In this document: positions 1 through 64,000 of the stretch, one piece after another
How positions within the stretch are numbered: the first letter of the stretch is position 1
Layout of the letters: the number at the start of each line of letters is the position of its first letter
Source: Alphaproteobacteria bacterium
GTDB taxonomy: Bacteria; Pseudomonadota; Alphaproteobacteria; Sphingomonadales; Sphingomonadaceae
Length of the DNA stretch: 64,000 nucleotides
Assembly: GCA_030431875.1 (NCBI GenBank)
Contig: JAUIIG010000001.1
Coordinates: 101,539-165,538 of the forward strand
Direction of reading: 5' to 3'
Program-made: the position numbers and the translations under genes
Notes under the pieces: model-generated
The model's input: the letters and a program-made list of their open reading frames with translations, nothing else
Told to the model about the DNA's origin: nothing
Database searches by the model: none

Positions 1-1
1 A

Positions 2-472
2 CTGGTGCCGGTCGAGGAGATCGTCGACGCCACGATCTCGCTCGCGCTCATCAACGGGTACCGCCGCAAGATCGAACTCGATCTGGATATTCCAGGCAAC
101 CTGCCCTTGCTCCGCGTCGATCACGTGCAGGCAGAGCAGGTGCTGTTCAACCTCGTTCGCAATGCTTTCGAGGCGATGGAAGACGATCTCGACCACCCGC
201 ACAAGGTGCGCATCTCCGCGCATGAACTGGCTGGTGACAAGGTGGAAATTCTGGTCGAGGATTCCGGCCCCGGGATTGACCCCAAGGTTCGCGAACGGGT
301 CTTCGACAGCTTCGTCTCTACCAAGAGGGACGGCATGGGCGTCGGCCTCGCGATTTGCCGGCAGATCGTGGAGGCCCACAAGGGCCGCATCACCGCCGGG
401 GAAAGCGAGGCCCTGGGTGGGGCAAAGTTCAGCCTGACATTGCCGTCCGCGCCGCGCGAGCAGGGGAGCTAG
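2..472 (+). CDS. Sensor histidine kinase, C-terminal ATPase part (5' truncated by window edge)
   Basis: The open frame runs in from the window edge, so only the catalytic ATP-binding half of a histidine kinase is visible. It shows the HATPase N box (NLVRNAFEAM), G1 box (EDSGPGID) and G2 box (DGMGVGLAI), followed by a normal C-terminus. The phospho-accepting histidine and any sensory domain lie upstream, outside the window. It ends 3 bp before the next gene, a FixJ-type response regulator, so the pair most likely forms a FixL/FixJ-like two-component system. The ATG at base 5 is internal to the domain and is probably not the real start. The signal sensed cannot be deduced. Confidence 0.93.
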   Translation: MVPVEEIVDATISLALINGYRRKIELDLDIPGNLPLLRVDHVQAEQVLFNLVRNAFEAMEDDLDHPHKVRISAHELAGDKVEILVEDSGPGIDPKVRERVFDSFVSTKRDGMGVGLAICRQIVEAHKGRITAGESEALGGAKFSLTLPSAPREQGS

Positions 473-475
473 CCG

Positions 476-1090
476 ATGGGAGAACGGCGCGTGCATATCG
501 TCGACGACGATCCCATGATCCGCAAGTCGGTAGCCTTCATGCTGGCGACCGAGGACATAGAGACCACCCAGCACGACTGTGCCGAGGCCTTCCTGGTCGC
601 TCTGCCCGATCTTCCCGAGGGTTGCCTGCTGCTGGACCTCAGGCTTGGCGAAACGAGCGGGCTCGAATTGCAGCGGCAACTGCACGAGATGGGCAGGCAG
701 ATGCCAGTCGTGGTGATGACTGGCCACGGTGATGTGCCCACGGCGGTTGCGGCGATGAAGGAAGGCGCGGTCGACTACATCCAGAAACCCTTCACCAAGA
801 CGCAGGTCATCACCGCGCTGCAACAGGCTTGCAACCGCATGGTGGAGGAAACTCGCTCTGACACCGAACGCGAGAACGCCCGGCGATTGCTGAAGCAGCT
901 GAGTCCGCGCGAGCACCAGGTTGTCGCCGGACTTGCCCACGGCAAGCCGAACAAGAACATCGCCTTCGACCTCGGCATCAGCCCGCGCACGGTGGAAATC
1001 CACCGTGCCAATGCAATGAAGAAGCTGGAGGTGCGCACCCTGCCGGACTTGCTGCACGTCGCATTCCTCGCCGGGATCATGGACGAATAG
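476..1090 (+). CDS. FixJ/NarL-type response regulator
   Basis: This is a 204-residue two-domain response regulator. The receiver domain has the acidic triad near residues 10-12, the phospho-acceptor D54 in LLLDLRLGE, T82 and the conserved lysine K104 in QKPF. A LuxR-type helix-turn-helix follows at about residues 140-200 (LSPREHQVVAGLAHG, SPRTVEIHRANAMKKL). It is co-directional with and 3 bp downstream of the kinase fragment, which is its likely partner. It sits immediately before the tad pilus locus, separated by 393 bp, so control of pilus genes is possible but not shown. FixJ-like architecture does not by itself imply oxygen sensing. Confidence 0.93.
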   Translation: MGERRVHIVDDDPMIRKSVAFMLATEDIETTQHDCAEAFLVALPDLPEGCLLLDLRLGETSGLELQRQLHEMGRQMPVVVMTGHGDVPTAVAAMKEGAVDYIQKPFTKTQVITALQQACNRMVEETRSDTERENARRLLKQLSPREHQVVAGLAHGKPNKNIAFDLGISPRTVEIHRANAMKKLEVRTLPDLLHVAFLAGIMDE

Positions 1091-1120
1091 GCCGGTCCGG
1101 CGCGGCTGGCATGGCTAAGT

Positions 1121-1135
1121 AAACCTACGTGGTTT
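1121..1135. promoter_or_regulatory. Short inverted repeat AAACC-TACGT-GGTTT after the response regulator
   Basis: Perfect 5-bp arms flank a 5-bp centre, 30 bp past the response regulator stop codon. Size and symmetry are compatible with a dimeric LuxR-type HTH site. No function is proven, and it could be chance or part of a weak terminator. Confidence 0.3.
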
Positions 1136-1308
1136 CCCCTAGTCGGGCCGCTCCGACCTCAGGACTTCTACGCATTCCGGGCCAGATCCCGCCGGATTTG
1201 GGGCCAGCACGGCTGCCAATTCCCCGCATGGAAGATAAGTCATCAAAAACAGTATTTTGTGTCACTTCAGGTAACGCGAAGAGCAAACAAACTTAGTAAA
1301 TACCCTTA

Positions 1309-1346
1309 GGTTTCACGCCATTTTCGCAACGATCTTGCGTGAAACC
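1309..1346. promoter_or_regulatory. Inverted repeat GGTTTCACGC / GCGTGAAACC upstream of the pilin gene
   Basis: Two perfect 10-bp arms (1309-1318 and 1337-1346) are separated by 18 bp, about 140 bp upstream of the flp start codon. There is no following T-run, and the upstream gene ended over 200 bp earlier, so a regulatory site is more likely than a terminator. The binding protein is unknown. Confidence 0.45.
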
Positions 1347-1483
1347 ACGGGAATCTCCTTAATTGTTTCTACCTAGCCGGCTTGCGACCTTCCTCTCGTC
1401 CGATCTGCAAAAGGTCGTGACGAAATTGAACTGGCGGGGGGCACTTTTTGGTGACGCCGCTCGCTTCAACAGGAGTGGTTACC

Positions 1484-1672
1484 ATGAAGTCTTTCTTGCA
1501 CACCTTCATGCGCGATGAATCCGGTGCTTCGGCAGCCGAATATGCGCTGATCCTTGCCATCGTCGGTATCGGCATTGCCGGTGCAGCGCTCGGCCTCGCA
1601 ATCTCGATCCAGGGCGCGATGGATGATGCTTCCGACACGATCGACGAAAGCCGCGAGCTTCCCGCAGGCTGA
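1484..1672 (+). CDS. flp: Flp-family type IVb pilin
   Basis: This is a 62-residue prepilin, the major subunit of the Tad/Flp pilus. The start at 1484 is preferred over the ORF-track start at 1448 because AGGAGT lies 7 bp upstream and it gives a standard Flp leader (MKSFLHTFMRDESG). The processing site is G followed by ASAAEYALI, with the invariant Glu at +5 and Tyr at +6 of the mature form, followed by a long hydrophobic helix. It heads the tad locus. A GC-rich stem-loop follows at 1700-1731, a typical way to keep pilin transcript abundant relative to the assembly genes. Processing would be by the CpaA-like peptidase at 12388. Confidence 0.95.
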   Translation: MKSFLHTFMRDESGASAAEYALILAIVGIGIAGAALGLAISIQGAMDDASDTIDESRELPAG

Positions 1673-1699
1673 TCAATAGCCACGGTGAGGCAGAGGAGG

Positions 1700-1731
1700 C
1701 TCCCGCGGCCCGGGTAAGGGGCCGCGGGGAG
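1700..1731 (+). terminator. GC-rich stem-loop between flp and cpaB (attenuator-like)
   Basis: CTCCCGCGGCCC pairs with GGGCCGCGGGGAG (one bulged G) around a short GGGTAAG-type loop. It lies 27 bp after the flp stop and 36 bp before cpaB. No T-run follows, so it may be a partial terminator or an mRNA-stabilising 3' hairpin rather than a full stop signal. Confidence 0.5.
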
Positions 1732-1767
1732 CACTCCGAACAGTCAACAATCTGACGGGAGGGTGTC

Positions 1768-2709
1768 GTGCAGACGCGCAACTGGGTCTTGCTGGCAATT
1801 GCAGCAGTAGTGGGCATCGTCGCGGTGATCATCGCCAATGCCTGGTTCTCCGGGATGGAGCAGCGGCAGGAAGGCGCCGAGGCTACCATGCGGGAGCAAG
1901 AGACGGTGCAGATCGTCGTCGCCTCGCAACCCTTGTCCTACGGCTCGGCGCTTTCCGATCAGAATGTCCGTTTGCAGTATTGGCCCGCCGCCTCGGTCCC
2001 AGAGGGTGCCTTCTCCACCGTGGACGAGGCCTTGCGGAACTCCCGGGTGGCACTTCGCCCGATGGTTCCGGGTGAGCCGGTGCTGGCCAGCAAGGTCAGC
2101 GGCGCCGACGGGCGGGCGACCATGGCCGCGCTTGTACCCCCAGGTATGCGAGCCGTGTCGCTGCCCGTCGACGCACTTCGCGGGGTCGGTGGCTTCGTTG
2201 TCCCCGGCAATTCGGTCGATGTCATCCTGACGCGACGTATCGCCGGTGCCGGAGCCCGGTCCGAAGACCTGCGATCCGACGTCATCCTTGAAAATGTGCA
2301 GGTGCTGGCTGTTGATCAGACCCTGGACGACAGCACCGGTGAGCCGCGCGTGGGCCAGACAGCGACAGTGGCGGTTTCGCTGATCGATGCCCAGCGGCTG
2401 GCCGTCGCGCAGGGCGTGGGCACCGTCAGCCTTGCCCTGCGCAATACCGGGGATGTGATCGTGCCTGAAGACGGGACGGAAATGCCCGCCATGGCGACGG
2501 TGACGGCAGCCAACCTGGGCGGTCGTGGCCCCTACATTCCCGCCGCCGCAGCTCCGTCCGTCCCCGTGACCCAGACCTTTGTCCGCCGCAACGACATCCG
2601 CGCCGAACCTGCCGCTGCCGAGCCTGCTCGCCCGACCGGCCCGCGCATGGTGATCGTCCGTGGCACCCAGCCGACCAGCTACCCGGTCGGTCGAGAGAGA
2701 GGTGAGTGA
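1768..2709 (+). CDS. cpaB: Flp pilus assembly protein CpaB (RcpC)
   Basis: This 313-residue protein has one N-terminal membrane segment (WVLLAIAAVVGIVAVIIANAW) and then an SAF-like domain at about residues 45-110 (VVASQPLSYGSALSDQNV...), matching CpaB/RcpC. In this family the protein sits in the periplasm and acts with the CpaC secretin. The start is a GTG with GGGAGGG 5-8 bp upstream. It is followed directly by cpaC, whose ATG begins 1 bp after the cpaB stop, as in most tad loci. The C-terminal tail is Pro/Ala-rich and low in complexity. Confidence 0.92.
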   Translation: MQTRNWVLLAIAAVVGIVAVIIANAWFSGMEQRQEGAEATMREQETVQIVVASQPLSYGSALSDQNVRLQYWPAASVPEGAFSTVDEALRNSRVALRPMVPGEPVLASKVSGADGRATMAALVPPGMRAVSLPVDALRGVGGFVVPGNSVDVILTRRIAGAGARSEDLRSDVILENVQVLAVDQTLDDSTGEPRVGQTATVAVSLIDAQRLAVAQGVGTVSLALRNTGDVIVPEDGTEMPAMATVTAANLGGRGPYIPAAAAPSVPVTQTFVRRNDIRAEPAAAEPARPTGPRMVIVRGTQPTSYPVGRERGE

Positions 2710-2710
2710 T

Positions 2711-4120
2711 ATGAAGTTCCCCAACGCCCTCGCGATTGCTCTCGCCGCAACTTCGTCCCTGGCGCTGGCCGCTCCGGCTTTCGGCCAGGAAGTCGAGGCA
2801 TCGGTCCACGCCGGAACGCTGGAAGTGCCGGTCGATCACAGCCTCGTGGTCAGCGCCGATGCGCCCATCGCCCGTGCCATGATCGGCAATGCCGAGATTG
2901 CCGATGTCATGCCGATCTCCGATCGCCAGATCTACGTGCTGGGTCGCACCTTCGGCACCACCAGCCTGACGCTCTACGACCGGCAGGAGCACGTGATCGC
3001 CGTGATGGACGTCTCGGTTGGCCCCGACATCAGCGGCCTGCGCACCCAGCTGGACCAGCTGCTGCCGGGCGAGGATATCAACGTCGGCCTGTCCAACGGC
3101 AATGTCCTGCTGACTGGCATGGTCAGCGATGCCGGCTCGGCAGCGCGCGCCGCGCAGCTCTCGCGCGCCTTTGCCGGTGACCGGGTGATCAACATGCTCG
3201 GCATGGGCGGCAGCCAGCAGGTCATGCTGGAAGTGCGCTTTGCCGAAGTCGACCGCACCATTGGCGAACGGCTGGGCGTGGGCGGCTTCGGTCTCAACGA
3301 CTCGGGTGATTTCAGCGCCGTGCTGGGATCCGGCGCCGGACTGGGGGCAGGCACGCTCGGCACTCCCGGAGTGCCCAGCAGTGCCCCCATCACCGATGCC
3401 TTCGGCATTATCAGCCACGCCTTCAGCATCGGCAGCCTGAATATCGACGCGACGCTCGACATGCTGGAACGGCGCGGCCTTTCGCGCACCCTGGCAGAGC
3501 CGACACTGGTCGCCCTGTCGGGTGAGCCGGCATACTTCCTGGCAGGCGGCGAATTTCCCATCCCCGTGGTGGCGAACTACGGCATCGGCCAGGCCGGGCA
3601 ACAGAACCTCGGCGTCGAGTTCAAGTCCTTTGGCGTCAGCCTCAGCTTCACGCCGACGGTGCTCGGCAACGAGGTGATCAGCCTGATCGTCGAGCCCGAA
3701 GTGTCCTCGATCGACGAGAGCACCACGGTGGCCATCAACGGCATCACCATTCCCGGCCTGCGCACGCGCCGTGCCCGGACAACGGTGGAACTGCGCGACG
3801 GCGAAAGCTTCGCCATCGCCGGACTGCTGAACGAGGAATTCCAGACCACGGTGCGGCAGGTGCCGCTGCTTGGCTCGCTGCCGATCATCGGTTCGCTGTT
3901 CCGTTCCACCAGCTTCCAGCAGGGGCAGACCGAGCTGCTGATCGTCATCACCCCGCGACTTGTGGCGCCGATCCGGCCCGAACAGGTGCGCCTGCCAACC
4001 GAGCGGATCGACCCGCCACGACCGGTCGACGTGCTGCTCGACGGCGAGGGCTATCGCCCGCGCACCATGGATGACCTGGAAGTCGAAACTTCAGCTGAGG
4101 AGACGGACTATGAATATTGA
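2711..4120 (+). CDS. cpaC: Tad pilus outer-membrane secretin CpaC (RcpA)
   Basis: At 469 residues this is a usual length for the family. The start at 2711 gives a clean Sec signal peptide (MKFPNALAIALAATSSLALAA...FGQ), whereas the track start at 2660 lies inside cpaB. An N-terminal pilus-assembly domain (about 40-115) and a BON-like segment precede the secretin domain (about 200-430). The secretin signature is visible near the C-terminus (LLGSLPIIGSLFRST, TELLIVITPRLV). It should form the multimeric outer-membrane channel through which the Flp pilus exits. It overlaps the following lipoprotein gene by 11 bp, indicating coupled translation. Confidence 0.95.
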   Translation: MKFPNALAIALAATSSLALAAPAFGQEVEASVHAGTLEVPVDHSLVVSADAPIARAMIGNAEIADVMPISDRQIYVLGRTFGTTSLTLYDRQEHVIAVMDVSVGPDISGLRTQLDQLLPGEDINVGLSNGNVLLTGMVSDAGSAARAAQLSRAFAGDRVINMLGMGGSQQVMLEVRFAEVDRTIGERLGVGGFGLNDSGDFSAVLGSGAGLGAGTLGTPGVPSSAPITDAFGIISHAFSIGSLNIDATLDMLERRGLSRTLAEPTLVALSGEPAYFLAGGEFPIPVVANYGIGQAGQQNLGVEFKSFGVSLSFTPTVLGNEVISLIVEPEVSSIDESTTVAINGITIPGLRTRRARTTVELRDGESFAIAGLLNEEFQTTVRQVPLLGSLPIIGSLFRSTSFQQGQTELLIVITPRLVAPIRPEQVRLPTERIDPPRPVDVLLDGEGYRPRTMDDLEVETSAEETDYEY

Positions 4121-4388
4121 TCGTCGCCGCCTTGTCCTGCCGGTGCTGCTTGTCGCGCTGGGGGGCTGCACCCAGGGCTTCGTCACTCATGACGAGCCGG
4201 TGATCGAATTTGGCGAAATGAACCGCCAGACCATGGCCGCGCAGGTCATCAATCCGGAACCGGAATACGACACCGAAATGCCCGTCACCAGCGCCGAGCA
4301 TGCCGCGCAGGCCGTGGATCGCCATGCGACCGATACGGTGAAGCCGCCGGAGCACGTTCCCAGCACTACGCCCAATTCGGGCAACTGA
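4110..4388 (+). CDS. Small lipoprotein in the tad locus (CpaD position)
   Basis: A 92-residue protein starts with ATG at 4110, inside the end of cpaC. The N-terminus is a lipoprotein signal (RRRLVLPVLLVALGGC) with lipobox LGGC. The rest is polar, rich in Glu, Pro and Thr, without a domain I recognise. In canonical loci this slot holds cpaD, a roughly 200-residue lipoprotein; no such gene is found here. I infer a small outer-membrane lipoprotein that assists the secretin, either a shortened CpaD relative or a pilotin-like replacement. The family is unassigned. Confidence 0.8.
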   Translation: MNIDRRRLVLPVLLVALGGCTQGFVTHDEPVIEFGEMNRQTMAAQVINPEPEYDTEMPVTSAEHAAQAVDRHATDTVKPPEHVPSTTPNSGN

Positions 4389-4412
4389 CCGGGAAGGGGG
4401 CAAGCGTCCGCC

Positions 4413-5930
4413 ATGGCCCGGGCATCACGCAAACTGATTTCGGATGCGACAGGGGCCATTCCGGCGCTCTACGCGATTTCGCTGCTGGCGCTGATCGCCA
4501 TTGCCGGCATCGCCTTCGACTACGGGCGGCTGATGACCATGCAGAGCGAGTTGCAGAACGCAGCTGACCAGGCCGCGCTGGCTGCCGTGACCCAGCTCGA
4601 CGGGCGCGACGATGCCATGATCCGCGCGCGCGCCGCCGCCACCGCCGCTTTCGCCAGTGCTGCCAGCAGCTACGTCAACGAAACGCGCGTGGCCGACGAC
4701 GGGCAGGGGCAGGCTATCACCGGCCTCAGCTTCACCTTCTACGATGGCTACGCCAACGACCAGCCGGGCAATGTCGTCGCCAGCGATGCCGATGGTGCCA
4801 ACGCCAAGGTGGTGCAGGTTACCGTCAACGACCGCGAGGTGTTCTACGCGCTCACCCCCGTGGTCGGTGCGCTGTCGTCGGGCGGGGTCGAGGCGGATGC
4901 CATGGCCATGCTGGAACGCGCGGTCTGCAACATGCCGCCGATCATGGTCTGCATCGAACGCGACGACTTCTTCCTGCCGACGCTGGAAGGATACGGCCTG
5001 CGCATGCGCTGGACCGACAGTTCGGTCGATGCCCTGGCGCCGGGCAATGTCGGCTTCCTCGATCTCTACGGCGAGCACGATTCGCAATACGAGCTGGGCG
5101 AAAATTCACCCTACAACGACTGCGGCCTGATCGAGGACGTGACCACCGAACCGGGCTTCCGCGCCACCGAGACGCGCGCGCTCAACACCCGCTTCGATAT
5201 CTATTCCAACCCACTGTCCTGCGATCCTTCCAACGGTGATTTCTGCCCGGCGCAGAACGTGCGCTCGAACCTCGTCTTCGAGGAAGAGAGCACGATCTCC
5301 ACCAATTCGCCGACCCCGCCGCCTCCCCCGGCCTGCGGCACCTTCGATGACCGTTCGCGCGCCCGCGAGCCGATGACGGCAGAAGAAGTGGCGCTGGCCG
5401 GCAGTTTCACCCGCGACGAGTGCTTCAATAACGGCACCTGCACCTACATGGGCGACGGTGCCTGGGACATCGACGGCTACCTCGCCCGCAACCATCCCGG
5501 CGTCAGCGCGTCGAGCTTTGCACGCGGCACGCGCTACGAGGTCTACCAGTGGGAGATCGCCAGCGGCGGCAGCCGCATGGACCCGCGCCTGGTCACGTCC
5601 GAGGTCGAAACGCGTGAACGCGGTAACAGCGGGATCTACGAACACACCTTCACCAACCGCTGCGTCTATCCGCAGCCGCAATTCGCCGCGCCGCTGGTGC
5701 CGAGCAATACCCAGAAGGATCGCCGCCTGCTGTCCGTCGCTGCCGTCAACTGCACAGGCCTGACCGGGCGTAGCGAGGTCGACATCCTTGGCTGGCTCGA
5801 CGTCTTCCTGATCCAGCCCGCCGACAGCGAAGAGACCATCCAGTCCGAAATCGTCGGTCCGGCGCTGCGTCCGGATAACCTGCCGACCTTCCAGTACTTC
5901 GGCCGCGACCGCGCGGTGTTGATCCGATGA
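4413..5930 (+). CDS. TadG-like pilus protein (TadE/TadG N-terminal helix)
   Basis: The 505-residue protein begins with a short basic stretch and a type IV pilin-like hydrophobic helix (GAIPALYAISLLALIAIAGIAFDYGRL) followed by a helical LQNAADQAALAA segment, the hallmark of TadG N-termini. The large remainder is exported, cysteine-containing and acidic, and has no vWA MIDAS motif, unlike the TadG-type protein at 15224. It probably acts as a minor pilin-like or anchoring component on the periplasmic or surface side. Its stop overlaps the ATG of the next gene (ATGA), so it is translationally coupled to the TadE gene at 5927. Confidence 0.85.
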   Translation: MARASRKLISDATGAIPALYAISLLALIAIAGIAFDYGRLMTMQSELQNAADQAALAAVTQLDGRDDAMIRARAAATAAFASAASSYVNETRVADDGQGQAITGLSFTFYDGYANDQPGNVVASDADGANAKVVQVTVNDREVFYALTPVVGALSSGGVEADAMAMLERAVCNMPPIMVCIERDDFFLPTLEGYGLRMRWTDSSVDALAPGNVGFLDLYGEHDSQYELGENSPYNDCGLIEDVTTEPGFRATETRALNTRFDIYSNPLSCDPSNGDFCPAQNVRSNLVFEEESTISTNSPTPPPPPACGTFDDRSRAREPMTAEEVALAGSFTRDECFNNGTCTYMGDGAWDIDGYLARNHPGVSASSFARGTRYEVYQWEIASGGSRMDPRLVTSEVETRERGNSGIYEHTFTNRCVYPQPQFAAPLVPSNTQKDRRLLSVAAVNCTGLTGRSEVDILGWLDVFLIQPADSEETIQSEIVGPALRPDNLPTFQYFGRDRAVLIR

Positions 5931-6427
5931 CCCTGCGCGGCTTTCTTTCCGACCCCTCGGGGGCCTCCGCTGCAGAGCTGGCGCTGATGCTGCCGCTGCT
6001 GTTGGTATTGCTGTTCGCCGGTGTTGAAGGCGGTCACTTCATCTGGACCCAGCACAAGCTGACCGAAGCCGTGCGCGATGGTGCCCGCTATGCCTCGCGC
6101 CTGCCGGTTGAAGCCTACTGCATTGCCGGTTCTCCGGTGACGAGCGCCGGGACCATCGCCGATATCAAGCGCGTGACGCGGACCGGCCAGCTGGCCACTG
6201 GCGGCGCGGTCGCCGTCCCCGGCTGGAGCGAGGACGAGGTTGCCGTCGAAGTGGCCTGCGCCGCCTTCGTCGATACCGGGATTTACGACGATCTCGATAC
6301 CGCCGGACCGATCGTGACCGTGCGCGCCCACTCGGTGGCTTACCCATCGCTGTTCGGCAGACTGGGCGTGATTGACCCGACCATAACCATGACTGCCCGT
6401 TCCAGCGCAGCGGTGATCGGGCTGTGA
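5927..6427 (+). CDS. TadE-like pseudopilin
   Basis: This 166-residue protein has the TadE pattern: SGASAAELALMLPLLLVLLFAGVEGG, with a prepilin-type G/A-S-A-A-E motif leading into a hydrophobic helix, then QHKLTEAVRDGARYASR. The conserved Glu is at the +5-type position, so it should be cleaved by the prepilin peptidase and act as a minor pseudopilin. It overlaps the preceding TadG-like gene by 4 bp and the next TadE-like gene by 4 bp. Together they form a tightly coupled three-gene block between the secretin genes and cpaE. Confidence 0.88.
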   Translation: MTLRGFLSDPSGASAAELALMLPLLLVLLFAGVEGGHFIWTQHKLTEAVRDGARYASRLPVEAYCIAGSPVTSAGTIADIKRVTRTGQLATGGAVAVPGWSEDEVAVEVACAAFVDTGIYDDLDTAGPIVTVRAHSVAYPSLFGRLGVIDPTITMTARSSAAVIGL

Positions 6428-7053
6428 GGGCGCTGCGGGCCTTCCTTGCCGATCGGCGCGGCGCAAGTGCGGCGGAATTCGCGCTGGTGCTGCCGCTGGC
6501 GCTGTTGTTCCTGTTCGGCACCATCGATGCCGGGCGCTACGCCTGGCTTATCAACCGCCTCGAAAAAGGCGCACAGGAAGGCGTTCGCTATGCCGTGGTG
6601 ACGGACGTGGTTCCCACCGGGCTCAACAGTTACAACACGGTTGGCCTCAATTGCGGCGGGCAGGTGCTGGAGGCATCGGACCGCATCTGCGCCGAGGCCC
6701 TGGGCACGATCACCTGCACCGCCGCCGGTTGCAGCTGCACCCAGGCACCGTGCCCTGCGCTGGGCGCCACCAACACCGCGGCGTTCCAGAATATCGCCAC
6801 GCGGGTCGCACGGTTTGCGCCGGTCGATGCTGGCGACATCTCGGTCTCCTATTCCGGTTCGGGGATCGGTTTTGCCGGCGATCCGGCGGTCACCGATTCA
6901 GGCGAGCCGCTAAGCGACATTGCCCCGCTTGTCACGGTCGAGATCGACGGGATCGAGATGCGCGCCCTGCTGCTGTTCGGTGGCGGCGTGACCATGCCGC
7001 GCGCGAGTTCCTCGATGACGCTCGAGGATGGCACCGGGACGGTTGGATATTGA
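6424..7053 (+). CDS. TadE-like pseudopilin (second, TadF-like)
   Basis: The 209-residue protein starts at GTG 6424, overlapping the previous stop (GTGA). It carries DRRGASAAEFALVLPLALLFLFGTIDAGRYAW, the TadE/TadF N-terminal helix with the processing-site glutamate. A Cys-rich stretch follows (CTAAGCSCTQAPC), suggesting disulfides in the exported part. By position it corresponds to the second pseudopilin (TadF) of other tad loci. Its stop is 7 bp before the preferred start of cpaE. Confidence 0.87.
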   Translation: MRALRAFLADRRGASAAEFALVLPLALLFLFGTIDAGRYAWLINRLEKGAQEGVRYAVVTDVVPTGLNSYNTVGLNCGGQVLEASDRICAEALGTITCTAAGCSCTQAPCPALGATNTAAFQNIATRVARFAPVDAGDISVSYSGSGIGFAGDPAVTDSGEPLSDIAPLVTVEIDGIEMRALLLFGGGVTMPRASSSMTLEDGTGTVGY

Positions 7054-7060
7054 GGACATC

Positions 7061-8242
7061 ATGAGCGAGTTCACCACCACATCCGTTGACCCGCAGAGCG
7101 GCGACAAGGGCGCTCCCGCCGGCCTCGCCATCGTTGCGTGCGGAGTAGAAATCGACCGGCTGAAGAACGCAGACGATTCCGGCCTGCTGGAAGGCGCGGC
7201 GCTGCATGTCCTCGAGGCTGACAAGGCTGTCCCGGCTGACATCCTGGCCGAAGCGCGCCTGCTGGTGCTTGAAACCGATCCAGCGATCCCGGCATCGCTG
7301 GACCGCATCCGCGCGATCCGCAGAGAACGCCGGGCCTTGCCAATCATCGCCGCCCTGCGCGGGATGGATGTTGCTGCCATGCGCACGCTGGTGCGCGAAG
7401 GCATTGCCGACGTCATCGAATTGCCCTTCCTGCCGCACGAGCTTTCCACGCTGGTGGCCGAAGTGGCCTCTCGGCTCGCCCCGGTGCCGGACAAGAGCGG
7501 AGTGGCGCCGCTGTTCGCCATCGTTGGCGGCGTGGGCGGCAGCGGCACGACCACGGTCATGACTCATCTCGCGGGCCACCTTGCGCAGGCGCACGACCTG
7601 CGCATCTGCGTGGTCGACCTCGACGTGCAATCCGGCGAGGTGGCCTACTATTGCGGCCAGACCCCGCGCGTGACCATCGAGGCGCTCATCGGTGCCGGCG
7701 ACCGGCTGGACACCGAGATCATCGCCAGCGCGACGCTCGATTCCGGCCACGGCTTCTGGCTGATCGCCGCGCCGGACAAGGTTTTGCCGCTGGACGAGGT
7801 GAAGGTGGACGAAGTGCTCACCATGCTGGCGATACTGCGACGCCAGTTCGACCTCGTCCTGGTCGACCTGCCGACCGACTGGACGAGCTGGGCACTATCC
7901 GTGGTCGACGCCTGCTCGCGGGTGTTGCTGGTGACGGACCTTTCGGTCGCCTGCCTGCGCCAGGCCAAGCGTCGGTTCGACCTGTTCGAAAACGTCGGCA
8001 TCGATCTCGACCGGGTGCGGCTGGTGGCCAACCGCATCGAGCACAAGCTGTTCAAGACCTTCAGCCTCGACGATGCAGCCGAGGCGCTGGGGCGCGATTT
8101 CATCGCCGCCTTGCCCAATGCCGGGCACGACATGACCGACGCGCAGGACGAGGGGCTGCTGCTGTTCGACGTCCACAAAAACACGAAGTTCGAGGATGCG
8201 ATTGCCCAACTGGGCAAGACGTTGCTGGACCAGGCGGAGTAA
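7061..8242 (+). CDS. cpaE: Tad pilus localisation ATPase CpaE (TadZ)
   Basis: This 393-residue protein has an N-terminal atypical receiver-like domain (about 20-140) and a C-terminal MinD/ParA-type ATPase. The P-loop is a divergent Walker A, GGVGGSGTTTV, in place of KGGxGKT, as in TadZ/CpaE proteins. The downstream LVDLPTDW resembles a Walker B/switch region. CpaE-type proteins set the polar or cellular position of the pilus machine. The start at 7061 is chosen over 7028 because GAGGA lies 4 bp upstream and it avoids overlap with the TadE gene. Confidence 0.92.
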   Translation: MSEFTTTSVDPQSGDKGAPAGLAIVACGVEIDRLKNADDSGLLEGAALHVLEADKAVPADILAEARLLVLETDPAIPASLDRIRAIRRERRALPIIAALRGMDVAAMRTLVREGIADVIELPFLPHELSTLVAEVASRLAPVPDKSGVAPLFAIVGGVGGSGTTTVMTHLAGHLAQAHDLRICVVDLDVQSGEVAYYCGQTPRVTIEALIGAGDRLDTEIIASATLDSGHGFWLIAAPDKVLPLDEVKVDEVLTMLAILRRQFDLVLVDLPTDWTSWALSVVDACSRVLLVTDLSVACLRQAKRRFDLFENVGIDLDRVRLVANRIEHKLFKTFSLDDAAEALGRDFIAALPNAGHDMTDAQDEGLLLFDVHKNTKFEDAIAQLGKTLLDQAE

Positions 8243-8248
8243 GCGAAA

Positions 8249-9637
8249 ATGGCGAACTGGCACATCAAGAAGACGCCCACGGAAGAGGTTGCAGCACCAA
8301 GGGGGCAGGACCCCGCGCTGCTGCCCGATCCGTTCGAAGCGCCCCCCGAAGTCGACCCCGCCATCGCCCGCAACCTGCGGCTCAAGGTGTCGATCCACCG
8401 TTCGCTGCTCGACAAGATCAACCTGGCTGCGCTCGACCAGCTGAGCCGTGAACAGATCCGGGCAGAGATCGGCGATATCGTCGCCGAGCTGCTGGAGGCC
8501 GAAGGCGAACCGCTCAACGCCCGCGAACGCGAAGGGCTGGTGACCGAAGTGCTCGACGAACTGCTGGGCCTTGGCCCGCTCGAGCCGCTGTTGAAGGACG
8601 ATACGGTCACCGATATCCTGGTGAACGGCTACGACGAGGTCTTCGTCGAGCGGCATGGCCTGCTTGAAGCCGTCCCCACGCGCTTCCAGGACGACAAGCA
8701 CCTGCTGCGGATCATCCAGAAGATCGTTTCGGCTGTCGGACGCCGCGTTGACGAGGGTTCGCCCTATGTCGACGCCCGCCTTGCCGACGGCAGCCGCGTC
8801 AATGCGATCATTCCGCCCCTGTCGATCGACGGTCCGGCGCTGTCGATCCGCAAGTTCGCCCGCAACTGGATCAGCATGGATCGCCTCGTCGAACTCGACA
8901 CCATCCCGCAGGCCATGGCCGAAGTGCTCAAGGCCATCGTGGGGTCGCGCCGCAACGTGCTGATTTCGGGCGGCACCGGCTCGGGCAAGACGACGCTGCT
9001 CAATGCCATGTCCTCCTACATTGGCGGGCGCGAGCGCATCATCACCATCGAGGACTCGGCCGAACTGCAATTGCAGCAGCGCCACGTCGTGCGGCTGGAA
9101 ACCCGCCCGCCGAATATCGAGGGCAAGGGCGAGGTGACCCAGCGCAACCTGGTGAAGAACGCCCTGCGCATGCGCCCTGATCGCATCATCGTGGGCGAGG
9201 TGCGTGCCGGTGAGGCCTTCGACATGTTGCAGGCCATGAACACCGGTCACGACGGATCGATGACCACCGTCCACGCCAATACGCCGCGCGATGCCATCAG
9301 CCGCGTGGAGCAGATGATCGGCATGAGCGGCGTGGAGATCTCGCCCCGTGCGGCACAGGCGCAGATCGCCTCGGCAATGAACATCGTGATCCAGATCGAA
9401 CGCCTGGTCGATGGCCATCGCCGCGTGGTCAGCCTGTCGGAGCTGACCGGCATGGAAGGCGACACGATCACCCTGCAGGAAATCTTCCGTTTCAAGATCA
9501 CCGGCATGTCCGACGAGGGCAAGGTGCTTGGCCACTTCGAGGCGACCGGCATCCGTCCGCGCTTCCTTGATGTCACTGCCGCCTACGGCATCTCCCTGCC
9601 TGCCGAACTGTTCCGGCCTGACCGGGCCCTGGAGTAA
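8249..9637 (+). CDS. cpaF: Tad pilus assembly ATPase CpaF (TadA)
   Basis: A 462-residue type II/IV secretion ATPase. Visible motifs are Walker [13 protein letters not shown], an Asp box around [14 protein letters not shown], Walker [17 protein letters not shown] and the His box [13 protein letters not shown]. The N-terminal 60 residues are Pro-rich and variable, as is usual for CpaF. It powers Flp pilus assembly from the cytoplasmic side of the inner membrane together with TadB/TadC. It sits 6 bp after cpaE and 3 bp before tadB. Confidence 0.97.
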
Positions 9638-9640
9638 GCC

Positions 9641-10642
9641 ATGACTGACCTTCTCGTCCGAATCCTTGTCCTGCTGGGCGTCTTCGCCTCGGCCTTCCTG
9701 ATCGCCCAGGTCCTGGCCGGAGCACTGTGGCGCAACCGCCAGAAGTTCGCCCAGATCAACCGCCGCCTCGAGATGATCGCGCGCGGGCAGGAGCGCGAGG
9801 AGGTGACCGCCCAGCTGCGCAAGAATGCGCCCGATGGCGAACTGCTGTTGTCGGGTATTCTTGCTGGCCCGGCTAAGGCCTTCCAGCACATGCTGTTCGC
9901 TGCGGCCGTGCCGTTCAGTGGCCGCCAGCTGCTGCTGGGCATGGCCGTGCTGTTCCTGGTGGTCTTCGTGCTTGCCATGCTGGGTGCGGGCATGACTGGC
10001 TTCGGCTGGTCTGCGGGCGTTGTCATGCTGCTGCTGGCGATCACCGCCAGCATTGCCATTGCCTTGCCCATGGCATGGCTCAGCACGCGGGCAACGCGCC
10101 GCCGCAAGCGGGTGGAGGAACAGTTCCCCGTCGCGCTCGACGTCTTCGTTCGCGCGCTACGCTCGGGCCATCCGATCGCGGCAGCCATCGAGCTGCTGAC
10201 GCAGGAAATGGAAGACCCGATCGGCAGCGAATTCGGTGTGGTGGCGGACGAGGTCGCCTATGGTGAGGACCTGACCGATGCCCTGCAGGACATGGCTGAC
10301 CGCTGGGACAATCCCGACATGCGCATGTTCGTGGTCTCGCTTGCGGTGCAGAAGGAAACCGGCGGCAACCTTGCCGAAATCCTCGAAAGCCTTGCCAGCG
10401 TCATCCGCGACAGGGCGGTGATGTACATGAAGGTGCGCGCGCTGAGCGCGGAGGGCCGCCTGACCGGCATCATGCTGACCGTGCTGCCCGTCTTTACGCT
10501 GGTCGGCATGTTCCTGGTGAACCCGGAATTCTACCTCGAAACCGCGAGCGATCCGATCTTCATCGTCGGCTTCGCGGCGCTGCTCCTGCTCTTCTTCGGC
10601 GGTGTCTACTGGATCCGCCGCCTGACTGATCTGAAGGTGTGA
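9641..10642 (+). CDS. tadB: Tad inner-membrane platform protein TadB
   Basis: At 333 residues this is a type II secretion F-domain protein. Membrane segments are visible at the N-terminus, at about 85-150 and at the C-terminus, around the conserved cytoplasmic block (EEQFPVALDVFVRALRSGHPI, VQKETGGNLAEILESLA). It forms the inner-membrane platform with TadC that couples CpaF to pilin extrusion. Its stop overlaps the alternative GTG start of tadC, so the two are coupled. Confidence 0.95.
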   Translation: MTDLLVRILVLLGVFASAFLIAQVLAGALWRNRQKFAQINRRLEMIARGQEREEVTAQLRKNAPDGELLLSGILAGPAKAFQHMLFAAAVPFSGRQLLLGMAVLFLVVFVLAMLGAGMTGFGWSAGVVMLLLAITASIAIALPMAWLSTRATRRRKRVEEQFPVALDVFVRALRSGHPIAAAIELLTQEMEDPIGSEFGVVADEVAYGEDLTDALQDMADRWDNPDMRMFVVSLAVQKETGGNLAEILESLASVIRDRAVMYMKVRALSAEGRLTGIMLTVLPVFTLVGMFLVNPEFYLETASDPIFIVGFAALLLLFFGGVYWIRRLTDLKV

Positions 10643-10644
10643 TC

Positions 10645-11625
10645 ATGCTTGACCTTATCGCTACCAACTCGCTGGTTCGCGCGCTTGTCCTGATGGTCAT
10701 CTTCGCGGTCGTGCTCGGTGTCGTGATCCTCGCCGCCAATGCCTTCTTGCATCGCCAGGCGCGGCTGGCTCGCCTTCGCGAAATCGGCGACGACCGGTCG
10801 ACGATAACTTCGGGCACGGGCAGCCTGCGCAGCCAGGCCAACGATGGTGCCTGGGCCCGGCTGGCAGCTGCCGTAGAGGCAGCGGGCATCGACCTCAGCG
10901 ATACTCGCGCCGACCGCATGAGCGACCGCATGCGGCAGGCTGGCTACACCTCGCCCGCTGCGCCGCGGATCTTCACGCTGGTACGGCTGGTGCTGATCTT
11001 CGTCCTGCCCGTGGCCTACCTCGTGCTGGACTACTCGACGGGCGATCCACCCTCGTTCGTGCGCGCCTACATCGTCTGCTCGATCCTCGCGATCATCGGG
11101 CTCTACCTGCCCAACCTGTTCGTCCAGGCGAAGATCGACCGCCGCCGCGAGGAAATCCGCAACGGCTTTCCCGACTGCCTGGAATTGCTGATTGTCTGCG
11201 TCGAGGCGGGCTTGGGCCTTGAGGCTGCAATGGACCGCGTGGGGCGCGAGATGGTGCGTTCGCACCCCCGCATTGCCGAGCTGCTTTCCATGACCACGCT
11301 GCAACTGCGCGCCGGCGCCTCGCGCGAGGAGGCCTTCCGCAAGCTGGGCAAGGCCGCCGATGTCGAGGAAATCCGCAGCTTCACGACCCTGCTGATCCAG
11401 TCGGACAAGCTGGGCACCAGCATCACGGCCACCCTGCGCGTCTACGCTGGCGAAATGCGTGAACGGCGCAAGCTGCGGGCGGAGGAGAAGGCCCACCGCC
11501 TGCCGGTGCTGATCTCCATCCCGCTGGTCGTCTGCATGCTGCCGACCATGATCGGGGTGCTGATGCTGCCCGCGGTGATCCGGATGGTCCGCGATGTCAT
11601 TCCCGCCATGCTGCAAGGAGGTTGA
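10645..11625 (+). CDS. tadC: Tad inner-membrane platform protein TadC
   Basis: This 326-residue F-domain protein pairs with TadB. It has an N-terminal membrane segment, two central ones (IFTLVRLVLIFVLPVAYLVL, IVCSILAIIGLYLPNLFV) and a C-terminal one (LPVLISIPLVVCMLPTMIGVLML), with the conserved FPDCLELLIVCVEAGLGLEAAMDRV block. I prefer ATG 10645, with AAGG 8 bp upstream, over GTG 10639, which overlaps the tadB stop; the difference is two residues. Its stop is followed 1 bp later by the tadD start. Confidence 0.95.
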   Translation: MLDLIATNSLVRALVLMVIFAVVLGVVILAANAFLHRQARLARLREIGDDRSTITSGTGSLRSQANDGAWARLAAAVEAAGIDLSDTRADRMSDRMRQAGYTSPAAPRIFTLVRLVLIFVLPVAYLVLDYSTGDPPSFVRAYIVCSILAIIGLYLPNLFVQAKIDRRREEIRNGFPDCLELLIVCVEAGLGLEAAMDRVGREMVRSHPRIAELLSMTTLQLRAGASREEAFRKLGKAADVEEIRSFTTLLIQSDKLGTSITATLRVYAGEMRERRKLRAEEKAHRLPVLISIPLVVCMLPTMIGVLMLPAVIRMVRDVIPAMLQGG

Positions 11626-11626
11626 G

Positions 11627-12370
11627 ATGAGGATGTTTGCACGAGTACTGTTGCTGGCGAGTGCGGCTCCCCTTCTGTCCAGTTGCGCCCTGCTGGGCAT
11701 CGGCCGTCACGAACCGCACATCGAGGCGATGTCGACCCTGCCTGACGATGCGGAGGCCTATGTCCAGTTCGAACTGGCGCGCATGTCGCTCTCCTCGGGC
11801 AACTATGCGCGGGCAATCGAGGAATTCAGTCACGCGCGCGCGGAACCTGCGCTGCTCGGTCCGTCGCTGAACGGCATGGCCGTTGCCTATGCCCGCCTGG
11901 GCCGTAACGACCTGGCCGAGCGCTATTTCCGCGAGGCCGTGGCGGCGGAACCTGGTGACACGCGCTTTGCCGCCAACCTGCTTCGCCTGCAGCAGGACAA
12001 CATGCAGCAAGGCCTGCGGCGCATGGAACTGGCAATCGCTGACGGCGAGGTGCCTGCACCGGTGGTGGTGACGGCCAATTCGGTGCCGCGCATCCGCGTG
12101 ATCGGCGGCACGGCACAGGCCGCCGCCGAGGTTGAGCCACAGGCCCGGCTGGCCCGCATCGATGCGCAGCAGGTGCAGCTGACGACGGTGGTCAGCGAAC
12201 CGCCGCGCAACGGCGCGCAGGTGCGCCTGCGGTTCGACACGGCTGATACGGTGGCGCAGGCTCCTGGTAAGGGCTATCCGGTCCGCGTCAGCCTGGCGCC
12301 GACCAGTAGCGAGCGGGTACGCGTCAGGGCCGGATCGACCGGTCGCCGGGGCGGCTACCTGGACCGCTGA
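11627..12370 (+). CDS. tadD: TPR-containing pilus lipoprotein TadD
   Basis: The 247-residue protein starts at ATG 11627, with AAGGAGG 5 bp upstream. The N-terminus is a lipoprotein signal with lipobox LSSC (LLASAAPLLSSCALLG). Tetratricopeptide-type helices follow at about 45-135 (EAYVQFELARMSLSSGNYARAIEEFSHA, GMAVAYARLGRNDLAERYFREAV). TadD proteins are lipoproteins thought to help secretin assembly. The C-terminal third is low-complexity and rich in Ala, Val and Arg, ending in a basic tail. Its position after tadC matches other sphingomonad tad loci. Confidence 0.9.
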   Translation: MRMFARVLLLASAAPLLSSCALLGIGRHEPHIEAMSTLPDDAEAYVQFELARMSLSSGNYARAIEEFSHARAEPALLGPSLNGMAVAYARLGRNDLAERYFREAVAAEPGDTRFAANLLRLQQDNMQQGLRRMELAIADGEVPAPVVVTANSVPRIRVIGGTAQAAAEVEPQARLARIDAQQVQLTTVVSEPPRNGAQVRLRFDTADTVAQAPGKGYPVRVSLAPTSSERVRVRAGSTGRRGGYLDR

Positions 12371-12387
12371 CGGACGGGCAAGGCGCA

Positions 12388-12867
12388 ATGTCCTCCACCG
12401 AACTCGGCTTGCTGTTGGCCATGATCCTGATCGGGCTGGTCGCCTGCTATCTCGACGTCTTCCGCCGCGTGCTGCCAAACTGGTTGAGCGGTGTCGCCTA
12501 TATCGTGGGGATCGTCGGCATGTTCATCGCAGGCGGGGCGAGCATGGCGCTCAGCGCGATGCTGCATTCCTTTATCGTGCTGCTGCTGGGCATGGGGTTC
12601 TTCGCAGTGAAGGCTATCGGCGGCGGTGACGCCAAGTTCTACGCCGGGCTGGCGGCCTGGTTTCCCTTGGGACAGGCACTGTTCCTGTTCGTCAGCGTGG
12701 CGCTGGCGGGCCTGTTGCTGATCCCGATCTGGCTGGTCGCCCGTCAAGTGCGTAGGCCGGCAGGACCGCTGGCGGAACGCAGTGATGCCTTCTCCAAGCT
12801 GCCCTACGGCGTGGCCATATCGGTGGGCGCCTGCGTGTCTTTTGCCATGCTGGCTGCCAGCGGCTGA
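12388..12867 (+). CDS. cpaA: Type IVb prepilin peptidase CpaA (TadV)
   Basis: This 159-residue membrane protein is an aspartic prepilin peptidase (A24 family). The second catalytic motif GxGD is visible as IGGGDAKFYAG; the first aspartate is in ACYLDVFRRVLPNWL. It has about five hydrophobic segments. It should cleave the Flp, TadE and TadG-type leaders, possibly including those of the minus-strand cluster at 13957-15227, which has no peptidase of its own. It closes the tad locus, 17 bp after tadD. Confidence 0.93.
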   Translation: MSSTELGLLLAMILIGLVACYLDVFRRVLPNWLSGVAYIVGIVGMFIAGGASMALSAMLHSFIVLLLGMGFFAVKAIGGGDAKFYAGLAAWFPLGQALFLFVSVALAGLLLIPIWLVARQVRRPAGPLAERSDAFSKLPYGVAISVGACVSFAMLAASG

Positions 12868-12923
12868 CTCCGGAACCGGCGCTTTGCTGGTGCCAATCGT
12901 GCGGCTGGTGCGTATGAAGGGGC

Positions 12924-13349
12924 ATGGGACTCTATCGCACGACCTCGCTGGCCCTTGCTGCAATGCTGGCTGGCCTTGCCACGCCCGCGCTGGGGCAGAG
13001 CAATATCGACGGCACCTACACCGACACCGACGGCTACGTGGAGATCACCGTGGCGCGCTGCGGCAGCTATCGTTGCGGCACGATTACCCGGATCATTCGC
13101 CGCAAGCCGGGTGAGCCGCTGAACGATGCCCACAACGACGATCCGGACCTGCGCAGCCGCCCGATCCTGGGCATCCGCCTGCTGCAGGACCTGCGCTGGG
13201 ACGACGGTGTCTGGCGCGGCCGGGTGTACAACCCCGAGGACGGCAACACCTACCGCACAGAGGTGCGTCCGGCGGCGGGAGGGGCGCTGGAAGTGAAAGG
13301 CTGCGTCACGCTGTTCTGCCGCACGCGCATGTGGCCGGCGCTTCGTTAA
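12924..13349 (+). CDS. Secreted DUF2147-family protein
   Basis: The 141-residue protein has a Sec signal peptide (TTSLALAAMLAGLATPALG) and the DUF2147 pattern: IDGTYTDTDGYVEITVARCGSYRCGTITRI, then DDGVWRGRVYNPEDGNTYRTEV and a C-terminal LEVKGCVTLFCRTRMW. The function of the family is unknown; members are small periplasmic beta-rich proteins. Here the usual opening pattern is reduced but four cysteines are kept in two short-range pairs. It lies 56 bp after cpaA, so it could be co-transcribed, but it is not a known tad component. Confidence 0.85.
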   Translation: MGLYRTTSLALAAMLAGLATPALGQSNIDGTYTDTDGYVEITVARCGSYRCGTITRIIRRKPGEPLNDAHNDDPDLRSRPILGIRLLQDLRWDDGVWRGRVYNPEDGNTYRTEVRPAAGGALEVKGCVTLFCRTRMWPALR

Positions 13350-13417
13350 CGGCGCGGGCTTGACCGAATCCGGTCCGCGTTATAGAGGCGCGCCCCTACC
13401 GGCGAGAAAGCTGACAT

Positions 13418-13491
13418 TGCCCCGTCCTCTAACGGTAAGAGAGCGGACTCTGACTCCGTCAATCAAGGTTCGAATCCTTGCGGGGCATCCA
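13418..13491 (+). tRNA. tRNA-Gln (anticodon CTG)
   Basis: The 74-nt cloverleaf can be folded by eye: acceptor TGCCCCG/CGGGGCA, D arm CTCTAACGGTAAGAG, anticodon stem GCGGA/TCCGT with loop CTCTGAC giving anticodon CTG, and T arm AAGG-TTCGAAT-CCTT. CCA is encoded (13489-13491). It separates the main tad locus from the minus-strand TadE/TadG cluster. Confidence 0.97.
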
Positions 13492-13532
13492 GCTTCCCGG
13501 TTTCCCGGAAATCGAACACGCTGACCGCTGGC

Positions 13533-13934
13533 CTATTCCTCGATGCCGAGGCGGTGGTGCTCCAGCGCCCCCACTTCACCGCGGTTGCCGATGCTCGGCG
13601 CGCGGGAGGTTTCGCGCGGCTGGGACAGTGGCGCACTGGGCGTGGGATCGGTGCCAACCGAGGCAAAGCCGCCGTCTTCGTCTTCCTCGTCCTCGCCGTA
13701 CATGCCAATTTCGTCGGTCCAGCTGGGTTCATTGCTGCGCGGCGCAGGTGCGGGAATGGTCCGCGCGACGGCCAGCTCGGCAGGCTGCGGCGCGGGCTCG
13801 GTATCGGCCTCGGCCAGGTTCATCCGATTCCCATTGGAACCGGTGAAATTGTCCAGCGCGCCGCCTTCGCCAGCGAAGGCGTTCACCATCAGCAGGATCG
13901 CGATAGCCAGCATCAGGGTCAGTCTGCGGGTCAT
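13533..13934 (-). CDS. Small acidic secreted protein at end of second TadE/TadG operon
   Basis: The 133-residue protein has an N-terminal hydrophobic signal or anchor (RLTLMLAIAILLMVNAFAG). The remainder is disordered-looking, rich in Pro, Glu, Ala and Ser, with an acidic run (GEDEEDEDGG). GGGAG lies about 7 bp before the ATG. It begins 22 bp after the TadE gene at 13957 in the same direction, so it is probably the last gene of that operon. I do not recognise a family. Confidence 0.7.
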   Translation of the reverse strand: MTRRLTLMLAIAILLMVNAFAGEGGALDNFTGSNGNRMNLAEADTEPAPQPAELAVARTIPAPAPRSNEPSWTDEIGMYGEDEEDEDGGFASVGTDPTPSAPLSQPRETSRAPSIGNRGEVGALEHHRLGIEE

Positions 13935-13956
13935 GTCAGCACTCCCTTCCGATCAA

Positions 13957-14622
13957 TCAGTCGCACGAGGAATCGCCGTCCGCACCGGTCACGCCGGGCG
14001 TCAGGTTGCGATCGTCGCGAATGGTGAAAATGGCTTCCTGGCGGAACTCGGCGGTCTCACCGATGGTGCCACCGATAATCCCGTCGTAGTTGTAATAGAT
14101 CTCGGCCACCATCACGGCAGAGCCTTCCGCGGCGCGGATCTGGTTGTCCGCCGTGCCCACGCCGGCAATGGTCGTGCTGCCGAGGCCGTTGTTGTCGCCG
14201 TCATCGCCGTACAGCGAATCCCGGTCGAGGTCGCCGCGGCAACGTTGCCAGTGGATGTACTGGCGGCCGGTGGCCTCGTCGAATTCGAGGCTGGAGAGGA
14301 TAATCCGCCCGTTTTCCTCGAGGTCGAAGCTCTCGCCCTGGCGCAGCGCGCCACCCATGATCGAATCGATGTCGGCTTCGGTCACCGTCGGGGTGACGCT
14401 GGAGTTGTCGGTCTGGCCAAGGCGCGAGGCATTGTCGGCCAGCGAGATCGCCGTCTGGCTGACCTGCATGTTGACCGTCGCCATGTAGGCCATTTCCACG
14501 CCGGTGAGCCCGAGCGTGATGAACAGCGGCAGGATCAGCGCGAACTCGAGCGTCGAGACCGCTTCCTCGTCGCGGCGGAGCAACGGCAGGCGCCGAGCGA
14601 TGCGGGTGCGAAGCTTGGTCAT
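13957..14622 (-). CDS. TadE-like pseudopilin (second cluster, distal)
   Basis: At 221 residues, starting at ATG 14622, which shares one base with the preceding stop (TGATG). The N-terminus has a basic stretch, then DEEAVSTLEFALILPLFITLGLTGVEMAYMATVNMQVSQTA, a TadE-type helix with a Glu in the processing region. The exported part is acidic and Asp-rich (YGDDGDNNGLG). The ORF-track start at 14901 is inside the upstream gene and is rejected. It belongs to an operon with a second TadE and a vWA-TadG protein and is likely processed by CpaA from the neighbouring locus. Confidence 0.85.
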   Translation of the reverse strand: MTKLRTRIARRLPLLRRDEEAVSTLEFALILPLFITLGLTGVEMAYMATVNMQVSQTAISLADNASRLGQTDNSSVTPTVTEADIDSIMGGALRQGESFDLEENGRIILSSLEFDEATGRQYIHWQRCRGDLDRDSLYGDDGDNNGLGSTTIAGVGTADNQIRAAEGSAVMVAEIYYNYDGIIGGTIGETAEFRQEAIFTIRDDRNLTPGVTGADGDSSCD

Positions 14623-15227
14623 CAGTTGCAGGCTCCTGCGGCAGAGGAATAGTCGGCCTGGTCGGCAAAAGGCTGGTTTTTCTTGATGGCGGAGGATTCC
14701 AGCGTCCGTTCGGCCCAGGCATCGGGCAGGAACGGCACCTTGAAGATCGGTTCGTAATTTGCCCGGACGGTGTAGATCACTACGTCGTTGGCGCCGCCGT
14801 TGCCGGACACGCCGATTTCCTGGTCCCACTGGCCGTTGCCGTTCTCGTCGGTGTAGGTCTCGCCATCGTTGCAGATGCCGTTGTCGTCGGAATCGTTCCA
14901 CTGCTCGGGGCGGTCGATATCGGCAAAGTCGTAGTAGCTGCGCCGGCTGGTATCCAGTTCCACGCCGGGCATGATGCCTTCTACGCGCGCCAGCACGAGG
15001 TCGTCTGCCGCTTGGGTGTCGCCGCCTTCCAGCGAGGCATCGCGCGCGGCAGTCTGCACTGCGCCGTTGAGCACCGACTGGGCATAGACCATCTGGCCGA
15101 TGTCGAGCGTGCCCAGCAGCAGGAGGAGGAATGTCGGCGCGATCAGTGCGAATTCCACCACCGTGACGCCGTCGTCGTTGCGGACAAGGCGCTTGGCGAA
15201 GCGGCCCTGGTTACTGGCCGGCGTCAC
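14622..15227 (-). CDS. TadE-like pseudopilin (second cluster, proximal)
   Basis: A 201-residue TadE-family protein starting at GTG 15227, which overlaps the TadG stop by 4 bp (GTGA). It carries DDGVTVVEFALIAPTFLLLLLGTLDIGQMVYAQSVLNGAVQTAARDAS, the family N-terminal helix with the conserved Glu. The exported part contains DIDRPEQWNDSDDNGICNDGE, an Asp/Asn-rich stretch reminiscent of calcium-binding loops; that is inference only. It is translationally coupled to both neighbours. Confidence 0.87.
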   Translation of the reverse strand: MTPASNQGRFAKRLVRNDDGVTVVEFALIAPTFLLLLLGTLDIGQMVYAQSVLNGAVQTAARDASLEGGDTQAADDLVLARVEGIMPGVELDTSRRSYYDFADIDRPEQWNDSDDNGICNDGETYTDENGNGQWDQEIGVSGNGGANDVVIYTVRANYEPIFKVPFLPDAWAERTLESSAIKKNQPFADQADYSSAAGACN

Positions 15228-17245
15228 TGCACGATCCTCAGTTCACCAACCTCGTTGGCGATTTCCTGGAAGGCCTCGTTCAGCTCGTCGGCGTCTTCCG
15301 CCGTGAAGGCGCTGTTTTCCGAGGAGCAGGCTTCGAGGTCGTCGGTCAGGCCGGTGGCGAAGGCGATCACCCACAGGCGAATGCCGCGCGCCTTCACCGC
15401 ATCGCAAATGGCGAGGAAGCGCGAGGTGTGGCGTTCGGTCTGCAGGTTCACGCCGTTGGCGGTCACGCGCCGGTCGTGGAACTCGATACCGTAGGCACTC
15501 TGGATCGCATTGCTCGGCTGCATCTGTCCGTCCGTCATGAAGATCATGTGCCGCGAGACATTGCCGCCGTTGGCGGGCGAGGCATTGACGTTGTCGGCGA
15601 AGATGCCGGTCGGCGAGCTCAGGCGCGCGCCCCAGAGCAAGCCGATGTCGTGGTAGGTATTGCCTTCCGCGCGCAGCGAGTCGGCATAGGCATCGAAGGC
15701 GCTTTCGCTCATTTCGGTCAGCGTCTGCGAGCGCTGCGGGCAGAACGAGGGCGCCTGGCCGCCGGTCAGGCTGTCACCGTTGTTCGACAGGTCGTAGCGG
15801 CCTCGGCCGCGGCCCGTGCTGACGAAGCTGGTGCGGTAATAGGCAACTTCCGGCCACAACGGTGCCCACTTGGTATCATCGTCCGAACTCACCGGAGCGG
15901 AATCGATATCCAGGTCGTTGGCGCTGACCGGCGTGATGCCGACAACGGAGTTGAAGTTGAAGCTGGCAGCAGGGGTGGTGGCGCGTTCTTCGATGCAGCC
16001 ATCCCACAGCGAGGTCACGTCATCGCCGTCATCGCCGGTGGCCGTGGTGACCGAGCTGAACGCCTTGTAGCTGCTGACGTCGTAGGTGACCGGGCGATAG
16101 ACATAGTGATCGAATTCCGTCGTGGTGGTCGTCACCATGATCGGATCGCTGGTTTCGTAGGCGTAGTTGAAGGTGTCGCGTTCGTAACGCGTGTACTGCG
16201 CCGTGTAATAGGTGGTCGCCCGCCGACCGCGTCCGCGCCGTTCCTGCACGCAGGTATATTCGGTCCGCTGCTGACGCTGGGTTTGGGTCGTCGTCGCAAC
16301 CTGCTGGCCCTGTGCGTTGATGGTCGTTTCCGTGTCGGTGGAGCTGTTGCCTACGTTCGACCAGGCGGTGTTGCTGGGCAGGTCCGCCGTACATTGGTTG
16401 CGGCTGCTGTATTCGTTGCCGTTGACGTCACCTTCGTCATCGACCCATTCGTTGCTTTCGCCAGTAGCAGTGGAACTGACCGGGTCTTCCCAGCCGGCGA
16501 ATTCCTCCACTTCGATGGTTTGATAGACGGCCTCGCGCGACTGGATCGTGCGGCTGTCTACCAGGTAGTCAGCGCTCAGCAGGCGGCCGACATTGACCGT
16601 GGTGCTGTAGGGCACGAAGGCGTAACGGATGCGGGCATTGCCGCCAGCCGTCGATTCGTCGACGGTGTCGTAGAAGGCCTTCATCGCGTCCTGCAGCATG
16701 GACAGCTTGCTGGGGCCGCCATGTTCCAGCGACCAGCCCATCGAGCCGGTGGTATCGAGCACCATGGTCACGTCGCTGTTGCCGACGCCCATGGATGCAG
16801 AACAGGTCACGCTTACCGGGATGGTATCGAACCCGAAGATCGCCATGATGGTGGTCTGCACGTCCGCCGAGGCGGTGGCGACGATGGTATTGCCGTTGTC
16901 GTCCGAGGTGGGAGTAAACACTGTGCCCGAGGCACCCTGGCGGTCGGGGTTGAAATTGTTCGCGAAGAAGGCCGCGGCTTCATCCTGGGCAGTCTCGTCG
17001 AAACCGTTGACGCCGACAGCGCGGCGTCCGGCAAGCACGCCGGCGTCGCAGGCTGCCTGGAGGCGGTTCTCCGCCTTGTGCGCGCGGCTCAGGTCGACCC
17101 CGCCACCAACGATCCCGGCCAGTACAAGGAAGCCGACAGCGGCCATTGGCAGGAAGCTGCCGACCTCGTCAACAAGCAGGCTGGCAGGCGTGTTGGCACG
17201 TGCGACACGCTGATCCCACTGGTTCTGATTTGCCTTGATCCCCAT
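15224..17245 (-). CDS. TadG-like protein with von Willebrand factor A domain
   Basis: The 673-residue protein opens with a TadG-type membrane helix (DEVGSFLPMAAVGFLVLAGIVGGGVDLS) and LQAACDAGVLAGRRA. A vWA domain follows from about residue 155, with the MIDAS motif DVTMVLDTTGSMG, split by a long Thr/Tyr/Arg-rich insertion (roughly 270-420) and resuming with HMIFMTDGQM near 560. It should be inner-membrane anchored with a large exported metal-binding adhesion-type domain. I prefer ATG 17245 over GTG 17248, with GGGA 7 bp upstream. It leads the minus-strand operon tadG-tadE-tadE-acidic protein. Confidence 0.88.
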   Translation of the reverse strand: MGIKANQNQWDQRVARANTPASLLVDEVGSFLPMAAVGFLVLAGIVGGGVDLSRAHKAENRLQAACDAGVLAGRRAVGVNGFDETAQDEAAAFFANNFNPDRQGASGTVFTPTSDDNGNTIVATASADVQTTIMAIFGFDTIPVSVTCSASMGVGNSDVTMVLDTTGSMGWSLEHGGPSKLSMLQDAMKAFYDTVDESTAGGNARIRYAFVPYSTTVNVGRLLSADYLVDSRTIQSREAVYQTIEVEEFAGWEDPVSSTATGESNEWVDDEGDVNGNEYSSRNQCTADLPSNTAWSNVGNSSTDTETTINAQGQQVATTTQTQRQQRTEYTCVQERRGRGRRATTYYTAQYTRYERDTFNYAYETSDPIMVTTTTTEFDHYVYRPVTYDVSSYKAFSSVTTATGDDGDDVTSLWDGCIEERATTPAASFNFNSVVGITPVSANDLDIDSAPVSSDDDTKWAPLWPEVAYYRTSFVSTGRGRGRYDLSNNGDSLTGGQAPSFCPQRSQTLTEMSESAFDAYADSLRAEGNTYHDIGLLWGARLSSPTGIFADNVNASPANGGNVSRHMIFMTDGQMQPSNAIQSAYGIEFHDRRVTANGVNLQTERHTSRFLAICDAVKARGIRLWVIAFATGLTDDLEACSSENSAFTAEDADELNEAFQEIANEVGELRIVQ

Positions 17246-17484
17246 CACGGTTTCCCATCATTGACTGCGCCGGCGACCGGCATGAATCGCCTGCCTACCC
17301 AATCGGTGCTATCCGTTTGGGATTAAACGTCAGTAGGTTAGGATGGTTAAGGTCGTCTTACTTGGGCAATGGATAGATTTGGCTGGCGAACATCAGCTTG
17401 CCTGATGCCCGATGGGCCTGATTCCCTAGGCTCCTGAAGGTTGACAAGTGGTTTAGGAGTTACGCGGAATCCTCCGCATCCTGC

Positions 17485-20712
<3,228 letters not shown>

Positions 20713-20802
20713 GTCTTTCTGGCCTGTGTCTGTAGTGTGTCTGTGAGGAGTCCCGCCGCCTTCATACGCGCCTGAGGGACGGGCGCAACGTTTCGCCTGC
20801 AA

Positions 20803-22065
20803 CTAGCTGGCGGCGACCATGTCGAGGCCGCTGGTGATGGCCGCGTCGACCTGTGCGATGTCGTCGTCGGTCAGGCAATATGGCGGCATAACGTAGACCG
20901 TATTGCCCAGCGGTCGGAGCATGACGTCCCGCGCGTAGAAGTGGCTACGCAGGCGCGGGCCGATCTCGGCGAGGTAGCCTTGGTCGGCCACGGCCACGTC
21001 GAAAGCGACCATGGTGCCGCAATGGCGCGCATTGGTAACGTCGTCCCGCTCGCCCAGCCGTGCAAGCATGGCACCCAGCCGGTCTGAAAGCGAGGCAATG
21101 CGGTCGAGCACCGGCTCCTCGCGCCAGATGGCGAGGTTGGCGTTGGCCGCTGCGCAGCAGACCGGGTTGGCGGTGAAGCTGGACGAGTGGAAGAACATCT
21201 TCGAGCGGTCGGTGGAATAGTGGGCCTGGTAGATCGCGTCGCTCGCCATGGTGACGGCGAGCGGCATGGAGCCGCCAGTAAGGCCCTTGGCGAGGCAGAG
21301 GATGTCTGGTGTCACATTTGCCTGTTCGCAGGCCAGCAGGGTGCCGGTGCGGCCCCAGCCGGTCATCACCTCGTCGGCGATAAAGAGTACGTCGTGGCGG
21401 GCGCAGATCGCCCGCATCTCGGCCAGCACCTCTGGCAGATAGGTCAGCATGCCGCCCGCGCCGAGCAGCAGCGGTTCGACGATGAAGGCGGCGACGTCAC
21501 CATTGGCGCAGGCCGCTTCGAGCGCGTCGAGGCTCGGCTGTGGGTCTTTGGCGGGGAAGGGCACCGTGCCCACGTCGAACAGCAGGGCTTCGTAAGCGCG
21601 GTTGAACACCCCGCGTTCGCCTATGCTCATCGCGCCGATGGTGTCGCCGTGATAGCTATGCTCCAACACCAGCACGCGGGCACGGTCCTCGCCGCGGTTG
21701 TGCCAGTACCCCAGCGCCATCTTCAGAGCGACTTCGACGGCAGTGGAGCCGCTATCCGAGAAGAACACGTGCGGCAGGCCTTCTGGCATGATTTCCACCA
21801 GCCCGCGCGCCAGCGTCTCGGCAGGCTCGTGCGTCCACCCGGCGAAGATCAGTTGGTCGAGTTTTTCGGTCTGCTCACGAACGGCCTGCATGATGCGCGG
21901 GTGGTTGTGTCCGTGGGTGGTGACCCACCAGCTGGAAATGGCGTCGATCACCCGCCGCCCGTCATCGGTGTAGAGCGCTGCGCCCTCGGCACGGGTCACC
22001 AGCGGAATGGCCTCACCGAGGCCGTGCTGGTGGAACGGATGCCAGACGGGGGACCGGTCAGCCAT
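20803..22065 (-). CDS. bioA: Adenosylmethionine-8-amino-7-oxononanoate aminotransferase
   Basis: A 420-residue class III PLP aminotransferase catalysing KAPA to DAPA in biotin synthesis with SAM as amino donor. It begins VWHPFHQHG as BioA enzymes do, has the SWWVTTHGHNHP region, ADEVMTGWGRTG and the PLP lysine in LCLAKGLTGG. The start at 22065 is chosen because the longer track ORF reads antisense into bioD sequence; it overlaps the bioD end by 8 bp. It is the last gene of the bioB-F-D-A operon. Confidence 0.95.
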   Translation of the reverse strand: MADRSPVWHPFHQHGLGEAIPLVTRAEGAALYTDDGRRVIDAISSWWVTTHGHNHPRIMQAVREQTEKLDQLIFAGWTHEPAETLARGLVEIMPEGLPHVFFSDSGSTAVEVALKMALGYWHNRGEDRARVLVLEHSYHGDTIGAMSIGERGVFNRAYEALLFDVGTVPFPAKDPQPSLDALEAACANGDVAAFIVEPLLLGAGGMLTYLPEVLAEMRAICARHDVLFIADEVMTGWGRTGTLLACEQANVTPDILCLAKGLTGGSMPLAVTMASDAIYQAHYSTDRSKMFFHSSSFTANPVCCAAANANLAIWREEPVLDRIASLSDRLGAMLARLGERDDVTNARHCGTMVAFDVAVADQGYLAEIGPRLRSHFYARDVMLRPLGNTVYVMPPYCLTDDDIAQVDAAITSGLDMVAAS

Positions 22066-22678
22066 CGAGCAGGTCGAGCTTGATGTTCTGGGCGAAAGCC
22101 TCTGCCAGCGTCTGCGCGTCGAGCGGATCGAGGAAGGGCAGGCGGCCGATGATCGGGCCGCCACCGAAATCGGCAATCGCCTTTTCTGCCACCGGCTCCT
22201 CGTCGCCGATCAGGACGATCCCGGCCAGTTCCAGGTCGTAGGTGGTCATGGCGTTGAGCGTCAGCAACGTGTGGTTGATCGTGCCGAGCGTGGTGCGCGC
22301 GCAGACGATGACCGGCAAGTCCCAGCGCTGGAACACGTCGGCGCCCAGCAAGTCCTGCCGCCATGGCACCATCAGGCCACCAGCCCCTTCGACCACCAGC
22401 GGGCGATCGGAAGCGGGCAGGTGGAGGTAGCTATCCTGCACCTCGGTGCCGTCGACCAGCGCGGCATGGTGCGGGGAACAGGGCGTCCTGAACCGGAAAG
22501 CCTCGGGTAGCACCTCGGCATCGGGCGCGAGGCGGGCAACCTTCTGGCTGTCGGTCTCGTCCTCCAGCCCGGCCTGCACCGGCTTCCAGTAGGCGGCGCG
22601 CAGGGCCTGGGCGAGGCCTGCGGCGAACACGGTCTTTCCAACGTCGGTATCGGTGCCGGTGACGATAAAGCCCTTCAT
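22058..22678 (-). CDS. bioD: Dethiobiotin synthetase
   Basis: This 206-residue ATP-dependent carboxylase closes the ureido ring of dethiobiotin from DAPA and CO2. The P-loop is GTDTDVGKTVFAAG at the N-terminus, and VVEGAGGLMVPW matches the BioD active-site loop. The start at ATG 22678 overlaps the bioF stop as ATGA, which supports it over 22690. It sits between bioF and bioA, both translationally coupled to it. Confidence 0.95.
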   Translation of the reverse strand: MKGFIVTGTDTDVGKTVFAAGLAQALRAAYWKPVQAGLEDETDSQKVARLAPDAEVLPEAFRFRTPCSPHHAALVDGTEVQDSYLHLPASDRPLVVEGAGGLMVPWRQDLLGADVFQRWDLPVIVCARTTLGTINHTLLTLNAMTTYDLELAGIVLIGDEEPVAEKAIADFGGGPIIGRLPFLDPLDAQTLAEAFAQNIKLDLLDG

Positions 22679-23835
22679 GACGCTTTCCACTTCGCGATGG
22701 CTCCTAGGACCTGCGCCACATCGTCGCTCGACAGGGTGGAGCGAAGCGCAAGGCGGATGCGGCTGGTGCCCTTGGGCACGGTCGGTGGGCGGATGGGCAG
22801 GGCGGCAATGCCTGCGGCCAGCAGGTGCTCGCCCAAGGCCAGCGCCTCTGCCTCAGGGCCGACCACGACCGGCACGACCTGCGTGCTGGAACCCATGGTG
22901 TCGTAGCCCATTTCTTGCAGTCCATCGCGCAACTGCTGCCCCAGCGCGGCGAGGTGCGCACGGTCGGCGGGCATCTGCGGCACCAGTTCCAGCGCGGCGT
23001 CCATTGCGCCGAGCACGGCGGGTGGCGGGGCCGTCGAGAAGATCAGCCCCGCGCACATGTTGACGAGGTAATCGCGCAGCAGCCGCGAGCAGGCGACATA
23101 GGCACCAAAGCCGCCCAGCGCCTTGCTGAAAGTTCCCATGACAATGTCCGCGCCCGGATGGTCTGCCGTCAGCCCGGCACCGCGCGCGCCAAGCACGCCG
23201 GTGGCATGGGCCTCGTCGACATAGAGCAGCGCGTCGTGCCGTGCCGCGATATCATTGAGGCGGGCAATGTCGGCGCGGTCGCCGTCCATCGAGAACACGC
23301 TTTCGGTGACGATAAGCTTTAGCGATGCATCGGCCTGTTCCGCCAGCAGGCGATCGAGGTGGTCGTAGTCGTTGTGCGCGAAGAAATGCGTCGTCGCCCG
23401 CGCGCCGCGACAGCCGGCGTGGATCGAGTTGTGCACCAGTGCGTCGGCAAAAACCGCGCAGTCGGGCGCAGCCTTGGCGAGGGCGGGAATGATCGCCGCA
23501 TTGGCTTGCCAGCCGCTGGCGAAAAGCAGCGCGGCCTCGCTGCCCTTGAACCTGGCGATCTTTGCTTCAACCGCTTCGTGTTCGGGCGATGTGCCGGTGA
23601 TGAGGCGCGAGGCCCCGGCACCTGCGCCGTATTTCCGCACGAAGTCTGCCGAGCGTTCGACCAGTAGCGGATGCTGCGCCAGTCCGAGGTAATCGTTACT
23701 GGAAAAGTCGAGCAGTTCGCGCCCACCGCGTTCGAGCCGTCCAGCGCCCGACATGCGCGCCGGGCGCAAGACCCGCGTTCGTTGCTTCGCCGCGATGGTG
23801 TCGAGCGATTGCCGGAAGGGATCGAGCTTGGACAC
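22675..23835 (-). CDS. bioF: 8-amino-7-oxononanoate synthase
   Basis: A 386-residue alpha-oxoamine synthase (PLP) condensing pimeloyl thioester with alanine. It shows FSSNDYLGLAQHP near the N-terminus, the YVDEAHATGVLG motif with the PLP-contacting Asp and His, and the Schiff-base lysine in GTFSKALGGFG. It starts with GTG 23835, 9 bp after the bioB stop; no strong ribosome binding site is visible, so it may depend on re-initiation after bioB. Confidence 0.95.
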   Translation of the reverse strand: MSKLDPFRQSLDTIAAKQRTRVLRPARMSGAGRLERGGRELLDFSSNDYLGLAQHPLLVERSADFVRKYGAGAGASRLITGTSPEHEAVEAKIARFKGSEAALLFASGWQANAAIIPALAKAAPDCAVFADALVHNSIHAGCRGARATTHFFAHNDYDHLDRLLAEQADASLKLIVTESVFSMDGDRADIARLNDIAARHDALLYVDEAHATGVLGARGAGLTADHPGADIVMGTFSKALGGFGAYVACSRLLRDYLVNMCAGLIFSTAPPPAVLGAMDAALELVPQMPADRAHLAALGQQLRDGLQEMGYDTMGSSTQVVPVVVGPEAEALALGEHLLAAGIAALPIRPPTVPKGTSRIRLALRSTLSSDDVAQVLGAIAKWKAS

Positions 23836-23844
23836 GCGCAGTGC

Positions 23845-24906
23845 TCAGGTAAGTTCGGCCTGTGTCTCTTTGGGCACCTCTTTGGTTGCACAGCCGCCCG
23901 AGCAGCCGCCGACAGCGCGCATCGGTTCCTGACCTTCCATGGCCTTCAGGCCGAGACGCGCGAACAGGGCCGCGTCGCTGTCATCGCCCGCATTGGGTGC
24001 GGTCAGCAGCTTGTCGCCGGTGAAGATCGAGTTCGCCCCGGCCATGAAGCAGAGGGCCTGTGTCGCGTCGGACATGGATTCGCGCCCTGCCGATAGGCGC
24101 ACCATCGACATGGGCATGGCAATGCGCGCGACGGCAACGGTGCGGACAAATTCGATATCGTCGATCTTGGCCATGGGCGTATCTGCCAGCATGTCGCCCA
24201 GCGGCGTGCCTTTCACGGGCACGAGGGCGTTGACGGGGACGCTTTCCGGGTGGCGCTCCAGCGTCGCCAGCGTGTGAACGAATCCGACGCGGTCCGCGCG
24301 CGTTTCGCCCATGCCGACAATGCCGCCGCTGCACACGTTGATGCCCGCATTGCGGACGTTATCCAGCGTGGTCAGGCGGTCTTCGTAGTTCCGCGTGGTG
24401 ATCACCCGGTCGTAGTATTCCGGCCCGGTGTCGACGTTGTGGTTGTAATAGTCGAGCCCCGCTTCCTTGAGCTGTTCGGCCTGTTCGGGCGTCAGCATGC
24501 CCAGCGTCATGCAGGTTTCCATGCCCATGGCCCGCACGCCCTTCACGATCTCGACGATCTTGGGCATGTCGCGGTCCTTTGGGTTGCGCCAGGCGGCGCC
24601 CATGCAGAACCGCTGAGACCCTGCATCCTTCGCCTGCGCCGCCGATTGCAACACCTGCCGCACGTCCATCAGCTTGGTCGCCTCGACTCCGCTCTCGGCA
24701 GAGGCACTCTGCGAGCAGTAGCCGCAATCCTCCGGGCAGCCGCCGGTCTTGATCGAGAGCAGGGTGCAAAGCTGCACCTCGTCGGCACGGTGGTGTTCGC
24801 GGTGAACGGAGGCAGCGCGGAACAGCAATTCGGTGAAGGGCAGGTCGAACAGCGCGGCAATCTCCTCGCGCGTCCAGTCGGTGCGGATCGTGTTTTGCTC
24901 TGTCAT
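23845..24906 (-). CDS. bioB: Biotin synthase (radical SAM)
   Basis: The 353-residue enzyme inserts sulfur into dethiobiotin. The radical-SAM cysteine motif is CPEDCGYC, followed by SQSA, and YYNHNVDT and [10 protein letters not shown] are family-typical. ATG 24906 ([16 protein letters not shown]) is chosen; the track start at 24954 adds a non-conserved extension. It is the first gene of the bioBFDA operon, transcribed away from cydA across a 346-bp intergenic region. The C-terminal tail has three extra cysteines ([11 protein letters not shown]), common in alphaproteobacterial BioB. Confidence 0.96.
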
Positions 24907-25041
24907 TGCCCTGCCTTTAGCCGCGCTCCGCAATCCTGCCCAGACCATTGGCAAGCCTTGGCGCGAGATTCCATCAGAATGCGCGCACGATTCCGCGTGG
25001 CCGGAGCGAGATTGCCTCTATACAATTACGACATAGCTTTA

Positions 25042-25069
25042 AGCGAGTGGCAAAACTTCAGCACTCGCT
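25042..25069. promoter_or_regulatory. Inverted repeat AGCGAGTG / CACTCGCT in the bioB-cydA intergenic
   Basis: Perfect 8-bp arms (25042-25049 and 25062-25069) with a 12-bp spacer lie in the AT-rich core of the divergent promoter region. They could be an operator or an mRNA hairpin; nothing in the sequence assigns a regulator. Confidence 0.4.
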
Positions 25070-25105
25070 ACCAGATAAGCCCTAAATCACTTGCAATTTG
25101 AATAT

Positions 25106-25124
25106 TTCGATTTATGTAATCGAA
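25106..25124. promoter_or_regulatory. 19-bp palindrome TTCGATT-TATGT-AATCGAA upstream of cydA
   Basis: Perfect 7-bp arms flank a 5-bp centre, about 130 bp upstream of the cydA start. The form is that of a dimeric regulator site. It is not an FNR/FixK box (TTGAT-N4-ATCAA). Control of cydAB or bioB is inferred from position only. Confidence 0.5.
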
Positions 25125-25252
25125 TAATTGAAATGGCGTTGGTGTCCAATGGCACCTACCTCCGCCGAACTTCCGGCGCGTCTGCGAAACTCCTTCCCTC
25201 CCCCCTCGCAGGCGCGCCGGATTTCCTCTAAGGGCCCCTCCGGAGGTAATGC

Positions 25253-26698
25253 ATGTTCGATGGCCTCGACGCCTTGTTGCTCGCCCGCATCCAGTTTGCT
25301 TTCACGGTAAGCTTCCATTTCTTCTTCCCGGCATTCTCCATCGGCCTCGCGAGCTACCTCGCGGTGCTGGAAGGGTTGTGGCTGAAGACGGGAAAATCGG
25401 TCTACCTCGACCTGTTCAAGTACTGGGTGAAGATCTTCGCCATCGTGTTTGCCATGGGCGTCGTCTCGGGCATCGTCATGTCCTACCAGTTCGGCACCAA
25501 CTGGTCGGTCTTCTCCGACCTTGCCGGGCCGGTGATCGGGCCGCTGATGGCTTACGAGGTGCTGACCGCCTTCTTCCTCGAAGCCGGTTTCCTCGGTGTC
25601 ATGCTGTTCGGCATGAACAAGGTGGGCAGGAAGCTGCACTTCTTCGCCACGCTGATGGTTGCGGCGGGCACCTTCGTTTCCGCCTTCTGGATCCTCAGCG
25701 TTAACAGCTGGATGCAAACGCCGGTCGGCTACGAAATGGCGGCCAACGGCCAGTTCCTGCCCGGTGACAGCTGGATCGCGATCATCTTCAATCCCAGTTT
25801 TCCGTACCGGCTGGTGCACACCGTGCTGGCGGCCTACCTCACTACGGCCTTCGTCGTTGGCGGGGTGGGAGCAAGGCACCTGCTGAAGGACCGCGCCAAC
25901 AGCCACGCCCGCAAGATGTTCTCCATGGCCATGTGGATGGCGACCCTGGTCGCGCCAATCCAGATCATGGCGGGCGACATGCACGGCCTCAACACCATGG
26001 AGCACCAGCCCGCCAAGGTCATGGCCATGGAGGGGCATTATGAAAGCCACCCGGACGGCGCGCCGTTCTACGTCTTCGGGATTCCCAACGACGAGGAGCA
26101 GCGCCTCGACTACGCGGTGGGCATCCCGCACCTTTCGAGCCTGATCCTGAAGCACGAATGGGATGCCCCGCTTGCCGGGCTCGATACCATTCCCGATGAC
26201 GAGCAGCCGCCGGTGTTCATGGTGTTCTGGGCCTTCCGCATCATGGTGGCCATTGGCGTTGCCATGCTGGGCATCGGGCTGTGGAGCCTCTTCGCGCGCT
26301 GGCGCGGGCGGCTCTACGAGTGGAACTTGCTGCACCGCGCCGCGCTGGTGATGGCGCCCTCCGGGTTCCTCGCCGTCTTGTGCGGCTGGATCACCACCGA
26401 GGTCGGCCGCCAGCCTTACGTGATCTACGGGCTGCTGCGCACGGCAGATGCCGCGAGTCCGCTTGATGCGCCGGCAGTCGGAGCCTCGCTGCTGGCCTTT
26501 ATCGTGGTCTACTTCACCGTCTTCAGCGTGGGCATCTGGTACATCATGCGGCTGATGAGCGCGGCTCCCAAGGTCGGCGAAATGGGCGCAAAGCGCGGTG
26601 ACACGGGCCCCATCCGCACGGCGGGTATCACGCCGGGACCGACGCAGAATCCGGGAGATGCAGATGTCCTGCCCGCTGCCAAAGAGGAGGCCGAATAA
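25253..26698 (+). CDS. cydA: Cytochrome bd-type ubiquinol oxidase subunit I (CioA type)
   Basis: The 481-residue membrane protein binds the haems of a bd quinol oxidase that reduces oxygen to water. The haem-ligand histidine region is FTVSFHFFFPAFSIGLAS, the second His lies near VHTVLAAYLTT, and the signature GWxxTEVGRQP is present. The final aromatic of that signature is Tyr (GRQPY) where Trp is usual. The short quinol loop suggests the cyanide-insensitive (CioA) subfamily. GGAGGT lies 5 bp upstream of the ATG. It overlaps cydB by one base (TAATG). Confidence 0.95.
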   Translation: MFDGLDALLLARIQFAFTVSFHFFFPAFSIGLASYLAVLEGLWLKTGKSVYLDLFKYWVKIFAIVFAMGVVSGIVMSYQFGTNWSVFSDLAGPVIGPLMAYEVLTAFFLEAGFLGVMLFGMNKVGRKLHFFATLMVAAGTFVSAFWILSVNSWMQTPVGYEMAANGQFLPGDSWIAIIFNPSFPYRLVHTVLAAYLTTAFVVGGVGARHLLKDRANSHARKMFSMAMWMATLVAPIQIMAGDMHGLNTMEHQPAKVMAMEGHYESHPDGAPFYVFGIPNDEEQRLDYAVGIPHLSSLILKHEWDAPLAGLDTIPDDEQPPVFMVFWAFRIMVAIGVAMLGIGLWSLFARWRGRLYEWNLLHRAALVMAPSGFLAVLCGWITTEVGRQPYVIYGLLRTADAASPLDAPAVGASLLAFIVVYFTVFSVGIWYIMRLMSAAPKVGEMGAKRGDTGPIRTAGITPGPTQNPGDADVLPAAKEEAE

Positions 26699-27693
26699 TG
26701 GACCTCACCGTCATCTGGGCTTTCATCATTGCCTTCGCTGTCTTTGCCTACGTGGTCATGGACGGGTTCGACCTCGGCATCGGTATCCTCTTCCCTGCCT
26801 TCCAGCCGGGGCAGGGCCGTAACCGGGCGATGAATTCCATCGCGCCGGTATGGGACGGCAACGAGACCTGGCTGGTGCTGGGTGGCGGCGGCCTCTTCGC
26901 CGCATTCCCGCTGGCCTATGCTATCATCCTGCCCGCCACCTATCCGCTGATCATCGCCATGCTGCTGGGCCTGGTCTTCCGCGGCGTGGCCTTCGAATAC
27001 CGCTGGCGCGACCCCGGCCACGCCAAGTTCTGGGACGCGGCCTTCACCGGCGGTTCGCTCGTCGCTGCACTGTCACAGGGCATGGTGCTGGGCGCGCTGC
27101 TGCAGGGCATCGAGGTAGAGGGGCGCGCCTATGCCGGCTCGTGGTGGGACTGGCTGACGCCCTATACCCTGCTGACCGGCGTCGGTACCGTGGCAGGCTA
27201 TGCCTTGCTGGGGGCGACCTGGCTGGTGTGGAAGCTGGACGGCGAAGCGCAGGCAAAGGCCCGCAAGCTCGCCTTCCGTGCAGCCCTGGCCACCATGGCG
27301 CTGATGGGGGCCGTGAGCCTCTACAACCTGGGACTGAACGATGACTACGCCGCCAAGTGGCTGACAGCGCCGGAGATCTACTACGCCGCGCCGGTGCCGG
27401 TGCTGACGGGCGTGGTCGCCCTCTGGCTGCTGCGCGCCATCGGCAAGGAAAACCACTCCAAGCCCTTCTGGCTGGCACTCGCCCTGTTCGGCATGGGCAT
27501 GGCGGGCCTCGGCGTCACCATCTGGCCCAATGTCGTGCCGCACGATGTTACCATCTGGGATGCCGCCGCTCCGCACCGCAGCCAGGTCTTCATGCTGGTG
27601 GGCGTGGCGCTCACCATGCCGCTGATCATTGGCTACACGGCCTGGGCCTATTGGGTCTTCCGCGGGAAAGTGGGCGATGAGGGGTATCACTAA
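26698..27693 (+). CDS. cydB: Cytochrome bd-type ubiquinol oxidase subunit II
   Basis: This 331-residue, roughly eight-helix protein starts MDLTVIWAFIIAFAVFAYVVMDGFDLGIGIL, the conserved CydB opening, and has WDGNETWLVLGGGGLFAAFP and FRGVAFEYRWR. It forms the heterodimer with CydA. Both its start and its stop share one base with the neighbouring genes (TAATG junctions), making cydA-cydB-DUF2474 a coupled trio. Confidence 0.96.
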   Translation: MDLTVIWAFIIAFAVFAYVVMDGFDLGIGILFPAFQPGQGRNRAMNSIAPVWDGNETWLVLGGGGLFAAFPLAYAIILPATYPLIIAMLLGLVFRGVAFEYRWRDPGHAKFWDAAFTGGSLVAALSQGMVLGALLQGIEVEGRAYAGSWWDWLTPYTLLTGVGTVAGYALLGATWLVWKLDGEAQAKARKLAFRAALATMALMGAVSLYNLGLNDDYAAKWLTAPEIYYAAPVPVLTGVVALWLLRAIGKENHSKPFWLALALFGMGMAGLGVTIWPNVVPHDVTIWDAAAPHRSQVFMLVGVALTMPLIIGYTAWAYWVFRGKVGDEGYH

Positions 27694-27842
27694 TGCGCTC
27701 AAGCAACGAAGTGGTAGCGCAACAAGAGGCAGGCGAGCGCCCGCTTTTGCAACGCCTCGGCTGGATGGCGGCGATATGGCTGGCCAGCGTCGCCACGCTG
27801 GGCGCGGTCGCCATGGTCATCCGATGGTGGCTGGCACCCTGA
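27693..27842 (+). CDS. DUF2474-type small membrane subunit of the bd oxidase (CydX-like)
   Basis: A 49-residue ORF, too short for the supplied track, begins with ATG overlapping the cydB stop (TAATG). It reads MRSSNEVVAQQEAG then RLGWMAAIWLASVATLGAVA and ends IRWWLAP: one transmembrane helix with the WxxxIWLASV pattern of DUF2474 proteins, which accompany CioAB-type oxidases. By analogy with CydX it probably stabilises the oxidase. Coupling to cydB and the conserved pattern make it very likely to be real. Confidence 0.87.
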   Translation: MRSSNEVVAQQEAGERPLLQRLGWMAAIWLASVATLGAVAMVIRWWLAP

Positions 27843-27909
27843 TTTCAAGTCTTTCAAAGGCGCGTCCGACCATTTAGGCCCTCTGGCATTATCCCGAGAG
27901 GAGTCCTGT

Positions 27910-28830
27910 GTGACCGACACACCCGAAGGCAGCGACAACGAGCTGCGCGACCACAAGTTCTACCACGCCGACATGGAAGCCGGCTTCGCTGACTCGATCG
28001 ACGAGCAGACCCCGCAAACCCGCCATCCCGCCTATCGCCTCGCGTTCCGCGACCAGGATTTCCTGCTGCGCGAAGAACTGCGCCCGGTGCGTTTCCAGCT
28101 CGAGCTGCTCAAGCCGGAAATGCTGCTGGAAGAGGCCCGCGTCGGCTCGACGCTGGTGATGTACGGCTCTGCCCGCATTCCCGATCCCGACAAGGCGGAG
28201 GAGATGATGAAGGGCGTGGGCGGCCTCGACGACGAGCGTCGCACGGTGGTCGAAAACCTCGCCAAGAAGTCGAAGTACTATGCCGAGGCCTACCGCCTGT
28301 CGCGCATCGCCAGCGAGAAGGCGATTGTCGAGGAAGGCATGCGGCAGTTCGTCGTATGCTCAGGTGGCGGCCCCTCGATCATGGAAGCTGCCAACCGCGG
28401 CGCCAGCGATGCGGGGGCGGAGTCCATCGGCCTCAACATCATCTTGCCGCACGAGCAGGCGCCCAACCAGTACGTTACGCCCTACCTGTCGCTGAACTTC
28501 CACTATTTCGCCTTGCGCAAGATGCACTTCCTGCTCCGCGCGCGGGCCGTGGCGGTCTTCCCCGGCGGATTTGGCACCTTCGACGAGATGTTCGAGCTGT
28601 TGACGCTGATCCAGACCGGCAAGATGAAGCCGATCCCGATCCTGCTCTACGGCAAGGACTTCTGGAACCGCGTGGTCAATTTCGAAGCGATTGCCGAGGA
28701 AGGCACGATCTCGAAGAAAGACCTCGACCTCATCACCTGGTGCGAAACCGCCGAGGAAGGCTGGGCGGCGATTTCCGAGTTCTACGGCCTGGATGACGGC
28801 GGCAACGGGGAGATGGCCTCTGGGGACTAG
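27910..28830 (+). CDS. LOG-family (TIGR00730-like) Rossmann protein
   Basis: The 306-residue protein carries the LOG nucleotide-hydrolase signature PGGFGTFDEMFELLTLIQTGK and SGGGPSIMEAANRGA. LOG proteins release cytokinin-type bases from nucleoside monophosphates or act on related nucleotides; many are still labelled lysine decarboxylase. It carries an N-terminal extension of about 100 residues beyond the typical core of roughly 190. The start is GTG 27910 with AGAGGAG about 7 bp upstream. It stands alone, 67 bp after the DUF2474 gene. The substrate in this organism is unknown. Confidence 0.88.
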   Translation: MTDTPEGSDNELRDHKFYHADMEAGFADSIDEQTPQTRHPAYRLAFRDQDFLLREELRPVRFQLELLKPEMLLEEARVGSTLVMYGSARIPDPDKAEEMMKGVGGLDDERRTVVENLAKKSKYYAEAYRLSRIASEKAIVEEGMRQFVVCSGGGPSIMEAANRGASDAGAESIGLNIILPHEQAPNQYVTPYLSLNFHYFALRKMHFLLRARAVAVFPGGFGTFDEMFELLTLIQTGKMKPIPILLYGKDFWNRVVNFEAIAEEGTISKKDLDLITWCETAEEGWAAISEFYGLDDGGNGEMASGD

Positions 28831-28874
28831 GTGGGGCGCCGTCTGCTAACGACCCGATTGCTGACACGGTGTTG

Positions 28875-28956
28875 GCCCACCCCCAGCCCCTCCCGCATGC
28901 GGGAGGGGAGCGAGACTTGCCGAGCCGCAGGCGAGGTTAGTTGCAGCGGGGTGGGC
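28875..28956. repeat. Nested palindromic element downstream of the LOG gene
   Basis: An outer 9-bp pair GCCCACCCC (28875-28883) and GGGGTGGGC (28948-28956) encloses a perfect 22-bp palindrome at 28887-28908 (left half CCCCTCCCGCA). The compact nested structure resembles REP/MITE-like intergenic repeats common in sphingomonads. It may also serve as a terminator for the LOG gene, although no T-run follows. Confidence 0.6.
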
Positions 28957-29028
28957 GTCCGGAGATGTAATCTCTCCAACCCATCCCAGCCATTTCCTAC
29001 ACCAACGAGCCAGGCCTAGCCGGGGTAA

Positions 29029-29493
29029 ATGCCCCGCGCTCCTGCCCATCGCGTCCGGCGCAAGCCGCCGTTCTTCCACCCCGTCCCGCTGCGCGCGCGG
29101 CGTGACGGGTGGACCGTTGCGCGGCAGTGTGAATTCCTTGCGCGGCTCTATCTCACCGGCTCGGTAACCGCCGCCGCGCGGAGCGTGGGCAAGTCGCGGG
29201 CCAGCGCCTATCGCTTGCGCGTAAGCGAGGGAGCGCAAGGGTTTGTCCGGGCATGGGATAGCGTGTTCGTGCCGCCCGGAGCGGGTCGCCTCCCGCCGCC
29301 GGGAATCGATTGGCGGAAGGTGACAAGTCCAACACTGCAATGGTGGGTCGAAGCGGGGCTGGTGCGCCCGCTGATCTGGCAAGGACGGATGACGGCGATC
29401 CGGCAAAAACGGGACAATTCCGCGCTTTTCCACCTGCTCCGGCGGCTCGATGCCGGTGTCGCTGCTGCAGGCCGGGAGGGGGACCAAGGGTGA
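29029..29493 (+). CDS. Small sphingomonad-type helix-turn-helix protein
   Basis: The 154-residue basic protein has DGWTVARQCEFLARLYLTGSVTAAARSVGKSRASAYRLR, an HTH of the type found in small sphingomonad proteins, followed by a Trp-rich C-terminal part (SPTLQWWVEAGLVRPLIW). It probably binds DNA; its targets are unknown. No strong ribosome binding site is seen at ATG 29029. It lies between two palindromic repeat clusters (28875-28956 and 29545-29674), an unusual setting that may indicate a mobile or lineage-specific insert. Confidence 0.72.
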   Translation: MPRAPAHRVRRKPPFFHPVPLRARRDGWTVARQCEFLARLYLTGSVTAAARSVGKSRASAYRLRVSEGAQGFVRAWDSVFVPPGAGRLPPPGIDWRKVTSPTLQWWVEAGLVRPLIWQGRMTAIRQKRDNSALFHLLRRLDAGVAAAGREGDQG

Positions 29494-29544
29494 CGGCAGT
29501 GTTTTGCAAAAGGCCCCGGTCGGTGTTCCACATAGGCAGCAAAT

Positions 29545-29674
29545 CCTCCCCGTGCCTCAGGCATGGGGAGGGGGACCATCCGCAGGATGGTGGAGGGGCC
29601 GCCGTGCCATGGCCCCTCCGTCACGCCGCCTTTGGCGCCGCGCCACCTCCCCATTCGCCCTGCGAACAGGGAGG
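29545..29674. repeat. Cluster of four stem-loops (REP-like) between the HTH gene and thiD
   Basis: Four inverted repeats follow one another: 29545-29571 (CCTCCCC...GGGGAGG), 29575-29591 (ACCATCC-gca-GGATGGT), 29592-29619 (GGAGGGGCC...GGCCCCTCC) and 29646-29674 (CCTCCC...TTCG/CGAA...GGGAGG). This is typical of palindromic intergenic repeat elements in sphingomonads. It ends 1 bp before the thiD stop, so it also makes up the 3' end of the thiD operon transcript. Confidence 0.65.
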
Positions 29675-29675
29675 A

Positions 29676-30434
29676 TCAGTCGAAGCGCACCGCCTGGTGT
29701 CCCAGCGGGCCGTTACCCAAGCCGAAGCCGGGCGCGGCCTTGAGGGCCTCGCGCACGAACTTGCGTGCCTCGGCTACGGCTTCGTCCAGCGGCAGGCCGC
29801 AGGCGAGGTGGGTCGCAATGGCACTGGAGAGCGTGCAGCCGGTGCCGTGGGTGTGCTTGGTGACGATGCGGGCATCGCTCCAGACCACGTCCTCGGCACC
29901 CGGACGCACCAGCCGGTCTTCCACCATGGGGCCATCGGCATCGCCGCCCTTGGCGAGGTAAGCCACCCCGCGATCTGCCATGGCCTGCGCGCCGCCGAGA
30001 GCGGCCAGTTCGGGCACGTTGGGCGTGGTGAGCGTGGCGATCTCCATCAGCCACTCGAACACCTCGATGGTGCCTTCGTCCGCCAGCGCAGAGCCGCTGG
30101 TGGCGACCATGACCGGATCGAAGACGATCGGCGCGCCGAGGTCTTCCAGCAGGTCGGCCACGACCTCGGCGATGTCGGCGCTGCCGAGCATGCCGATCTT
30201 CACCGCCTCGACGCCGATGTCGTTCATGCAAGCGTCGATTTGCGCGGCGACCATGTCCGGCGACAGCGGCTCCACAGCGCTGACGCCGCGCGTGTTCTGT
30301 GCGGTGACTGCGGTGATCGCGGTCATGGCATAGCCACCGAGCATGGCGATGGTCTTGATATCCGCCTGTATTCCCGCCCCGCCCGAACTGTCGGACCCGG
30401 CGATAACGAGGACGCGGGGCGGGCGGTCGCTCAA
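29676..30434 (-). CDS. thiD: Hydroxymethylpyrimidine/phosphomethylpyrimidine kinase
   Basis: At 252 residues this matches ThiD length. It begins RVLVIAGSDSSGGAGIQADIKT, the family N-terminus, and has the ribokinase-fold motif HTHGTGCTLSSAIAT near the C-terminus. It phosphorylates HMP for thiamine synthesis. No ATG fits; the best start is TTG 30434, which overlaps the DUF1272 stop as TTGA. The longer track ORF to 30572 runs through the upstream gene out of frame and is not credible. It is the third gene of glmM-DUF1272-thiD. Confidence 0.92.
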   Translation of the reverse strand: MSDRPPRVLVIAGSDSSGGAGIQADIKTIAMLGGYAMTAITAVTAQNTRGVSAVEPLSPDMVAAQIDACMNDIGVEAVKIGMLGSADIAEVVADLLEDLGAPIVFDPVMVATSGSALADEGTIEVFEWLMEIATLTTPNVPELAALGGAQAMADRGVAYLAKGGDADGPMVEDRLVRPGAEDVVWSDARIVTKHTHGTGCTLSSAIATHLACGLPLDEAVAEARKFVREALKAAPGFGLGNGPLGHQAVRFD

Positions 30435-30655
30435 GCCTTGTGCTTCCGTTCGGTAGAAGCGGGATATTTCTGCAGCAGGTCGCGGTCCCGAGTTGGCCGG
30501 TCGAGCAGCTCGCCGCCGCAATTGGGGCAGATGTCGTCCAGCGTTTCGGCACAGCTCGCGCAGAAGGTGCACTCGAAGCTGCAGATGAAGGCACCCGGCA
30601 GCTGCGCGGGCAAGTCTGTCCCGCAGCGTTCGCAGTCAGGGCGCAACTCCAGCAT
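30431..30655 (-). CDS. DUF1272-family zinc-binding small protein
   Basis: This 74-residue protein matches DUF1272: [31 protein letters not shown], then CPNCGGELLDRPTRD. Eight cysteines in CxxC-type pairs imply two zinc sites. The function is unknown. Its ATG shares a base with the glmM stop, and its stop overlaps the TTG of thiD, so it is fully embedded in that operon. Confidence 0.88.
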   Translation of the reverse strand: MLELRPDCERCGTDLPAQLPGAFICSFECTFCASCAETLDDICPNCGGELLDRPTRDRDLLQKYPASTERKHKA

Positions 30656-31992
30656 CAGGAAGCGTCTTCTACCGTCTTGCAGATATCGTCGACCACGCGG
30701 TTCACCTGCACCGCGTCGTCGCCTTCGGCCATGACGCGGATCAGCGGTTCGGTGCCCGACTTGCGGATCACCAGTCGTCCGGTGCCGCCCAGCTCACCCT
30801 TGGCTGCGGCAATGGCATCCTTCACCGACTGTGCATCCAGCGGCTCGCCGGTCTCGTAGCGCACGTTCTTGAGCACCTGCGGGACGGGATCGAACTGGTG
30901 CAGCAATTCGCTGGCGGGCTTGCCGCTGCGCACGAGTGCAGAGAGTACCTGCAGCGCGGCCACGGTGCCGTCGCCGGTGGTGGCATGGTCGAGCAGGATC
31001 ATGTGGCCCGATTGCTCGCCGCCGACGTTGTAGCCACCCGCCTTCATCGCTTCGAGCACATACCGGTCGCCCACCTTGGTGCGCACCAGGTCCAGCCCTT
31101 CGGCCTGCAGGAAACGCTCCAGGCCGAGGTTCGACATGACCGTGGCGACCACGCCGCCGCCGCGCAGCTGGCCGCTCTTGGCCCACTGGCTGCCGATCAG
31201 CGCCATGATCTGGTCGCCGTCGACCTTCTGGCCCTTCTCGTCGATCACGATCAGGCGGTCGGCGTCGCCGTCCAGCGCGATGCCGATATCGGCACCTTCT
31301 TCCACGACCCGCGCCTGGATTGCGCCGAGCGCGGTCGAACCGACGCCGTCGTTGATGTTGGTGCCGTTCGGGGAGACGCCCATGGCAATCACCTCTGCGC
31401 CCAGTTCCCAGATTGCCGTGGGGGTGACGCTGTAGGCCGCGCCATGCGCGCAATCGACCACGATCTTCAGCCCGTCGAGCCGCACGTCTGCCGAAAGCGA
31501 TTGCTTCACCGCGTGGATGTAACGCCCGCGGGCATCGTCGATCCGGCGGGCACGACCGATGGCATTGCCTTCGGCCAGCTGCGGCTCGGAGGACATGGCC
31601 GCTTCGATGGCCTCTTCGTCCTCGTCAGACAGCTTGAAACCGTCAGGGCCGAAAAGCTTGATGCCATTGTCGGGATAGGGGTTGTGGCTGGCCGAGATCA
31701 TCACGCCCATGTCGGCGCGCATTTCCCGCGTCATCAGGGCCACCGCCGGCGTCGGCAGCGGGCCGGTCATGATCACGTCCATGCCCACGCTGGTGAAGCC
31801 TGCCACCAGCGCGTTTTCCATCATGTAGCCGGACAGGCGGGTGTCCTTGCCGATCACCACGCGGTGGCGATGGTCGCCGCGCATGAAGTGGCGGCCGGCG
31901 GCCTGCCCCACCTTCATCGCCACGGCAGCGTTCAGCTTCTTGCCATTGGCACGGCCGCGAATGCCGTCCGTGCCGAAATAGGTGCGTCCCAT
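30655..31992 (-). CDS. glmM: Phosphoglucosamine mutase
   Basis: The 445-residue enzyme converts glucosamine-6-phosphate to glucosamine-1-phosphate for UDP-GlcNAc. It begins [14 protein letters not shown], has the phosphoserine loop [14 protein letters not shown], the metal loop DGDADRL and the C-terminal [17 protein letters not shown] 31992 is used; the track start at 32055 adds a basic non-conserved extension. It heads the operon glmM-DUF1272-thiD, divergent from sodB across 176 bp. Confidence 0.96.
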
Positions 31993-32168
31993 GGGTGTCC
32001 TTCGACGTTGAAATCCTTCGCGCACCGCCATGCCGCCATTCGTCCCTCTTGTCACGGGGGCAGCACACGGGCAGGGACGCAGGCGAGTTTTTCGCGCGTT
32101 TCATGCAACAAGTTGCCGCCTCGCGCATTGGTGAAACAAGACCCGATTGACAGGAGGACCAAAGCACT

Positions 32169-32780
32169 ATGGCTTTTACACTTATCGACCTGCCGTTTGA
32201 CAGCGAAGCACTGGCCCCGGCGATCAGCGCCGAAACCTTCAGCTATCACCACGGCAAGCACCACAAGGCCTATGTCGACAAGACCAATGCCGCCATCGAC
32301 GGCACGGCCCATGCCGATGCCTCGCTGGAAGCGATCATCACCGCCAGCCGCAGTAGCGACAAGGGCCTGTTCAACAACGCCGCGCAGGTGTGGAACCACG
32401 GCTTCTTCTGGCACTCGCTGGCGCCGGCCTCGTCCGGCCCCTCGGGTGACCTGGCCGACCTGATCGATTCCAGCTTCGGATCGCTCGACGCGCTGATGGA
32501 AGAACTGAAGTCAAAAGGTGCCGGCCATTTCGCCAGCGGCTGGGTATGGCTGATCGAGAAGGGCGGCGCGCTGCAGGTGGCTGACACCCACGACGCCGAA
32601 ACGCTGGCCGACAGCGGTGCCAACCCGCTGCTGGTGATCGACCTGTGGGAGCATGCCTACTACCTCGACCACCAGAACGCGCGCCCGAGCTATCTCGACG
32701 CGGTTGTCGAAGGCCATCTCAACTGGGATTTCGCTGCCGACAACCTCGCTCGCGGCAGCGCCTGGACCTATCCCGGCTGA
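32169..32780 (+). CDS. sodB: Superoxide dismutase, Fe/Mn family
   Basis: A 203-residue cytoplasmic SOD. Metal-ligand motifs are SYHHGKHHKAYVDK (His 27), NHGFFWHSL and the C-terminal DLWEHAYYLDHQN. The absence of a signal peptide and the overall pattern favour the iron form. AGGAGG lies about 11 bp upstream of the ATG. It is a single-gene unit closed by a strong terminator at 32801-32842. Confidence 0.95.
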   Translation: MAFTLIDLPFDSEALAPAISAETFSYHHGKHHKAYVDKTNAAIDGTAHADASLEAIITASRSSDKGLFNNAAQVWNHGFFWHSLAPASSGPSGDLADLIDSSFGSLDALMEELKSKGAGHFASGWVWLIEKGGALQVADTHDAETLADSGANPLLVIDLWEHAYYLDHQNARPSYLDAVVEGHLNWDFAADNLARGSAWTYPG

Positions 32781-32800
32781 GCCGAACTGGCAGGATAACG

Positions 32801-32842
32801 AAAAGGCCCGCGTTCCGGTTGGAGCGCGGGCCTTTCTCTTTG
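32801..32842 (+). terminator. Rho-independent terminator after sodB (bidirectional)
   Basis: A perfect 11-bp stem AAAGGCCCGCG (32802-32812) and CGCGGGCCTTT (32825-32835) with a 12-nt loop is followed by TCTCTTTG. On the other strand the run of A/T at the 5' arm allows it to stop the convergent gene at 32856 as well. Confidence 0.9.
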
Positions 32843-32855
32843 CCGGTCGTGCAGC

Positions 32856-33356
32856 TTAGTCGAGGACGCTGTCGTCCTCGCAGCTGGTGAACACGCGGTC
32901 GATGGCATCGCGCGCGCCGGTGACGGTGAAGTTGATCGCGAAGGGCGTTCCGTCGGCCGGGTCGAACCGCACGTTCAGCGTGTCAGCCTCGACCATTTGT
33001 CGCAGGAACGGCTCCAGGTTGCGGTCGCGCCGCGTATTGAGCGCCATCACCGACTGTTCGTAATAGCGCCAGCGCACTTCCTCGCGGTTGCCTTCGTCAA
33101 ACTGCAACCACAGCGCCCGCACCTGCGGACGCGTAGTAGAGGGACGCAGGCGTTGTGGTGCGACGATCACGGCAAAGACGCTGCCTTCGCCCGGCTCGTC
33201 ACACTTGAGGATCAGTTGTCCGCCGTCGGGCGAGACGATGCCCGCCTGCAGGGGCGCGCCCTCGGTTTCGAAATAGCCCCAGGCCGATGTTCCCTGGGCC
33301 TGGCTGACACTGGCACAGGCGAGCAGGGCTGCGCCTGCAAGAATCTTGGTCCGCAT
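32856..33356 (-). CDS. Secreted protein of unknown function
   Basis: The 166-residue protein has a Sec signal peptide (TKILAGAALLACASVSQAQG), and the start at ATG 33356 is supported by GGAGAGGAAA directly upstream. The mature part is a small, probably beta-rich domain (AGIVSPDGGQLILKCDEPGEGSVFAVIVAP) with two cysteines. I recognise no family or active site. It is convergent with sodB and shares its terminator. Confidence 0.75.
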   Translation of the reverse strand: MRTKILAGAALLACASVSQAQGTSAWGYFETEGAPLQAGIVSPDGGQLILKCDEPGEGSVFAVIVAPQRLRPSTTRPQVRALWLQFDEGNREEVRWRYYEQSVMALNTRRDRNLEPFLRQMVEADTLNVRFDPADGTPFAINFTVTGARDAIDRVFTSCEDDSVLD

Positions 33357-33432
33357 CTTTCCTCTCCCCGATTTGGTTTCCAAATCAACAGGGAGGCTAT
33401 GTCAAACGACGGTGAGTCGCAAATCTGCGGGC

Positions 33433-34581
33433 TCAGTCCTCGCTGGCGAGTTCGAGCACGTTGGACTGGAACAAGGGCTCGCCGAACAGGAAGCCGATGA
33501 TATTGGGGCGTCCAAGCTGGTCCACCAGCGCGGTCAGCGTCAGCAGGATGGGCACCGACAGCAAGGCCCCGGTAACGCCCCAGATCCAGCCGAAGTAGGA
33601 TAGCGCGAGCAGGATCAGCACCGGGTTCATGGTGAACCGCGCGCCAAGGACCGTCGGCGTGATCACGTTCGCTTCGATGGTGTGCAGGCCCAGGTAGGCC
33701 AGCGCCGGAATGAAGCCAACGAAGAGCGAATCCGCCGAACCGATGCCGAACAGGCCCAGCAGGGCCACCATCAGCAGGGGGCCGATATAGGGAATGAAGT
33801 TGAGCAGGGCAGCCAGGCCGCCCCACATGATCGGTGCGTCGAGGCCCATGATCCAGGCGCCCAGCGCCACGACCACGCCCACACCCAGGTTAATCGTACC
33901 GACCGTGATGATATAGGCAGCCACGCGGTCCTGCACCTCGCGGATGGCGCGGGCGGCCTTCAGGCTTGCGCCTACCTGCTGGCGTTCAAGCAGCAGCCGC
34001 CGCCGCAGCCGCACACGGGCTTCGATCATGAAGAAGGCCAGCATGAAGGTCAGCAGCACTTCCAGCAGCACGGTAGGCGTGGCGAAGGCGAGCTGTTCGA
34101 GGATCGTTGGTCCGGCCAGCACCACCTGCTGGCTGCCTTCGGCGCCTGACAGCGCACCCAGTTGTTCGTTGAGCTCGCCGACCCAGGCAAAAGTCATCTG
34201 CAGGTCGCTGAAGTGCTTGCCCACCTGCTCGGCCATGGCCGGCACTTCGTCGTAGAGCGTCAATGCGGGCCCCAGCACCGCTGTCAGCGCCAGTGCGAGG
34301 ATGGCGAAAAAGAACAGCAGGGCGAGGATCGAGGCGAGGAAATTGGGCAGCCACATGGCCAGCTTGTCGGCCAGCGGGGACAGGATGATCGTCAGGATCA
34401 GGGCTGCCACCAGCGGCAGGAACACCACTGACCCGATCGACAGGACAAAGGGCAGGGCGAGGAACAGGCCGATCGCCATAAGGATGACGAGCGAGGAAAT
34501 CAGGCGCAGTTCCTGCGCGGCAAAGGTCATCGTCCGGCGCCGCCGGCGATCTTTGGCAGCACTGTCCTTGTCAGCACTCAT
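33433..34581 (-). CDS. AI-2E family (PerM/TqsA-like) transporter
   Basis: The 382-residue integral membrane protein has an N-terminal pair of helices (LISSLVILMAIGLFLALPFVLSIGSVVFLPLVAALI), a long soluble loop around 120-190 and C-terminal helices with the family-typical LNFIPYIGPLLMVALLGLFG. Members export diverse small molecules or ions; the cargo cannot be told from sequence. It lies 71 bp downstream of ecfG in the same direction, so read-through and stress regulation are possible. Confidence 0.88.
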   Translation of the reverse strand: MSADKDSAAKDRRRRRTMTFAAQELRLISSLVILMAIGLFLALPFVLSIGSVVFLPLVAALILTIILSPLADKLAMWLPNFLASILALLFFFAILALALTAVLGPALTLYDEVPAMAEQVGKHFSDLQMTFAWVGELNEQLGALSGAEGSQQVVLAGPTILEQLAFATPTVLLEVLLTFMLAFFMIEARVRLRRRLLLERQQVGASLKAARAIREVQDRVAAYIITVGTINLGVGVVVALGAWIMGLDAPIMWGGLAALLNFIPYIGPLLMVALLGLFGIGSADSLFVGFIPALAYLGLHTIEANVITPTVLGARFTMNPVLILLALSYFGWIWGVTGALLSVPILLTLTALVDQLGRPNIIGFLFGEPLFQSNVLELASED

Positions 34582-34652
34582 TGCGATGCCCCCGGCCCTT
34601 TTTGACCTGTCTCGCCCACATCATGGAGTCTGGGGCGACGGCGATCAAGCGA

Positions 34653-35288
34653 TCAAGTGGCCTTGGCCGCAGCTTTGCCGTTGCCGGCAGCCACTTCGTC
34701 CAGTTCTTCGAGGATGGCCCGGTGGGCGGCCGGGTCTTCAAGCGAGCGATCGGGAATGTCGCCATCTTCCAGCATGGAAGAAAGGGTCGCCCGGGCGCGG
34801 CCCACGCGGCTCTTGATCGTGCCGACCGCGCAGCCGCAGATGTTGGCCGCTTCCTCGTACGAAAAGCCGCCGGCACCCACCAGCAGCAGCGCCTCGCGCC
34901 GCTCGGGCGGCAGGGTCAGCAGGGCGCGGTGCAGGTCGCTGAGGTGGATCGGCTCTTCCTGTCCGGCAGGCGCGGTCAGGATGCGCTCGGCCACGTTCTC
35001 GTCATAGTCGCCGCGGAAGCGGTTGCGCCGCATGTCGGTGAGATAGGCATTGCGCAGGATCACGAAGGTCCAGGCGCGCATCGAGGTGCCGGGTTCGAAC
35101 CGTTCCTGCGCTGCCCAGGCCTTGAGCATGGTTTCCTGCACCAGGTCGTCCGCCATGTCAGGCCGACCGCACAGGCCGCGGGCGAATGCGCGCAGGTGCG
35201 GTACGACCTCGGTCAGTTCCCGCTTGAAGGCGCGTTTGTCCTCGGCGCTGCGTTCGGGCAGCTTTCGCTCTTTGGGCTTGTCGCTCAT
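34653..35288 (-). CDS. ecfG: General stress response ECF sigma factor EcfG
   Basis: At 211 residues it has region 2 (HLRAFARGLCGRPDMADDLVQETMLKAWAAQERFEPGTSMRAWTF split across about 30-80) and region 4 (LTLPPERREALLLVGAGGFSYEEAANICGCAVGTIKSRVGRAR, about 125-170). The ADDLVQETMLKAW pattern and linkage to nepR identify the EcfG (ECF15) group. The ATG overlaps the nepR stop as ATGA. The C-terminus has an Ala/Lys tail. An EcfG-type promoter lies upstream of nepR, so autoregulation is expected. Confidence 0.93.
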   Translation of the reverse strand: MSDKPKERKLPERSAEDKRAFKRELTEVVPHLRAFARGLCGRPDMADDLVQETMLKAWAAQERFEPGTSMRAWTFVILRNAYLTDMRRNRFRGDYDENVAERILTAPAGQEEPIHLSDLHRALLTLPPERREALLLVGAGGFSYEEAANICGCAVGTIKSRVGRARATLSSMLEDGDIPDRSLEDPAAHRAILEELDEVAAGNGKAAAKAT

Positions 35289-35464
35289 TTTTCCCCGCTA
35301 TCGTCCAGCTTCGAAAGCAGGTCCTTGAAGGTGTCGGGCAGCGGCTCATCCACTACCGAATCGTACAGGCGCTTCAGGCCGGAAGCCCATTCCGGATCGC
35401 CCGGTTTGGCGGCGGAACCCTTGGGCAGATTGGGCGGGGGAACTTGTTCCTCTCCAGATGACAT
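35285..35464 (-). CDS. nepR: NepR anti-sigma factor
   Basis: A 59-residue ORF absent from the ORF track. It reads MSSGEEQVPPPNLPKG at the start and contains LKRLYDSVVDEPLPDTF followed by KDLLSKLDD, the conserved NepR helix pattern (Y..V..EP.P..F..LL..LD). NepR holds EcfG inactive until phosphorylated PhyR binds it. The stop overlaps the ecfG start (ATGA), the standard nepR-ecfG arrangement. A GGAAC-N16-CGTT promoter lies 103-127 bp upstream. No phyR gene is next to it in this window. Confidence 0.92.
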   Translation of the reverse strand: MSSGEEQVPPPNLPKGSAAKPGDPEWASGLKRLYDSVVDEPLPDTFKDLLSKLDDSGEK

Positions 35465-35566
35465 TTACGTGTTCGATCCTGTTGTCTGGCAAGCTTTCCG
35501 GCGATCCGGGCTCTCTGGCCCGCACGATCAAAAACTTGCGTGAAGTTGCAATTCTATTCTCTCCGG

Positions 35567-35591
35567 AACGAAATTGCTTCCATCAGGTTCC
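35567..35591 (-). promoter_or_regulatory. EcfG-dependent promoter for nepR-ecfG (GGAAC-N16-CGTT)
   Basis: On the minus strand GGAAC (35591-35587) and CGTT (35570-35567) are separated by exactly 16 bp, matching the alphaproteobacterial GSR consensus GGAAC-N16/17-CGTT. It is positioned to transcribe nepR. The plus strand of the same block also has GGAAC (35565-35569) with GGTT 16 bp downstream, facing the kinase gene. Confidence 0.85.
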
Positions 35592-35692
35592 CCCGAAAGC
35601 AGGTTTTGCAAAAATTGCAGGCCGGTGAGGGGCTCTAGAGGCAAGTTTGTGGGGTCAGGACGCACTTCCGCCCACGGGATCGAGGTATTGAA

Positions 35693-37384
35693 GTGCAGAA
35701 CGAAGGCAGTCGGCGAAGCAGGACGAAGCGGTGGCTGATGCGCTATCCGCGCGGCGTGCCGCTGGGTATCTTCGCGCTCATCGCCGGCATTACCATCCTC
35801 TCTATCTTTGCCATCGAGCGCAGCGAACACCAGCAGCGGCAGGCAGAGATCGAATCGCGGGCGACGGCGATTGCCTCGGCGCTGGAACGGCGCGCCAATG
35901 CCAGCAGCGCCTATCTGCGTGCGGGCGCGGCCCTGCTGTCGACCATGGAGGAAGTTCCTGCCGCCGACTTCCGGCGCTTCGTTTCGGAGCTGCGGCTCGA
36001 TGCGGACTACCGCGGTGCGGAGGGTATCGGCTGGGCCGAGGTCGTGCGTCCGGCGGAGATCGAAGCCTTCAACGAGATGCTTGCTGGCGAAAGCGCGACG
36101 GGGGCACAGCTCAATCCCCGTCCTGACGGCAGTCAGCCGTTTGCCGTCCCGGTCACCTACCTGCAGCCTGATACCGTGCGCAATCGCCGCGCGCTGGGAT
36201 ATGACATGTATTCCGAACCCGTGCGCCGGGCAGCAATGATTGAATCCGAACGCACCGCGCGCCCTACAGCCACGGACGCTATCGTGTTGCAGCAGGAGGG
36301 CGACAGCCCAGCGCCGGGTTTCCTGATCTATATGCCGGTATTCGAGCCGGGGCCCGGTGGCCGCACGCTGAAGGGCTTCATCTACTCTCCCTTCAATGCC
36401 CGCGATTTCCTGCAAAGTGCGCTGGAGCTGGAAGATGCCGGCTCTTACGGCGTGCGCCTCTATGATGGCGACAATGCGGATCGCACCCTGCTGGCCAGTA
36501 CCTTTGATGGCGAGGTCGACAATCGCGACAATGCCACGCGCACGGTGGTCCTGGCCAACAACCGTACCTTGCTGGCGGTCAGTACCGTGGAAGTGCCGGG
36601 CCTGTCTGGCCTGTCGATGGCGACGCTGATCTTCGGCCTGCTCGTCGCGAGCCTGCTGACCCTGCTGGTGCGCATGTTGACGCAGCAGGCGCAGGAAGAT
36701 GAAAGGGCACTTATCTGGTTCGAGGAACAGGCGAGCATCCGCAATTCGCTGACACGCGAGCTGAACCACCGGGTGAAGAACACCCTGGCCAACGTGCTGT
36801 CGATCATCGCCCTGACGCGCCGTCGTGCGGACAGCATAGAGGATTTCGCCACCGGCCTCGACGGACGCATCCGCGCGCTTTCCGCAACCCATGACCTGCT
36901 CACCCAGTCGGACTGGGGCTCAACTCCCGTGCGGGCGGTAATCGATGCCGAGCTGCTACCCTATGCCCATGATGCCGATCACACGGTGGATATGCAGGGG
37001 CCGGACGTGGAGCTGGCCCCCAACGATGCCCTGTCTCTGGGCCTCGCGGTCCACGAACTGGCGACCAATGCCGGCAAGTACGGCGCGCTCAGCACGCCCG
37101 GGGGCAAGGTTTCGGTGCGTTGGGAGAAGGTGGAAGACGGGCTGGTGCGCGTCGAATGGGTGGAAAGCGGCGGCCCGCCGGTAAAGCAGGAGCGCACCCG
37201 CGGATTCGGTACCGACCTGATCGAACGCATCGTGGCGCACGAATTGCGGCACCCTGTCGAGCTGGAATTCCCTGTCGAAGGCGCGCGCTGCGTGCTGCTG
37301 ATCCCGGTCCGCCGTCCCAGCGAATTCATGATCCGCGCCAACAAGAACGAACCGCGCCCCGATACGCGTGGCGAGCAGGCCTAA
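35693..37384 (+). CDS. CHASE-domain HWE/HisKA_2 sensor histidine kinase (PhyK-like)
   Basis: The 563-residue protein has TM1 (GIFALIAGITILSIFAI, about 23-40), an extracytoplasmic CHASE-type domain (about 60-290), TM2 (LSMATLIFGLLVASLLTLL) and a cytoplasmic kinase. The histidine region is RELNHRVKNTLANVLS near residue 355, with HATPase motifs NDALSLGLAVHELATNAGKYGALS and GFGTDLIERIV. HisKA_2/HWE kinases of this type feed PhyR in the general stress response, and the divergent position next to nepR-ecfG supports that role. The start is GTG 35693 with GAGG upstream. Confidence 0.87.
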   Translation: MQNEGSRRSRTKRWLMRYPRGVPLGIFALIAGITILSIFAIERSEHQQRQAEIESRATAIASALERRANASSAYLRAGAALLSTMEEVPAADFRRFVSELRLDADYRGAEGIGWAEVVRPAEIEAFNEMLAGESATGAQLNPRPDGSQPFAVPVTYLQPDTVRNRRALGYDMYSEPVRRAAMIESERTARPTATDAIVLQQEGDSPAPGFLIYMPVFEPGPGGRTLKGFIYSPFNARDFLQSALELEDAGSYGVRLYDGDNADRTLLASTFDGEVDNRDNATRTVVLANNRTLLAVSTVEVPGLSGLSMATLIFGLLVASLLTLLVRMLTQQAQEDERALIWFEEQASIRNSLTRELNHRVKNTLANVLSIIALTRRRADSIEDFATGLDGRIRALSATHDLLTQSDWGSTPVRAVIDAELLPYAHDADHTVDMQGPDVELAPNDALSLGLAVHELATNAGKYGALSTPGGKVSVRWEKVEDGLVRVEWVESGGPPVKQERTRGFGTDLIERIVAHELRHPVELEFPVEGARCVLLIPVRRPSEFMIRANKNEPRPDTRGEQA

Positions 37385-37423
37385 GCTGGACGGCAAAATC
37401 GCGCCTGTCTAAGGGTGGCGGCC

Positions 37424-38185
37424 ATGTTCAGAGCTCTCCTTGCCAGCCTTGGGCTGCTGCTGTCCGGTTGCGCCCCAGCAGAGGAGAGCGGGCCTGTAGT
37501 GCTGGCAGCGTCGAGCATGACCGAAGCGATCGAAGCCGCAGCCGATGCGTGGGAAGCCCAAGGGCACTTGCGGCCCATCATTTCCTTCGCCGGCAGCGCT
37601 GCGGTGGCGCGGCAGGTGGAGCAGGGCGCGCCTGCCGACGTGGTGATCGTTGCCGATGCCGAATGGATGGACTGGCTGGAGGGTGAGAGCCTGATCGATC
37701 CCCTGACCCGTCGCGACATCGCATCGAACAGCCTGGTCTGGGTTCGTAATGAGATGCATGTCGTGGTGCCGAGGCCAGCGCTTGGCGAGGTGTCGCTCTA
37801 TCCGCGCCAGATTGCCATGGCCGATCCGGAAAGCGTCCCGGCAGGGCGGTATGGTCGCGTGGCGTTGGAACATGCAGGTCTGTGGGAGCAGGTGGCCCCG
37901 ATGATCGTGCCGACCGAGAACGTACGGCAGGCGCTGGCGCTGGTAGAGCGGGGCGAGGTGCTGCTGGGTGTGGTCTATGCCACCGATGCCCGCACGGTTC
38001 CCGGCCTTGTAACCGAGCCACTGCCTTTGCCCGAAGGGGTAGAGGTGCTCTATCCCGCTGCCTTGCTCACCGGTTCCGCCCATGCCGATTCCCGCGATTT
38101 CCTGAACTTCCTGTCGAGCCCCGAAGGCACCGCCATCTTCTGCGAACACGGCTTCACCATGCCGGAGGGGCGTGCGCCATGCTGA
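37424..38185 (+). CDS. modA: Molybdate ABC transporter substrate-binding protein
   Basis: At 253 residues, ATG 37424 with AAGGG about 8 bp upstream gives a lipoprotein signal (ALLASLGLLLSGC, lipobox LSGC), so it is membrane-anchored. The mature protein opens VVLAASSMTEAIEAAADAW, the ModA phosphate/oxyanion-loop pattern, with FAGSAAVARQVEQGAPADVVIVAD typical of the family. It captures molybdate (or tungstate) for ModBC. It overlaps modB by 7 bp. Confidence 0.94.
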   Translation: MFRALLASLGLLLSGCAPAEESGPVVLAASSMTEAIEAAADAWEAQGHLRPIISFAGSAAVARQVEQGAPADVVIVADAEWMDWLEGESLIDPLTRRDIASNSLVWVRNEMHVVVPRPALGEVSLYPRQIAMADPESVPAGRYGRVALEHAGLWEQVAPMIVPTENVRQALALVERGEVLLGVVYATDARTVPGLVTEPLPLPEGVEVLYPAALLTGSAHADSRDFLNFLSSPEGTAIFCEHGFTMPEGRAPC

Positions 38186-38871
38186 CGCCTGCCGAATGGA
38201 CCGTGGTGGCGCTGTCGCTGAAGGTCAGCCTCGTCGCGGTGCTGGTAACCATGCCGATCGCCTACGGTCTCGCCTGGGTGATCGCGCGACGGCGCTTTCC
38301 GGGGCGCATGCTGCTCGATGCGCTGGTGCACTTGCCGCTGGTGCTGCCGCCGGTGGTGACTGGCTGGTTGCTGCTCATCCTATTGGGCCGCAACGGCGCG
38401 ATTGGCGGCTGGCTCTACGAGACCTTCGGCGTGACGCTGGTGTTCAACTGGACCGGCGCAGCCGTGGCTGCTGGCGTGATGGCCTTGCCGCTGATGGTGC
38501 GCGCCATGCGGCTATCGATCGAGGCGGTCGACCGGCGGCTGGTGGGTGCGGCGCGCACGCTGGGGGCATCGCCGTGGCATGCCTTCCTCACCATTACCCT
38601 GCCACTCAGCCTGCCGGGCATCGCTGCCGGGGCCATGCTCGGCTTTGCCCGTTCGCTAGGCGAATTCGGCGCGACGATCACCTTTGCCGCCAATATCGCG
38701 GGCGAGACGCGCACCCTGCCGCTGGCGATCTATACCGGCCTGCAATTGCCCGGTGCGGAGAGCGCGGTGACGCGGCTGGCGGTGATCGCCATTGTCCTGT
38801 CGCTGGGGGCGCTGCTGGTGTCCGAATGGCTCGTCCGCCGCTCGCAGGGGAACCGCGCCCATGTTCTTTGA
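38179..38871 (+). CDS. modB: Molybdate ABC transporter permease
   Basis: The 230-residue inner-membrane permease has about five helices. HLPLVLPPVVTGWLLL and the EAA-type loop AARTLGASPWHAFLTITLPLSLPGI are typical of ModB. ATG 38179 overlaps the modA end; the longer track ORF to 37882 is the wrong frame of modA. It overlaps the modC start by 11 bp, so the operon is modABC. Confidence 0.95.
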   Translation: MLTPAEWTVVALSLKVSLVAVLVTMPIAYGLAWVIARRRFPGRMLLDALVHLPLVLPPVVTGWLLLILLGRNGAIGGWLYETFGVTLVFNWTGAAVAAGVMALPLMVRAMRLSIEAVDRRLVGAARTLGASPWHAFLTITLPLSLPGIAAGAMLGFARSLGEFGATITFAANIAGETRTLPLAIYTGLQLPGAESAVTRLAVIAIVLSLGALLVSEWLVRRSQGNRAHVL

Positions 38872-39499
38872 TGTGGCCATCGACATGCAGGTGGACGACC
38901 ATGCCTTTGCGCTGGAATTTACCTCCGACGCCAAGCTTACCGCGCTGGTCGGGCCATCGGGCGTGGGCAAGACCAGCACGCTCAACGCCATTGCGGGGCT
39001 GCTGTGCCCGCAGGCGGGCCGGATCGCGGTGGCGGGCGAGATATTGTTCGACAGCGACCAAGGGATAGACCTGCCGCCCGAGAAGCGCGGTGCAGGCTAC
39101 GTGTTCCAGGATGCGCGGCTGTTCCCGCACCGCAAGGTCTCGGCAAACCTCGTCTACGGGGAGAAGCTGGCTGCTCCGGACAAGCGCTTGATCACCACGG
39201 ACGAGGTCGTCTCACTGCTGGAAATCGGCCACCTGTTGGACCGCTTGCCCGCGACCCTGTCAGGCGGCGAGGCGCGCCGCGTTGCCATCGGCCGCGCGCT
39301 GCTTTCTGCGCCGCGTTTCCTGCTGCTCGACGAGCCACTCGCCTCGCTCGACGAGAGCCGTGCCGAAACCCTGCTCTCGCTGATCGAGCGCCTGCGTGAC
39401 GAACTGGACCTGCCGATGTTGCTGGTCAGCCATTCAACGGCGGAAGTGGAGCGACTGGCGGGCCGGGTGGTCGAAATGACCGTCACCAAGCCCGCCTGA
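38861..39499 (+). CDS. modC: Molybdate ABC transporter ATPase (short form)
   Basis: A 212-residue ATPase with Walker A GPSGVGKTSTLNAI, the Q-loop in YVFQDARLFPH, signature LSGGEARRVAIGRALL, Walker B FLLLDEPLASLD and a switch His in LVSHSTAEV. It ends just after the ATPase core, so the C-terminal TOBE/Mop molybdate-sensing domain of the usual 350-residue ModC is missing. Such short forms exist and should still drive transport but cannot self-sense molybdate through Mop. It converges with iorB, 17 bp apart. Confidence 0.92.
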   Translation: MFFDVAIDMQVDDHAFALEFTSDAKLTALVGPSGVGKTSTLNAIAGLLCPQAGRIAVAGEILFDSDQGIDLPPEKRGAGYVFQDARLFPHRKVSANLVYGEKLAAPDKRLITTDEVVSLLEIGHLLDRLPATLSGGEARRVAIGRALLSAPRFLLLDEPLASLDESRAETLLSLIERLRDELDLPMLLVSHSTAEVERLAGRVVEMTVTKPA

Positions 39500-39516
39500 A
39501 GTCCTCGCCTGCTGCC

Positions 39517-41718
39517 TTAGGCAAACATCTCCGGACGGATCGGCAGCGACCGTACGCGCTTGCCCGTCAGGGCGAACAGGGCATTGGTCAGCGCCGGGAT
39601 CACCGGGGGCAGGGCGGGTTCGCCAAGGCCGGTGGGATCGTTGTCCGACAGTACCCATTCGACGTGGATATCCGGCGTCATCGGCATGCGCGGCAGCGGG
39701 TAGTTGTGGAAGTTGGACTGCTTGGCAGCGCCACCTTCGATTTCCACTGCCAGCTGCATCGCCTGGCCAAGGCCGTCGATGATCGCACCGTTGACCTGGT
39801 TGAGCGCGCCGAAGGGATTGATGATCTGGCGGCCGACGTCGCCCGCACACCAGACATTGTGCACCACCGGGCGATTGCCGGCATTGAGGCTGGCTTCCAC
39901 CACTTCGGCGAAATAGCCCATGTGGCTGTAGTAGAAGCCGAAGCCCAGTGCGTGGCCTTCGGGCATCTCTTCGCCCCAGGGTGACATTTCCAGCACCTTG
40001 CGGGTTACGGCCTGCAGGCGCGGGGCCGAAAAGCCCGGCTGCGGACCGATGAAGCCCATGGTCATGGGTTCGGCTTCGACCCCGTCGGTAAGCTCCAGCA
40101 TCAGCGTGGGCAGGTCCTTGCCGGTGGCATGGGCCACTTCGTCAAGGAAGCTCTGCATGACGAAGGCCATGGCATTCGACGTCGGCGCACGCAGCGCGCC
40201 CATGGGCACGGCGGTGCGCATCATGTGCTGTTCGAAGCGCAGGTTGTCGACGTACTTGGCCGGGAATTCGTCCGCCGGCATGGTGGCCGGGTTGAACTGT
40301 CCGCCGCCAAGGTCGAACGACACGAAGTGGTCCGCCCAGGTTGTGAGCTTGCCGGCTTCGTCCACGCCCGCGCGCAGGCGGTGCCAGCCAGCCGGCCGGT
40401 AGAAGTCGCTGCGGACGTCGTCTTCGCGGCTCCAGATCAGCTGCACCGGCGTGCCGGGCATCTGCTTGGCGATAGCGGCGACCTGCACCATGTAATCGTT
40501 GTTGAGACGGCGACCGAAACCCCCACCCATGCGGGTGATGTGCACGGTCACCTTGTCCGGCGTAATGCCGAGATAGTTCGCAACCGAACCCTGTCCACCT
40601 TGTGGCGTCTGCGACGGGGCCCACATCTCGATGCTGCCGTCGTCATTGTAGAGCGCGGTGCAGTTCATCGGTTCCATGGGAACGTGAGCGAGGAAGGGAT
40701 AGTGATATTCCGCCTCGAAGGTCTGGGCGGCCTCGGCGAAGCCGGTGTCGACATCGCCCTTTTCGGCGAAGACTTCGCCGCCACCTGCAGCCCAGTATTC
40801 CTGCGCCGCAGCAGCATAGCCTGCGGTCGAGTGGCTTTCCCACTCGCCGTTGTCCCACACGGGGGCGAGGGCAGAGCGCGCCTTGTTGGCGAGCCACCAG
40901 TTGTCAGCGATCACGGCGATGCCATCGACCAGCTCGGTGGCGTTGCCGTTGCCTTCGACGATGAAGGCGTCGATCACGCCCGGCTGCGCCTTGGCAGCTT
41001 CGAGGTCAGCCGAAACCAGCCGCGCGCCGAAGACCGGCGAGCGCTCGTAAGCGGCATAGACCATGCCTTCGAGCTGGGTGTCGACGCCGAAGATCGGCTC
41101 CCCGCGCACGATCTTGGGGCTGTCGATCCCGCCGATGGCGCGGCCGATGATGCGGAAGTCGGCCTGGTCCTTCAGTGTCAGGCTGGCCGGATCGGGTACC
41201 GGCTGCAGCACGGCATCGGATGCCAGCTCGCCAAAAGTGGCCGAACGGTTGGTGCCCGGCTGGACAACGCGGCCCGGTTCGGTTGCGAGCGCGGAGACGT
41301 CCACGTTCCAGCGCTGGGCAGCGGCGCCCATCAGCATGGCGCGGGCCGCAGCACCGGCCTGTCGCATGGGCATCCAGTTCATCGGCGTGGCGAAGGAACC
41401 GCCGGCCAGCTGCAGGCCGTACTTGGCGGCATTGGTGTCTGCCTGCTCGATCGAGACGTCATCCCAGTCGGCGTCCAGTTCCTCGGCGATCAGCATGGGC
41501 AGCATGGTCTTGATGCCCTGGCCAATCTCCGGGTTCTTGCCGATGATGGTCACCTTGTTATCCGGATGGATGGTGACGAAGGCGGTGAGCTCCTGCGCGC
41601 CCGCTTCGGCGTTGGCACTGGCTGCAAAGGGCACCGAAATGGCGAGCGCAAAACCGCCGCCGGCAACGGCAGAGGACTTGAGGAACAGGCGGCGCGAAAG
41701 TTCGAGCTGCTTAGGCAT
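39517..41718 (-). CDS. iorB: Molybdenum hydroxylase large subunit (isoquinoline 1-oxidoreductase beta type)
   Basis: The 733-residue protein has a twin-arginine signal (SRRLFLKSSAVAGGGFALAIS), so it is exported folded with cofactor. It belongs to the xanthine dehydrogenase family, with molybdopterin-binding segments (GGFGRRLNNDYMVQVAAIAK, PMGALRAPTSNAMAF) and the catalytic Glu candidate in PTGLGEPALPP near the C-terminus. With the [2Fe-2S] subunit at 41711 and no FAD subunit it matches the IorAB group, which pass electrons to periplasmic or membrane acceptors. The substrate is unknown: an aldehyde or N-heterocycle. The modABC operon converges on it. Confidence 0.88.
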   Translation of the reverse strand: MPKQLELSRRLFLKSSAVAGGGFALAISVPFAASANAEAGAQELTAFVTIHPDNKVTIIGKNPEIGQGIKTMLPMLIAEELDADWDDVSIEQADTNAAKYGLQLAGGSFATPMNWMPMRQAGAAARAMLMGAAAQRWNVDVSALATEPGRVVQPGTNRSATFGELASDAVLQPVPDPASLTLKDQADFRIIGRAIGGIDSPKIVRGEPIFGVDTQLEGMVYAAYERSPVFGARLVSADLEAAKAQPGVIDAFIVEGNGNATELVDGIAVIADNWWLANKARSALAPVWDNGEWESHSTAGYAAAAQEYWAAGGGEVFAEKGDVDTGFAEAAQTFEAEYHYPFLAHVPMEPMNCTALYNDDGSIEMWAPSQTPQGGQGSVANYLGITPDKVTVHITRMGGGFGRRLNNDYMVQVAAIAKQMPGTPVQLIWSREDDVRSDFYRPAGWHRLRAGVDEAGKLTTWADHFVSFDLGGGQFNPATMPADEFPAKYVDNLRFEQHMMRTAVPMGALRAPTSNAMAFVMQSFLDEVAHATGKDLPTLMLELTDGVEAEPMTMGFIGPQPGFSAPRLQAVTRKVLEMSPWGEEMPEGHALGFGFYYSHMGYFAEVVEASLNAGNRPVVHNVWCAGDVGRQIINPFGALNQVNGAIIDGLGQAMQLAVEIEGGAAKQSNFHNYPLPRMPMTPDIHVEWVLSDNDPTGLGEPALPPVIPALTNALFALTGKRVRSLPIRPEMFA

Positions 41719-42184
41719 TGGCCGTCTCCTCGTCGCGGGCGACCTTGGCGATGGCCTCGTGAATGCGGCCGTAGCAGGCGCAACGGCAGATATTGCCCGA
41801 CATGGCCGCGCTGATCTCGTCGTCCGTCGGGTTGGGATTGTTGTTGAGGAGGGCGGTGGCGTTCATCAGCTGTCCGGCCTGGCAATAGCCGCACTGCATC
41901 ACGTCTTCGTCCAGCCATGCCTGCTGCAGGGCCTGGCCGACCGGCGTCTGGCCGAGGGCCTCGATGGTGGAAACCTGCTTGTCGCCGACAGCCGACAGCG
42001 GCAGCGAGCAGGAGCGCGTTGCCTGTCCGTCGACGTGCACGGTGCAGGCACCGCACATGCCGATGCCGCAACCGAACTTGGTGCCGACCATGCCCAGCTC
42101 GTTGCGCAGGGCCCACAGCAAGGGCATGTCACCCGGCGCGTCAATCTCGCGCGTCTCGCCGTTGATCGTGATCGAAAAAGTCAT
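41711..42184 (-). CDS. iorA: [2Fe-2S] subunit of the molybdenum hydroxylase (isoquinoline 1-oxidoreductase alpha type)
   Basis: This 157-residue protein carries a plant-type ferredoxin cluster (KFGCGIGMCGACTVHVDG) and the second domain cluster CGYCQAGQ...NICRCACYGRI, as in xanthine-dehydrogenase-family small subunits. It relays electrons from the Mo site of IorB. ATG 42184 is preferred over the track start because GGAG lies about 9 bp upstream and it starts at the conserved ITINGE segment. It overlaps iorB by 8 bp and has no signal peptide, so it would be co-exported with IorB. Confidence 0.92.
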   Translation of the reverse strand: MTFSITINGETREIDAPGDMPLLWALRNELGMVGTKFGCGIGMCGACTVHVDGQATRSCSLPLSAVGDKQVSTIEALGQTPVGQALQQAWLDEDVMQCGYCQAGQLMNATALLNNNPNPTDDEISAAMSGNICRCACYGRIHEAIAKVARDEETANA

Positions 42185-42360
42185 CTCGTCGAACTCCACT
42201 GGCCTTCCCCGTTTGGCACACTGCGGTGCCATCATTGACAATGTCTATAGCACGCTGGGGGCCGTGCCAACAGGGACGAAAGGTGCAACTCAAAGACGCG
42301 CCTTGCCTAATGCTATCCGTGCGCTGATGTTGGCAGCAGGTTTTTCGACGAGGTATCGGA

Positions 42361-42798
42361 ATGAGCAGCGAGATCGCGGTCTGTGGCCATTGCGGCAAAC
42401 TCAATCGCGTGCCCGGGGAACGGCTGGCGGACAATCCCACCTGCGGCAGCTGCAAGCGCCCGGTGTTCACGGGCCGCCCTGTCGATGCCTCGCAGGAGCT
42501 GTTCGACCGCTTCATGACCAATGGTTCGCAGCCGGTGCTGGTCGATTTCTGGGCCAGCTGGTGCGGGCCGTGCAAGATGATGGCACCCGCCTTTGCCAGT
42601 GCTGCCGCCAAGCTGGAGCCGCACATTCGCCTGCTGAAAGTCGATACCGAGGCGCAGCAGGCGCTGGCAGCGCGCTACCAGATCCAGTCGATACCCACGC
42701 TGATGCTTTTCAAGGGTGGCCGTGCCGCGGGGCGGCAGGCCGGGGCCATGCCGGAAAGTGCCATCGTCGCCTGGGCGCGGCAGCAGGCGGGCATCTAG
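42361..42798 (+). CDS. trxC: Thioredoxin 2 (TrxC)
   Basis: The 145-residue protein has the N-terminal zinc module of TrxC (CGHC about 8-11 and CGSC about 37-40) followed by a thioredoxin fold with active site WASWCGPCK and the cis-Pro loop SIPTLMLF. It reduces disulfides in the cytoplasm and is often linked to oxidative stress. It is a single gene, divergent from iorA across 176 bp, and its stop is only 1 bp from the convergent stop of the MBL gene. Confidence 0.94.
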   Translation: MSSEIAVCGHCGKLNRVPGERLADNPTCGSCKRPVFTGRPVDASQELFDRFMTNGSQPVLVDFWASWCGPCKMMAPAFASAAAKLEPHIRLLKVDTEAQQALAARYQIQSIPTLMLFKGGRAAGRQAGAMPESAIVAWARQQAGI

Positions 42799-42799
42799 C

Positions 42800-44404
42800 C
42801 TAGATTGGATCCTTGCCGTTCTTCGCGCGAAAATCGTTGTAGGACTTGAGCACTGCGCGCATCTTATCCAGCGCTTCCTCGCGCTGCTTGTCATCATGCA
42901 GCTTGCGCAGTTCCGCCTTCAGCGAGGTGGCAAAGTCGGCATATTCGTTCTGCCAGTCCCGCCCAAGCACTTCGGCCAGATCGGTACGTCCCGTTTCCAG
43001 TCGCTTGGCCGGCTCGCCGGGCAGCAGGGCGTAGCGTTCGCCGATTTCGGGCAGGCGTACCGAAAGCTGCGGATCGCGCCGTTGCAGTTCGCGGCGCATG
43101 GCTTCGAGGGCGCGCTGCTCGCCGTGGTCGAGGAACAGGCTGCCCCTGATCGGATAGCGGGCTTCGATCCAGGCTAGCAGTTCGCCCTGGTCTGCATGGG
43201 CCGAATAGGAGTGGACCGAGCGGATCTGGGCGCGGACCTTCACGTCCTTGCCGCTGATGCGCACGCGCTGTGCGCCTTCGATGATGACGCGCCCCAGCGT
43301 CCCCTGCGCCTGGTAGCCGACGAACAGCACGGTGGAATCGCGCCGGTGGAGGTTGTGGACCAGGTGGTGCCGAATGCGTCCGCCTTCGCACATGCCCGAA
43401 GCCGCCAGGATGATCGCGCCCGACATGGAGTTGAGCCGCATCGAGTGCTCGACGTCGGTGACGTAGTGGAATGACGGGTGGTCGAACACGTTGCGGCCGC
43501 CCGTATCCTCCAGTTGCGCGGCATATCGCCCGAAAACCGCCGTGGTCTTGTTGGCCAGCGGGCTGTCGATGAAGACCTGTGCGTTGGGAATGGCGTCGGA
43601 ACAGATGAGGTGGTGCAGGTCGAGCAGCAGTTCCTGCGTCCGCTCCAGCGCGAAGACGGGGACGACGAGGTTGCCGCCGCGTGCGAGCGCACTCTCTACC
43701 TCGGCACGCAGCAATGTCCGGCGCTGGTCGATGGTGACACGATCGCGTGCACGGTCACCATAGGTGCTCTCGCAGATTACGTGGTCCACTCCCGCCGGAC
43801 CGTCAGGGTCGGCCTGGAAGGCCTTGTTGTCGGGCCCGATATCGCCGGAGAAGACCGTGTGGACGCCGCCCGCCTTCAGTCCGACCGACGCCGAGCCGAG
43901 GATATGGCCGGCGTTCCACAGCCGCGCCTCGATCCCCTCGGCAGGTTCGAATACCTGCCCCAGCTCTACTGGCCGACACAGTTCCCACGCCTGCATGGCG
44001 TCTTCGCTGGTATAGAGCGGCTCGAACGGCTCATCCCCGGCGCGGTCGCGGCGATGGTTGCGGCGTTCAGCATCATATTCCTGGATGCGCCCGGCATCGG
44101 CCAGCATGTGTTCGAGCAGGTCGATGGTTTCCTGTGTGCACCAGATCGGCCCGTCGAACCCGCGTGCCACCAGCTTGGGCAGCAGGCCGCTATGGTCGAT
44201 GTGCGCGTGGGTCAGCACGACCGCGTCGATGCTGTGCGGGTCGAAGGCGAAGGGTTCGTGGTTGAGCAATTCGAGCGTGCGTGAACCCTGGTACAGCCCG
44301 CAGTCGACCAGCACGCGGCTGCCCTCGTGAACGAATTCCATGCAGGACCCCGTCACCGTGCCCGCCGCACCGTGAAAGGCGAGGGTGGGCGAAGAAGCGC
44401 TCAT
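42800..44404 (-). CDS. MBL-fold RNA metallo-hydrolase (beta-CASP type)
   Basis: The 534-residue protein has the metallo-beta-lactamase motif LTHAHIDHSGLLPKL, a downstream FSGDIGPDNKAF Asp motif and a beta-CASP insert with CESTYGDR, SSGMCEGGRIRHHL and SVHSYSAHADQGEL. This is the exonuclease/RNA-processing family of CPSF73-like bacterial enzymes. A C-terminal extension of about 70 residues, rich in charged residues, follows the catalytic part. It is probably cytoplasmic; the RNA target is unknown. Confidence 0.9.
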   Translation of the reverse strand: MSASSPTLAFHGAAGTVTGSCMEFVHEGSRVLVDCGLYQGSRTLELLNHEPFAFDPHSIDAVVLTHAHIDHSGLLPKLVARGFDGPIWCTQETIDLLEHMLADAGRIQEYDAERRNHRRDRAGDEPFEPLYTSEDAMQAWELCRPVELGQVFEPAEGIEARLWNAGHILGSASVGLKAGGVHTVFSGDIGPDNKAFQADPDGPAGVDHVICESTYGDRARDRVTIDQRRTLLRAEVESALARGGNLVVPVFALERTQELLLDLHHLICSDAIPNAQVFIDSPLANKTTAVFGRYAAQLEDTGGRNVFDHPSFHYVTDVEHSMRLNSMSGAIILAASGMCEGGRIRHHLVHNLHRRDSTVLFVGYQAQGTLGRVIIEGAQRVRISGKDVKVRAQIRSVHSYSAHADQGELLAWIEARYPIRGSLFLDHGEQRALEAMRRELQRRDPQLSVRLPEIGERYALLPGEPAKRLETGRTDLAEVLGRDWQNEYADFATSLKAELRKLHDDKQREEALDKMRAVLKSYNDFRAKNGKDPI

Positions 44405-44493
44405 ATTGTTCTCCCGAACGACAGGTTGCCGCGATTCCAGCTAAGCCTAGTCAGCGACGAGTTCCTTGTCGCAGGTCAATTCCAGCCGGTCGG

Positions 44494-45138
44494 CTAGCCA
44501 GCGGCGTAAAGCAGGCGGCCTTCGCCCAGCAGCTCCAGGATCTGCGCGATTTCGTCTTGCTCGAAAGCGAAGCAGCCGAGGCTGCGCCCTACGCGGCCCT
44601 GGTTCTCCGCCATGGCGCTGTCGACGTAGTTGGCGCCGTGGATCACGATCGCCCGGTCGAAGGCGTTGCTGTTGTCGTCCTCCAGGCCGTGCAGCCGGCG
44701 CGAACGGCCGTGCTTGCCCACGTATTCTGCGCCGGTGACATAGCTGCCGCGCGAAGAGGCATTGGAGCCTGGCACGTTGGAAAAGCGTTCGGCAAAGCCG
44801 CTGTTGGCCGGGTCCGACCCGCGCCCGTGCGAGACAAGGAACGACTTGGTGATCTCTCCCGCTTCGACGTCGGCGAGGTGGAAGCGGAATTCGCGCGAAT
44901 GAACGGTGTAGTCGGCGATGCCGATACGGTCGGCGAAGGTAATATTGCCGCGATGACGCTCTAGCGCCCTGAGTGCCTCGCCCAACACGCCTTGCGGTGC
45001 TGGAGGGGCCGGTTGTGGCAGGACAGGCGCCGGCTCGCGCAGCAGGTGGCGCGTGGGCGATGCAATCGATTGGGGCGCAACGATTGCGCTTGCGGTTGCC
45101 AGCGAAGCGCCCATGAATACGCGTCTGGAAATGTGCAT
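44494..45138 (-). CDS. Murein L,D-transpeptidase catalytic domain family protein (YkuD_2)
   Basis: A 214-residue protein with a twin-arginine-like signal (SRRVFMGASLATASAIVA). The C-terminal region has SFLVSHGRGSDPANSGFAERFSN, IVIHGANYV and the active-site block GRVGRSLGCFAFE, with the catalytic Cys. This is the YkuD_2 family of periplasmic proteins. It is divergent from another L,D-transpeptidase across 77 bp, so the two may share a promoter region. The longer track ORF to 45544 is not supported. Confidence 0.87.
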   Translation of the reverse strand: MHISRRVFMGASLATASAIVAPQSIASPTRHLLREPAPVLPQPAPPAPQGVLGEALRALERHRGNITFADRIGIADYTVHSREFRFHLADVEAGEITKSFLVSHGRGSDPANSGFAERFSNVPGSNASSRGSYVTGAEYVGKHGRSRRLHGLEDDNSNAFDRAIVIHGANYVDSAMAENQGRVGRSLGCFAFEQDEIAQILELLGEGRLLYAAG

Positions 45139-45215
45139 TTTGTTCTCGATCCCGTATATGTCTTTTCTCTAATATAAGGATCGAAAGGCACAGAAGCAAT
45201 GAAACGGGTGCGGAT

Positions 45216-46436
45216 ATGGCAATTCTGAAGACGATCTGCGCGGCGCTGGTCCTCGGTCTTTTTGTCACTCCGGCGGCGGCGCAGGAGTGGTCTCCTGCCG
45301 AGCTGACGACGCTGCATCGCTGGGTCGTCATGGCTCCGGTCGAGGGTCTGCCGCGCTTGCCGAACGATGCCCTGCAGGCGGCGCGCGCAGCCGGCGATGC
45401 AGAGGCGATCGACCGCGAGGCCACCGATCTAGCCCTGCGGCTGGCACGCATGCACCTGCTGGGAAGTGCCACACAGGCAGAGCGCAGTGGCTGGCACATC
45501 GTCGATACCGATGCGGACATGCCGCTGGAGGACATGCTGGCCACGGCTCTGAGCGAGAACCGGCTCGATTCCTTCTTCGCCGGTTTGCGGCCGCTCGATC
45601 ACGAATATGCCGTGCTGCGGGCGGTCTACTTCGGCGAGACCGACCCGGAGCGGCGGCAGGCTATTGCCCGCAACATGGAGCGCTGGCGCTGGCTGCCGCG
45701 CGCCCTGGGTGAAGACTACGTGCTGGTGAACGCCGCCCGGTTCGAGGCAGACCTGTGGCGCGATGGTAGCCATGTCGGCACCTGGCGCGTCATCGTCGGG
45801 ACCACCCGCACGCCGACCCCGGTGTTCCGGGCGACCATCGAAGGCGTCGTCCTGAACCCCTGGTGGGAAGTGCCCGCCAGCATTGCCCGCGAAAGCGTCG
45901 CCGCTTTGGTGCGGAACAATCCTGCTGCCGCGCGAGCGCGTGGTTATGTCTACGAGAACGGCCGTTACCGCCAGCGTCCGGGGCCGAACAACGCCCTTGG
46001 GCAGATGAAGCTGGTCATGCCCAACCCCTATTCGGTCTACATGCACGACACCCCCAACCGCGACCTGTTCGAGCGCGAGGTGCGCAGCTTTAGCCACGGC
46101 TGCATCCGCACCGGCGATGCCATCGGCTATGCGACAACCCTGCTGGAAGGCGTCGTGACCCGCGAGGAAATCGATGCGATCCTCGAATCCGGCCAGACGC
46201 GCACTCTATCGATTGCCGAGCCGCTGCCGGTATACATTACCTATTTCACCGCAGTGAGCGACGGTTTGGGCGGCGTCGCGATCCTCGACGACATCTACAA
46301 CCGCGATCACAATATCCGGGTGAGCGAAAGCGAAGGGCGGGGCGGCACGGTAGCGCGCGCTGCACTCGCCGCATGGCCCTTGGTGGGCAGCGCCTTGGCC
46401 GTCCCGCAAGATGGTGAAGGGGATTGCGCGGGCTAG
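45216..46436 (+). CDS. L,D-transpeptidase, YcbB/LdtD-like
   Basis: The 406-residue protein has a Sec signal peptide (TICAALVLGLFVTPAAAQ) and the LdtD-type order: an N-terminal helical region, MERWRWLPRALGEDYVLVN, then the YkuD domain with PNPYSVYMHDTPNRDLF and the catalytic SFSHGCIRTGDA (His, Cys). It should form 3-3 crosslinks in peptidoglycan. The usual C-terminal part is retained. Its TAG stop lies in a CTAG shared with the convergent pobR gene. Confidence 0.9.
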   Translation: MAILKTICAALVLGLFVTPAAAQEWSPAELTTLHRWVVMAPVEGLPRLPNDALQAARAAGDAEAIDREATDLALRLARMHLLGSATQAERSGWHIVDTDADMPLEDMLATALSENRLDSFFAGLRPLDHEYAVLRAVYFGETDPERRQAIARNMERWRWLPRALGEDYVLVNAARFEADLWRDGSHVGTWRVIVGTTRTPTPVFRATIEGVVLNPWWEVPASIARESVAALVRNNPAAARARGYVYENGRYRQRPGPNNALGQMKLVMPNPYSVYMHDTPNRDLFEREVRSFSHGCIRTGDAIGYATTLLEGVVTREEIDAILESGQTRTLSIAEPLPVYITYFTAVSDGLGGVAILDDIYNRDHNIRVSESEGRGGTVARAALAAWPLVGSALAVPQDGEGDCAG

Positions 46437-47290
46437 GCCTGCCCGATCTCGGTCCCGCGCTTGATCTCGCTAGGGCGCTGGCCAGCCTCGCGCTTGAAGA
46501 ACCGCGAGAAGTAGGACGGGTCCTTGAAGCCCAGCGCGTCGGACACCTGCACGACGCTTGCATTGGTGTGGCGCAACATGCGGTCCGCTTCCGCCGCCAG
46601 CCGCCGGTTGATCGCCTGGCGCGGACTGCAACCCAGTTGGCGGGAGCACAGGCGGGCAAGGCTGCGGAGCGACAGGCCGGTGGCCTCGGTGTAGAATTCG
46701 ACGGGCCGGTGTTCGGTCATGTGTCGTTCCACCAGTTGCCTGAAAAGTGCCAATCGCGGGTCCAGCGCTCCCAGTTCCTGCGGCATCGGCAGGCTGCGGA
46801 GAAGGGCCTCGAAGATGTTGGCGAGGAAACGCTCGTCGCGGGGCCAGCGGTGCATTTCCTCCAGCAGTTCGGCGGCCAGCCAGCTAATCCGGGCGCGGCA
46901 GTCTTCGGGCAGTTCGCCCCGACCGCCCTCGGTCAGCAGGGCCAGCAGCGGGTCTTCCCGGTCGGTCAGCCGGGTCAGGAAGTCGACCGACAAGGTAAGC
47001 ACGTAGCCGCGCGTTTGCGGATCGAAGACGAAGCCGTGCACCGTCGCCTGCGGGATGCACAGGAATAGCGGGGCCTGCATGGTCTCTTTCCGTCCGTCGA
47101 TCGAGGCGCGCACCGCGCCATGTTCGACGATAAGGATCTGCACGCTGTGCTGGTGACGGTGGGCCCCGATCTCCCAGTCATGCAACTCGCTGCGCGCGGC
47201 AATCGTCTCGATATGCAGCAGCGAGGCAAGGTCGGCCTCCGGCTCTCCATAGAGCGTGAATGACGGAACGGGCGAGGCAGGTTGGGACAT
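46433..47290 (-). CDS. pobR: AraC-family regulator, probably PobR
   Basis: The 285-residue protein has an N-terminal cupin-like effector domain (WEIGAHRHQHSVQILIVEHGAVRASIDG) and a C-terminal AraC double HTH (LARLCSRQLGCSPRQAINRRL, VQVSDALGFKDPSYFSRFFKREAGQRPSE). It is divergent from pobA across 119 bp, the classic position of the 4-hydroxybenzoate-responsive activator. The intergenic contains the direct repeat AACCTGCG twice. The gene symbol is assigned mainly from context. Confidence 0.85.
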   Translation of the reverse strand: MSQPASPVPSFTLYGEPEADLASLLHIETIAARSELHDWEIGAHRHQHSVQILIVEHGAVRASIDGRKETMQAPLFLCIPQATVHGFVFDPQTRGYVLTLSVDFLTRLTDREDPLLALLTEGGRGELPEDCRARISWLAAELLEEMHRWPRDERFLANIFEALLRSLPMPQELGALDPRLALFRQLVERHMTEHRPVEFYTEATGLSLRSLARLCSRQLGCSPRQAINRRLAAEADRMLRHTNASVVQVSDALGFKDPSYFSRFFKREAGQRPSEIKRGTEIGQA

Positions 47291-47340
47291 GGCTGAAAAG
47301 TACCTTTAGCGCGTCCGCTGCGTCACTTCAATTTGCCGCC

Positions 47341-47360
47341 AACCTGCGCTCTAACCTGCG
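47341..47360. promoter_or_regulatory. Direct repeat AACCTGCG x2 between pobR and pobA
   Basis: AACCTGCG occurs at 47341-47348 and again at 47353-47360, a 12-bp period, 50-69 bp before the pobA ATG. Tandem half-sites are the usual form of AraC-family binding sites, though they are more often about 21 bp apart. Binding by PobR is inferred. Confidence 0.45.
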
Positions 47361-47409
47361 GCATTCATGATGAGCGGCGAAACGCCTGCCGAATTGGAGA
47401 GGTAGAGGA

Positions 47410-48579
47410 ATGAAGACCCAGGTTTGCATCATTGGCGCTGGCCCTGCCGGCCTGTTGCTCGGCCACCTGCTGCGTGCCGAGGGCGTTGACTGCGTGGTGC
47501 TGGAGCGCCGCACGCCCGACTATGTGCTCAGCCGCATCCGTGCCGGCGTGCTGGAGACCATCACCGTCGACCTGATGGAGCGGCTTGGCCTCGATGCCCG
47601 CATGAAGGCCGAAGGGCTGTGGCATGACGGTTTCAACCTCGCCGATGGCGAGCGCCTGATCCGCATCGACATGGCTGATCTGGTGGGCAGCCGGGTGATG
47701 GTCTACGGCCAGACCGAGATCACCCGTGACCTTATGGACGCCTGCGATGATCGCGCGCTGGAAGTGATCTACGAGGCCGACGATGTCGCCTTGCACGAGG
47801 TCGAGGGCGAGGCGCCTTATGTCACCTACACCAAGGATGACTGCGAACACCGAATCGACTGCCGCTTTATCGCCGGTTGCGACGGCTTCCACGGTCCGAG
47901 TCGCAAGGCCATTCCGGCTAACGTCGGTACCGAATACGAACGGGTCTATCCGTTTGGCTGGCTCGGCATCCTGGCCGACGTGCCGCCCTGCAACCACGAG
48001 CTGATCTACGCCAACCACGAGCGCGGCTTTGCGCTTGCCTCGATGCGCAGCGAAACGCGCAGCCGCTATTATGTCGACGTGCCGCTCACCGACAAGGTGG
48101 AAGAGTGGAGCGACGACCGTCTGTGGGATGAACTGGCCATCCGCCTCGGCCCCGATGCCGCCGCCAATATCACCCGCGGTCCGGCGCTGGAGAAGAGCAT
48201 CGCCCCGCTGCGCAGTTATGTCTTCGCACCCATGCGCCACGGCAGCCTGCTGTTGTGCGGCGATTCCGCGCATATCGTGCCGCCAACCGGTGCCAAGGGA
48301 CTGAACCTTGCTGCCAGCGACGTGCACTATGCCGCCGCTGCGCTCACCGGGTTCTTCAAGGCCAACAATAACGATGCCGTCGCGGCCTATTCCGACACCG
48401 CCCTGGCGCGCGTTTGGAAGAGCGAGCGCTTCAGCTGGACGCTGACCAAGCTGATGCACCGTTTCCCCGAAGACGGCCCGTTCGAGCGCGCCATGCAGGT
48501 GGCCGAGCTGGACTATATCGCCAACAGCCGCGCGGCGCAGACGACGATTGCCGAAAACTACGTCGGCTTGCCGGTCTGA
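47410..48579 (+). CDS. pobA: 4-hydroxybenzoate 3-monooxygenase
   Basis: At 389 residues it matches PobA. FAD motifs are CIIGAGPAGLLLGHLL, the DG motif ...FIAGCDGFHGPSR and GDSAHIVPPTGAKGLNLA; SRIRAGVLE near residue 40 is typical of the enzyme. It converts 4-hydroxybenzoate to protocatechuate with NADPH and O2. It is divergent from its likely regulator. Protocatechuate ring-cleavage genes are not in this window. Confidence 0.95.
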   Translation: MKTQVCIIGAGPAGLLLGHLLRAEGVDCVVLERRTPDYVLSRIRAGVLETITVDLMERLGLDARMKAEGLWHDGFNLADGERLIRIDMADLVGSRVMVYGQTEITRDLMDACDDRALEVIYEADDVALHEVEGEAPYVTYTKDDCEHRIDCRFIAGCDGFHGPSRKAIPANVGTEYERVYPFGWLGILADVPPCNHELIYANHERGFALASMRSETRSRYYVDVPLTDKVEEWSDDRLWDELAIRLGPDAAANITRGPALEKSIAPLRSYVFAPMRHGSLLLCGDSAHIVPPTGAKGLNLAASDVHYAAAALTGFFKANNNDAVAAYSDTALARVWKSERFSWTLTKLMHRFPEDGPFERAMQVAELDYIANSRAAQTTIAENYVGLPV

Positions 48580-48586
48580 TGCGCCT

Positions 48587-48600
48587 CGGCCTGCAGGCCG
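48587..48600. repeat. 14-bp palindrome CGGCCTGCAGGCCG between convergent genes
   Basis: A perfect palindrome lies in the 44 bp between the pobA and G8-protein stop codons. It may act as a weak bidirectional terminator, although no T-run is present. Confidence 0.35.
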
Positions 48601-48623
48601 ATCCGCCGTGCGACAGACAGAAC

Positions 48624-51170
48624 CTACCTGCTGACCGTCATGCTCACTTGCATGTCCAGCGGGCGGACCGGGGTGGCCGGAGGTTCGGTGACGACGAGTT
48701 TTACCCAGAGGGCGTCTTCTCCTCTGAAGTAAGAAGTCTCGTTCGCGGCGCGCAAGGCGTCCATGCTTTCCTGCTGGGTGCCGGAGGCGGCGCTGCTGAA
48801 GCCCGGCAGCTGGAACATGACCCAGGACCCCTGGTCCATCTCGCTCAAGCCGAGGGAGACTTCCGGCCTTTCGGTCTGCACCTCGATCTCGATACCGGAG
48901 CGCACAGTGCTCTGGTTGCCCGTGACGGGATATTGCGTGCCATTGCGGACGAGCGTGATGGGTGCCTGTTCGGGAGGGTTCATCGCGCCAAGTCGCCCGT
49001 TTCGCCGTGCCAGATAGAGGCGGCCGACATCGCCGGTACATACCGAAGCGTTCCAGCTGGGATGGATCTCGCAGCTGTCATCGTTGACCACGCTGTTGAA
49101 CTCGCCATCGTGGAGCATGATGTGGGAATCGGGAATACCGGTCACCGAACCGTCGAGATCGTGGATCGACAGGGTCCGGTAGGCCACGCCGCCGCGGTTG
49201 TCGTTGTCGTACCTTATGTCATAGTTCGGGAAATAGACCGGCTTGGCGTTGATGAATTCCGCACCCTCGATGGTGCTGGCAGTCGTGACGCCCGAGCTGG
49301 TGAACAGCAGCCAGGATAGCGCCCCGGTCCTGCGCCGCTCGTTGTCCTCGAAGTTCACGAAGGTCGTGTTCACCACCTCGTCGCGGTAGTCATAATATTC
49401 GTAAGCGCGGATCGGGAAATCCGGGATCGGCGGTTTGGGCAGGCTGCGGCCGTAGGCGATCTCCTCCGGCGTGGTTGGGTTGCCGATGTTGTCGGTTTCG
49501 CCCACGATCAGCGAATCTTCGAGGCGCGAGGTAAATACCTGGCTGCCGAAATCGCCCGATGAATGGGTCATGCCGATGGCATTGTCGGCGAGCCGCAGGT
49601 TATGGAAGATGTGTAGTTCGCCGCGGCCCCAGAGGCCACCATTGCGGTTCTTGTAGCTGGTCAAATCCTCGAACATGGTTTCCACGAAGGCGCTGTCAGG
49701 ATTGGCCGGGTCTTCGCGCGGCATGAAGGCGTTTCCGGCGAGGCCGAAAGTGTTATCCTCGTTGATGTTCCTGTCGAACAGGAACCCGTCGAAGTTGGAA
49801 TGGGCCACGTTGCCCCTGAATTCGCGCAGCGGCGTGCGGCGCGGCCAGGTGTTTGCGGCCACTTCCGTGCCAAGGAAGGCGCCATTGGGGTGTTCGGGCA
49901 GCGATAGCCAGAAGCCGACCTGGTCAGAACCGGCCGCTACATTGCCAATGTAGGTGTTGTCCGGATTGGTGATCCAGAAGGAGGCCACGGTATTGTCTGA
50001 CGGCAGCAATGTGGCCCCGCCGTGGAAGCTGATTTCCCGCACCGTCATGCGGTTCGCATAGGTATAGTTGTTCTCACCATTGGCGGCGAGGTTGGTGGGG
50101 ACGCAGTCCAGCGTCGGATGGCACTTGGTCTGGATCGCAAGGTTGCTGACGAAGCGGTTACCGGTTTCGATCCCGTCTTCCATGAAGAAGCAGTGGCCGA
50201 CGGTATTGTAGGTTACGTTGTTCTCGATCTGCAGGTTGTTGGTGCCGTGCACCGTCACGCAGCGGTTGAAGGTGTCGTGGATCGAGGCATTGCGGATGTA
50301 CATGCCCGCGCCTTCTCCCAGCACGTGGAAGTGGAACGGATAGCGCGCCAGCGTCAGGTGCTGGCCCATGCGGTTCAGCTCCACGCTGTCGACGTACATG
50401 CGCGATCCGGCCATCGCCATGATGTGGCCGCCGAAATGGTTCGTCGATGCATCTTCGGAAGCCTGGATGCGGATATTGCGGGTCAGGTTGGCCACCTCGC
50501 CGCGCTCGTCCACGCCGAAGGTGATCTCGCCGAAATGCATGTAGTCCAGCGGAGCATCGAAGGTGACCACGTTGCCGTTCACCGCGGTGATCGTGCGGCG
50601 CTCTGCCTGGCGCGGATTGAAGTCGGTGGAGGCGAGGACAACTTCGTCACCCGCCTGCCAGCCAGATGCGTCCAGCACCGTGAAAGAAGTGCTGCCAGCC
50701 TCGGCCGTGGCGGCGAGCTTGGACCACGTATTCTCGCTGGTGCCATGCAGGTTGAGCGTGCCGCCCATCAGCATGATGCCGCGGTCGCCCATGGTGTTTA
50801 TGTCTTCGCCCCGGACATTGTCGGTGAGGGTAATGGTGGCGTCGTGCTGGTAGGGTTGGTCTTCGGTGCCGATGGTCAGCGACCCGCCCGGGACGTAGAT
50901 CCACTCGCTCTCCAGGCTGATGTCGCGCTCGTCGGAGAAGGTCAGGCTGCCCAGCACGGTCAGGCTGCGCAGGCCCGGGGCATCGACGTCGAGCACCACG
51001 TCCATGTCGCGGGTGATCTCCACCGCATCTCCTGCGGCAGGCACCTGTCCGCTAGGCCAGGTATCAGGGTCGGACCACAACGATTGGGCATGGGCGGCAG
51101 AGCCCGCTCCCAGCAGGCCAAGGGCCGAACCAAGCAAGGCGGATTTCAGCAAGCGATACGGCAAGTGCAT
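48624..51170 (-). CDS. Secreted G8-domain / right-handed beta-helix protein (CEMIP-like architecture)
   Basis: The 848-residue protein starts at ATG 51170, with GGAGGGG upstream, giving a signal peptide (ALLGSALGLLGAGSAAHA). Residues about 30-150 match the G8 domain (LWSDPDTWPSGQVPAAGDAV, LGSLTFSD, GGSLTIGTEDQPYQHDATITL). A right-handed parallel beta-helix follows (about 160-640), with repeating N/H patterns such as RNASIHDTFNRCVTVHGTNNLQI. This order resembles animal CEMIP/TMEM2 and bacterial relatives of unclear function. It is probably a periplasmic or surface carbohydrate-binding protein or lyase/hydrolase. The catalytic residues are not identified. Confidence 0.85.
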   Translation of the reverse strand: MHLPYRLLKSALLGSALGLLGAGSAAHAQSLWSDPDTWPSGQVPAAGDAVEITRDMDVVLDVDAPGLRSLTVLGSLTFSDERDISLESEWIYVPGGSLTIGTEDQPYQHDATITLTDNVRGEDINTMGDRGIMLMGGTLNLHGTSENTWSKLAATAEAGSTSFTVLDASGWQAGDEVVLASTDFNPRQAERRTITAVNGNVVTFDAPLDYMHFGEITFGVDERGEVANLTRNIRIQASEDASTNHFGGHIMAMAGSRMYVDSVELNRMGQHLTLARYPFHFHVLGEGAGMYIRNASIHDTFNRCVTVHGTNNLQIENNVTYNTVGHCFFMEDGIETGNRFVSNLAIQTKCHPTLDCVPTNLAANGENNYTYANRMTVREISFHGGATLLPSDNTVASFWITNPDNTYIGNVAAGSDQVGFWLSLPEHPNGAFLGTEVAANTWPRRTPLREFRGNVAHSNFDGFLFDRNINEDNTFGLAGNAFMPREDPANPDSAFVETMFEDLTSYKNRNGGLWGRGELHIFHNLRLADNAIGMTHSSGDFGSQVFTSRLEDSLIVGETDNIGNPTTPEEIAYGRSLPKPPIPDFPIRAYEYYDYRDEVVNTTFVNFEDNERRRTGALSWLLFTSSGVTTASTIEGAEFINAKPVYFPNYDIRYDNDNRGGVAYRTLSIHDLDGSVTGIPDSHIMLHDGEFNSVVNDDSCEIHPSWNASVCTGDVGRLYLARRNGRLGAMNPPEQAPITLVRNGTQYPVTGNQSTVRSGIEIEVQTERPEVSLGLSEMDQGSWVMFQLPGFSSAASGTQQESMDALRAANETSYFRGEDALWVKLVVTEPPATPVRPLDMQVSMTVSR

Positions 51171-51302
51171 GGCTATTTCCCCTCCTGCGGGTTCCCAATC
51201 CCGCACCCATGATTTTTCGCGAGTTTGCCCAGAGGATGCAGGTTTGCCAAGGGCCTGGGGCACATGTCCTCCCTTGGCTCGTCAGGCCTTTCTGCGGGCT
51301 TC

Positions 51303-52295
51303 CTACGATTCGAAGTCGACCGGATAGGGCTTGAGTTCGCCCGAGGCGTAGCGCTGCTCTAGCCCGGGCGTGCCATTCTCCATCACCATCAGCATGGAGC
51401 GCTTGGGGGCGAAGCCCTGGTGCCGGATATCGGCGGGCATGGCACAAACGTCGCCTGCTTTCATCACGATGCGGCCGCGCGGCGCGCCGGAATTCTTGTC
51501 GGCAATGTTCCAGTGGATCTCGTCGGTGAGCTGGATGAACCACTCGTTGCGGTCGTTCCCGTGGATGACCGGCAACATGTGCTCTTCGGAGGTCACGCAG
51601 CAAATGTTCGCCCGGGTAATCGCGCTGATCGACGGATTCCAGGTGATGTCGGAACGGGCAATGTGATCGAACAGGTTGATGGCGTGCAACTGCCCCTCGA
51701 AGCCCGGCTCGCATTCGATCTCGGGCTGGTCGAACTCCAGGTCCGCAAAGGCGCGGTTGATGCCGAAGCCGTCTGCCTCGGTCCGCACCGACTTGTCGCC
51801 CGGCAAGCCCAGCATACGATCAGCAGCGATGAAGCTGCGCAGTAGCGGGTCCGTACGTTCCTTGCCCTTGGGACCAATGGGGGAACCGGTTTCCAGCGGG
51901 GCGTTGAGCGGATCATAGCCCTCGCTGATCCAGTCCTTCGATATCGTCTCGAACGCTTCGGAAACGGCTTCGGCGGAATAGGTTTCGAGGAAGTCGATGC
52001 CGGCTTCCTTGCAACCACGATCATAGGCTCCGGCGAAAATATCGACCGTGCCATAGTGATTGGTGGTCCCGAAAACATCGTCGAAGAAGATCCAGCCATA
52101 GAAGAAGCCCCAGCCGATATCGCGCACCATGGCGCGCAGGAAGCGGTCGACCTCGATGATATGGCTGCCCTTGGGCCAAGCGACATGGGCGAAATACTCG
52201 TCACGGCTGAAGGTGAAACTGCCAAAGCGGTAGCTGGAGTAGCCGGTGGCTTCGTCAGTGCCGATTTTTTCGACCTTGGCTTCGGTAACGCTCAT
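51303..52295 (-). CDS. Hydroquinone 1,2-dioxygenase, large subunit
   Basis: This 330-residue protein starts at ATG 52295, overlapping the small-subunit stop by 4 bp (ATGA). The sequence (EYFAHVAWPKGSHIIEVDRFLRAMVRDIGWGFFYGW, HMLPVIHGNDRNEWFIQL, GDVCAMPADIRHQGF) fits the beta/large subunit of the two-component Fe(II) hydroquinone dioxygenases (HapD/PnpD). Candidate metal ligands are in the cupin-like C-terminal half. The enzyme cleaves hydroquinone to 4-hydroxymuconic semialdehyde. The divergent aldehyde dehydrogenase fits the next step. The assignment rests on family resemblance and context. Confidence 0.75.
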   Translation of the reverse strand: MSVTEAKVEKIGTDEATGYSSYRFGSFTFSRDEYFAHVAWPKGSHIIEVDRFLRAMVRDIGWGFFYGWIFFDDVFGTTNHYGTVDIFAGAYDRGCKEAGIDFLETYSAEAVSEAFETISKDWISEGYDPLNAPLETGSPIGPKGKERTDPLLRSFIAADRMLGLPGDKSVRTEADGFGINRAFADLEFDQPEIECEPGFEGQLHAINLFDHIARSDITWNPSISAITRANICCVTSEEHMLPVIHGNDRNEWFIQLTDEIHWNIADKNSGAPRGRIVMKAGDVCAMPADIRHQGFAPKRSMLMVMENGTPGLEQRYASGELKPYPVDFES

Positions 52296-52798
52296 TGCAC
52301 CTTCTCCCCGCCCATGACGCAGATCTCGGACCACCGCTTGACCGTTTCGGGGCCTTCTACTGTTTGCAGGACGGCAACTGCCGGCGCGCCGGATACCAGC
52401 TGGTAGGCAGCGCCCTTCGGCAGCAGCACCTGGTGCCCGCGCCGTGCGGTGACGCGGCCCATGTTGGGGCCGTTGGGCTTGGCGCCAAGCTTGATCGCAC
52501 CGCCATCGTGGCTCGGCACCTGGCCGTCCTCAAGCTTCACGAAATGGAAGGTGATCTCGCCATCCATCACGATCGCGAACTCGTCGTGCGGGGCCGCGTA
52601 CCAGCCGGACTCTCCTTCGCTGCGGACCACCTCGGCGGTGTATTCGAGGTTCTGGACTACGGCGACGCGCTCGAACGGCTGCGCTGCGCCGGCGACTTCG
52701 AAGATGTTGGAGAAGGCATATTTGCGCAGGTCGTCATCGAGCTCGATCACGCCTTTTTCGTAGTTGTCGAGCGAGCCTACGCGCGTCTTGTAAGCCAT
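52292..52798 (-). CDS. Hydroquinone 1,2-dioxygenase, small subunit
   Basis: The 168-residue cupin-like protein begins MAYKTRVGSLDNYEKGVIEL and contains YAAPHDEFAIVMDGEITFHFVKLED and MGRVTARRGHQVLLPKGAAYQL, fitting the alpha/small subunit (HapC/PnpC). In many genomes it is misnamed hydroxyquinol dioxygenase. The track ORF to 54244 is an antisense run-on through the aldehyde dehydrogenase and is rejected; ATG 52798 is used. It leads the two-gene minus-strand operon. Confidence 0.77.
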   Translation of the reverse strand: MAYKTRVGSLDNYEKGVIELDDDLRKYAFSNIFEVAGAAQPFERVAVVQNLEYTAEVVRSEGESGWYAAPHDEFAIVMDGEITFHFVKLEDGQVPSHDGGAIKLGAKPNGPNMGRVTARRGHQVLLPKGAAYQLVSGAPAVAVLQTVEGPETVKRWSEICVMGGEKVQ

Positions 52799-52948
52799 AT
52801 CCCACCTCTCCCCCAGCGTGGCCTTTGTCGGCCATCGAAAGGAGAAGCTAACACCAGGTATCGGCTCCTCGCAATGGGGCAGTGCGCTTGACGCTTTGGC
52901 CCCCAGCAAGCAGGGAGCAGCGACAAGTTCCGAGGAGAGGACACCGCC

Positions 52949-54370
52949 TTGCAGACCGACACCCGCCATTACATCGACGGCCAATGGGTCGACCGGCCCA
53001 ATGCCGAGCTTATCCCTGTTACCAATCCGGCGACTGAAGAGGTGTTCGGGCAGATCGGTGCAGGTACCTTGGAGGATGTCGACCTGGCTATGGCTGCCGC
53101 GCGACGCGCCTTCGACAGTTTCTCGCAAACCAGTGTTGCCGATCGCATTGCCTTGCTTGAACGGATCCGCGACCTGCTGGAAGAACGCACCGAAGAGTTC
53201 GCGCAGGCCATAACGCAAGAGATGGGCGCGGCGATCACCTTCTCTCGCGCGGGACAGGTGCATTTCGGTATCGAGCACGTCCGCGCAGCGATCGAAGTGC
53301 TGCAGGAGTTCGCCTGGCAGGAAGAGATCCACGGCATCACCGTGCGCAAGGAGCCGATCGGCGTCGTCTCGATGATCACGCCGTGGAACTGGCCGCTCTA
53401 CCAGATCACCGCCAAGCTGGCCCCGGCGCTGGCAGCGGGCTGCACCATGGTGCTGAAGCCCAGCGAGCTTTCCCCCTTCACCGCGCAACTGTGGGCGCAG
53501 GTGGTGCATGATGCGGGCGTTCCCGCGGGCGTGATCAACGTGGTTCACGGAACCGGCGAAGTGGTGGGCGAGGCGCTGGCCGCGCACCCTGAAGCCGACA
53601 TGGTCAGCTTTACCGGCTCGACCCGCGCAGGCGTGCTGGTGGCGCAGGCTGCCGCGCCGACGGTGAAGCGCGTGGTGCAGGAACTGGGCGGCAAGTCGCC
53701 CAACGTCTTCCTCGATGACGCCGATTTCGCCGATGCCGTGCCCAAGGGCGTGCTGGGCGCAATGCGCAATGTCGGCCAATCCTGCGCTGCCCCCACCCGG
53801 ATGGTGGTTCCCCGATCGCGGCTGGCCGAGGTCGAGGGACTCGCGGCCGCCGCAGCCAACGGCATTGTCGTAACCGATCCGCGGGACGAGAATGCCTTCA
53901 TCGGACCGCTCGCCAATGCCGCGCAATTCGACAAGGTGCAGGGGCTGATCCAGGTCGGTATGGAGGAAGGGGCCAAGTTGCTGTGTGGTGGCCTTGGGCG
54001 CCCGCAGGGCCTCAATCGCGGTTTCTTCGTGCGCCCCACCATCTTCTCCGAAGTGACACCAGACATGCGCATCGCGCAGGAGGAGATCTTCGGGCCGGTG
54101 CTGGTGATCCAGGCCTACGAGGACGAGGAAGACGCAATTCGCATCGCCAATGCCACCAGCTATGGCCTCAGCAGCCACGTGCAGTCCGGCGACCACGAAC
54201 GCGCCCGACGCGTGGCTGGCCGCATCCGGGCGGGGCAGGTGCACATCAACTACCCGGCATGGTCACGGCATGCGCCGTTTGGCGGCTACAAGATGAGCGG
54301 CAACGGGCGCGAATACGGCTATTTTGCGGTCGAGGAGTACTGTGAGGTCAAGGCTATCCTCGGCTACTGA
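52949..54370 (+). CDS. Aldehyde dehydrogenase, probably 4-hydroxymuconic semialdehyde dehydrogenase
   Basis: The 473-residue NAD(P)-dependent enzyme has SMITPWNWPLYQITAKLAPALAAG, the cofactor loop FTGSTRAG, the catalytic Glu in VQELGGKSPNVF and the catalytic Cys in NVGQSCAAPTRM. The start is TTG 52949, with GAGGAGAGG about 8 bp upstream. It is divergent from the hydroquinone dioxygenase genes across 150 bp, which suggests it oxidises 4-hydroxymuconic semialdehyde towards maleylacetate. A maleylacetate reductase is not seen in the window. Confidence 0.85.
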   Translation: MQTDTRHYIDGQWVDRPNAELIPVTNPATEEVFGQIGAGTLEDVDLAMAAARRAFDSFSQTSVADRIALLERIRDLLEERTEEFAQAITQEMGAAITFSRAGQVHFGIEHVRAAIEVLQEFAWQEEIHGITVRKEPIGVVSMITPWNWPLYQITAKLAPALAAGCTMVLKPSELSPFTAQLWAQVVHDAGVPAGVINVVHGTGEVVGEALAAHPEADMVSFTGSTRAGVLVAQAAAPTVKRVVQELGGKSPNVFLDDADFADAVPKGVLGAMRNVGQSCAAPTRMVVPRSRLAEVEGLAAAAANGIVVTDPRDENAFIGPLANAAQFDKVQGLIQVGMEEGAKLLCGGLGRPQGLNRGFFVRPTIFSEVTPDMRIAQEEIFGPVLVIQAYEDEEDAIRIANATSYGLSSHVQSGDHERARRVAGRIRAGQVHINYPAWSRHAPFGGYKMSGNGREYGYFAVEEYCEVKAILGY

Positions 54371-54498
54371 ACACGGCGCCGAAAGGCACGCTCTGGCGTT
54401 CGCTTCGATCCGCTCTTGGTCGTGCAGGAGCAACCAATCCAGCCACCGGGCTGAAGCAATCGCGGCTGCAGATCGCGGTGATGTCCTGCTGAGGGTGC

Positions 54499-54574
54499 TG
54501 GTGCCGCTTACAGGACTCGAACCTGTGACCCCATCATTACGAATGATGTGCTCTACCAACTGAGCTAAAGCGGC
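54499..54574 (-). tRNA. tRNA-Thr (anticodon CGT)
   Basis: The minus-strand 76-nt cloverleaf has acceptor GCCGCTT/AAGCGGC, D arm GCTCAGTTGGTAGAGC, anticodon stem CATCA/TGATG with loop TTCGTAA (anticodon CGT), T arm ACAGG-TTCGAGT-CCTGT and encoded CCA. Confidence 0.97.
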
Positions 54575-54579
54575 GCTTC

Positions 54580-54653
54580 TGGAGGCCCGAGCCGGAATCG
54601 AACCGGCGTGCAAGGATTTGCAGTCCTCTGCGTAACCACTCCGCCATCGGGCC
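54580..54653 (-). tRNA. tRNA-Cys (anticodon GCA)
   Basis: The minus-strand 74-nt cloverleaf has acceptor GGCCCGA/TCGGGCC, anticodon stem GAGGA/TCCTT with loop CTGCAAA (anticodon GCA), T arm GCCGG-TTCGATT-CCGGC and TCCA encoded. It is 5 bp upstream of tRNA-Thr and probably shares its transcript. Confidence 0.97.
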
Positions 54654-54753
54654 TCGCGAAGGCGCGCCACCTAGCCCAGCATTCGCCGGTGTGCAATGCT
54701 AATCCTTGGGCCCTTCCTTGCTGCATGCGCAATGGCACGATAGACCGCCGTCC

Positions 54754-56235
54754 ATGGCGAACGACAAAGTCAAATTGCAGCGCGTCGAGGGGCACCAGGA
54801 AGAACGCTTCCTCGGCTCCGATGTATTCTCCAGTGATTCGCGCAACCTGCCACCGCCCAATGGCAGCGGAACCGTGCGCGAAGACGCGCGCGATATCGAT
54901 ATCTACCACAAGTGCGACGTCGCCGTGATCGGGGGCGGTCCGGCAGGCTGCGCGGCGGCATGGGCTGCGGCGAAGGCGGGTGCGGATGTCTGCCTGCTGG
55001 AGCGCTACAATTGCCTCGGCGGGCTTTCGACCGGCGGCCTCGTCATGTGGATAGACCGCATGACCGACTGGCAGGGCAACCACGTCATCCAGGGATTCGC
55101 GCGCCACTTCATCGACCGCATGCCGCCTGAGGCCGTGGCTGGCCCTCCACGCGAGGATTGGGGCAGCCAGGACCCGGCCAAGTTCGCTTACTGGGGCCAG
55201 CGCACCACCGCCTTCCACGGCATCGTGCAATGGGCGCCCACGCTCGATCCGGAGCGGATGAAGCTGAACAACCAGGAGATGCTGTTGGAGGCGGGAGTGC
55301 GGATCGTGTTCCACGCCTGGGCCGCGCGGCCGCTGGTGGAAGACGGGCAGGCCAAAGGCGCCATTTTCGAGAGCAAGATGGGCCGCCATGCGCTGATGGC
55401 CAAGGTGGTGATCGACACTACCGGTGACGGCGACATGTTCGCGCGCGCCGGGGCGGAGTTCGACACCGATATCGAGGAAGGCGACGTCCACCACTCGATG
55501 AACACCGGCTGGGTGCTGGGCGGCGTAAACATGGACCGCTGGATCGACTGGAAGGTGCACCATCCCGACGAGCTGCGCCAGTTCATGGAGCGCGGGCGCG
55601 AGGAGCTGGGATACTTCCAGACCCCCTATGTCAGCTGGCGGCCGGATATCGCGCTATTCCTCGGGCCGCGGCAGAGCGGGCTCTCGGCGCTGGACGTCGA
55701 TGACCAGACCGAGGTCGAGATCCGCAGCCACCGGCTGATGGAAGGCCACTGCCAGTTCTTCCGCAAGCATGCGCCCGGTTTCGAGAACGTCTATTCGCTG
55801 CAAAGCGCCAGCCAGCTGGGCGTGCGCCATACGCGGCGGCTGGCGGGTCTCGGGCGGATCGAGCGGAAGGATTGGGGTGATGCCAATCCGGTGGCGGACG
55901 AGGTTGGTGTATCACCTTCGCTCAGTCCGAAGTTCCCGGTGGTATCGGTGCCCTATGGTTCGCTGGTCCCGCGAGCGCTCGACGGTCTATTGGTTGGCGG
56001 GCGGCACATCTCCTGCGACGCCAACAGCCACGGCTTCATGCGCGAAATCCCGCAATGCTGGCTTACCGGTCAAGCCGCGGGCGTAGGCGCTGCCATCGCT
56101 GCCGACCAGGGCGTCCAGCCGCGAGAGGTGGACGTTGATGCCATCCGCAAGGTCCTGCGTGAACAGGGCGCGCACCTGCACGATGATGCGGCCGTGTCCG
56201 CCATGCGCGATGCTGTGAAAGTCCCGGCAGAATAG
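54754..56235 (+). CDS. FAD-dependent oxidoreductase
   Basis: The 493-residue protein has a dinucleotide-binding motif CDVAVIGGGPAGCAAAWAAAKAGADVCLLE at about 50-80, then GGLSTGGLVMW and a C-terminal GLLVGGRHISCDANSHGFMREIPQCWLTGQAAG, the FAD_oxidored (PF12831-type) pattern. There is no signal peptide, so it is cytoplasmic. The substrate is unknown. ATG 54754 is preferred, but 54706 cannot be excluded. It stands alone after the divergent tRNA pair. Confidence 0.85.
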   Translation: MANDKVKLQRVEGHQEERFLGSDVFSSDSRNLPPPNGSGTVREDARDIDIYHKCDVAVIGGGPAGCAAAWAAAKAGADVCLLERYNCLGGLSTGGLVMWIDRMTDWQGNHVIQGFARHFIDRMPPEAVAGPPREDWGSQDPAKFAYWGQRTTAFHGIVQWAPTLDPERMKLNNQEMLLEAGVRIVFHAWAARPLVEDGQAKGAIFESKMGRHALMAKVVIDTTGDGDMFARAGAEFDTDIEEGDVHHSMNTGWVLGGVNMDRWIDWKVHHPDELRQFMERGREELGYFQTPYVSWRPDIALFLGPRQSGLSALDVDDQTEVEIRSHRLMEGHCQFFRKHAPGFENVYSLQSASQLGVRHTRRLAGLGRIERKDWGDANPVADEVGVSPSLSPKFPVVSVPYGSLVPRALDGLLVGGRHISCDANSHGFMREIPQCWLTGQAAGVGAAIAADQGVQPREVDVDAIRKVLREQGAHLHDDAAVSAMRDAVKVPAE

Positions 56236-56350
56236 GGTTGCTACCGCGTTAAGCGCGAAAAGCTGCACGTCCTTAGCCGTCGCGGTGAAGGCCTGTTAAA
56301 CATCTTGCTGCTAAAGGCTCTTGCGAACACGAGGCAAGGGCTCCCCGCAG

Positions 56351-56638
56351 ATGGTCACACAGGTCCAGGAACGGCGCGAATGGGTGCGTGTGAAAGTGCG
56401 CGCCAAGACCGGCGGTTCGAGCGATCTCGAAGTTCTCGATATTTCCCAAGGCGGGTGCATGGTCGATTTCCATGGCTCCGCTGCACGACCCGGCGAACGG
56501 GTATTGGTGACCTTGCCAGGACTCTCCGCACTCAGCGGGGAGCTGGTCTGGGTCGAGGATGGACGCGCCGGCATCGCTTTCGAGACCCCGCTGCACGAGA
56601 CGGTGTTCGATCGGCTGCGCAGCCTTATGGCCGCCTAG
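56351..56638 (+). CDS. PilZ-domain protein (probable c-di-GMP receptor)
   Basis: A 95-residue single-domain PilZ protein. The c-di-GMP motifs are visible: RxxxR in ERREWVRVKV and (D/N)xSxxG in LDISQGGCMV. AAGGG lies about 11 bp upstream of ATG 56351; the longer TTG start at 56321 is less likely. It would link cyclic-di-GMP to some output, conceivably surface behaviour given the tad pilus in the same genome, but there is no direct link. Confidence 0.9.
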   Translation: MVTQVQERREWVRVKVRAKTGGSSDLEVLDISQGGCMVDFHGSAARPGERVLVTLPGLSALSGELVWVEDGRAGIAFETPLHETVFDRLRSLMAA

Positions 56639-56655
56639 CGCAGGCGCGCCGGAAC

Positions 56656-58317
56656 CTACTTCTTTTCCGGAATCAGTACCCCGCCGGTCGGCATGGGTCG
56701 CACGGTCTCGCGGAAGTTGCGCAGATAGCCGGTGGCCTCGGTGCGGAAGCCGGGGCTGGTGCGTTGGGCCAGTTCCTCCAGCGGCACGTCGAGATCTATC
56801 GAGCGGTTTTCTACCGAAATGCGCACCGTGTCGCCATCGCGTACCAGGCCGATGGGTGAACCCTCCTCGGCCGCTTCAGGGTGGACTTCAGCCACGGTGA
56901 GGCCCTTCAGGCACAGGCCCGAAAGCTGGCCGTCAGTGACAAAGGCCGTGGTCTTGGCAAGGCCTGCAGCATCGAGTGCAAACAGGATCAGGCTGGCACC
57001 GCCGCCCATGGCCGGGCCGCCGCGCAGGCCCTGGTTGCGGCTGATCACCACGTCACCGTCCTTGATCTCGCCCGCTTCGATGGCCTTCATGCAGCTCTGC
57101 GTGTCCTCGAACACGCGTGCGGTACCGGTGAATTCCTCGGGCCGTGATCCGTCGCGAACACCCAGGCGCACGACGGCGGTGTCCGCCAGGCTGCCCTTGA
57201 GGATGGCGATGCTCGGCCCCTTGCTGAAGGGCGCGTCGAGCGGCTGGATCACCTCCGGCCCTTCGATCTCATAGTCGGCGAGGTTCTCGCCCAGCGTCTT
57301 GCCGGTGCAGGTCATGGCCTCGGGGCTGATGCGGCTTTCGAGGCGCTTGAGCACGGCGCGCGCGCCGCCTGCATCCTCGAACTGTTCGATGCGGATGTTG
57401 CCGGTGGGGCGCACCGGACTGAGCACGGGAACGTCGCTCATCTCCTCCCACAGGGCGAAGACATCGACACCGTTCTCGGCTTCGATGGCGGTGGCCTGCA
57501 GGTGCTTGATCGCGTTGATACTGCCGCTGACCGCCAGCACAGTGGCGACGGCATTGCGGAAAGCGCCTTCGGTCAAAATGTCCCGCGGCAGGAGCTGCTC
57601 GTTCACCATTTCCACGATGCGGTGACCGGCGGCCCTGGCATTGGCCTGCATCTTGGGGCTGTTGCCGCGCACCGGCGCGTGGCCGGGCAGGGCCATGCCC
57701 AGCGCCTCGACCACCGAATGCATGGTGTTGGCCGTGGCCATGCCGGCGCAGACACCGGGGCCCATGATGGCGTTCTCTGCCATGTCGGGGATGGGGAACT
57801 TGGGTTCCTTACCGAAGATCGCGCCGACCTGTCCGGACCACACGTCTTCAACGTCCACCGGCTCGCCGTCGATCTCGCCCGCCTGCTGGTAGCCGCCAAT
57901 GACGAGGATCGTCGGGATGTTGAGCCGCGCGGCGGCCATCAGGTGACCCGGCGGGGTCTTGTCGCAGGAGGTAAGGCAGATCATGCCGTCGAGCAGCGCG
58001 CCTTCCACCTGCACTTCGATATCGTTGGCGATGATGTCGCGGCCAGCAAGGATATAGCTGCCCGCCTTGGCGGCTCCGGTGATGAAATCGCTCGGGGCAG
58101 AGGTGCGCACCTCGAACGGCACGCCGCCTGCTTCACGAATGGCTTCCTTCACCATCTTGGCGATGCCATCGAGGTGGGCATAGCAGATCGCCAGCTCGCT
58201 GGAGGAGTTCACCACCGCGATCTTGGGCTTTTCCATGTCCTCTTTCGACAGGCCCAGCGCGCGCCAGTTCGCACGGCGACCGGGATTGTTGGCGGCAAGA
58301 CTGCGCAGTTTGACCAT
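56656..58317 (-). CDS. IlvD/Edd-family dehydratase (sugar acid or dihydroxy acid)
   Basis: The 553-residue protein has family motifs CLTSCDKTPPGHLMAAARLNIPTI (cluster Cys and Lys), GVCAGMATANTMHSVVEALG, SVSGSINAIKHL-like AVSGSINAIKHLQA and the C-terminal VTDGQLSGLCLKGL. It is a [Fe-S]-dependent dehydratase. The start (KLRSLAANNPGRRANWRALG) and the adjacent MFS transporter favour a catabolic sugar-acid dehydratase over biosynthetic IlvD, but the substrate is not determined. It lies 13 bp after the MFS gene in the same operon. Confidence 0.9.
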   Translation of the reverse strand: MVKLRSLAANNPGRRANWRALGLSKEDMEKPKIAVVNSSSELAICYAHLDGIAKMVKEAIREAGGVPFEVRTSAPSDFITGAAKAGSYILAGRDIIANDIEVQVEGALLDGMICLTSCDKTPPGHLMAAARLNIPTILVIGGYQQAGEIDGEPVDVEDVWSGQVGAIFGKEPKFPIPDMAENAIMGPGVCAGMATANTMHSVVEALGMALPGHAPVRGNSPKMQANARAAGHRIVEMVNEQLLPRDILTEGAFRNAVATVLAVSGSINAIKHLQATAIEAENGVDVFALWEEMSDVPVLSPVRPTGNIRIEQFEDAGGARAVLKRLESRISPEAMTCTGKTLGENLADYEIEGPEVIQPLDAPFSKGPSIAILKGSLADTAVVRLGVRDGSRPEEFTGTARVFEDTQSCMKAIEAGEIKDGDVVISRNQGLRGGPAMGGGASLILFALDAAGLAKTTAFVTDGQLSGLCLKGLTVAEVHPEAAEEGSPIGLVRDGDTVRISVENRSIDLDVPLEELAQRTSPGFRTEATGYLRNFRETVRPMPTGGVLIPEKK

Positions 58318-58330
58318 TGGGGATCTGTTC

Positions 58331-59734
58331 CTATTCGGCGGGTTGTGCGGCGGGTGCGCTCTGGCTCTGGGGCAGGCGCTTCACGAAGACGGACAGCGCC
58401 AGGATGCAGACCACGATCCCCGCCAGGCAGAAAGCGGTGAAGACATAGCCCTCGCGCGCGCCGGACGCGCCTTGCAGGAAGCCCGCGCCGGAGCCGATGA
58501 AAGGTGCCGAAACGGCGCCGAACTTGGCCATGAAGCTGGCCCAGCCGCCGCCGAAGCTGCGCACCGCGCTGGGGTAATAGACGCTGGTGATCGAAATCAC
58601 TGCTGCGTGGCCTGCACCGACGAAGATCGCACCGATCAGCAGGACGGCAGCCAGTTCTGCGCCGCCGGCAACATAGCCGGTGCCTACCAGCAAGGCGATG
58701 GGGATGCCGGCCAGCGGTGCCAGCGCAATCCAGCCCGGGCCGCGTTTCTCGGTCATGGCCAGCAGCACCACGCCGCCGATGGCGCCCACGATGCCGCTTG
58801 CGCCCGCCAGCCACGCGGCATCCTCGCGAGCGAGGCCGAGTGCTTCCATGAACAGCACGCCGTAAGCGTTCTTCAGGTAGATCGCCACGCTGGAGAAGAA
58901 GTAGGCAGCCCAGATCAGCGGGGTGACAAACAGCAGCGCTCCCACGAACAGTTCACGCCACTTCTTGAACGGATTCTCGCTCTTGGTGGTCTCGCGTTCG
59001 TCGCTTAGGGCGAAGTGGTCGTAGGCGGCGAGGTCGGCAGACTTGTCGAAGCGCGCCAGGGCCATGCGGATGCGCTCGGGCGACTTGCCCTTGGCGGTCA
59101 GCCAACGGCCGCTTTCCGGCAGGGTGAACAGCAGGATCACGGCGAAGACGCCGGTCATGGCGCCGCAGACCCAGAAGATGCCCTGCCAGCCCCAGCCAAG
59201 GCCGGTTTCCGGCGCCACCCAGTTGGCGATGGGGGCTGCCGAGGAGGCGCCGAAGCTGAAGCCCAGCATGATGATCGTCACGCTGGTGGCGCGCATGGAC
59301 TTGGGCATGCCTTCGATACTGAGGGCCCAGACCGGTGCCAGCAGGCCGCCAATGGCAAGGCCTGATACGAAGCGCAGTATTGTCACCATTTCCGGTGTTG
59401 TCGCAAAGCCGACCGAGGTGGTGAGGATTGCGCTGCCGAAGGTGCAAGCGATGATCACCGGCCGTCGTCCGATGCGATCCGCGATATAGGCGCCGAAAAG
59501 CGATCCGATCATCTGCCCGGCGTTGCCGGCAGCGGCTAGCCAGGCGGTGGCGTCGTCATCCACGCCCCATTCGTCACGAATGTAAGGCAGGGCATAGGGC
59601 AGGGCGGTAAAGTCCTGCCCGTCGAAGAATGTCACGAGACTGCACAGGATCAGCAGGTAGACATGATAGCGGTTGAAACCGCGATCTTGCAGGAACTGCG
59701 ATACGTCCAGCGTGCGTCCAGCCGCTGTGGCCAT
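58331..59734 (-). CDS. MFS transporter (aromatic acid/sugar acid:H+ symporter type)
   Basis: The 467-residue, twelve-helix protein has the TM1 motif FFDGQDFTALPYALPYI (DGxD as in AAHS transporters) and loop 2-3 motif GAYIADRIGRRPVI. ATG 59734 is chosen, with AGAGGTAGAGG upstream; the track start at 59752 adds six residues. It is co-operonic with the IlvD/Edd dehydratase, suggesting uptake of that enzyme's acid substrate or of an aromatic acid. Confidence 0.88.
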   Translation of the reverse strand: MATAAGRTLDVSQFLQDRGFNRYHVYLLILCSLVTFFDGQDFTALPYALPYIRDEWGVDDDATAWLAAAGNAGQMIGSLFGAYIADRIGRRPVIIACTFGSAILTTSVGFATTPEMVTILRFVSGLAIGGLLAPVWALSIEGMPKSMRATSVTIIMLGFSFGASSAAPIANWVAPETGLGWGWQGIFWVCGAMTGVFAVILLFTLPESGRWLTAKGKSPERIRMALARFDKSADLAAYDHFALSDERETTKSENPFKKWRELFVGALLFVTPLIWAAYFFSSVAIYLKNAYGVLFMEALGLAREDAAWLAGASGIVGAIGGVVLLAMTEKRGPGWIALAPLAGIPIALLVGTGYVAGGAELAAVLLIGAIFVGAGHAAVISITSVYYPSAVRSFGGGWASFMAKFGAVSAPFIGSGAGFLQGASGAREGYVFTAFCLAGIVVCILALSVFVKRLPQSQSAPAAQPAE

Positions 59735-59806
59735 CGACCCTCTACCTCTCACCCATTTGATTTTGTCCGGCAGAGCCTAGTGCGCATTGGGCCAGCGCGC
59801 CAGCCC

Positions 59807-60628
59807 CTAGCTGGCATCCTCTTCGGCCCAGTTGAGCTCGCGCAGGTAACGATCGAGATTGTCGGCTTTCGGCGCATTTCCGCGGAACATCAGCGGCCGG
59901 TCGTCGGCGAGGCGATAGCCGCCCTCGGGAGCCGTTTCGACCAGCGCCTCGCAACCGGCCAGCGCCAGTTTCGAACGCAGGCGCGAGACGTGGACCTCGA
60001 CGCTGTTCGTCTCCGGCTCATGGTTGATGCGCCAGACATCGGCGAGCAGCTGCTTGCGCGTTACCCGCTCGCCGGGATTGTCCGACAGCCGCCACAGCAG
60101 TCCGAACTCGCGCGGGTGCAGGCCCAGCCAGTGTCCGGCGATCCGGGCGTCGCGGTGGAACAGGTCCAGCGTCAGCTCGCCAAGGTCGCGCCAGCGCGGC
60201 AGCATGCCGAACATGTCCGCCACCCGCTCGGCGCGGGCGTGCAGCTCACGCAGGCTGGTATCGGCGGACAGGGCCTCGGCCACGCCAAGCGAAAGCAGCT
60301 GCGCGCGCTCGGCAGGCTCTTCCACGCCCAGCATCAGCAGGCGCCAGGCGGGACGGTCAGCTTCTGCCAGGGCATGGCGTTCATGTGCGGCAATGTGACG
60401 GGTATCGCAGACGAGCACGTGCCGGCATTCAGCACGGCAGCCGCCCTCGCCGCGGCACAGGTCCCAGCCGGTGCGGCGCAAGTCCCACTGCTCGGGAGGC
60501 TCCTGTGTGCCGGCAATCCACCCGAAAAACGCCAATAGCGACTCCGTCTCTTTGCCCCTTCGAGACAAGGCAGCAGTATTGGCAGCCCGATGCAATTGCG
60601 TAGTCAACACAATACACCGGGCGGCCAA
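59807..60628 (-). CDS. Winged-helix (OmpR-type effector) transcriptional regulator
   Basis: The 273-residue ORF has a C-terminal Trans_reg_C winged helix (HPREFGLLWRLSDNPGERVTRKQLLADVW, TNSVEVHVSRLRSKLALAG). The N-terminal half has no clear phospho-acceptor receiver signature; instead there is a Cys cluster (DLCRGEGGCRAECRHV) and a domain resembling a degenerate receiver. The start is uncertain: TTG 60628 is the longest, GTG 60610 is possible, and neither has a good ribosome binding site. It follows alaC by 13 bp and may be co-transcribed. Confidence 0.75.
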   Translation of the reverse strand: MAARCIVLTTQLHRAANTAALSRRGKETESLLAFFGWIAGTQEPPEQWDLRRTGWDLCRGEGGCRAECRHVLVCDTRHIAAHERHALAEADRPAWRLLMLGVEEPAERAQLLSLGVAEALSADTSLRELHARAERVADMFGMLPRWRDLGELTLDLFHRDARIAGHWLGLHPREFGLLWRLSDNPGERVTRKQLLADVWRINHEPETNSVEVHVSRLRSKLALAGCEALVETAPEGGYRLADDRPLMFRGNAPKADNLDRYLRELNWAEEDAS

Positions 60629-60641
60629 TGATGGCGGGCGC

Positions 60642-61841
60642 TCAGGTTCCGGCGGTATTCACGCCCATGTCCTGCAGGTAGCGCTTCACGTTGCGCGCTG
60701 CCTGCCGCAGCCGTTGTTCGTTCTCGACCATGGCGATGCGGACGTATCCTTCGCCATCCTCGCCGTAACCCACGCCCGGTGCCACCGCGACCTCGGCATG
60801 GGTAAGCAACTGCTTGGAAAATTCCAGGCTGCCCATCTCCTTGAGCGCGGGCGGCAAGGGTGCCCAGGCGAACATGGAGGCGGGCGGCGGCGGGATGTCC
60901 CAACCGGCGCGGCCAAAGGCTTCCACCATCACGTCACGCCGCTTGTGATACATCTGCCGGTTCTGTTCGACATAGTCCTGCGGGCCGTTCAGTGCGGCAC
61001 AGGCGGCGGCCTGGATGGGCGTGAAGGCGCCATAGTCGATATAGCTCTTCACCCGCGTCATGGCCGCGATCAGCGTCTGGTTGCCCACGGCAAAGCCCAT
61101 ACGCCAGCCGGCCATGCCATAGGTCTTGGAGAGGCTGGTGAACTCGACGGCCACGTCCTTCGCTCCCGGCACCTGCAGGATCGAGGGCGTCGGCTTGCCG
61201 TCGTAGTAGAGCTCCGAATAGGCGAGGTCGGACAGGATCCAGACCTTGTGGAACTTGGCCCAGTCGACCAGCTTGGCGTAGAATTCGAGGTCCACCACTT
61301 CGGCCGTCGGGTTGCTGGGGAAGTTCACCACCAGCACCGTGGGGCGTGGAACGGTGAAGTTCATCGCCGCTTCCAGCGCTTCCCAGTACTTGTCGTCCGG
61401 CGTGGTCGGCACCGAGCGGATCGAGGCCCCGGCGATGATGAAGCCGAAGGTGTGGATCGGGTAGCTGGGATTGGGCGCCATGATCGTGTCGCCCGGCGCA
61501 GTGATCGCCGTGGCAAGGCTGGCGAGGCCCTCCTTGGAGCCGAGCGTCACCACCACTTCGTTCTCAGGGTCGAGCTCGACCCCGAAGCGGCGCTCGTAAT
61601 AGTTGGCCTGGGCCTTGCGCAGGCCGGGGATGCCCTTCGACTGCGAATAGCCGTGGGCGTCGGGCTTCTGTGCCACCTCGCACAATTTGTCGATGACATG
61701 CTTGGGCGGCGGCTGGTCGGGATTACCCATGCCAAGGTCGATGATGTCGCGACCTTCCGCTCGCGCGGCCGCTCGCATCGCGTTCACTTCGGCGATGACA
61801 TAAGGCGGCAGTCGCTTGATGCGGTAAAATTGGTCGTCCAT
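60642..61841 (-). CDS. alaC: AlaC-type alanine/glutamate aminotransferase
   Basis: The 399-residue class I/II PLP enzyme has IIDLGMGNPDQPPPKHV, the Asn/Asp pair in FPSNPTAEVV and LSDLAYSELYYDG, and the PLP lysine in SLSKTYGMAGWRMGFAVG. It closely fits AlaC (glutamate-pyruvate aminotransferase), although LL-diaminopimelate aminotransferases share many motifs. ATG 61841 has AGAAGGA 6 bp upstream and begins at the conserved FYRIKRLPPYV; the track start at 61913 is not needed. It is divergent from phaC. Confidence 0.88.
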   Translation of the reverse strand: MDDQFYRIKRLPPYVIAEVNAMRAAARAEGRDIIDLGMGNPDQPPPKHVIDKLCEVAQKPDAHGYSQSKGIPGLRKAQANYYERRFGVELDPENEVVVTLGSKEGLASLATAITAPGDTIMAPNPSYPIHTFGFIIAGASIRSVPTTPDDKYWEALEAAMNFTVPRPTVLVVNFPSNPTAEVVDLEFYAKLVDWAKFHKVWILSDLAYSELYYDGKPTPSILQVPGAKDVAVEFTSLSKTYGMAGWRMGFAVGNQTLIAAMTRVKSYIDYGAFTPIQAAACAALNGPQDYVEQNRQMYHKRRDVMVEAFGRAGWDIPPPPASMFAWAPLPPALKEMGSLEFSKQLLTHAEVAVAPGVGYGEDGEGYVRIAMVENEQRLRQAARNVKRYLQDMGVNTAGT

Positions 61842-62002
61842 CGTATCCTTCTCTGGTTGATCCCGCATTATTGCAGGCAGGGCCTCTCTGAATGAAACAA
61901 AGGCGCAGTGCAACGCGGCATCAACGCATGATCTGCTAAGGGCCTATGAGTTTGCGGCCTCAGGCTCCCAATTGTCACAATTCCGATTATAAGGGCCGCG
62001 AG

Positions 62003-63865
62003 ATGGCCAAAGACCCCAAGAACGGCAACGAAGCCGCGGATATCTTCACCGAAATGCTCCGCATGCAGGGCGAGGCCGCGCGTCAGATGATGCAGACCTT
62101 CGCCCCGCAGGCTGCCGACAAGGTGCCCGACGAAAGTGCGATCGACGCCATGGGGCAGGCGATGATGGAGTTCCAGCAGACCTGGCTGCAGTTCTGCCTG
62201 CCCGAAAACGAACGCCCCGCGCCCATGCTCTCGAGCCCCGCCAATTGGATGGAGGCCATGCGCCAGTGGACCTCTGCCATCCCCATGCTCGATCCGCAGG
62301 CGCAGCAGCAGATGTGGGCCGATGGCATGCAGCTATGGCAGGACTTGCTGACGAAATATTCCGAAGCAGGGGAGGGCGAGGAAGCCCAGCTGCCATTCAA
62401 GGATCGCCGTTTCGCCGACAAGGCCTGGCGTGACCAGCCGGTCTTCGCGCTGATCCACCAGACCTACTTGTTGTTTGCCGAGCGGCTGGCGCAGAACATC
62501 GACCATGCCGAGGGGCTAAGCGAGGAAGACCGCGCCAACCTGCGCTTCGCCACGCAAGGCGTGCTCGATGCGATGAGCCCGGCCAACTTTCCGCTGATGA
62601 ACCCGGTGGTGCTGGAACGCACGATGGAGACGCGCGGCGAGAACCTGGTGCGCGGGCTGGAACGCCTGACCGCCGATCTCGAGCGCGGCCAGCTCACCCA
62701 CACCGACACCAGCAAGTTCAAACTTGGAGAGAACGTCGCCACCACGCCCGGCAAGGTGATCTACGAGACCGAGCTATTCCAGCTGATCCAGTATTCGCCC
62801 ACCACCGAAGAGGTGATGGAGACGCCGCTGCTGATCTTCCCGCCGTGGATCAACCGTTTCTACATCCTCGACCTCAACGAGAAGAAGAGCTTCGTGCGCT
62901 GGGCGGTGGACCAGGGCATTACCGTGTGCCTCGTGTCCTGGCGTTCGGTAGACGAAAGCCTGACCCATATTGATTGGGACGACTACTTCCGCGCGCAAAT
63001 GGAAGCGATCGACGTGGTGATCGAGCGGCTGAAGGTGCCGAGCGTGCACGCCATTGGCTATTGCGTTGCGGGCACCACCTTGGCGGGAACGCTGGCCGTG
63101 CTCGCGCGGCGCGGACAGGCGGACAAGGTGAAAAGTGCCACCTTCTTTACCGCACAGGTGGACTTCGAGCACGCGGGCGACCTCAAGCTGTTCGTTGACG
63201 ACGGGAAGCTGGAATTCATCCGCCAGGCTTCGAAGGGCGGCTACCTCGACGGGCGCTACCTTGCTGCCACCTTCAACATGCTGCGCGGGTCGGACTTGAT
63301 CTGGAACTACGTGGTCAACCACTACCTGCTGGGCGAGGACTATCCGGCCTTCGACCTGCTGTTCTGGAACGGCGATGTCACCAACCTGCCGGCCAAGTGG
63401 CACGCGGCGTACCTGCGCGACCTGTACAAGGACAACCTGATGGTGGTGCCGAATGCGCTGGGCGCGGACGGCACCGAGATCGACCTGCGCCTGATCAAGA
63501 CGCCGTGCTACATCCAGGCGGGGCGTGAGGATCATATCGCCCCTCCGCAAAGCGTGTTCGAGGCGCTGAAGCATTTCAGCGGCGACAACCGCTTCGTCAT
63601 GGCCGGCAGCGGCCACATCGCCGGCGTGGTCAATCCGCCTTCCGCCAATAAGTACCAGTACTGGACCAATGACGGCGAGTTCGCCTCGCTGGAAGAATTT
63701 GTTGCCGGGGCATCCGAGCATCCCGGCAGCTGGTGGCCAGACTGGCTGGCCTGGCTCGAATCGCAGGATGGCAAGCGCGTCAAAGCCAAGGGGCGGCGCA
63801 AGCCGGGCAGCAAGTCCAACCCGGCAATCGAGGATGCTCCGGGCCGCTATGTAAAGACGCGCTAG
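62003..63865 (+). CDS. phaC: Class I poly(3-hydroxyalkanoate) synthase
   Basis: At 620 residues this is a normal class I PhaC. The N-terminal domain (about 20-200) precedes the alpha/beta-hydrolase core. The lipase-like box is AIGYCVAGTTLAG, with nucleophile C354; D510 (GREDHIAPP) and H538 (GSGHIAGV) complete the triad. The usual GG after CV is AG here, which occurs in sphingomonad enzymes. ATG 62003 has AAGGG upstream. A promoter and an apparent phasin start follow at the window edge, as in typical PHA loci. Confidence 0.95.
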   Translation: MAKDPKNGNEAADIFTEMLRMQGEAARQMMQTFAPQAADKVPDESAIDAMGQAMMEFQQTWLQFCLPENERPAPMLSSPANWMEAMRQWTSAIPMLDPQAQQQMWADGMQLWQDLLTKYSEAGEGEEAQLPFKDRRFADKAWRDQPVFALIHQTYLLFAERLAQNIDHAEGLSEEDRANLRFATQGVLDAMSPANFPLMNPVVLERTMETRGENLVRGLERLTADLERGQLTHTDTSKFKLGENVATTPGKVIYETELFQLIQYSPTTEEVMETPLLIFPPWINRFYILDLNEKKSFVRWAVDQGITVCLVSWRSVDESLTHIDWDDYFRAQMEAIDVVIERLKVPSVHAIGYCVAGTTLAGTLAVLARRGQADKVKSATFFTAQVDFEHAGDLKLFVDDGKLEFIRQASKGGYLDGRYLAATFNMLRGSDLIWNYVVNHYLLGEDYPAFDLLFWNGDVTNLPAKWHAAYLRDLYKDNLMVVPNALGADGTEIDLRLIKTPCYIQAGREDHIAPPQSVFEALKHFSGDNRFVMAGSGHIAGVVNPPSANKYQYWTNDGEFASLEEFVAGASEHPGSWWPDWLAWLESQDGKRVKAKGRRKPGSKSNPAIEDAPGRYVKTR

Positions 63866-63903
63866 CCAGCCAAGCTACTGAAAAACAAGCAGGTCACAGC
63901 GTT

Positions 63904-63966
63904 TTGTGCACTGCAACATAATCCTTGACTTCGCATGTGCACAAACATATATTGTGCATCGCAACA
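63904..63966 (+). promoter_or_regulatory. Promoter with paired PhaR-like operator repeats downstream of phaC
   Basis: A -35 TTGACT (63925-63930) and -10 TATATT (63948-63953) are 17 bp apart. Two 15-bp repeats, TTGTGCACTGCAACA (63904-63918) and TTGTGCATCGCAACA (63952-63966), differ at two positions and lie just upstream of the -35 and across the -10. A third TTGTGCA on the minus strand lies in the spacer. TGC/GCA-rich sites of this kind are known for PhaR, the PHA-responsive repressor of phasin genes; the match here is by pattern. Confidence 0.75.
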
Positions 63967-63984
63967 AAGGGTCGTGAGTGGTTC

Positions 63985-64000
63985 ATGACCGTAATCGAAG
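63985..64000 (+). CDS. Start of a gene cut by the window edge (probable phasin)
   Basis: Only ATG and four further codons (MTVIE) are visible, 32 bp after the -10 element of the promoter above. Position after phaC and the PhaR-like operators suggest a phasin granule-coating protein, but the visible residues alone cannot show this. Confidence 0.35.

Follow-up and report, generated by a model that had tools for sequence, protein, structure and literature searches.

Genes flanking the intergenic region

Within the window, namely the whole 64-kb stretch of DNA that was analysed, the sigma factor of the general stress response (GSR) and its anti-sigma factor are encoded on the minus strand, and a histidine kinase is encoded divergently from them on the plus strand. 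The nepR gene (35285..35464, minus strand) encodes an anti-sigma factor of 59 aa (Pfam NepR, E = 9.7e-17), and ecfG (34653..35288, minus strand), which overlaps nepR by 4 bases, encodes the 211-aa ECF sigma factor of this response, with the Pfam domains Sigma70_r2, Sigma70_r4_2, and PhyR_sigma2 and with 84-93% identity to its relatives. Across the intergenic region lies the gene (35693..37384, plus strand) for a 563-aa kinase with CHASE (E = 7.1e-43) and HWE_HK (E = 9.7e-26) domains. These Pfam matches agree with the names nepR, ecfG, and CHASE kinase given in the initial annotation. The kinase, one of only two of the HWE/HisKA_2 type encoded in the genome, has both its H-box (HRVKN) and its N-box (HELATNAGKYGAL) intact, and the motifs HELATNAxKYGAL and GFGtdLI are conserved across the kinase family. 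An assignment of this protein as PhyT, a phosphotransferase with a degenerate ATPase domain, was rejected because the N-box and GFG motifs are intact and conserved.

The genome encodes all three proteins of the partner switch, NepR, EcfG, and PhyR, with phyR located ∼37 kb from nepR-ecfG on the same contig, outside the window. In most relatives, the kinase gene lies between nepR-ecfG and a convergent phyR. The kinase gene belongs to the GSR locus, which we count as support for its control by EcfG; judging from its position and family, the kinase would phosphorylate PhyR. As a separate observation, phyR, which has moved away from nepR-ecfG in this genus, still has an EcfG promoter of its own, GGAACC-N15-CGTT, which in the genome analysed here (C72, L153:3878-3932) lies ∼30 bases upstream of the gene start.

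Co-directional with the kinase gene, and beginning 39 nt past it, lies modABC (37424..39499), which encodes a molybdate-type ABC transporter and comprises modA (37424-38185, plus strand; SBP_bac_11), modB (38179-38871, plus strand), and modC (38861-39499, plus strand), the last two being named from their open reading frames and context. These genes adjoin the kinase gene in most genomes of the same genus, with a gap of ∼40-200 nt, and relatives have the convergent phyR at this place. Since modABC lies directly 3' of the kinase gene, a rightward promoter might also serve the molybdate transporter, and transcription from a stress promoter may read through into modABC.

A 27-bp block with overlapping promoter elements

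Direct reading of the plus strand from 35565 to 35591 gave GGAACGAAATTGCTTCCATCAGGTTCC, a 27-base sequence of the form GGAACG-N15-GGTTCC, which, from its sequence and its conservation in relatives, is a candidate EcfG-type promoter for both directions. Toward nepR-ecfG, the minus strand contains an exact GGAAC-N16-CGTT (35591-35567), with a −35 element GGAAC at 35587..35591, assigned from the sequence and from related loci, and a −10 element CGTT at 35567..35570; the nepR start lies ∼100 bases downstream. Toward the kinase, the plus strand contains GGAAC-N16-GGTT (35565-35589), with the −35 element GGAAC at 35565..35569, the first two bases of which (GG) serve this direction only, and the −10 element GGTT at 35586..35589, again ∼100 bases upstream of the start. 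Each direction thus has an EcfG-type pattern upstream of a GSR gene (GGAAC-N16/17-CGTT for nepR and GGAAC-N16/17-(C/G)GTT for the kinase), and the two sets of elements are oppositely oriented and overlap in one sequence, as is characteristic of bidirectional promoters.

Both the positions and the spacings are those proposed in the initial annotation, which had further rated the plus-strand GGTT as matching three of four −10 bases. The GGTT is indeed present, but this rating is too low, since published EcfG consensuses admit GGTT: for the −10, C/GGTT has been published for Methylobacterium (PMC4814048) and GTT for Sphingomonas melonis, a species in which GGTT is present at several EcfG-dependent genes (PMC6599016), and the first −10 base of EcfG promoters tolerates change (PMC4814048, PMC6599016). 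A sigma-70 promoter for the kinase gene was rejected, as a simple consensus scan of 35400-35750 gave no sigma-70-like site.

Single EcfG-type matches occur in the 64-kb window about as often as expected by chance, with 2 observed versus 1.46 expected for GGAAC-N15..18-CGTT, and 2 versus 2.05 for GGAAC-N16..17-NGTT. The in-register two-way pattern, GGAAC-N17-GTTCC, was observed once in the window versus 0.02 expected, and this is its single occurrence in the whole 2.96-Mb genome, although its rarity is post hoc, the pattern having been defined after the block was seen. Six other GGAAC-N15..18-GTTCC sites exist in the genome, none of them at N17 and most of them within open reading frames according to a rough listing of these. 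Because the two-way pattern was chosen post hoc, we took its conservation in relatives as the real test.

Conservation and splitting of the block in relatives

All 23 loci from the same genus contain GGAACG-N15-[G/T/A]GTTCC at an identical length of 27 bp, in a surrounding region that has diverged. The block is retained at nearly all of the 80 ecfG loci from Erythrobacteraceae, as in most of the close outgroup genera sampled, and it is absent from distant genera with another locus layout. Pooling of the loci and removal of duplicates gave 107 distinct promoters, 106 of which (from Erythrobacteraceae and close Sphingomonadaceae) are comparable; the remaining one, at L168, is among 12 promoters without GG and has a different gene arrangement. 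The two-way block is present in 95 of the 106 comparable promoter regions, which are otherwise scrambled. The alignment required a nepR promoter, which was found in 120 of 121 related loci with one locus failing the filter, and the invariance of AACG and GTTCC is therefore by construction. Since most of the kinase-side bases are also used by the nepR promoter, the independent evidence consists of the GG and of the replacement seen in Qipengyuania. This GG of the kinase-only −35 is present in 95 of the 107 distinct promoters, with column values of 90-93%, in near-random flanking columns where the top base mostly reaches 26-52%, with the exception of a C at 79% just after GTTCC. The first base of the kinase-facing −10 in the 95 two-way blocks is G in 75, T in 16, A in 4, and C in none.

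Across Alphaproteobacteria, the symmetric form GGAACG-N15/16-CGTTCC was not enriched over a reversed control, albeit a crude one, which argues for a lineage-specific two-way block; on this basis, we rejected the idea that symmetric two-way EcfG promoters make up a general class in Alphaproteobacteria. At two distant loci (L165 and L166), a ferritin/Dps-like gene is inserted between nepR and a block of exact form, and the leftward promoter there first meets dps, before nepR. Separately, genome G008 of the same genus, which is 98% complete, gave no match to the nepR-ecfG-kinase locus or to phyR, and may have lost its general stress response naturally.

The 11 comparable exceptions to the two-way block all belong to one Qipengyuania clade, in which the nepR promoter is kept and the shared GG is lost. 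Each of them (L077, L088, L089, L099, L101, L110, L187, and L191-L194) has a separate, exact GGAAC-N16-[C/G]ATA that faces the kinase gene and is located between this gene and the nepR promoter. A GGAAC-N16 candidate in the same interval was found in 4 of the 95 two-way loci, and three of these (L095, L098, and L104), in which both arrangements are present, are nested with the 11 exceptions. In a kinase tree built by a quick method and containing some long branches, the 11 and the 3 loci make up a single clade (SH-aLRT, 100%), and the tree places the two-way state as the ancestral one. The pair that replaces the lost GG varies by subgroup (GT, AC, AG, or CC), which suggests that the second promoter was gained once and that the shared −35 decayed more than once. 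The replacement may have been a single event, and a regain of the shared form is a conceivable alternative history for this clade. The [C/G]ATA at N16 is possibly a variant recognition site of EcfG or of another ECF factor; EcfG may read the replacement promoters less efficiently, or another ECF factor may read them.

From these comparisons, we consider the 27-bp block probably a bidirectional EcfG promoter, with nepR-ecfG on one side and the CHASE-HWE kinase gene on the other. Other ECF factors also have GGAAC-like −35 elements, and both directions could be used with the kinase-facing promoter serving chiefly a different ECF sigma factor with a GGAAC −35, a reading that would also account for the [C/G]ATA, in place of GTT, in the Qipengyuania replacements. 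We nevertheless regard it as unlikely, because the ancestral form has a GTT −10 on both strands together with an identical −35, and because the kinase gene is part of the EcfG locus.

It is likewise improbable that the nepR-ecfG promoter alone is real, with the CC after CGTT acting as a promoter-specific G+C discriminator (e.g., in control by growth rate or ppGpp) and the match on the plus strand arising as a by-product, even though most plus-strand elements coincide with bases needed by the nepR promoter and single EcfG-type matches in the window are no more frequent than chance predicts. The EcfG promoters of phyR from the same genus (n = 29), which were used as a control set, have GGAACC in 28 and CGTT in 29 cases, and CGTT is followed by CA in 20 and by CC in none, which indicates that CC is not required by an ordinary EcfG promoter. 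At nepR, by comparison, CC follows CGTT in 23 of 23 promoters versus 0 of 29 at phyR (Fisher, 2.8e-15, uncorrected for kinship). Moreover, the Qipengyuania nepR promoters have AC, GT, or other pairs at this position, with a separate kinase-facing GGAAC-N16 in 11 of 11, and a discriminator would leave unexplained the exact GG at −35 spacing from the conserved GTT.

Inverted repeats between divergent genes are typical of operators, and the palindrome could be read as the operator of a dimeric transcription factor for both genes, its EcfG likeness being coincidental or additional. This is very improbable, since (i) the arms are unequal, with position 6 of the left arm always G and its mirror base G, T, or A but never C; (ii) both half-sites match EcfG elements at the published spacing; (iii) the leftward site is of the same type as the nepR2-ecfG1 promoter of Sphingopyxis (PMC7083833); and (iv) the split clade separates the arms into two unidirectional ECF-type promoters. 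For the bidirectional EcfG promoter, the conservation of the block, the phyR control, and the separate promoters in all 11 exceptions together indicate selection on the kinase-facing side. The original proposal that a single near-palindromic block may serve the sigma factor, the anti-sigma factor, and the kinase is hence strengthened by the family-wide conservation with exact spacing, by the phyR control, and by the Qipengyuania split.

Predicted function and comparison with known promoters

In the mechanism that we propose, each −35 would overlie the −10 of the other direction (GGAAC/AACG on one side and GTT/GTTCC on the other), with N16 both ways, and EcfG-RNA polymerase would bind the block in either orientation. 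Leftward binding would lead to transcription of nepR-ecfG, and thus to autoregulation, and rightward binding to transcription of the CHASE-HWE kinase gene of the same stress pathway. We infer from the sequence that transcription in both directions is EcfG dependent and that, with one polymerase at a time occupying the block, the two directions would be mutually exclusive.

The two directions are never optimal together, since the sixth base of the leftward −35 is paired with the first base of the rightward −10. In phyR promoters, the preferred base after GGAAC is C, and C is also the favored first base of the −10, so that only one of the two positions can have it; the leftward promoter combines GGAACC with CGTT, and the rightward one GGAACG with GGTT. 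All 95 two-way blocks have CGTT toward nepR-ecfG, which is a condition of the set, and never a C first in the kinase −10. Among the −10 variants compared in vitro in Sphingopyxis, CGTT gave the most transcript (PMC7083833), so that the kinase side is expected to be the weaker one; the leftward promoter would then be near optimal. Further, since GGAAC and GTT are partly reverse complements, any GGAAC/GTT-type ECF promoter would be about two base changes away from a two-way form.

The bidirectional sigma-70 promoters of E. coli and Salmonella (PMC12825309, PMC10268837) likewise consist of one pseudo-symmetric sequence with two polymerase orientations and divergent RNAs, where binding in one orientation excludes the other, features that are predicted here from sequence. 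Their start sites are mostly 18 bp apart (also 10 or 23 bp), whereas the predicted starts here are ∼35-40 bp apart; the present block also differs in that ECF −35 and −10 elements are superimposed and that both outputs are core parts of the sigma factor's own circuit. In the E. coli promoters, competition was observed only under strong activation of one of the two directions (PMC12825309), and such activation, and hence competition, could arise here during stress.

Compared with the usual alphaproteobacterial GSR locus, in which nepR-ecfG and phyR are divergent (PMC8103513, PMC4814048), the locus would share EcfG autoregulation and EcfG promoters on both units, and it has the histidine kinase that is often encoded; its divergent partner, however, is the CHASE-HWE kinase gene rather than phyR, and both promoters lie in one 27-bp block. 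PhyT of Sphingomonas melonis (PMC5898713, PMC6599016), a membrane kinase-like protein with an HRxxN motif, is encoded in the GSR locus and expressed in an EcfG-dependent manner. The present kinase is similar in motif and locus, but has an intact, conserved N-box and GFG motif and a CHASE domain, whereas the ATPase domain of PhyT is degenerate; the positional counterparts of the kinase in more distant genera look PhyT-like, without ATP-binding motifs. Sphingopyxis granuli TFA also has GGAAC-N16-CGTT upstream of nepR2-ecfG1 with an adjoining divergent gene (PMC7083833), but that gene, ecfG2, lacks an EcfG promoter consensus, and the region is one-way. We found no description in the open-access papers searched of a bidirectional or palindromic ECF promoter with superimposed −35 and −10 elements. 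Bidirectional promoters and divergent EcfG promoters are already known; what would be new is the conserved superposition, in an ECF promoter at the locus that encodes the sigma factor itself, of each −35 on the −10 of the opposite direction.

If true, this reading would add an ECF factor to the housekeeping sigma factors for which bidirectional promoters are known, and such a promoter would sit in the feedback loop of the master stress regulator itself. Its mirrored elements would force a trade-off that fixes which side is stronger. More tentatively, the Erythrobacteraceae block might act as a built-in splitter of fixed ratio that gives each polymerase either the sigma and anti-sigma factors or the kinase, so that positive feedback would be linked to negative feedback and noise possibly damped. 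The Qipengyuania clade, with its ancestral, intermediate, and split forms, provides a natural experiment, and comparison of two-way with split species makes the importance of promoter sharing testable.
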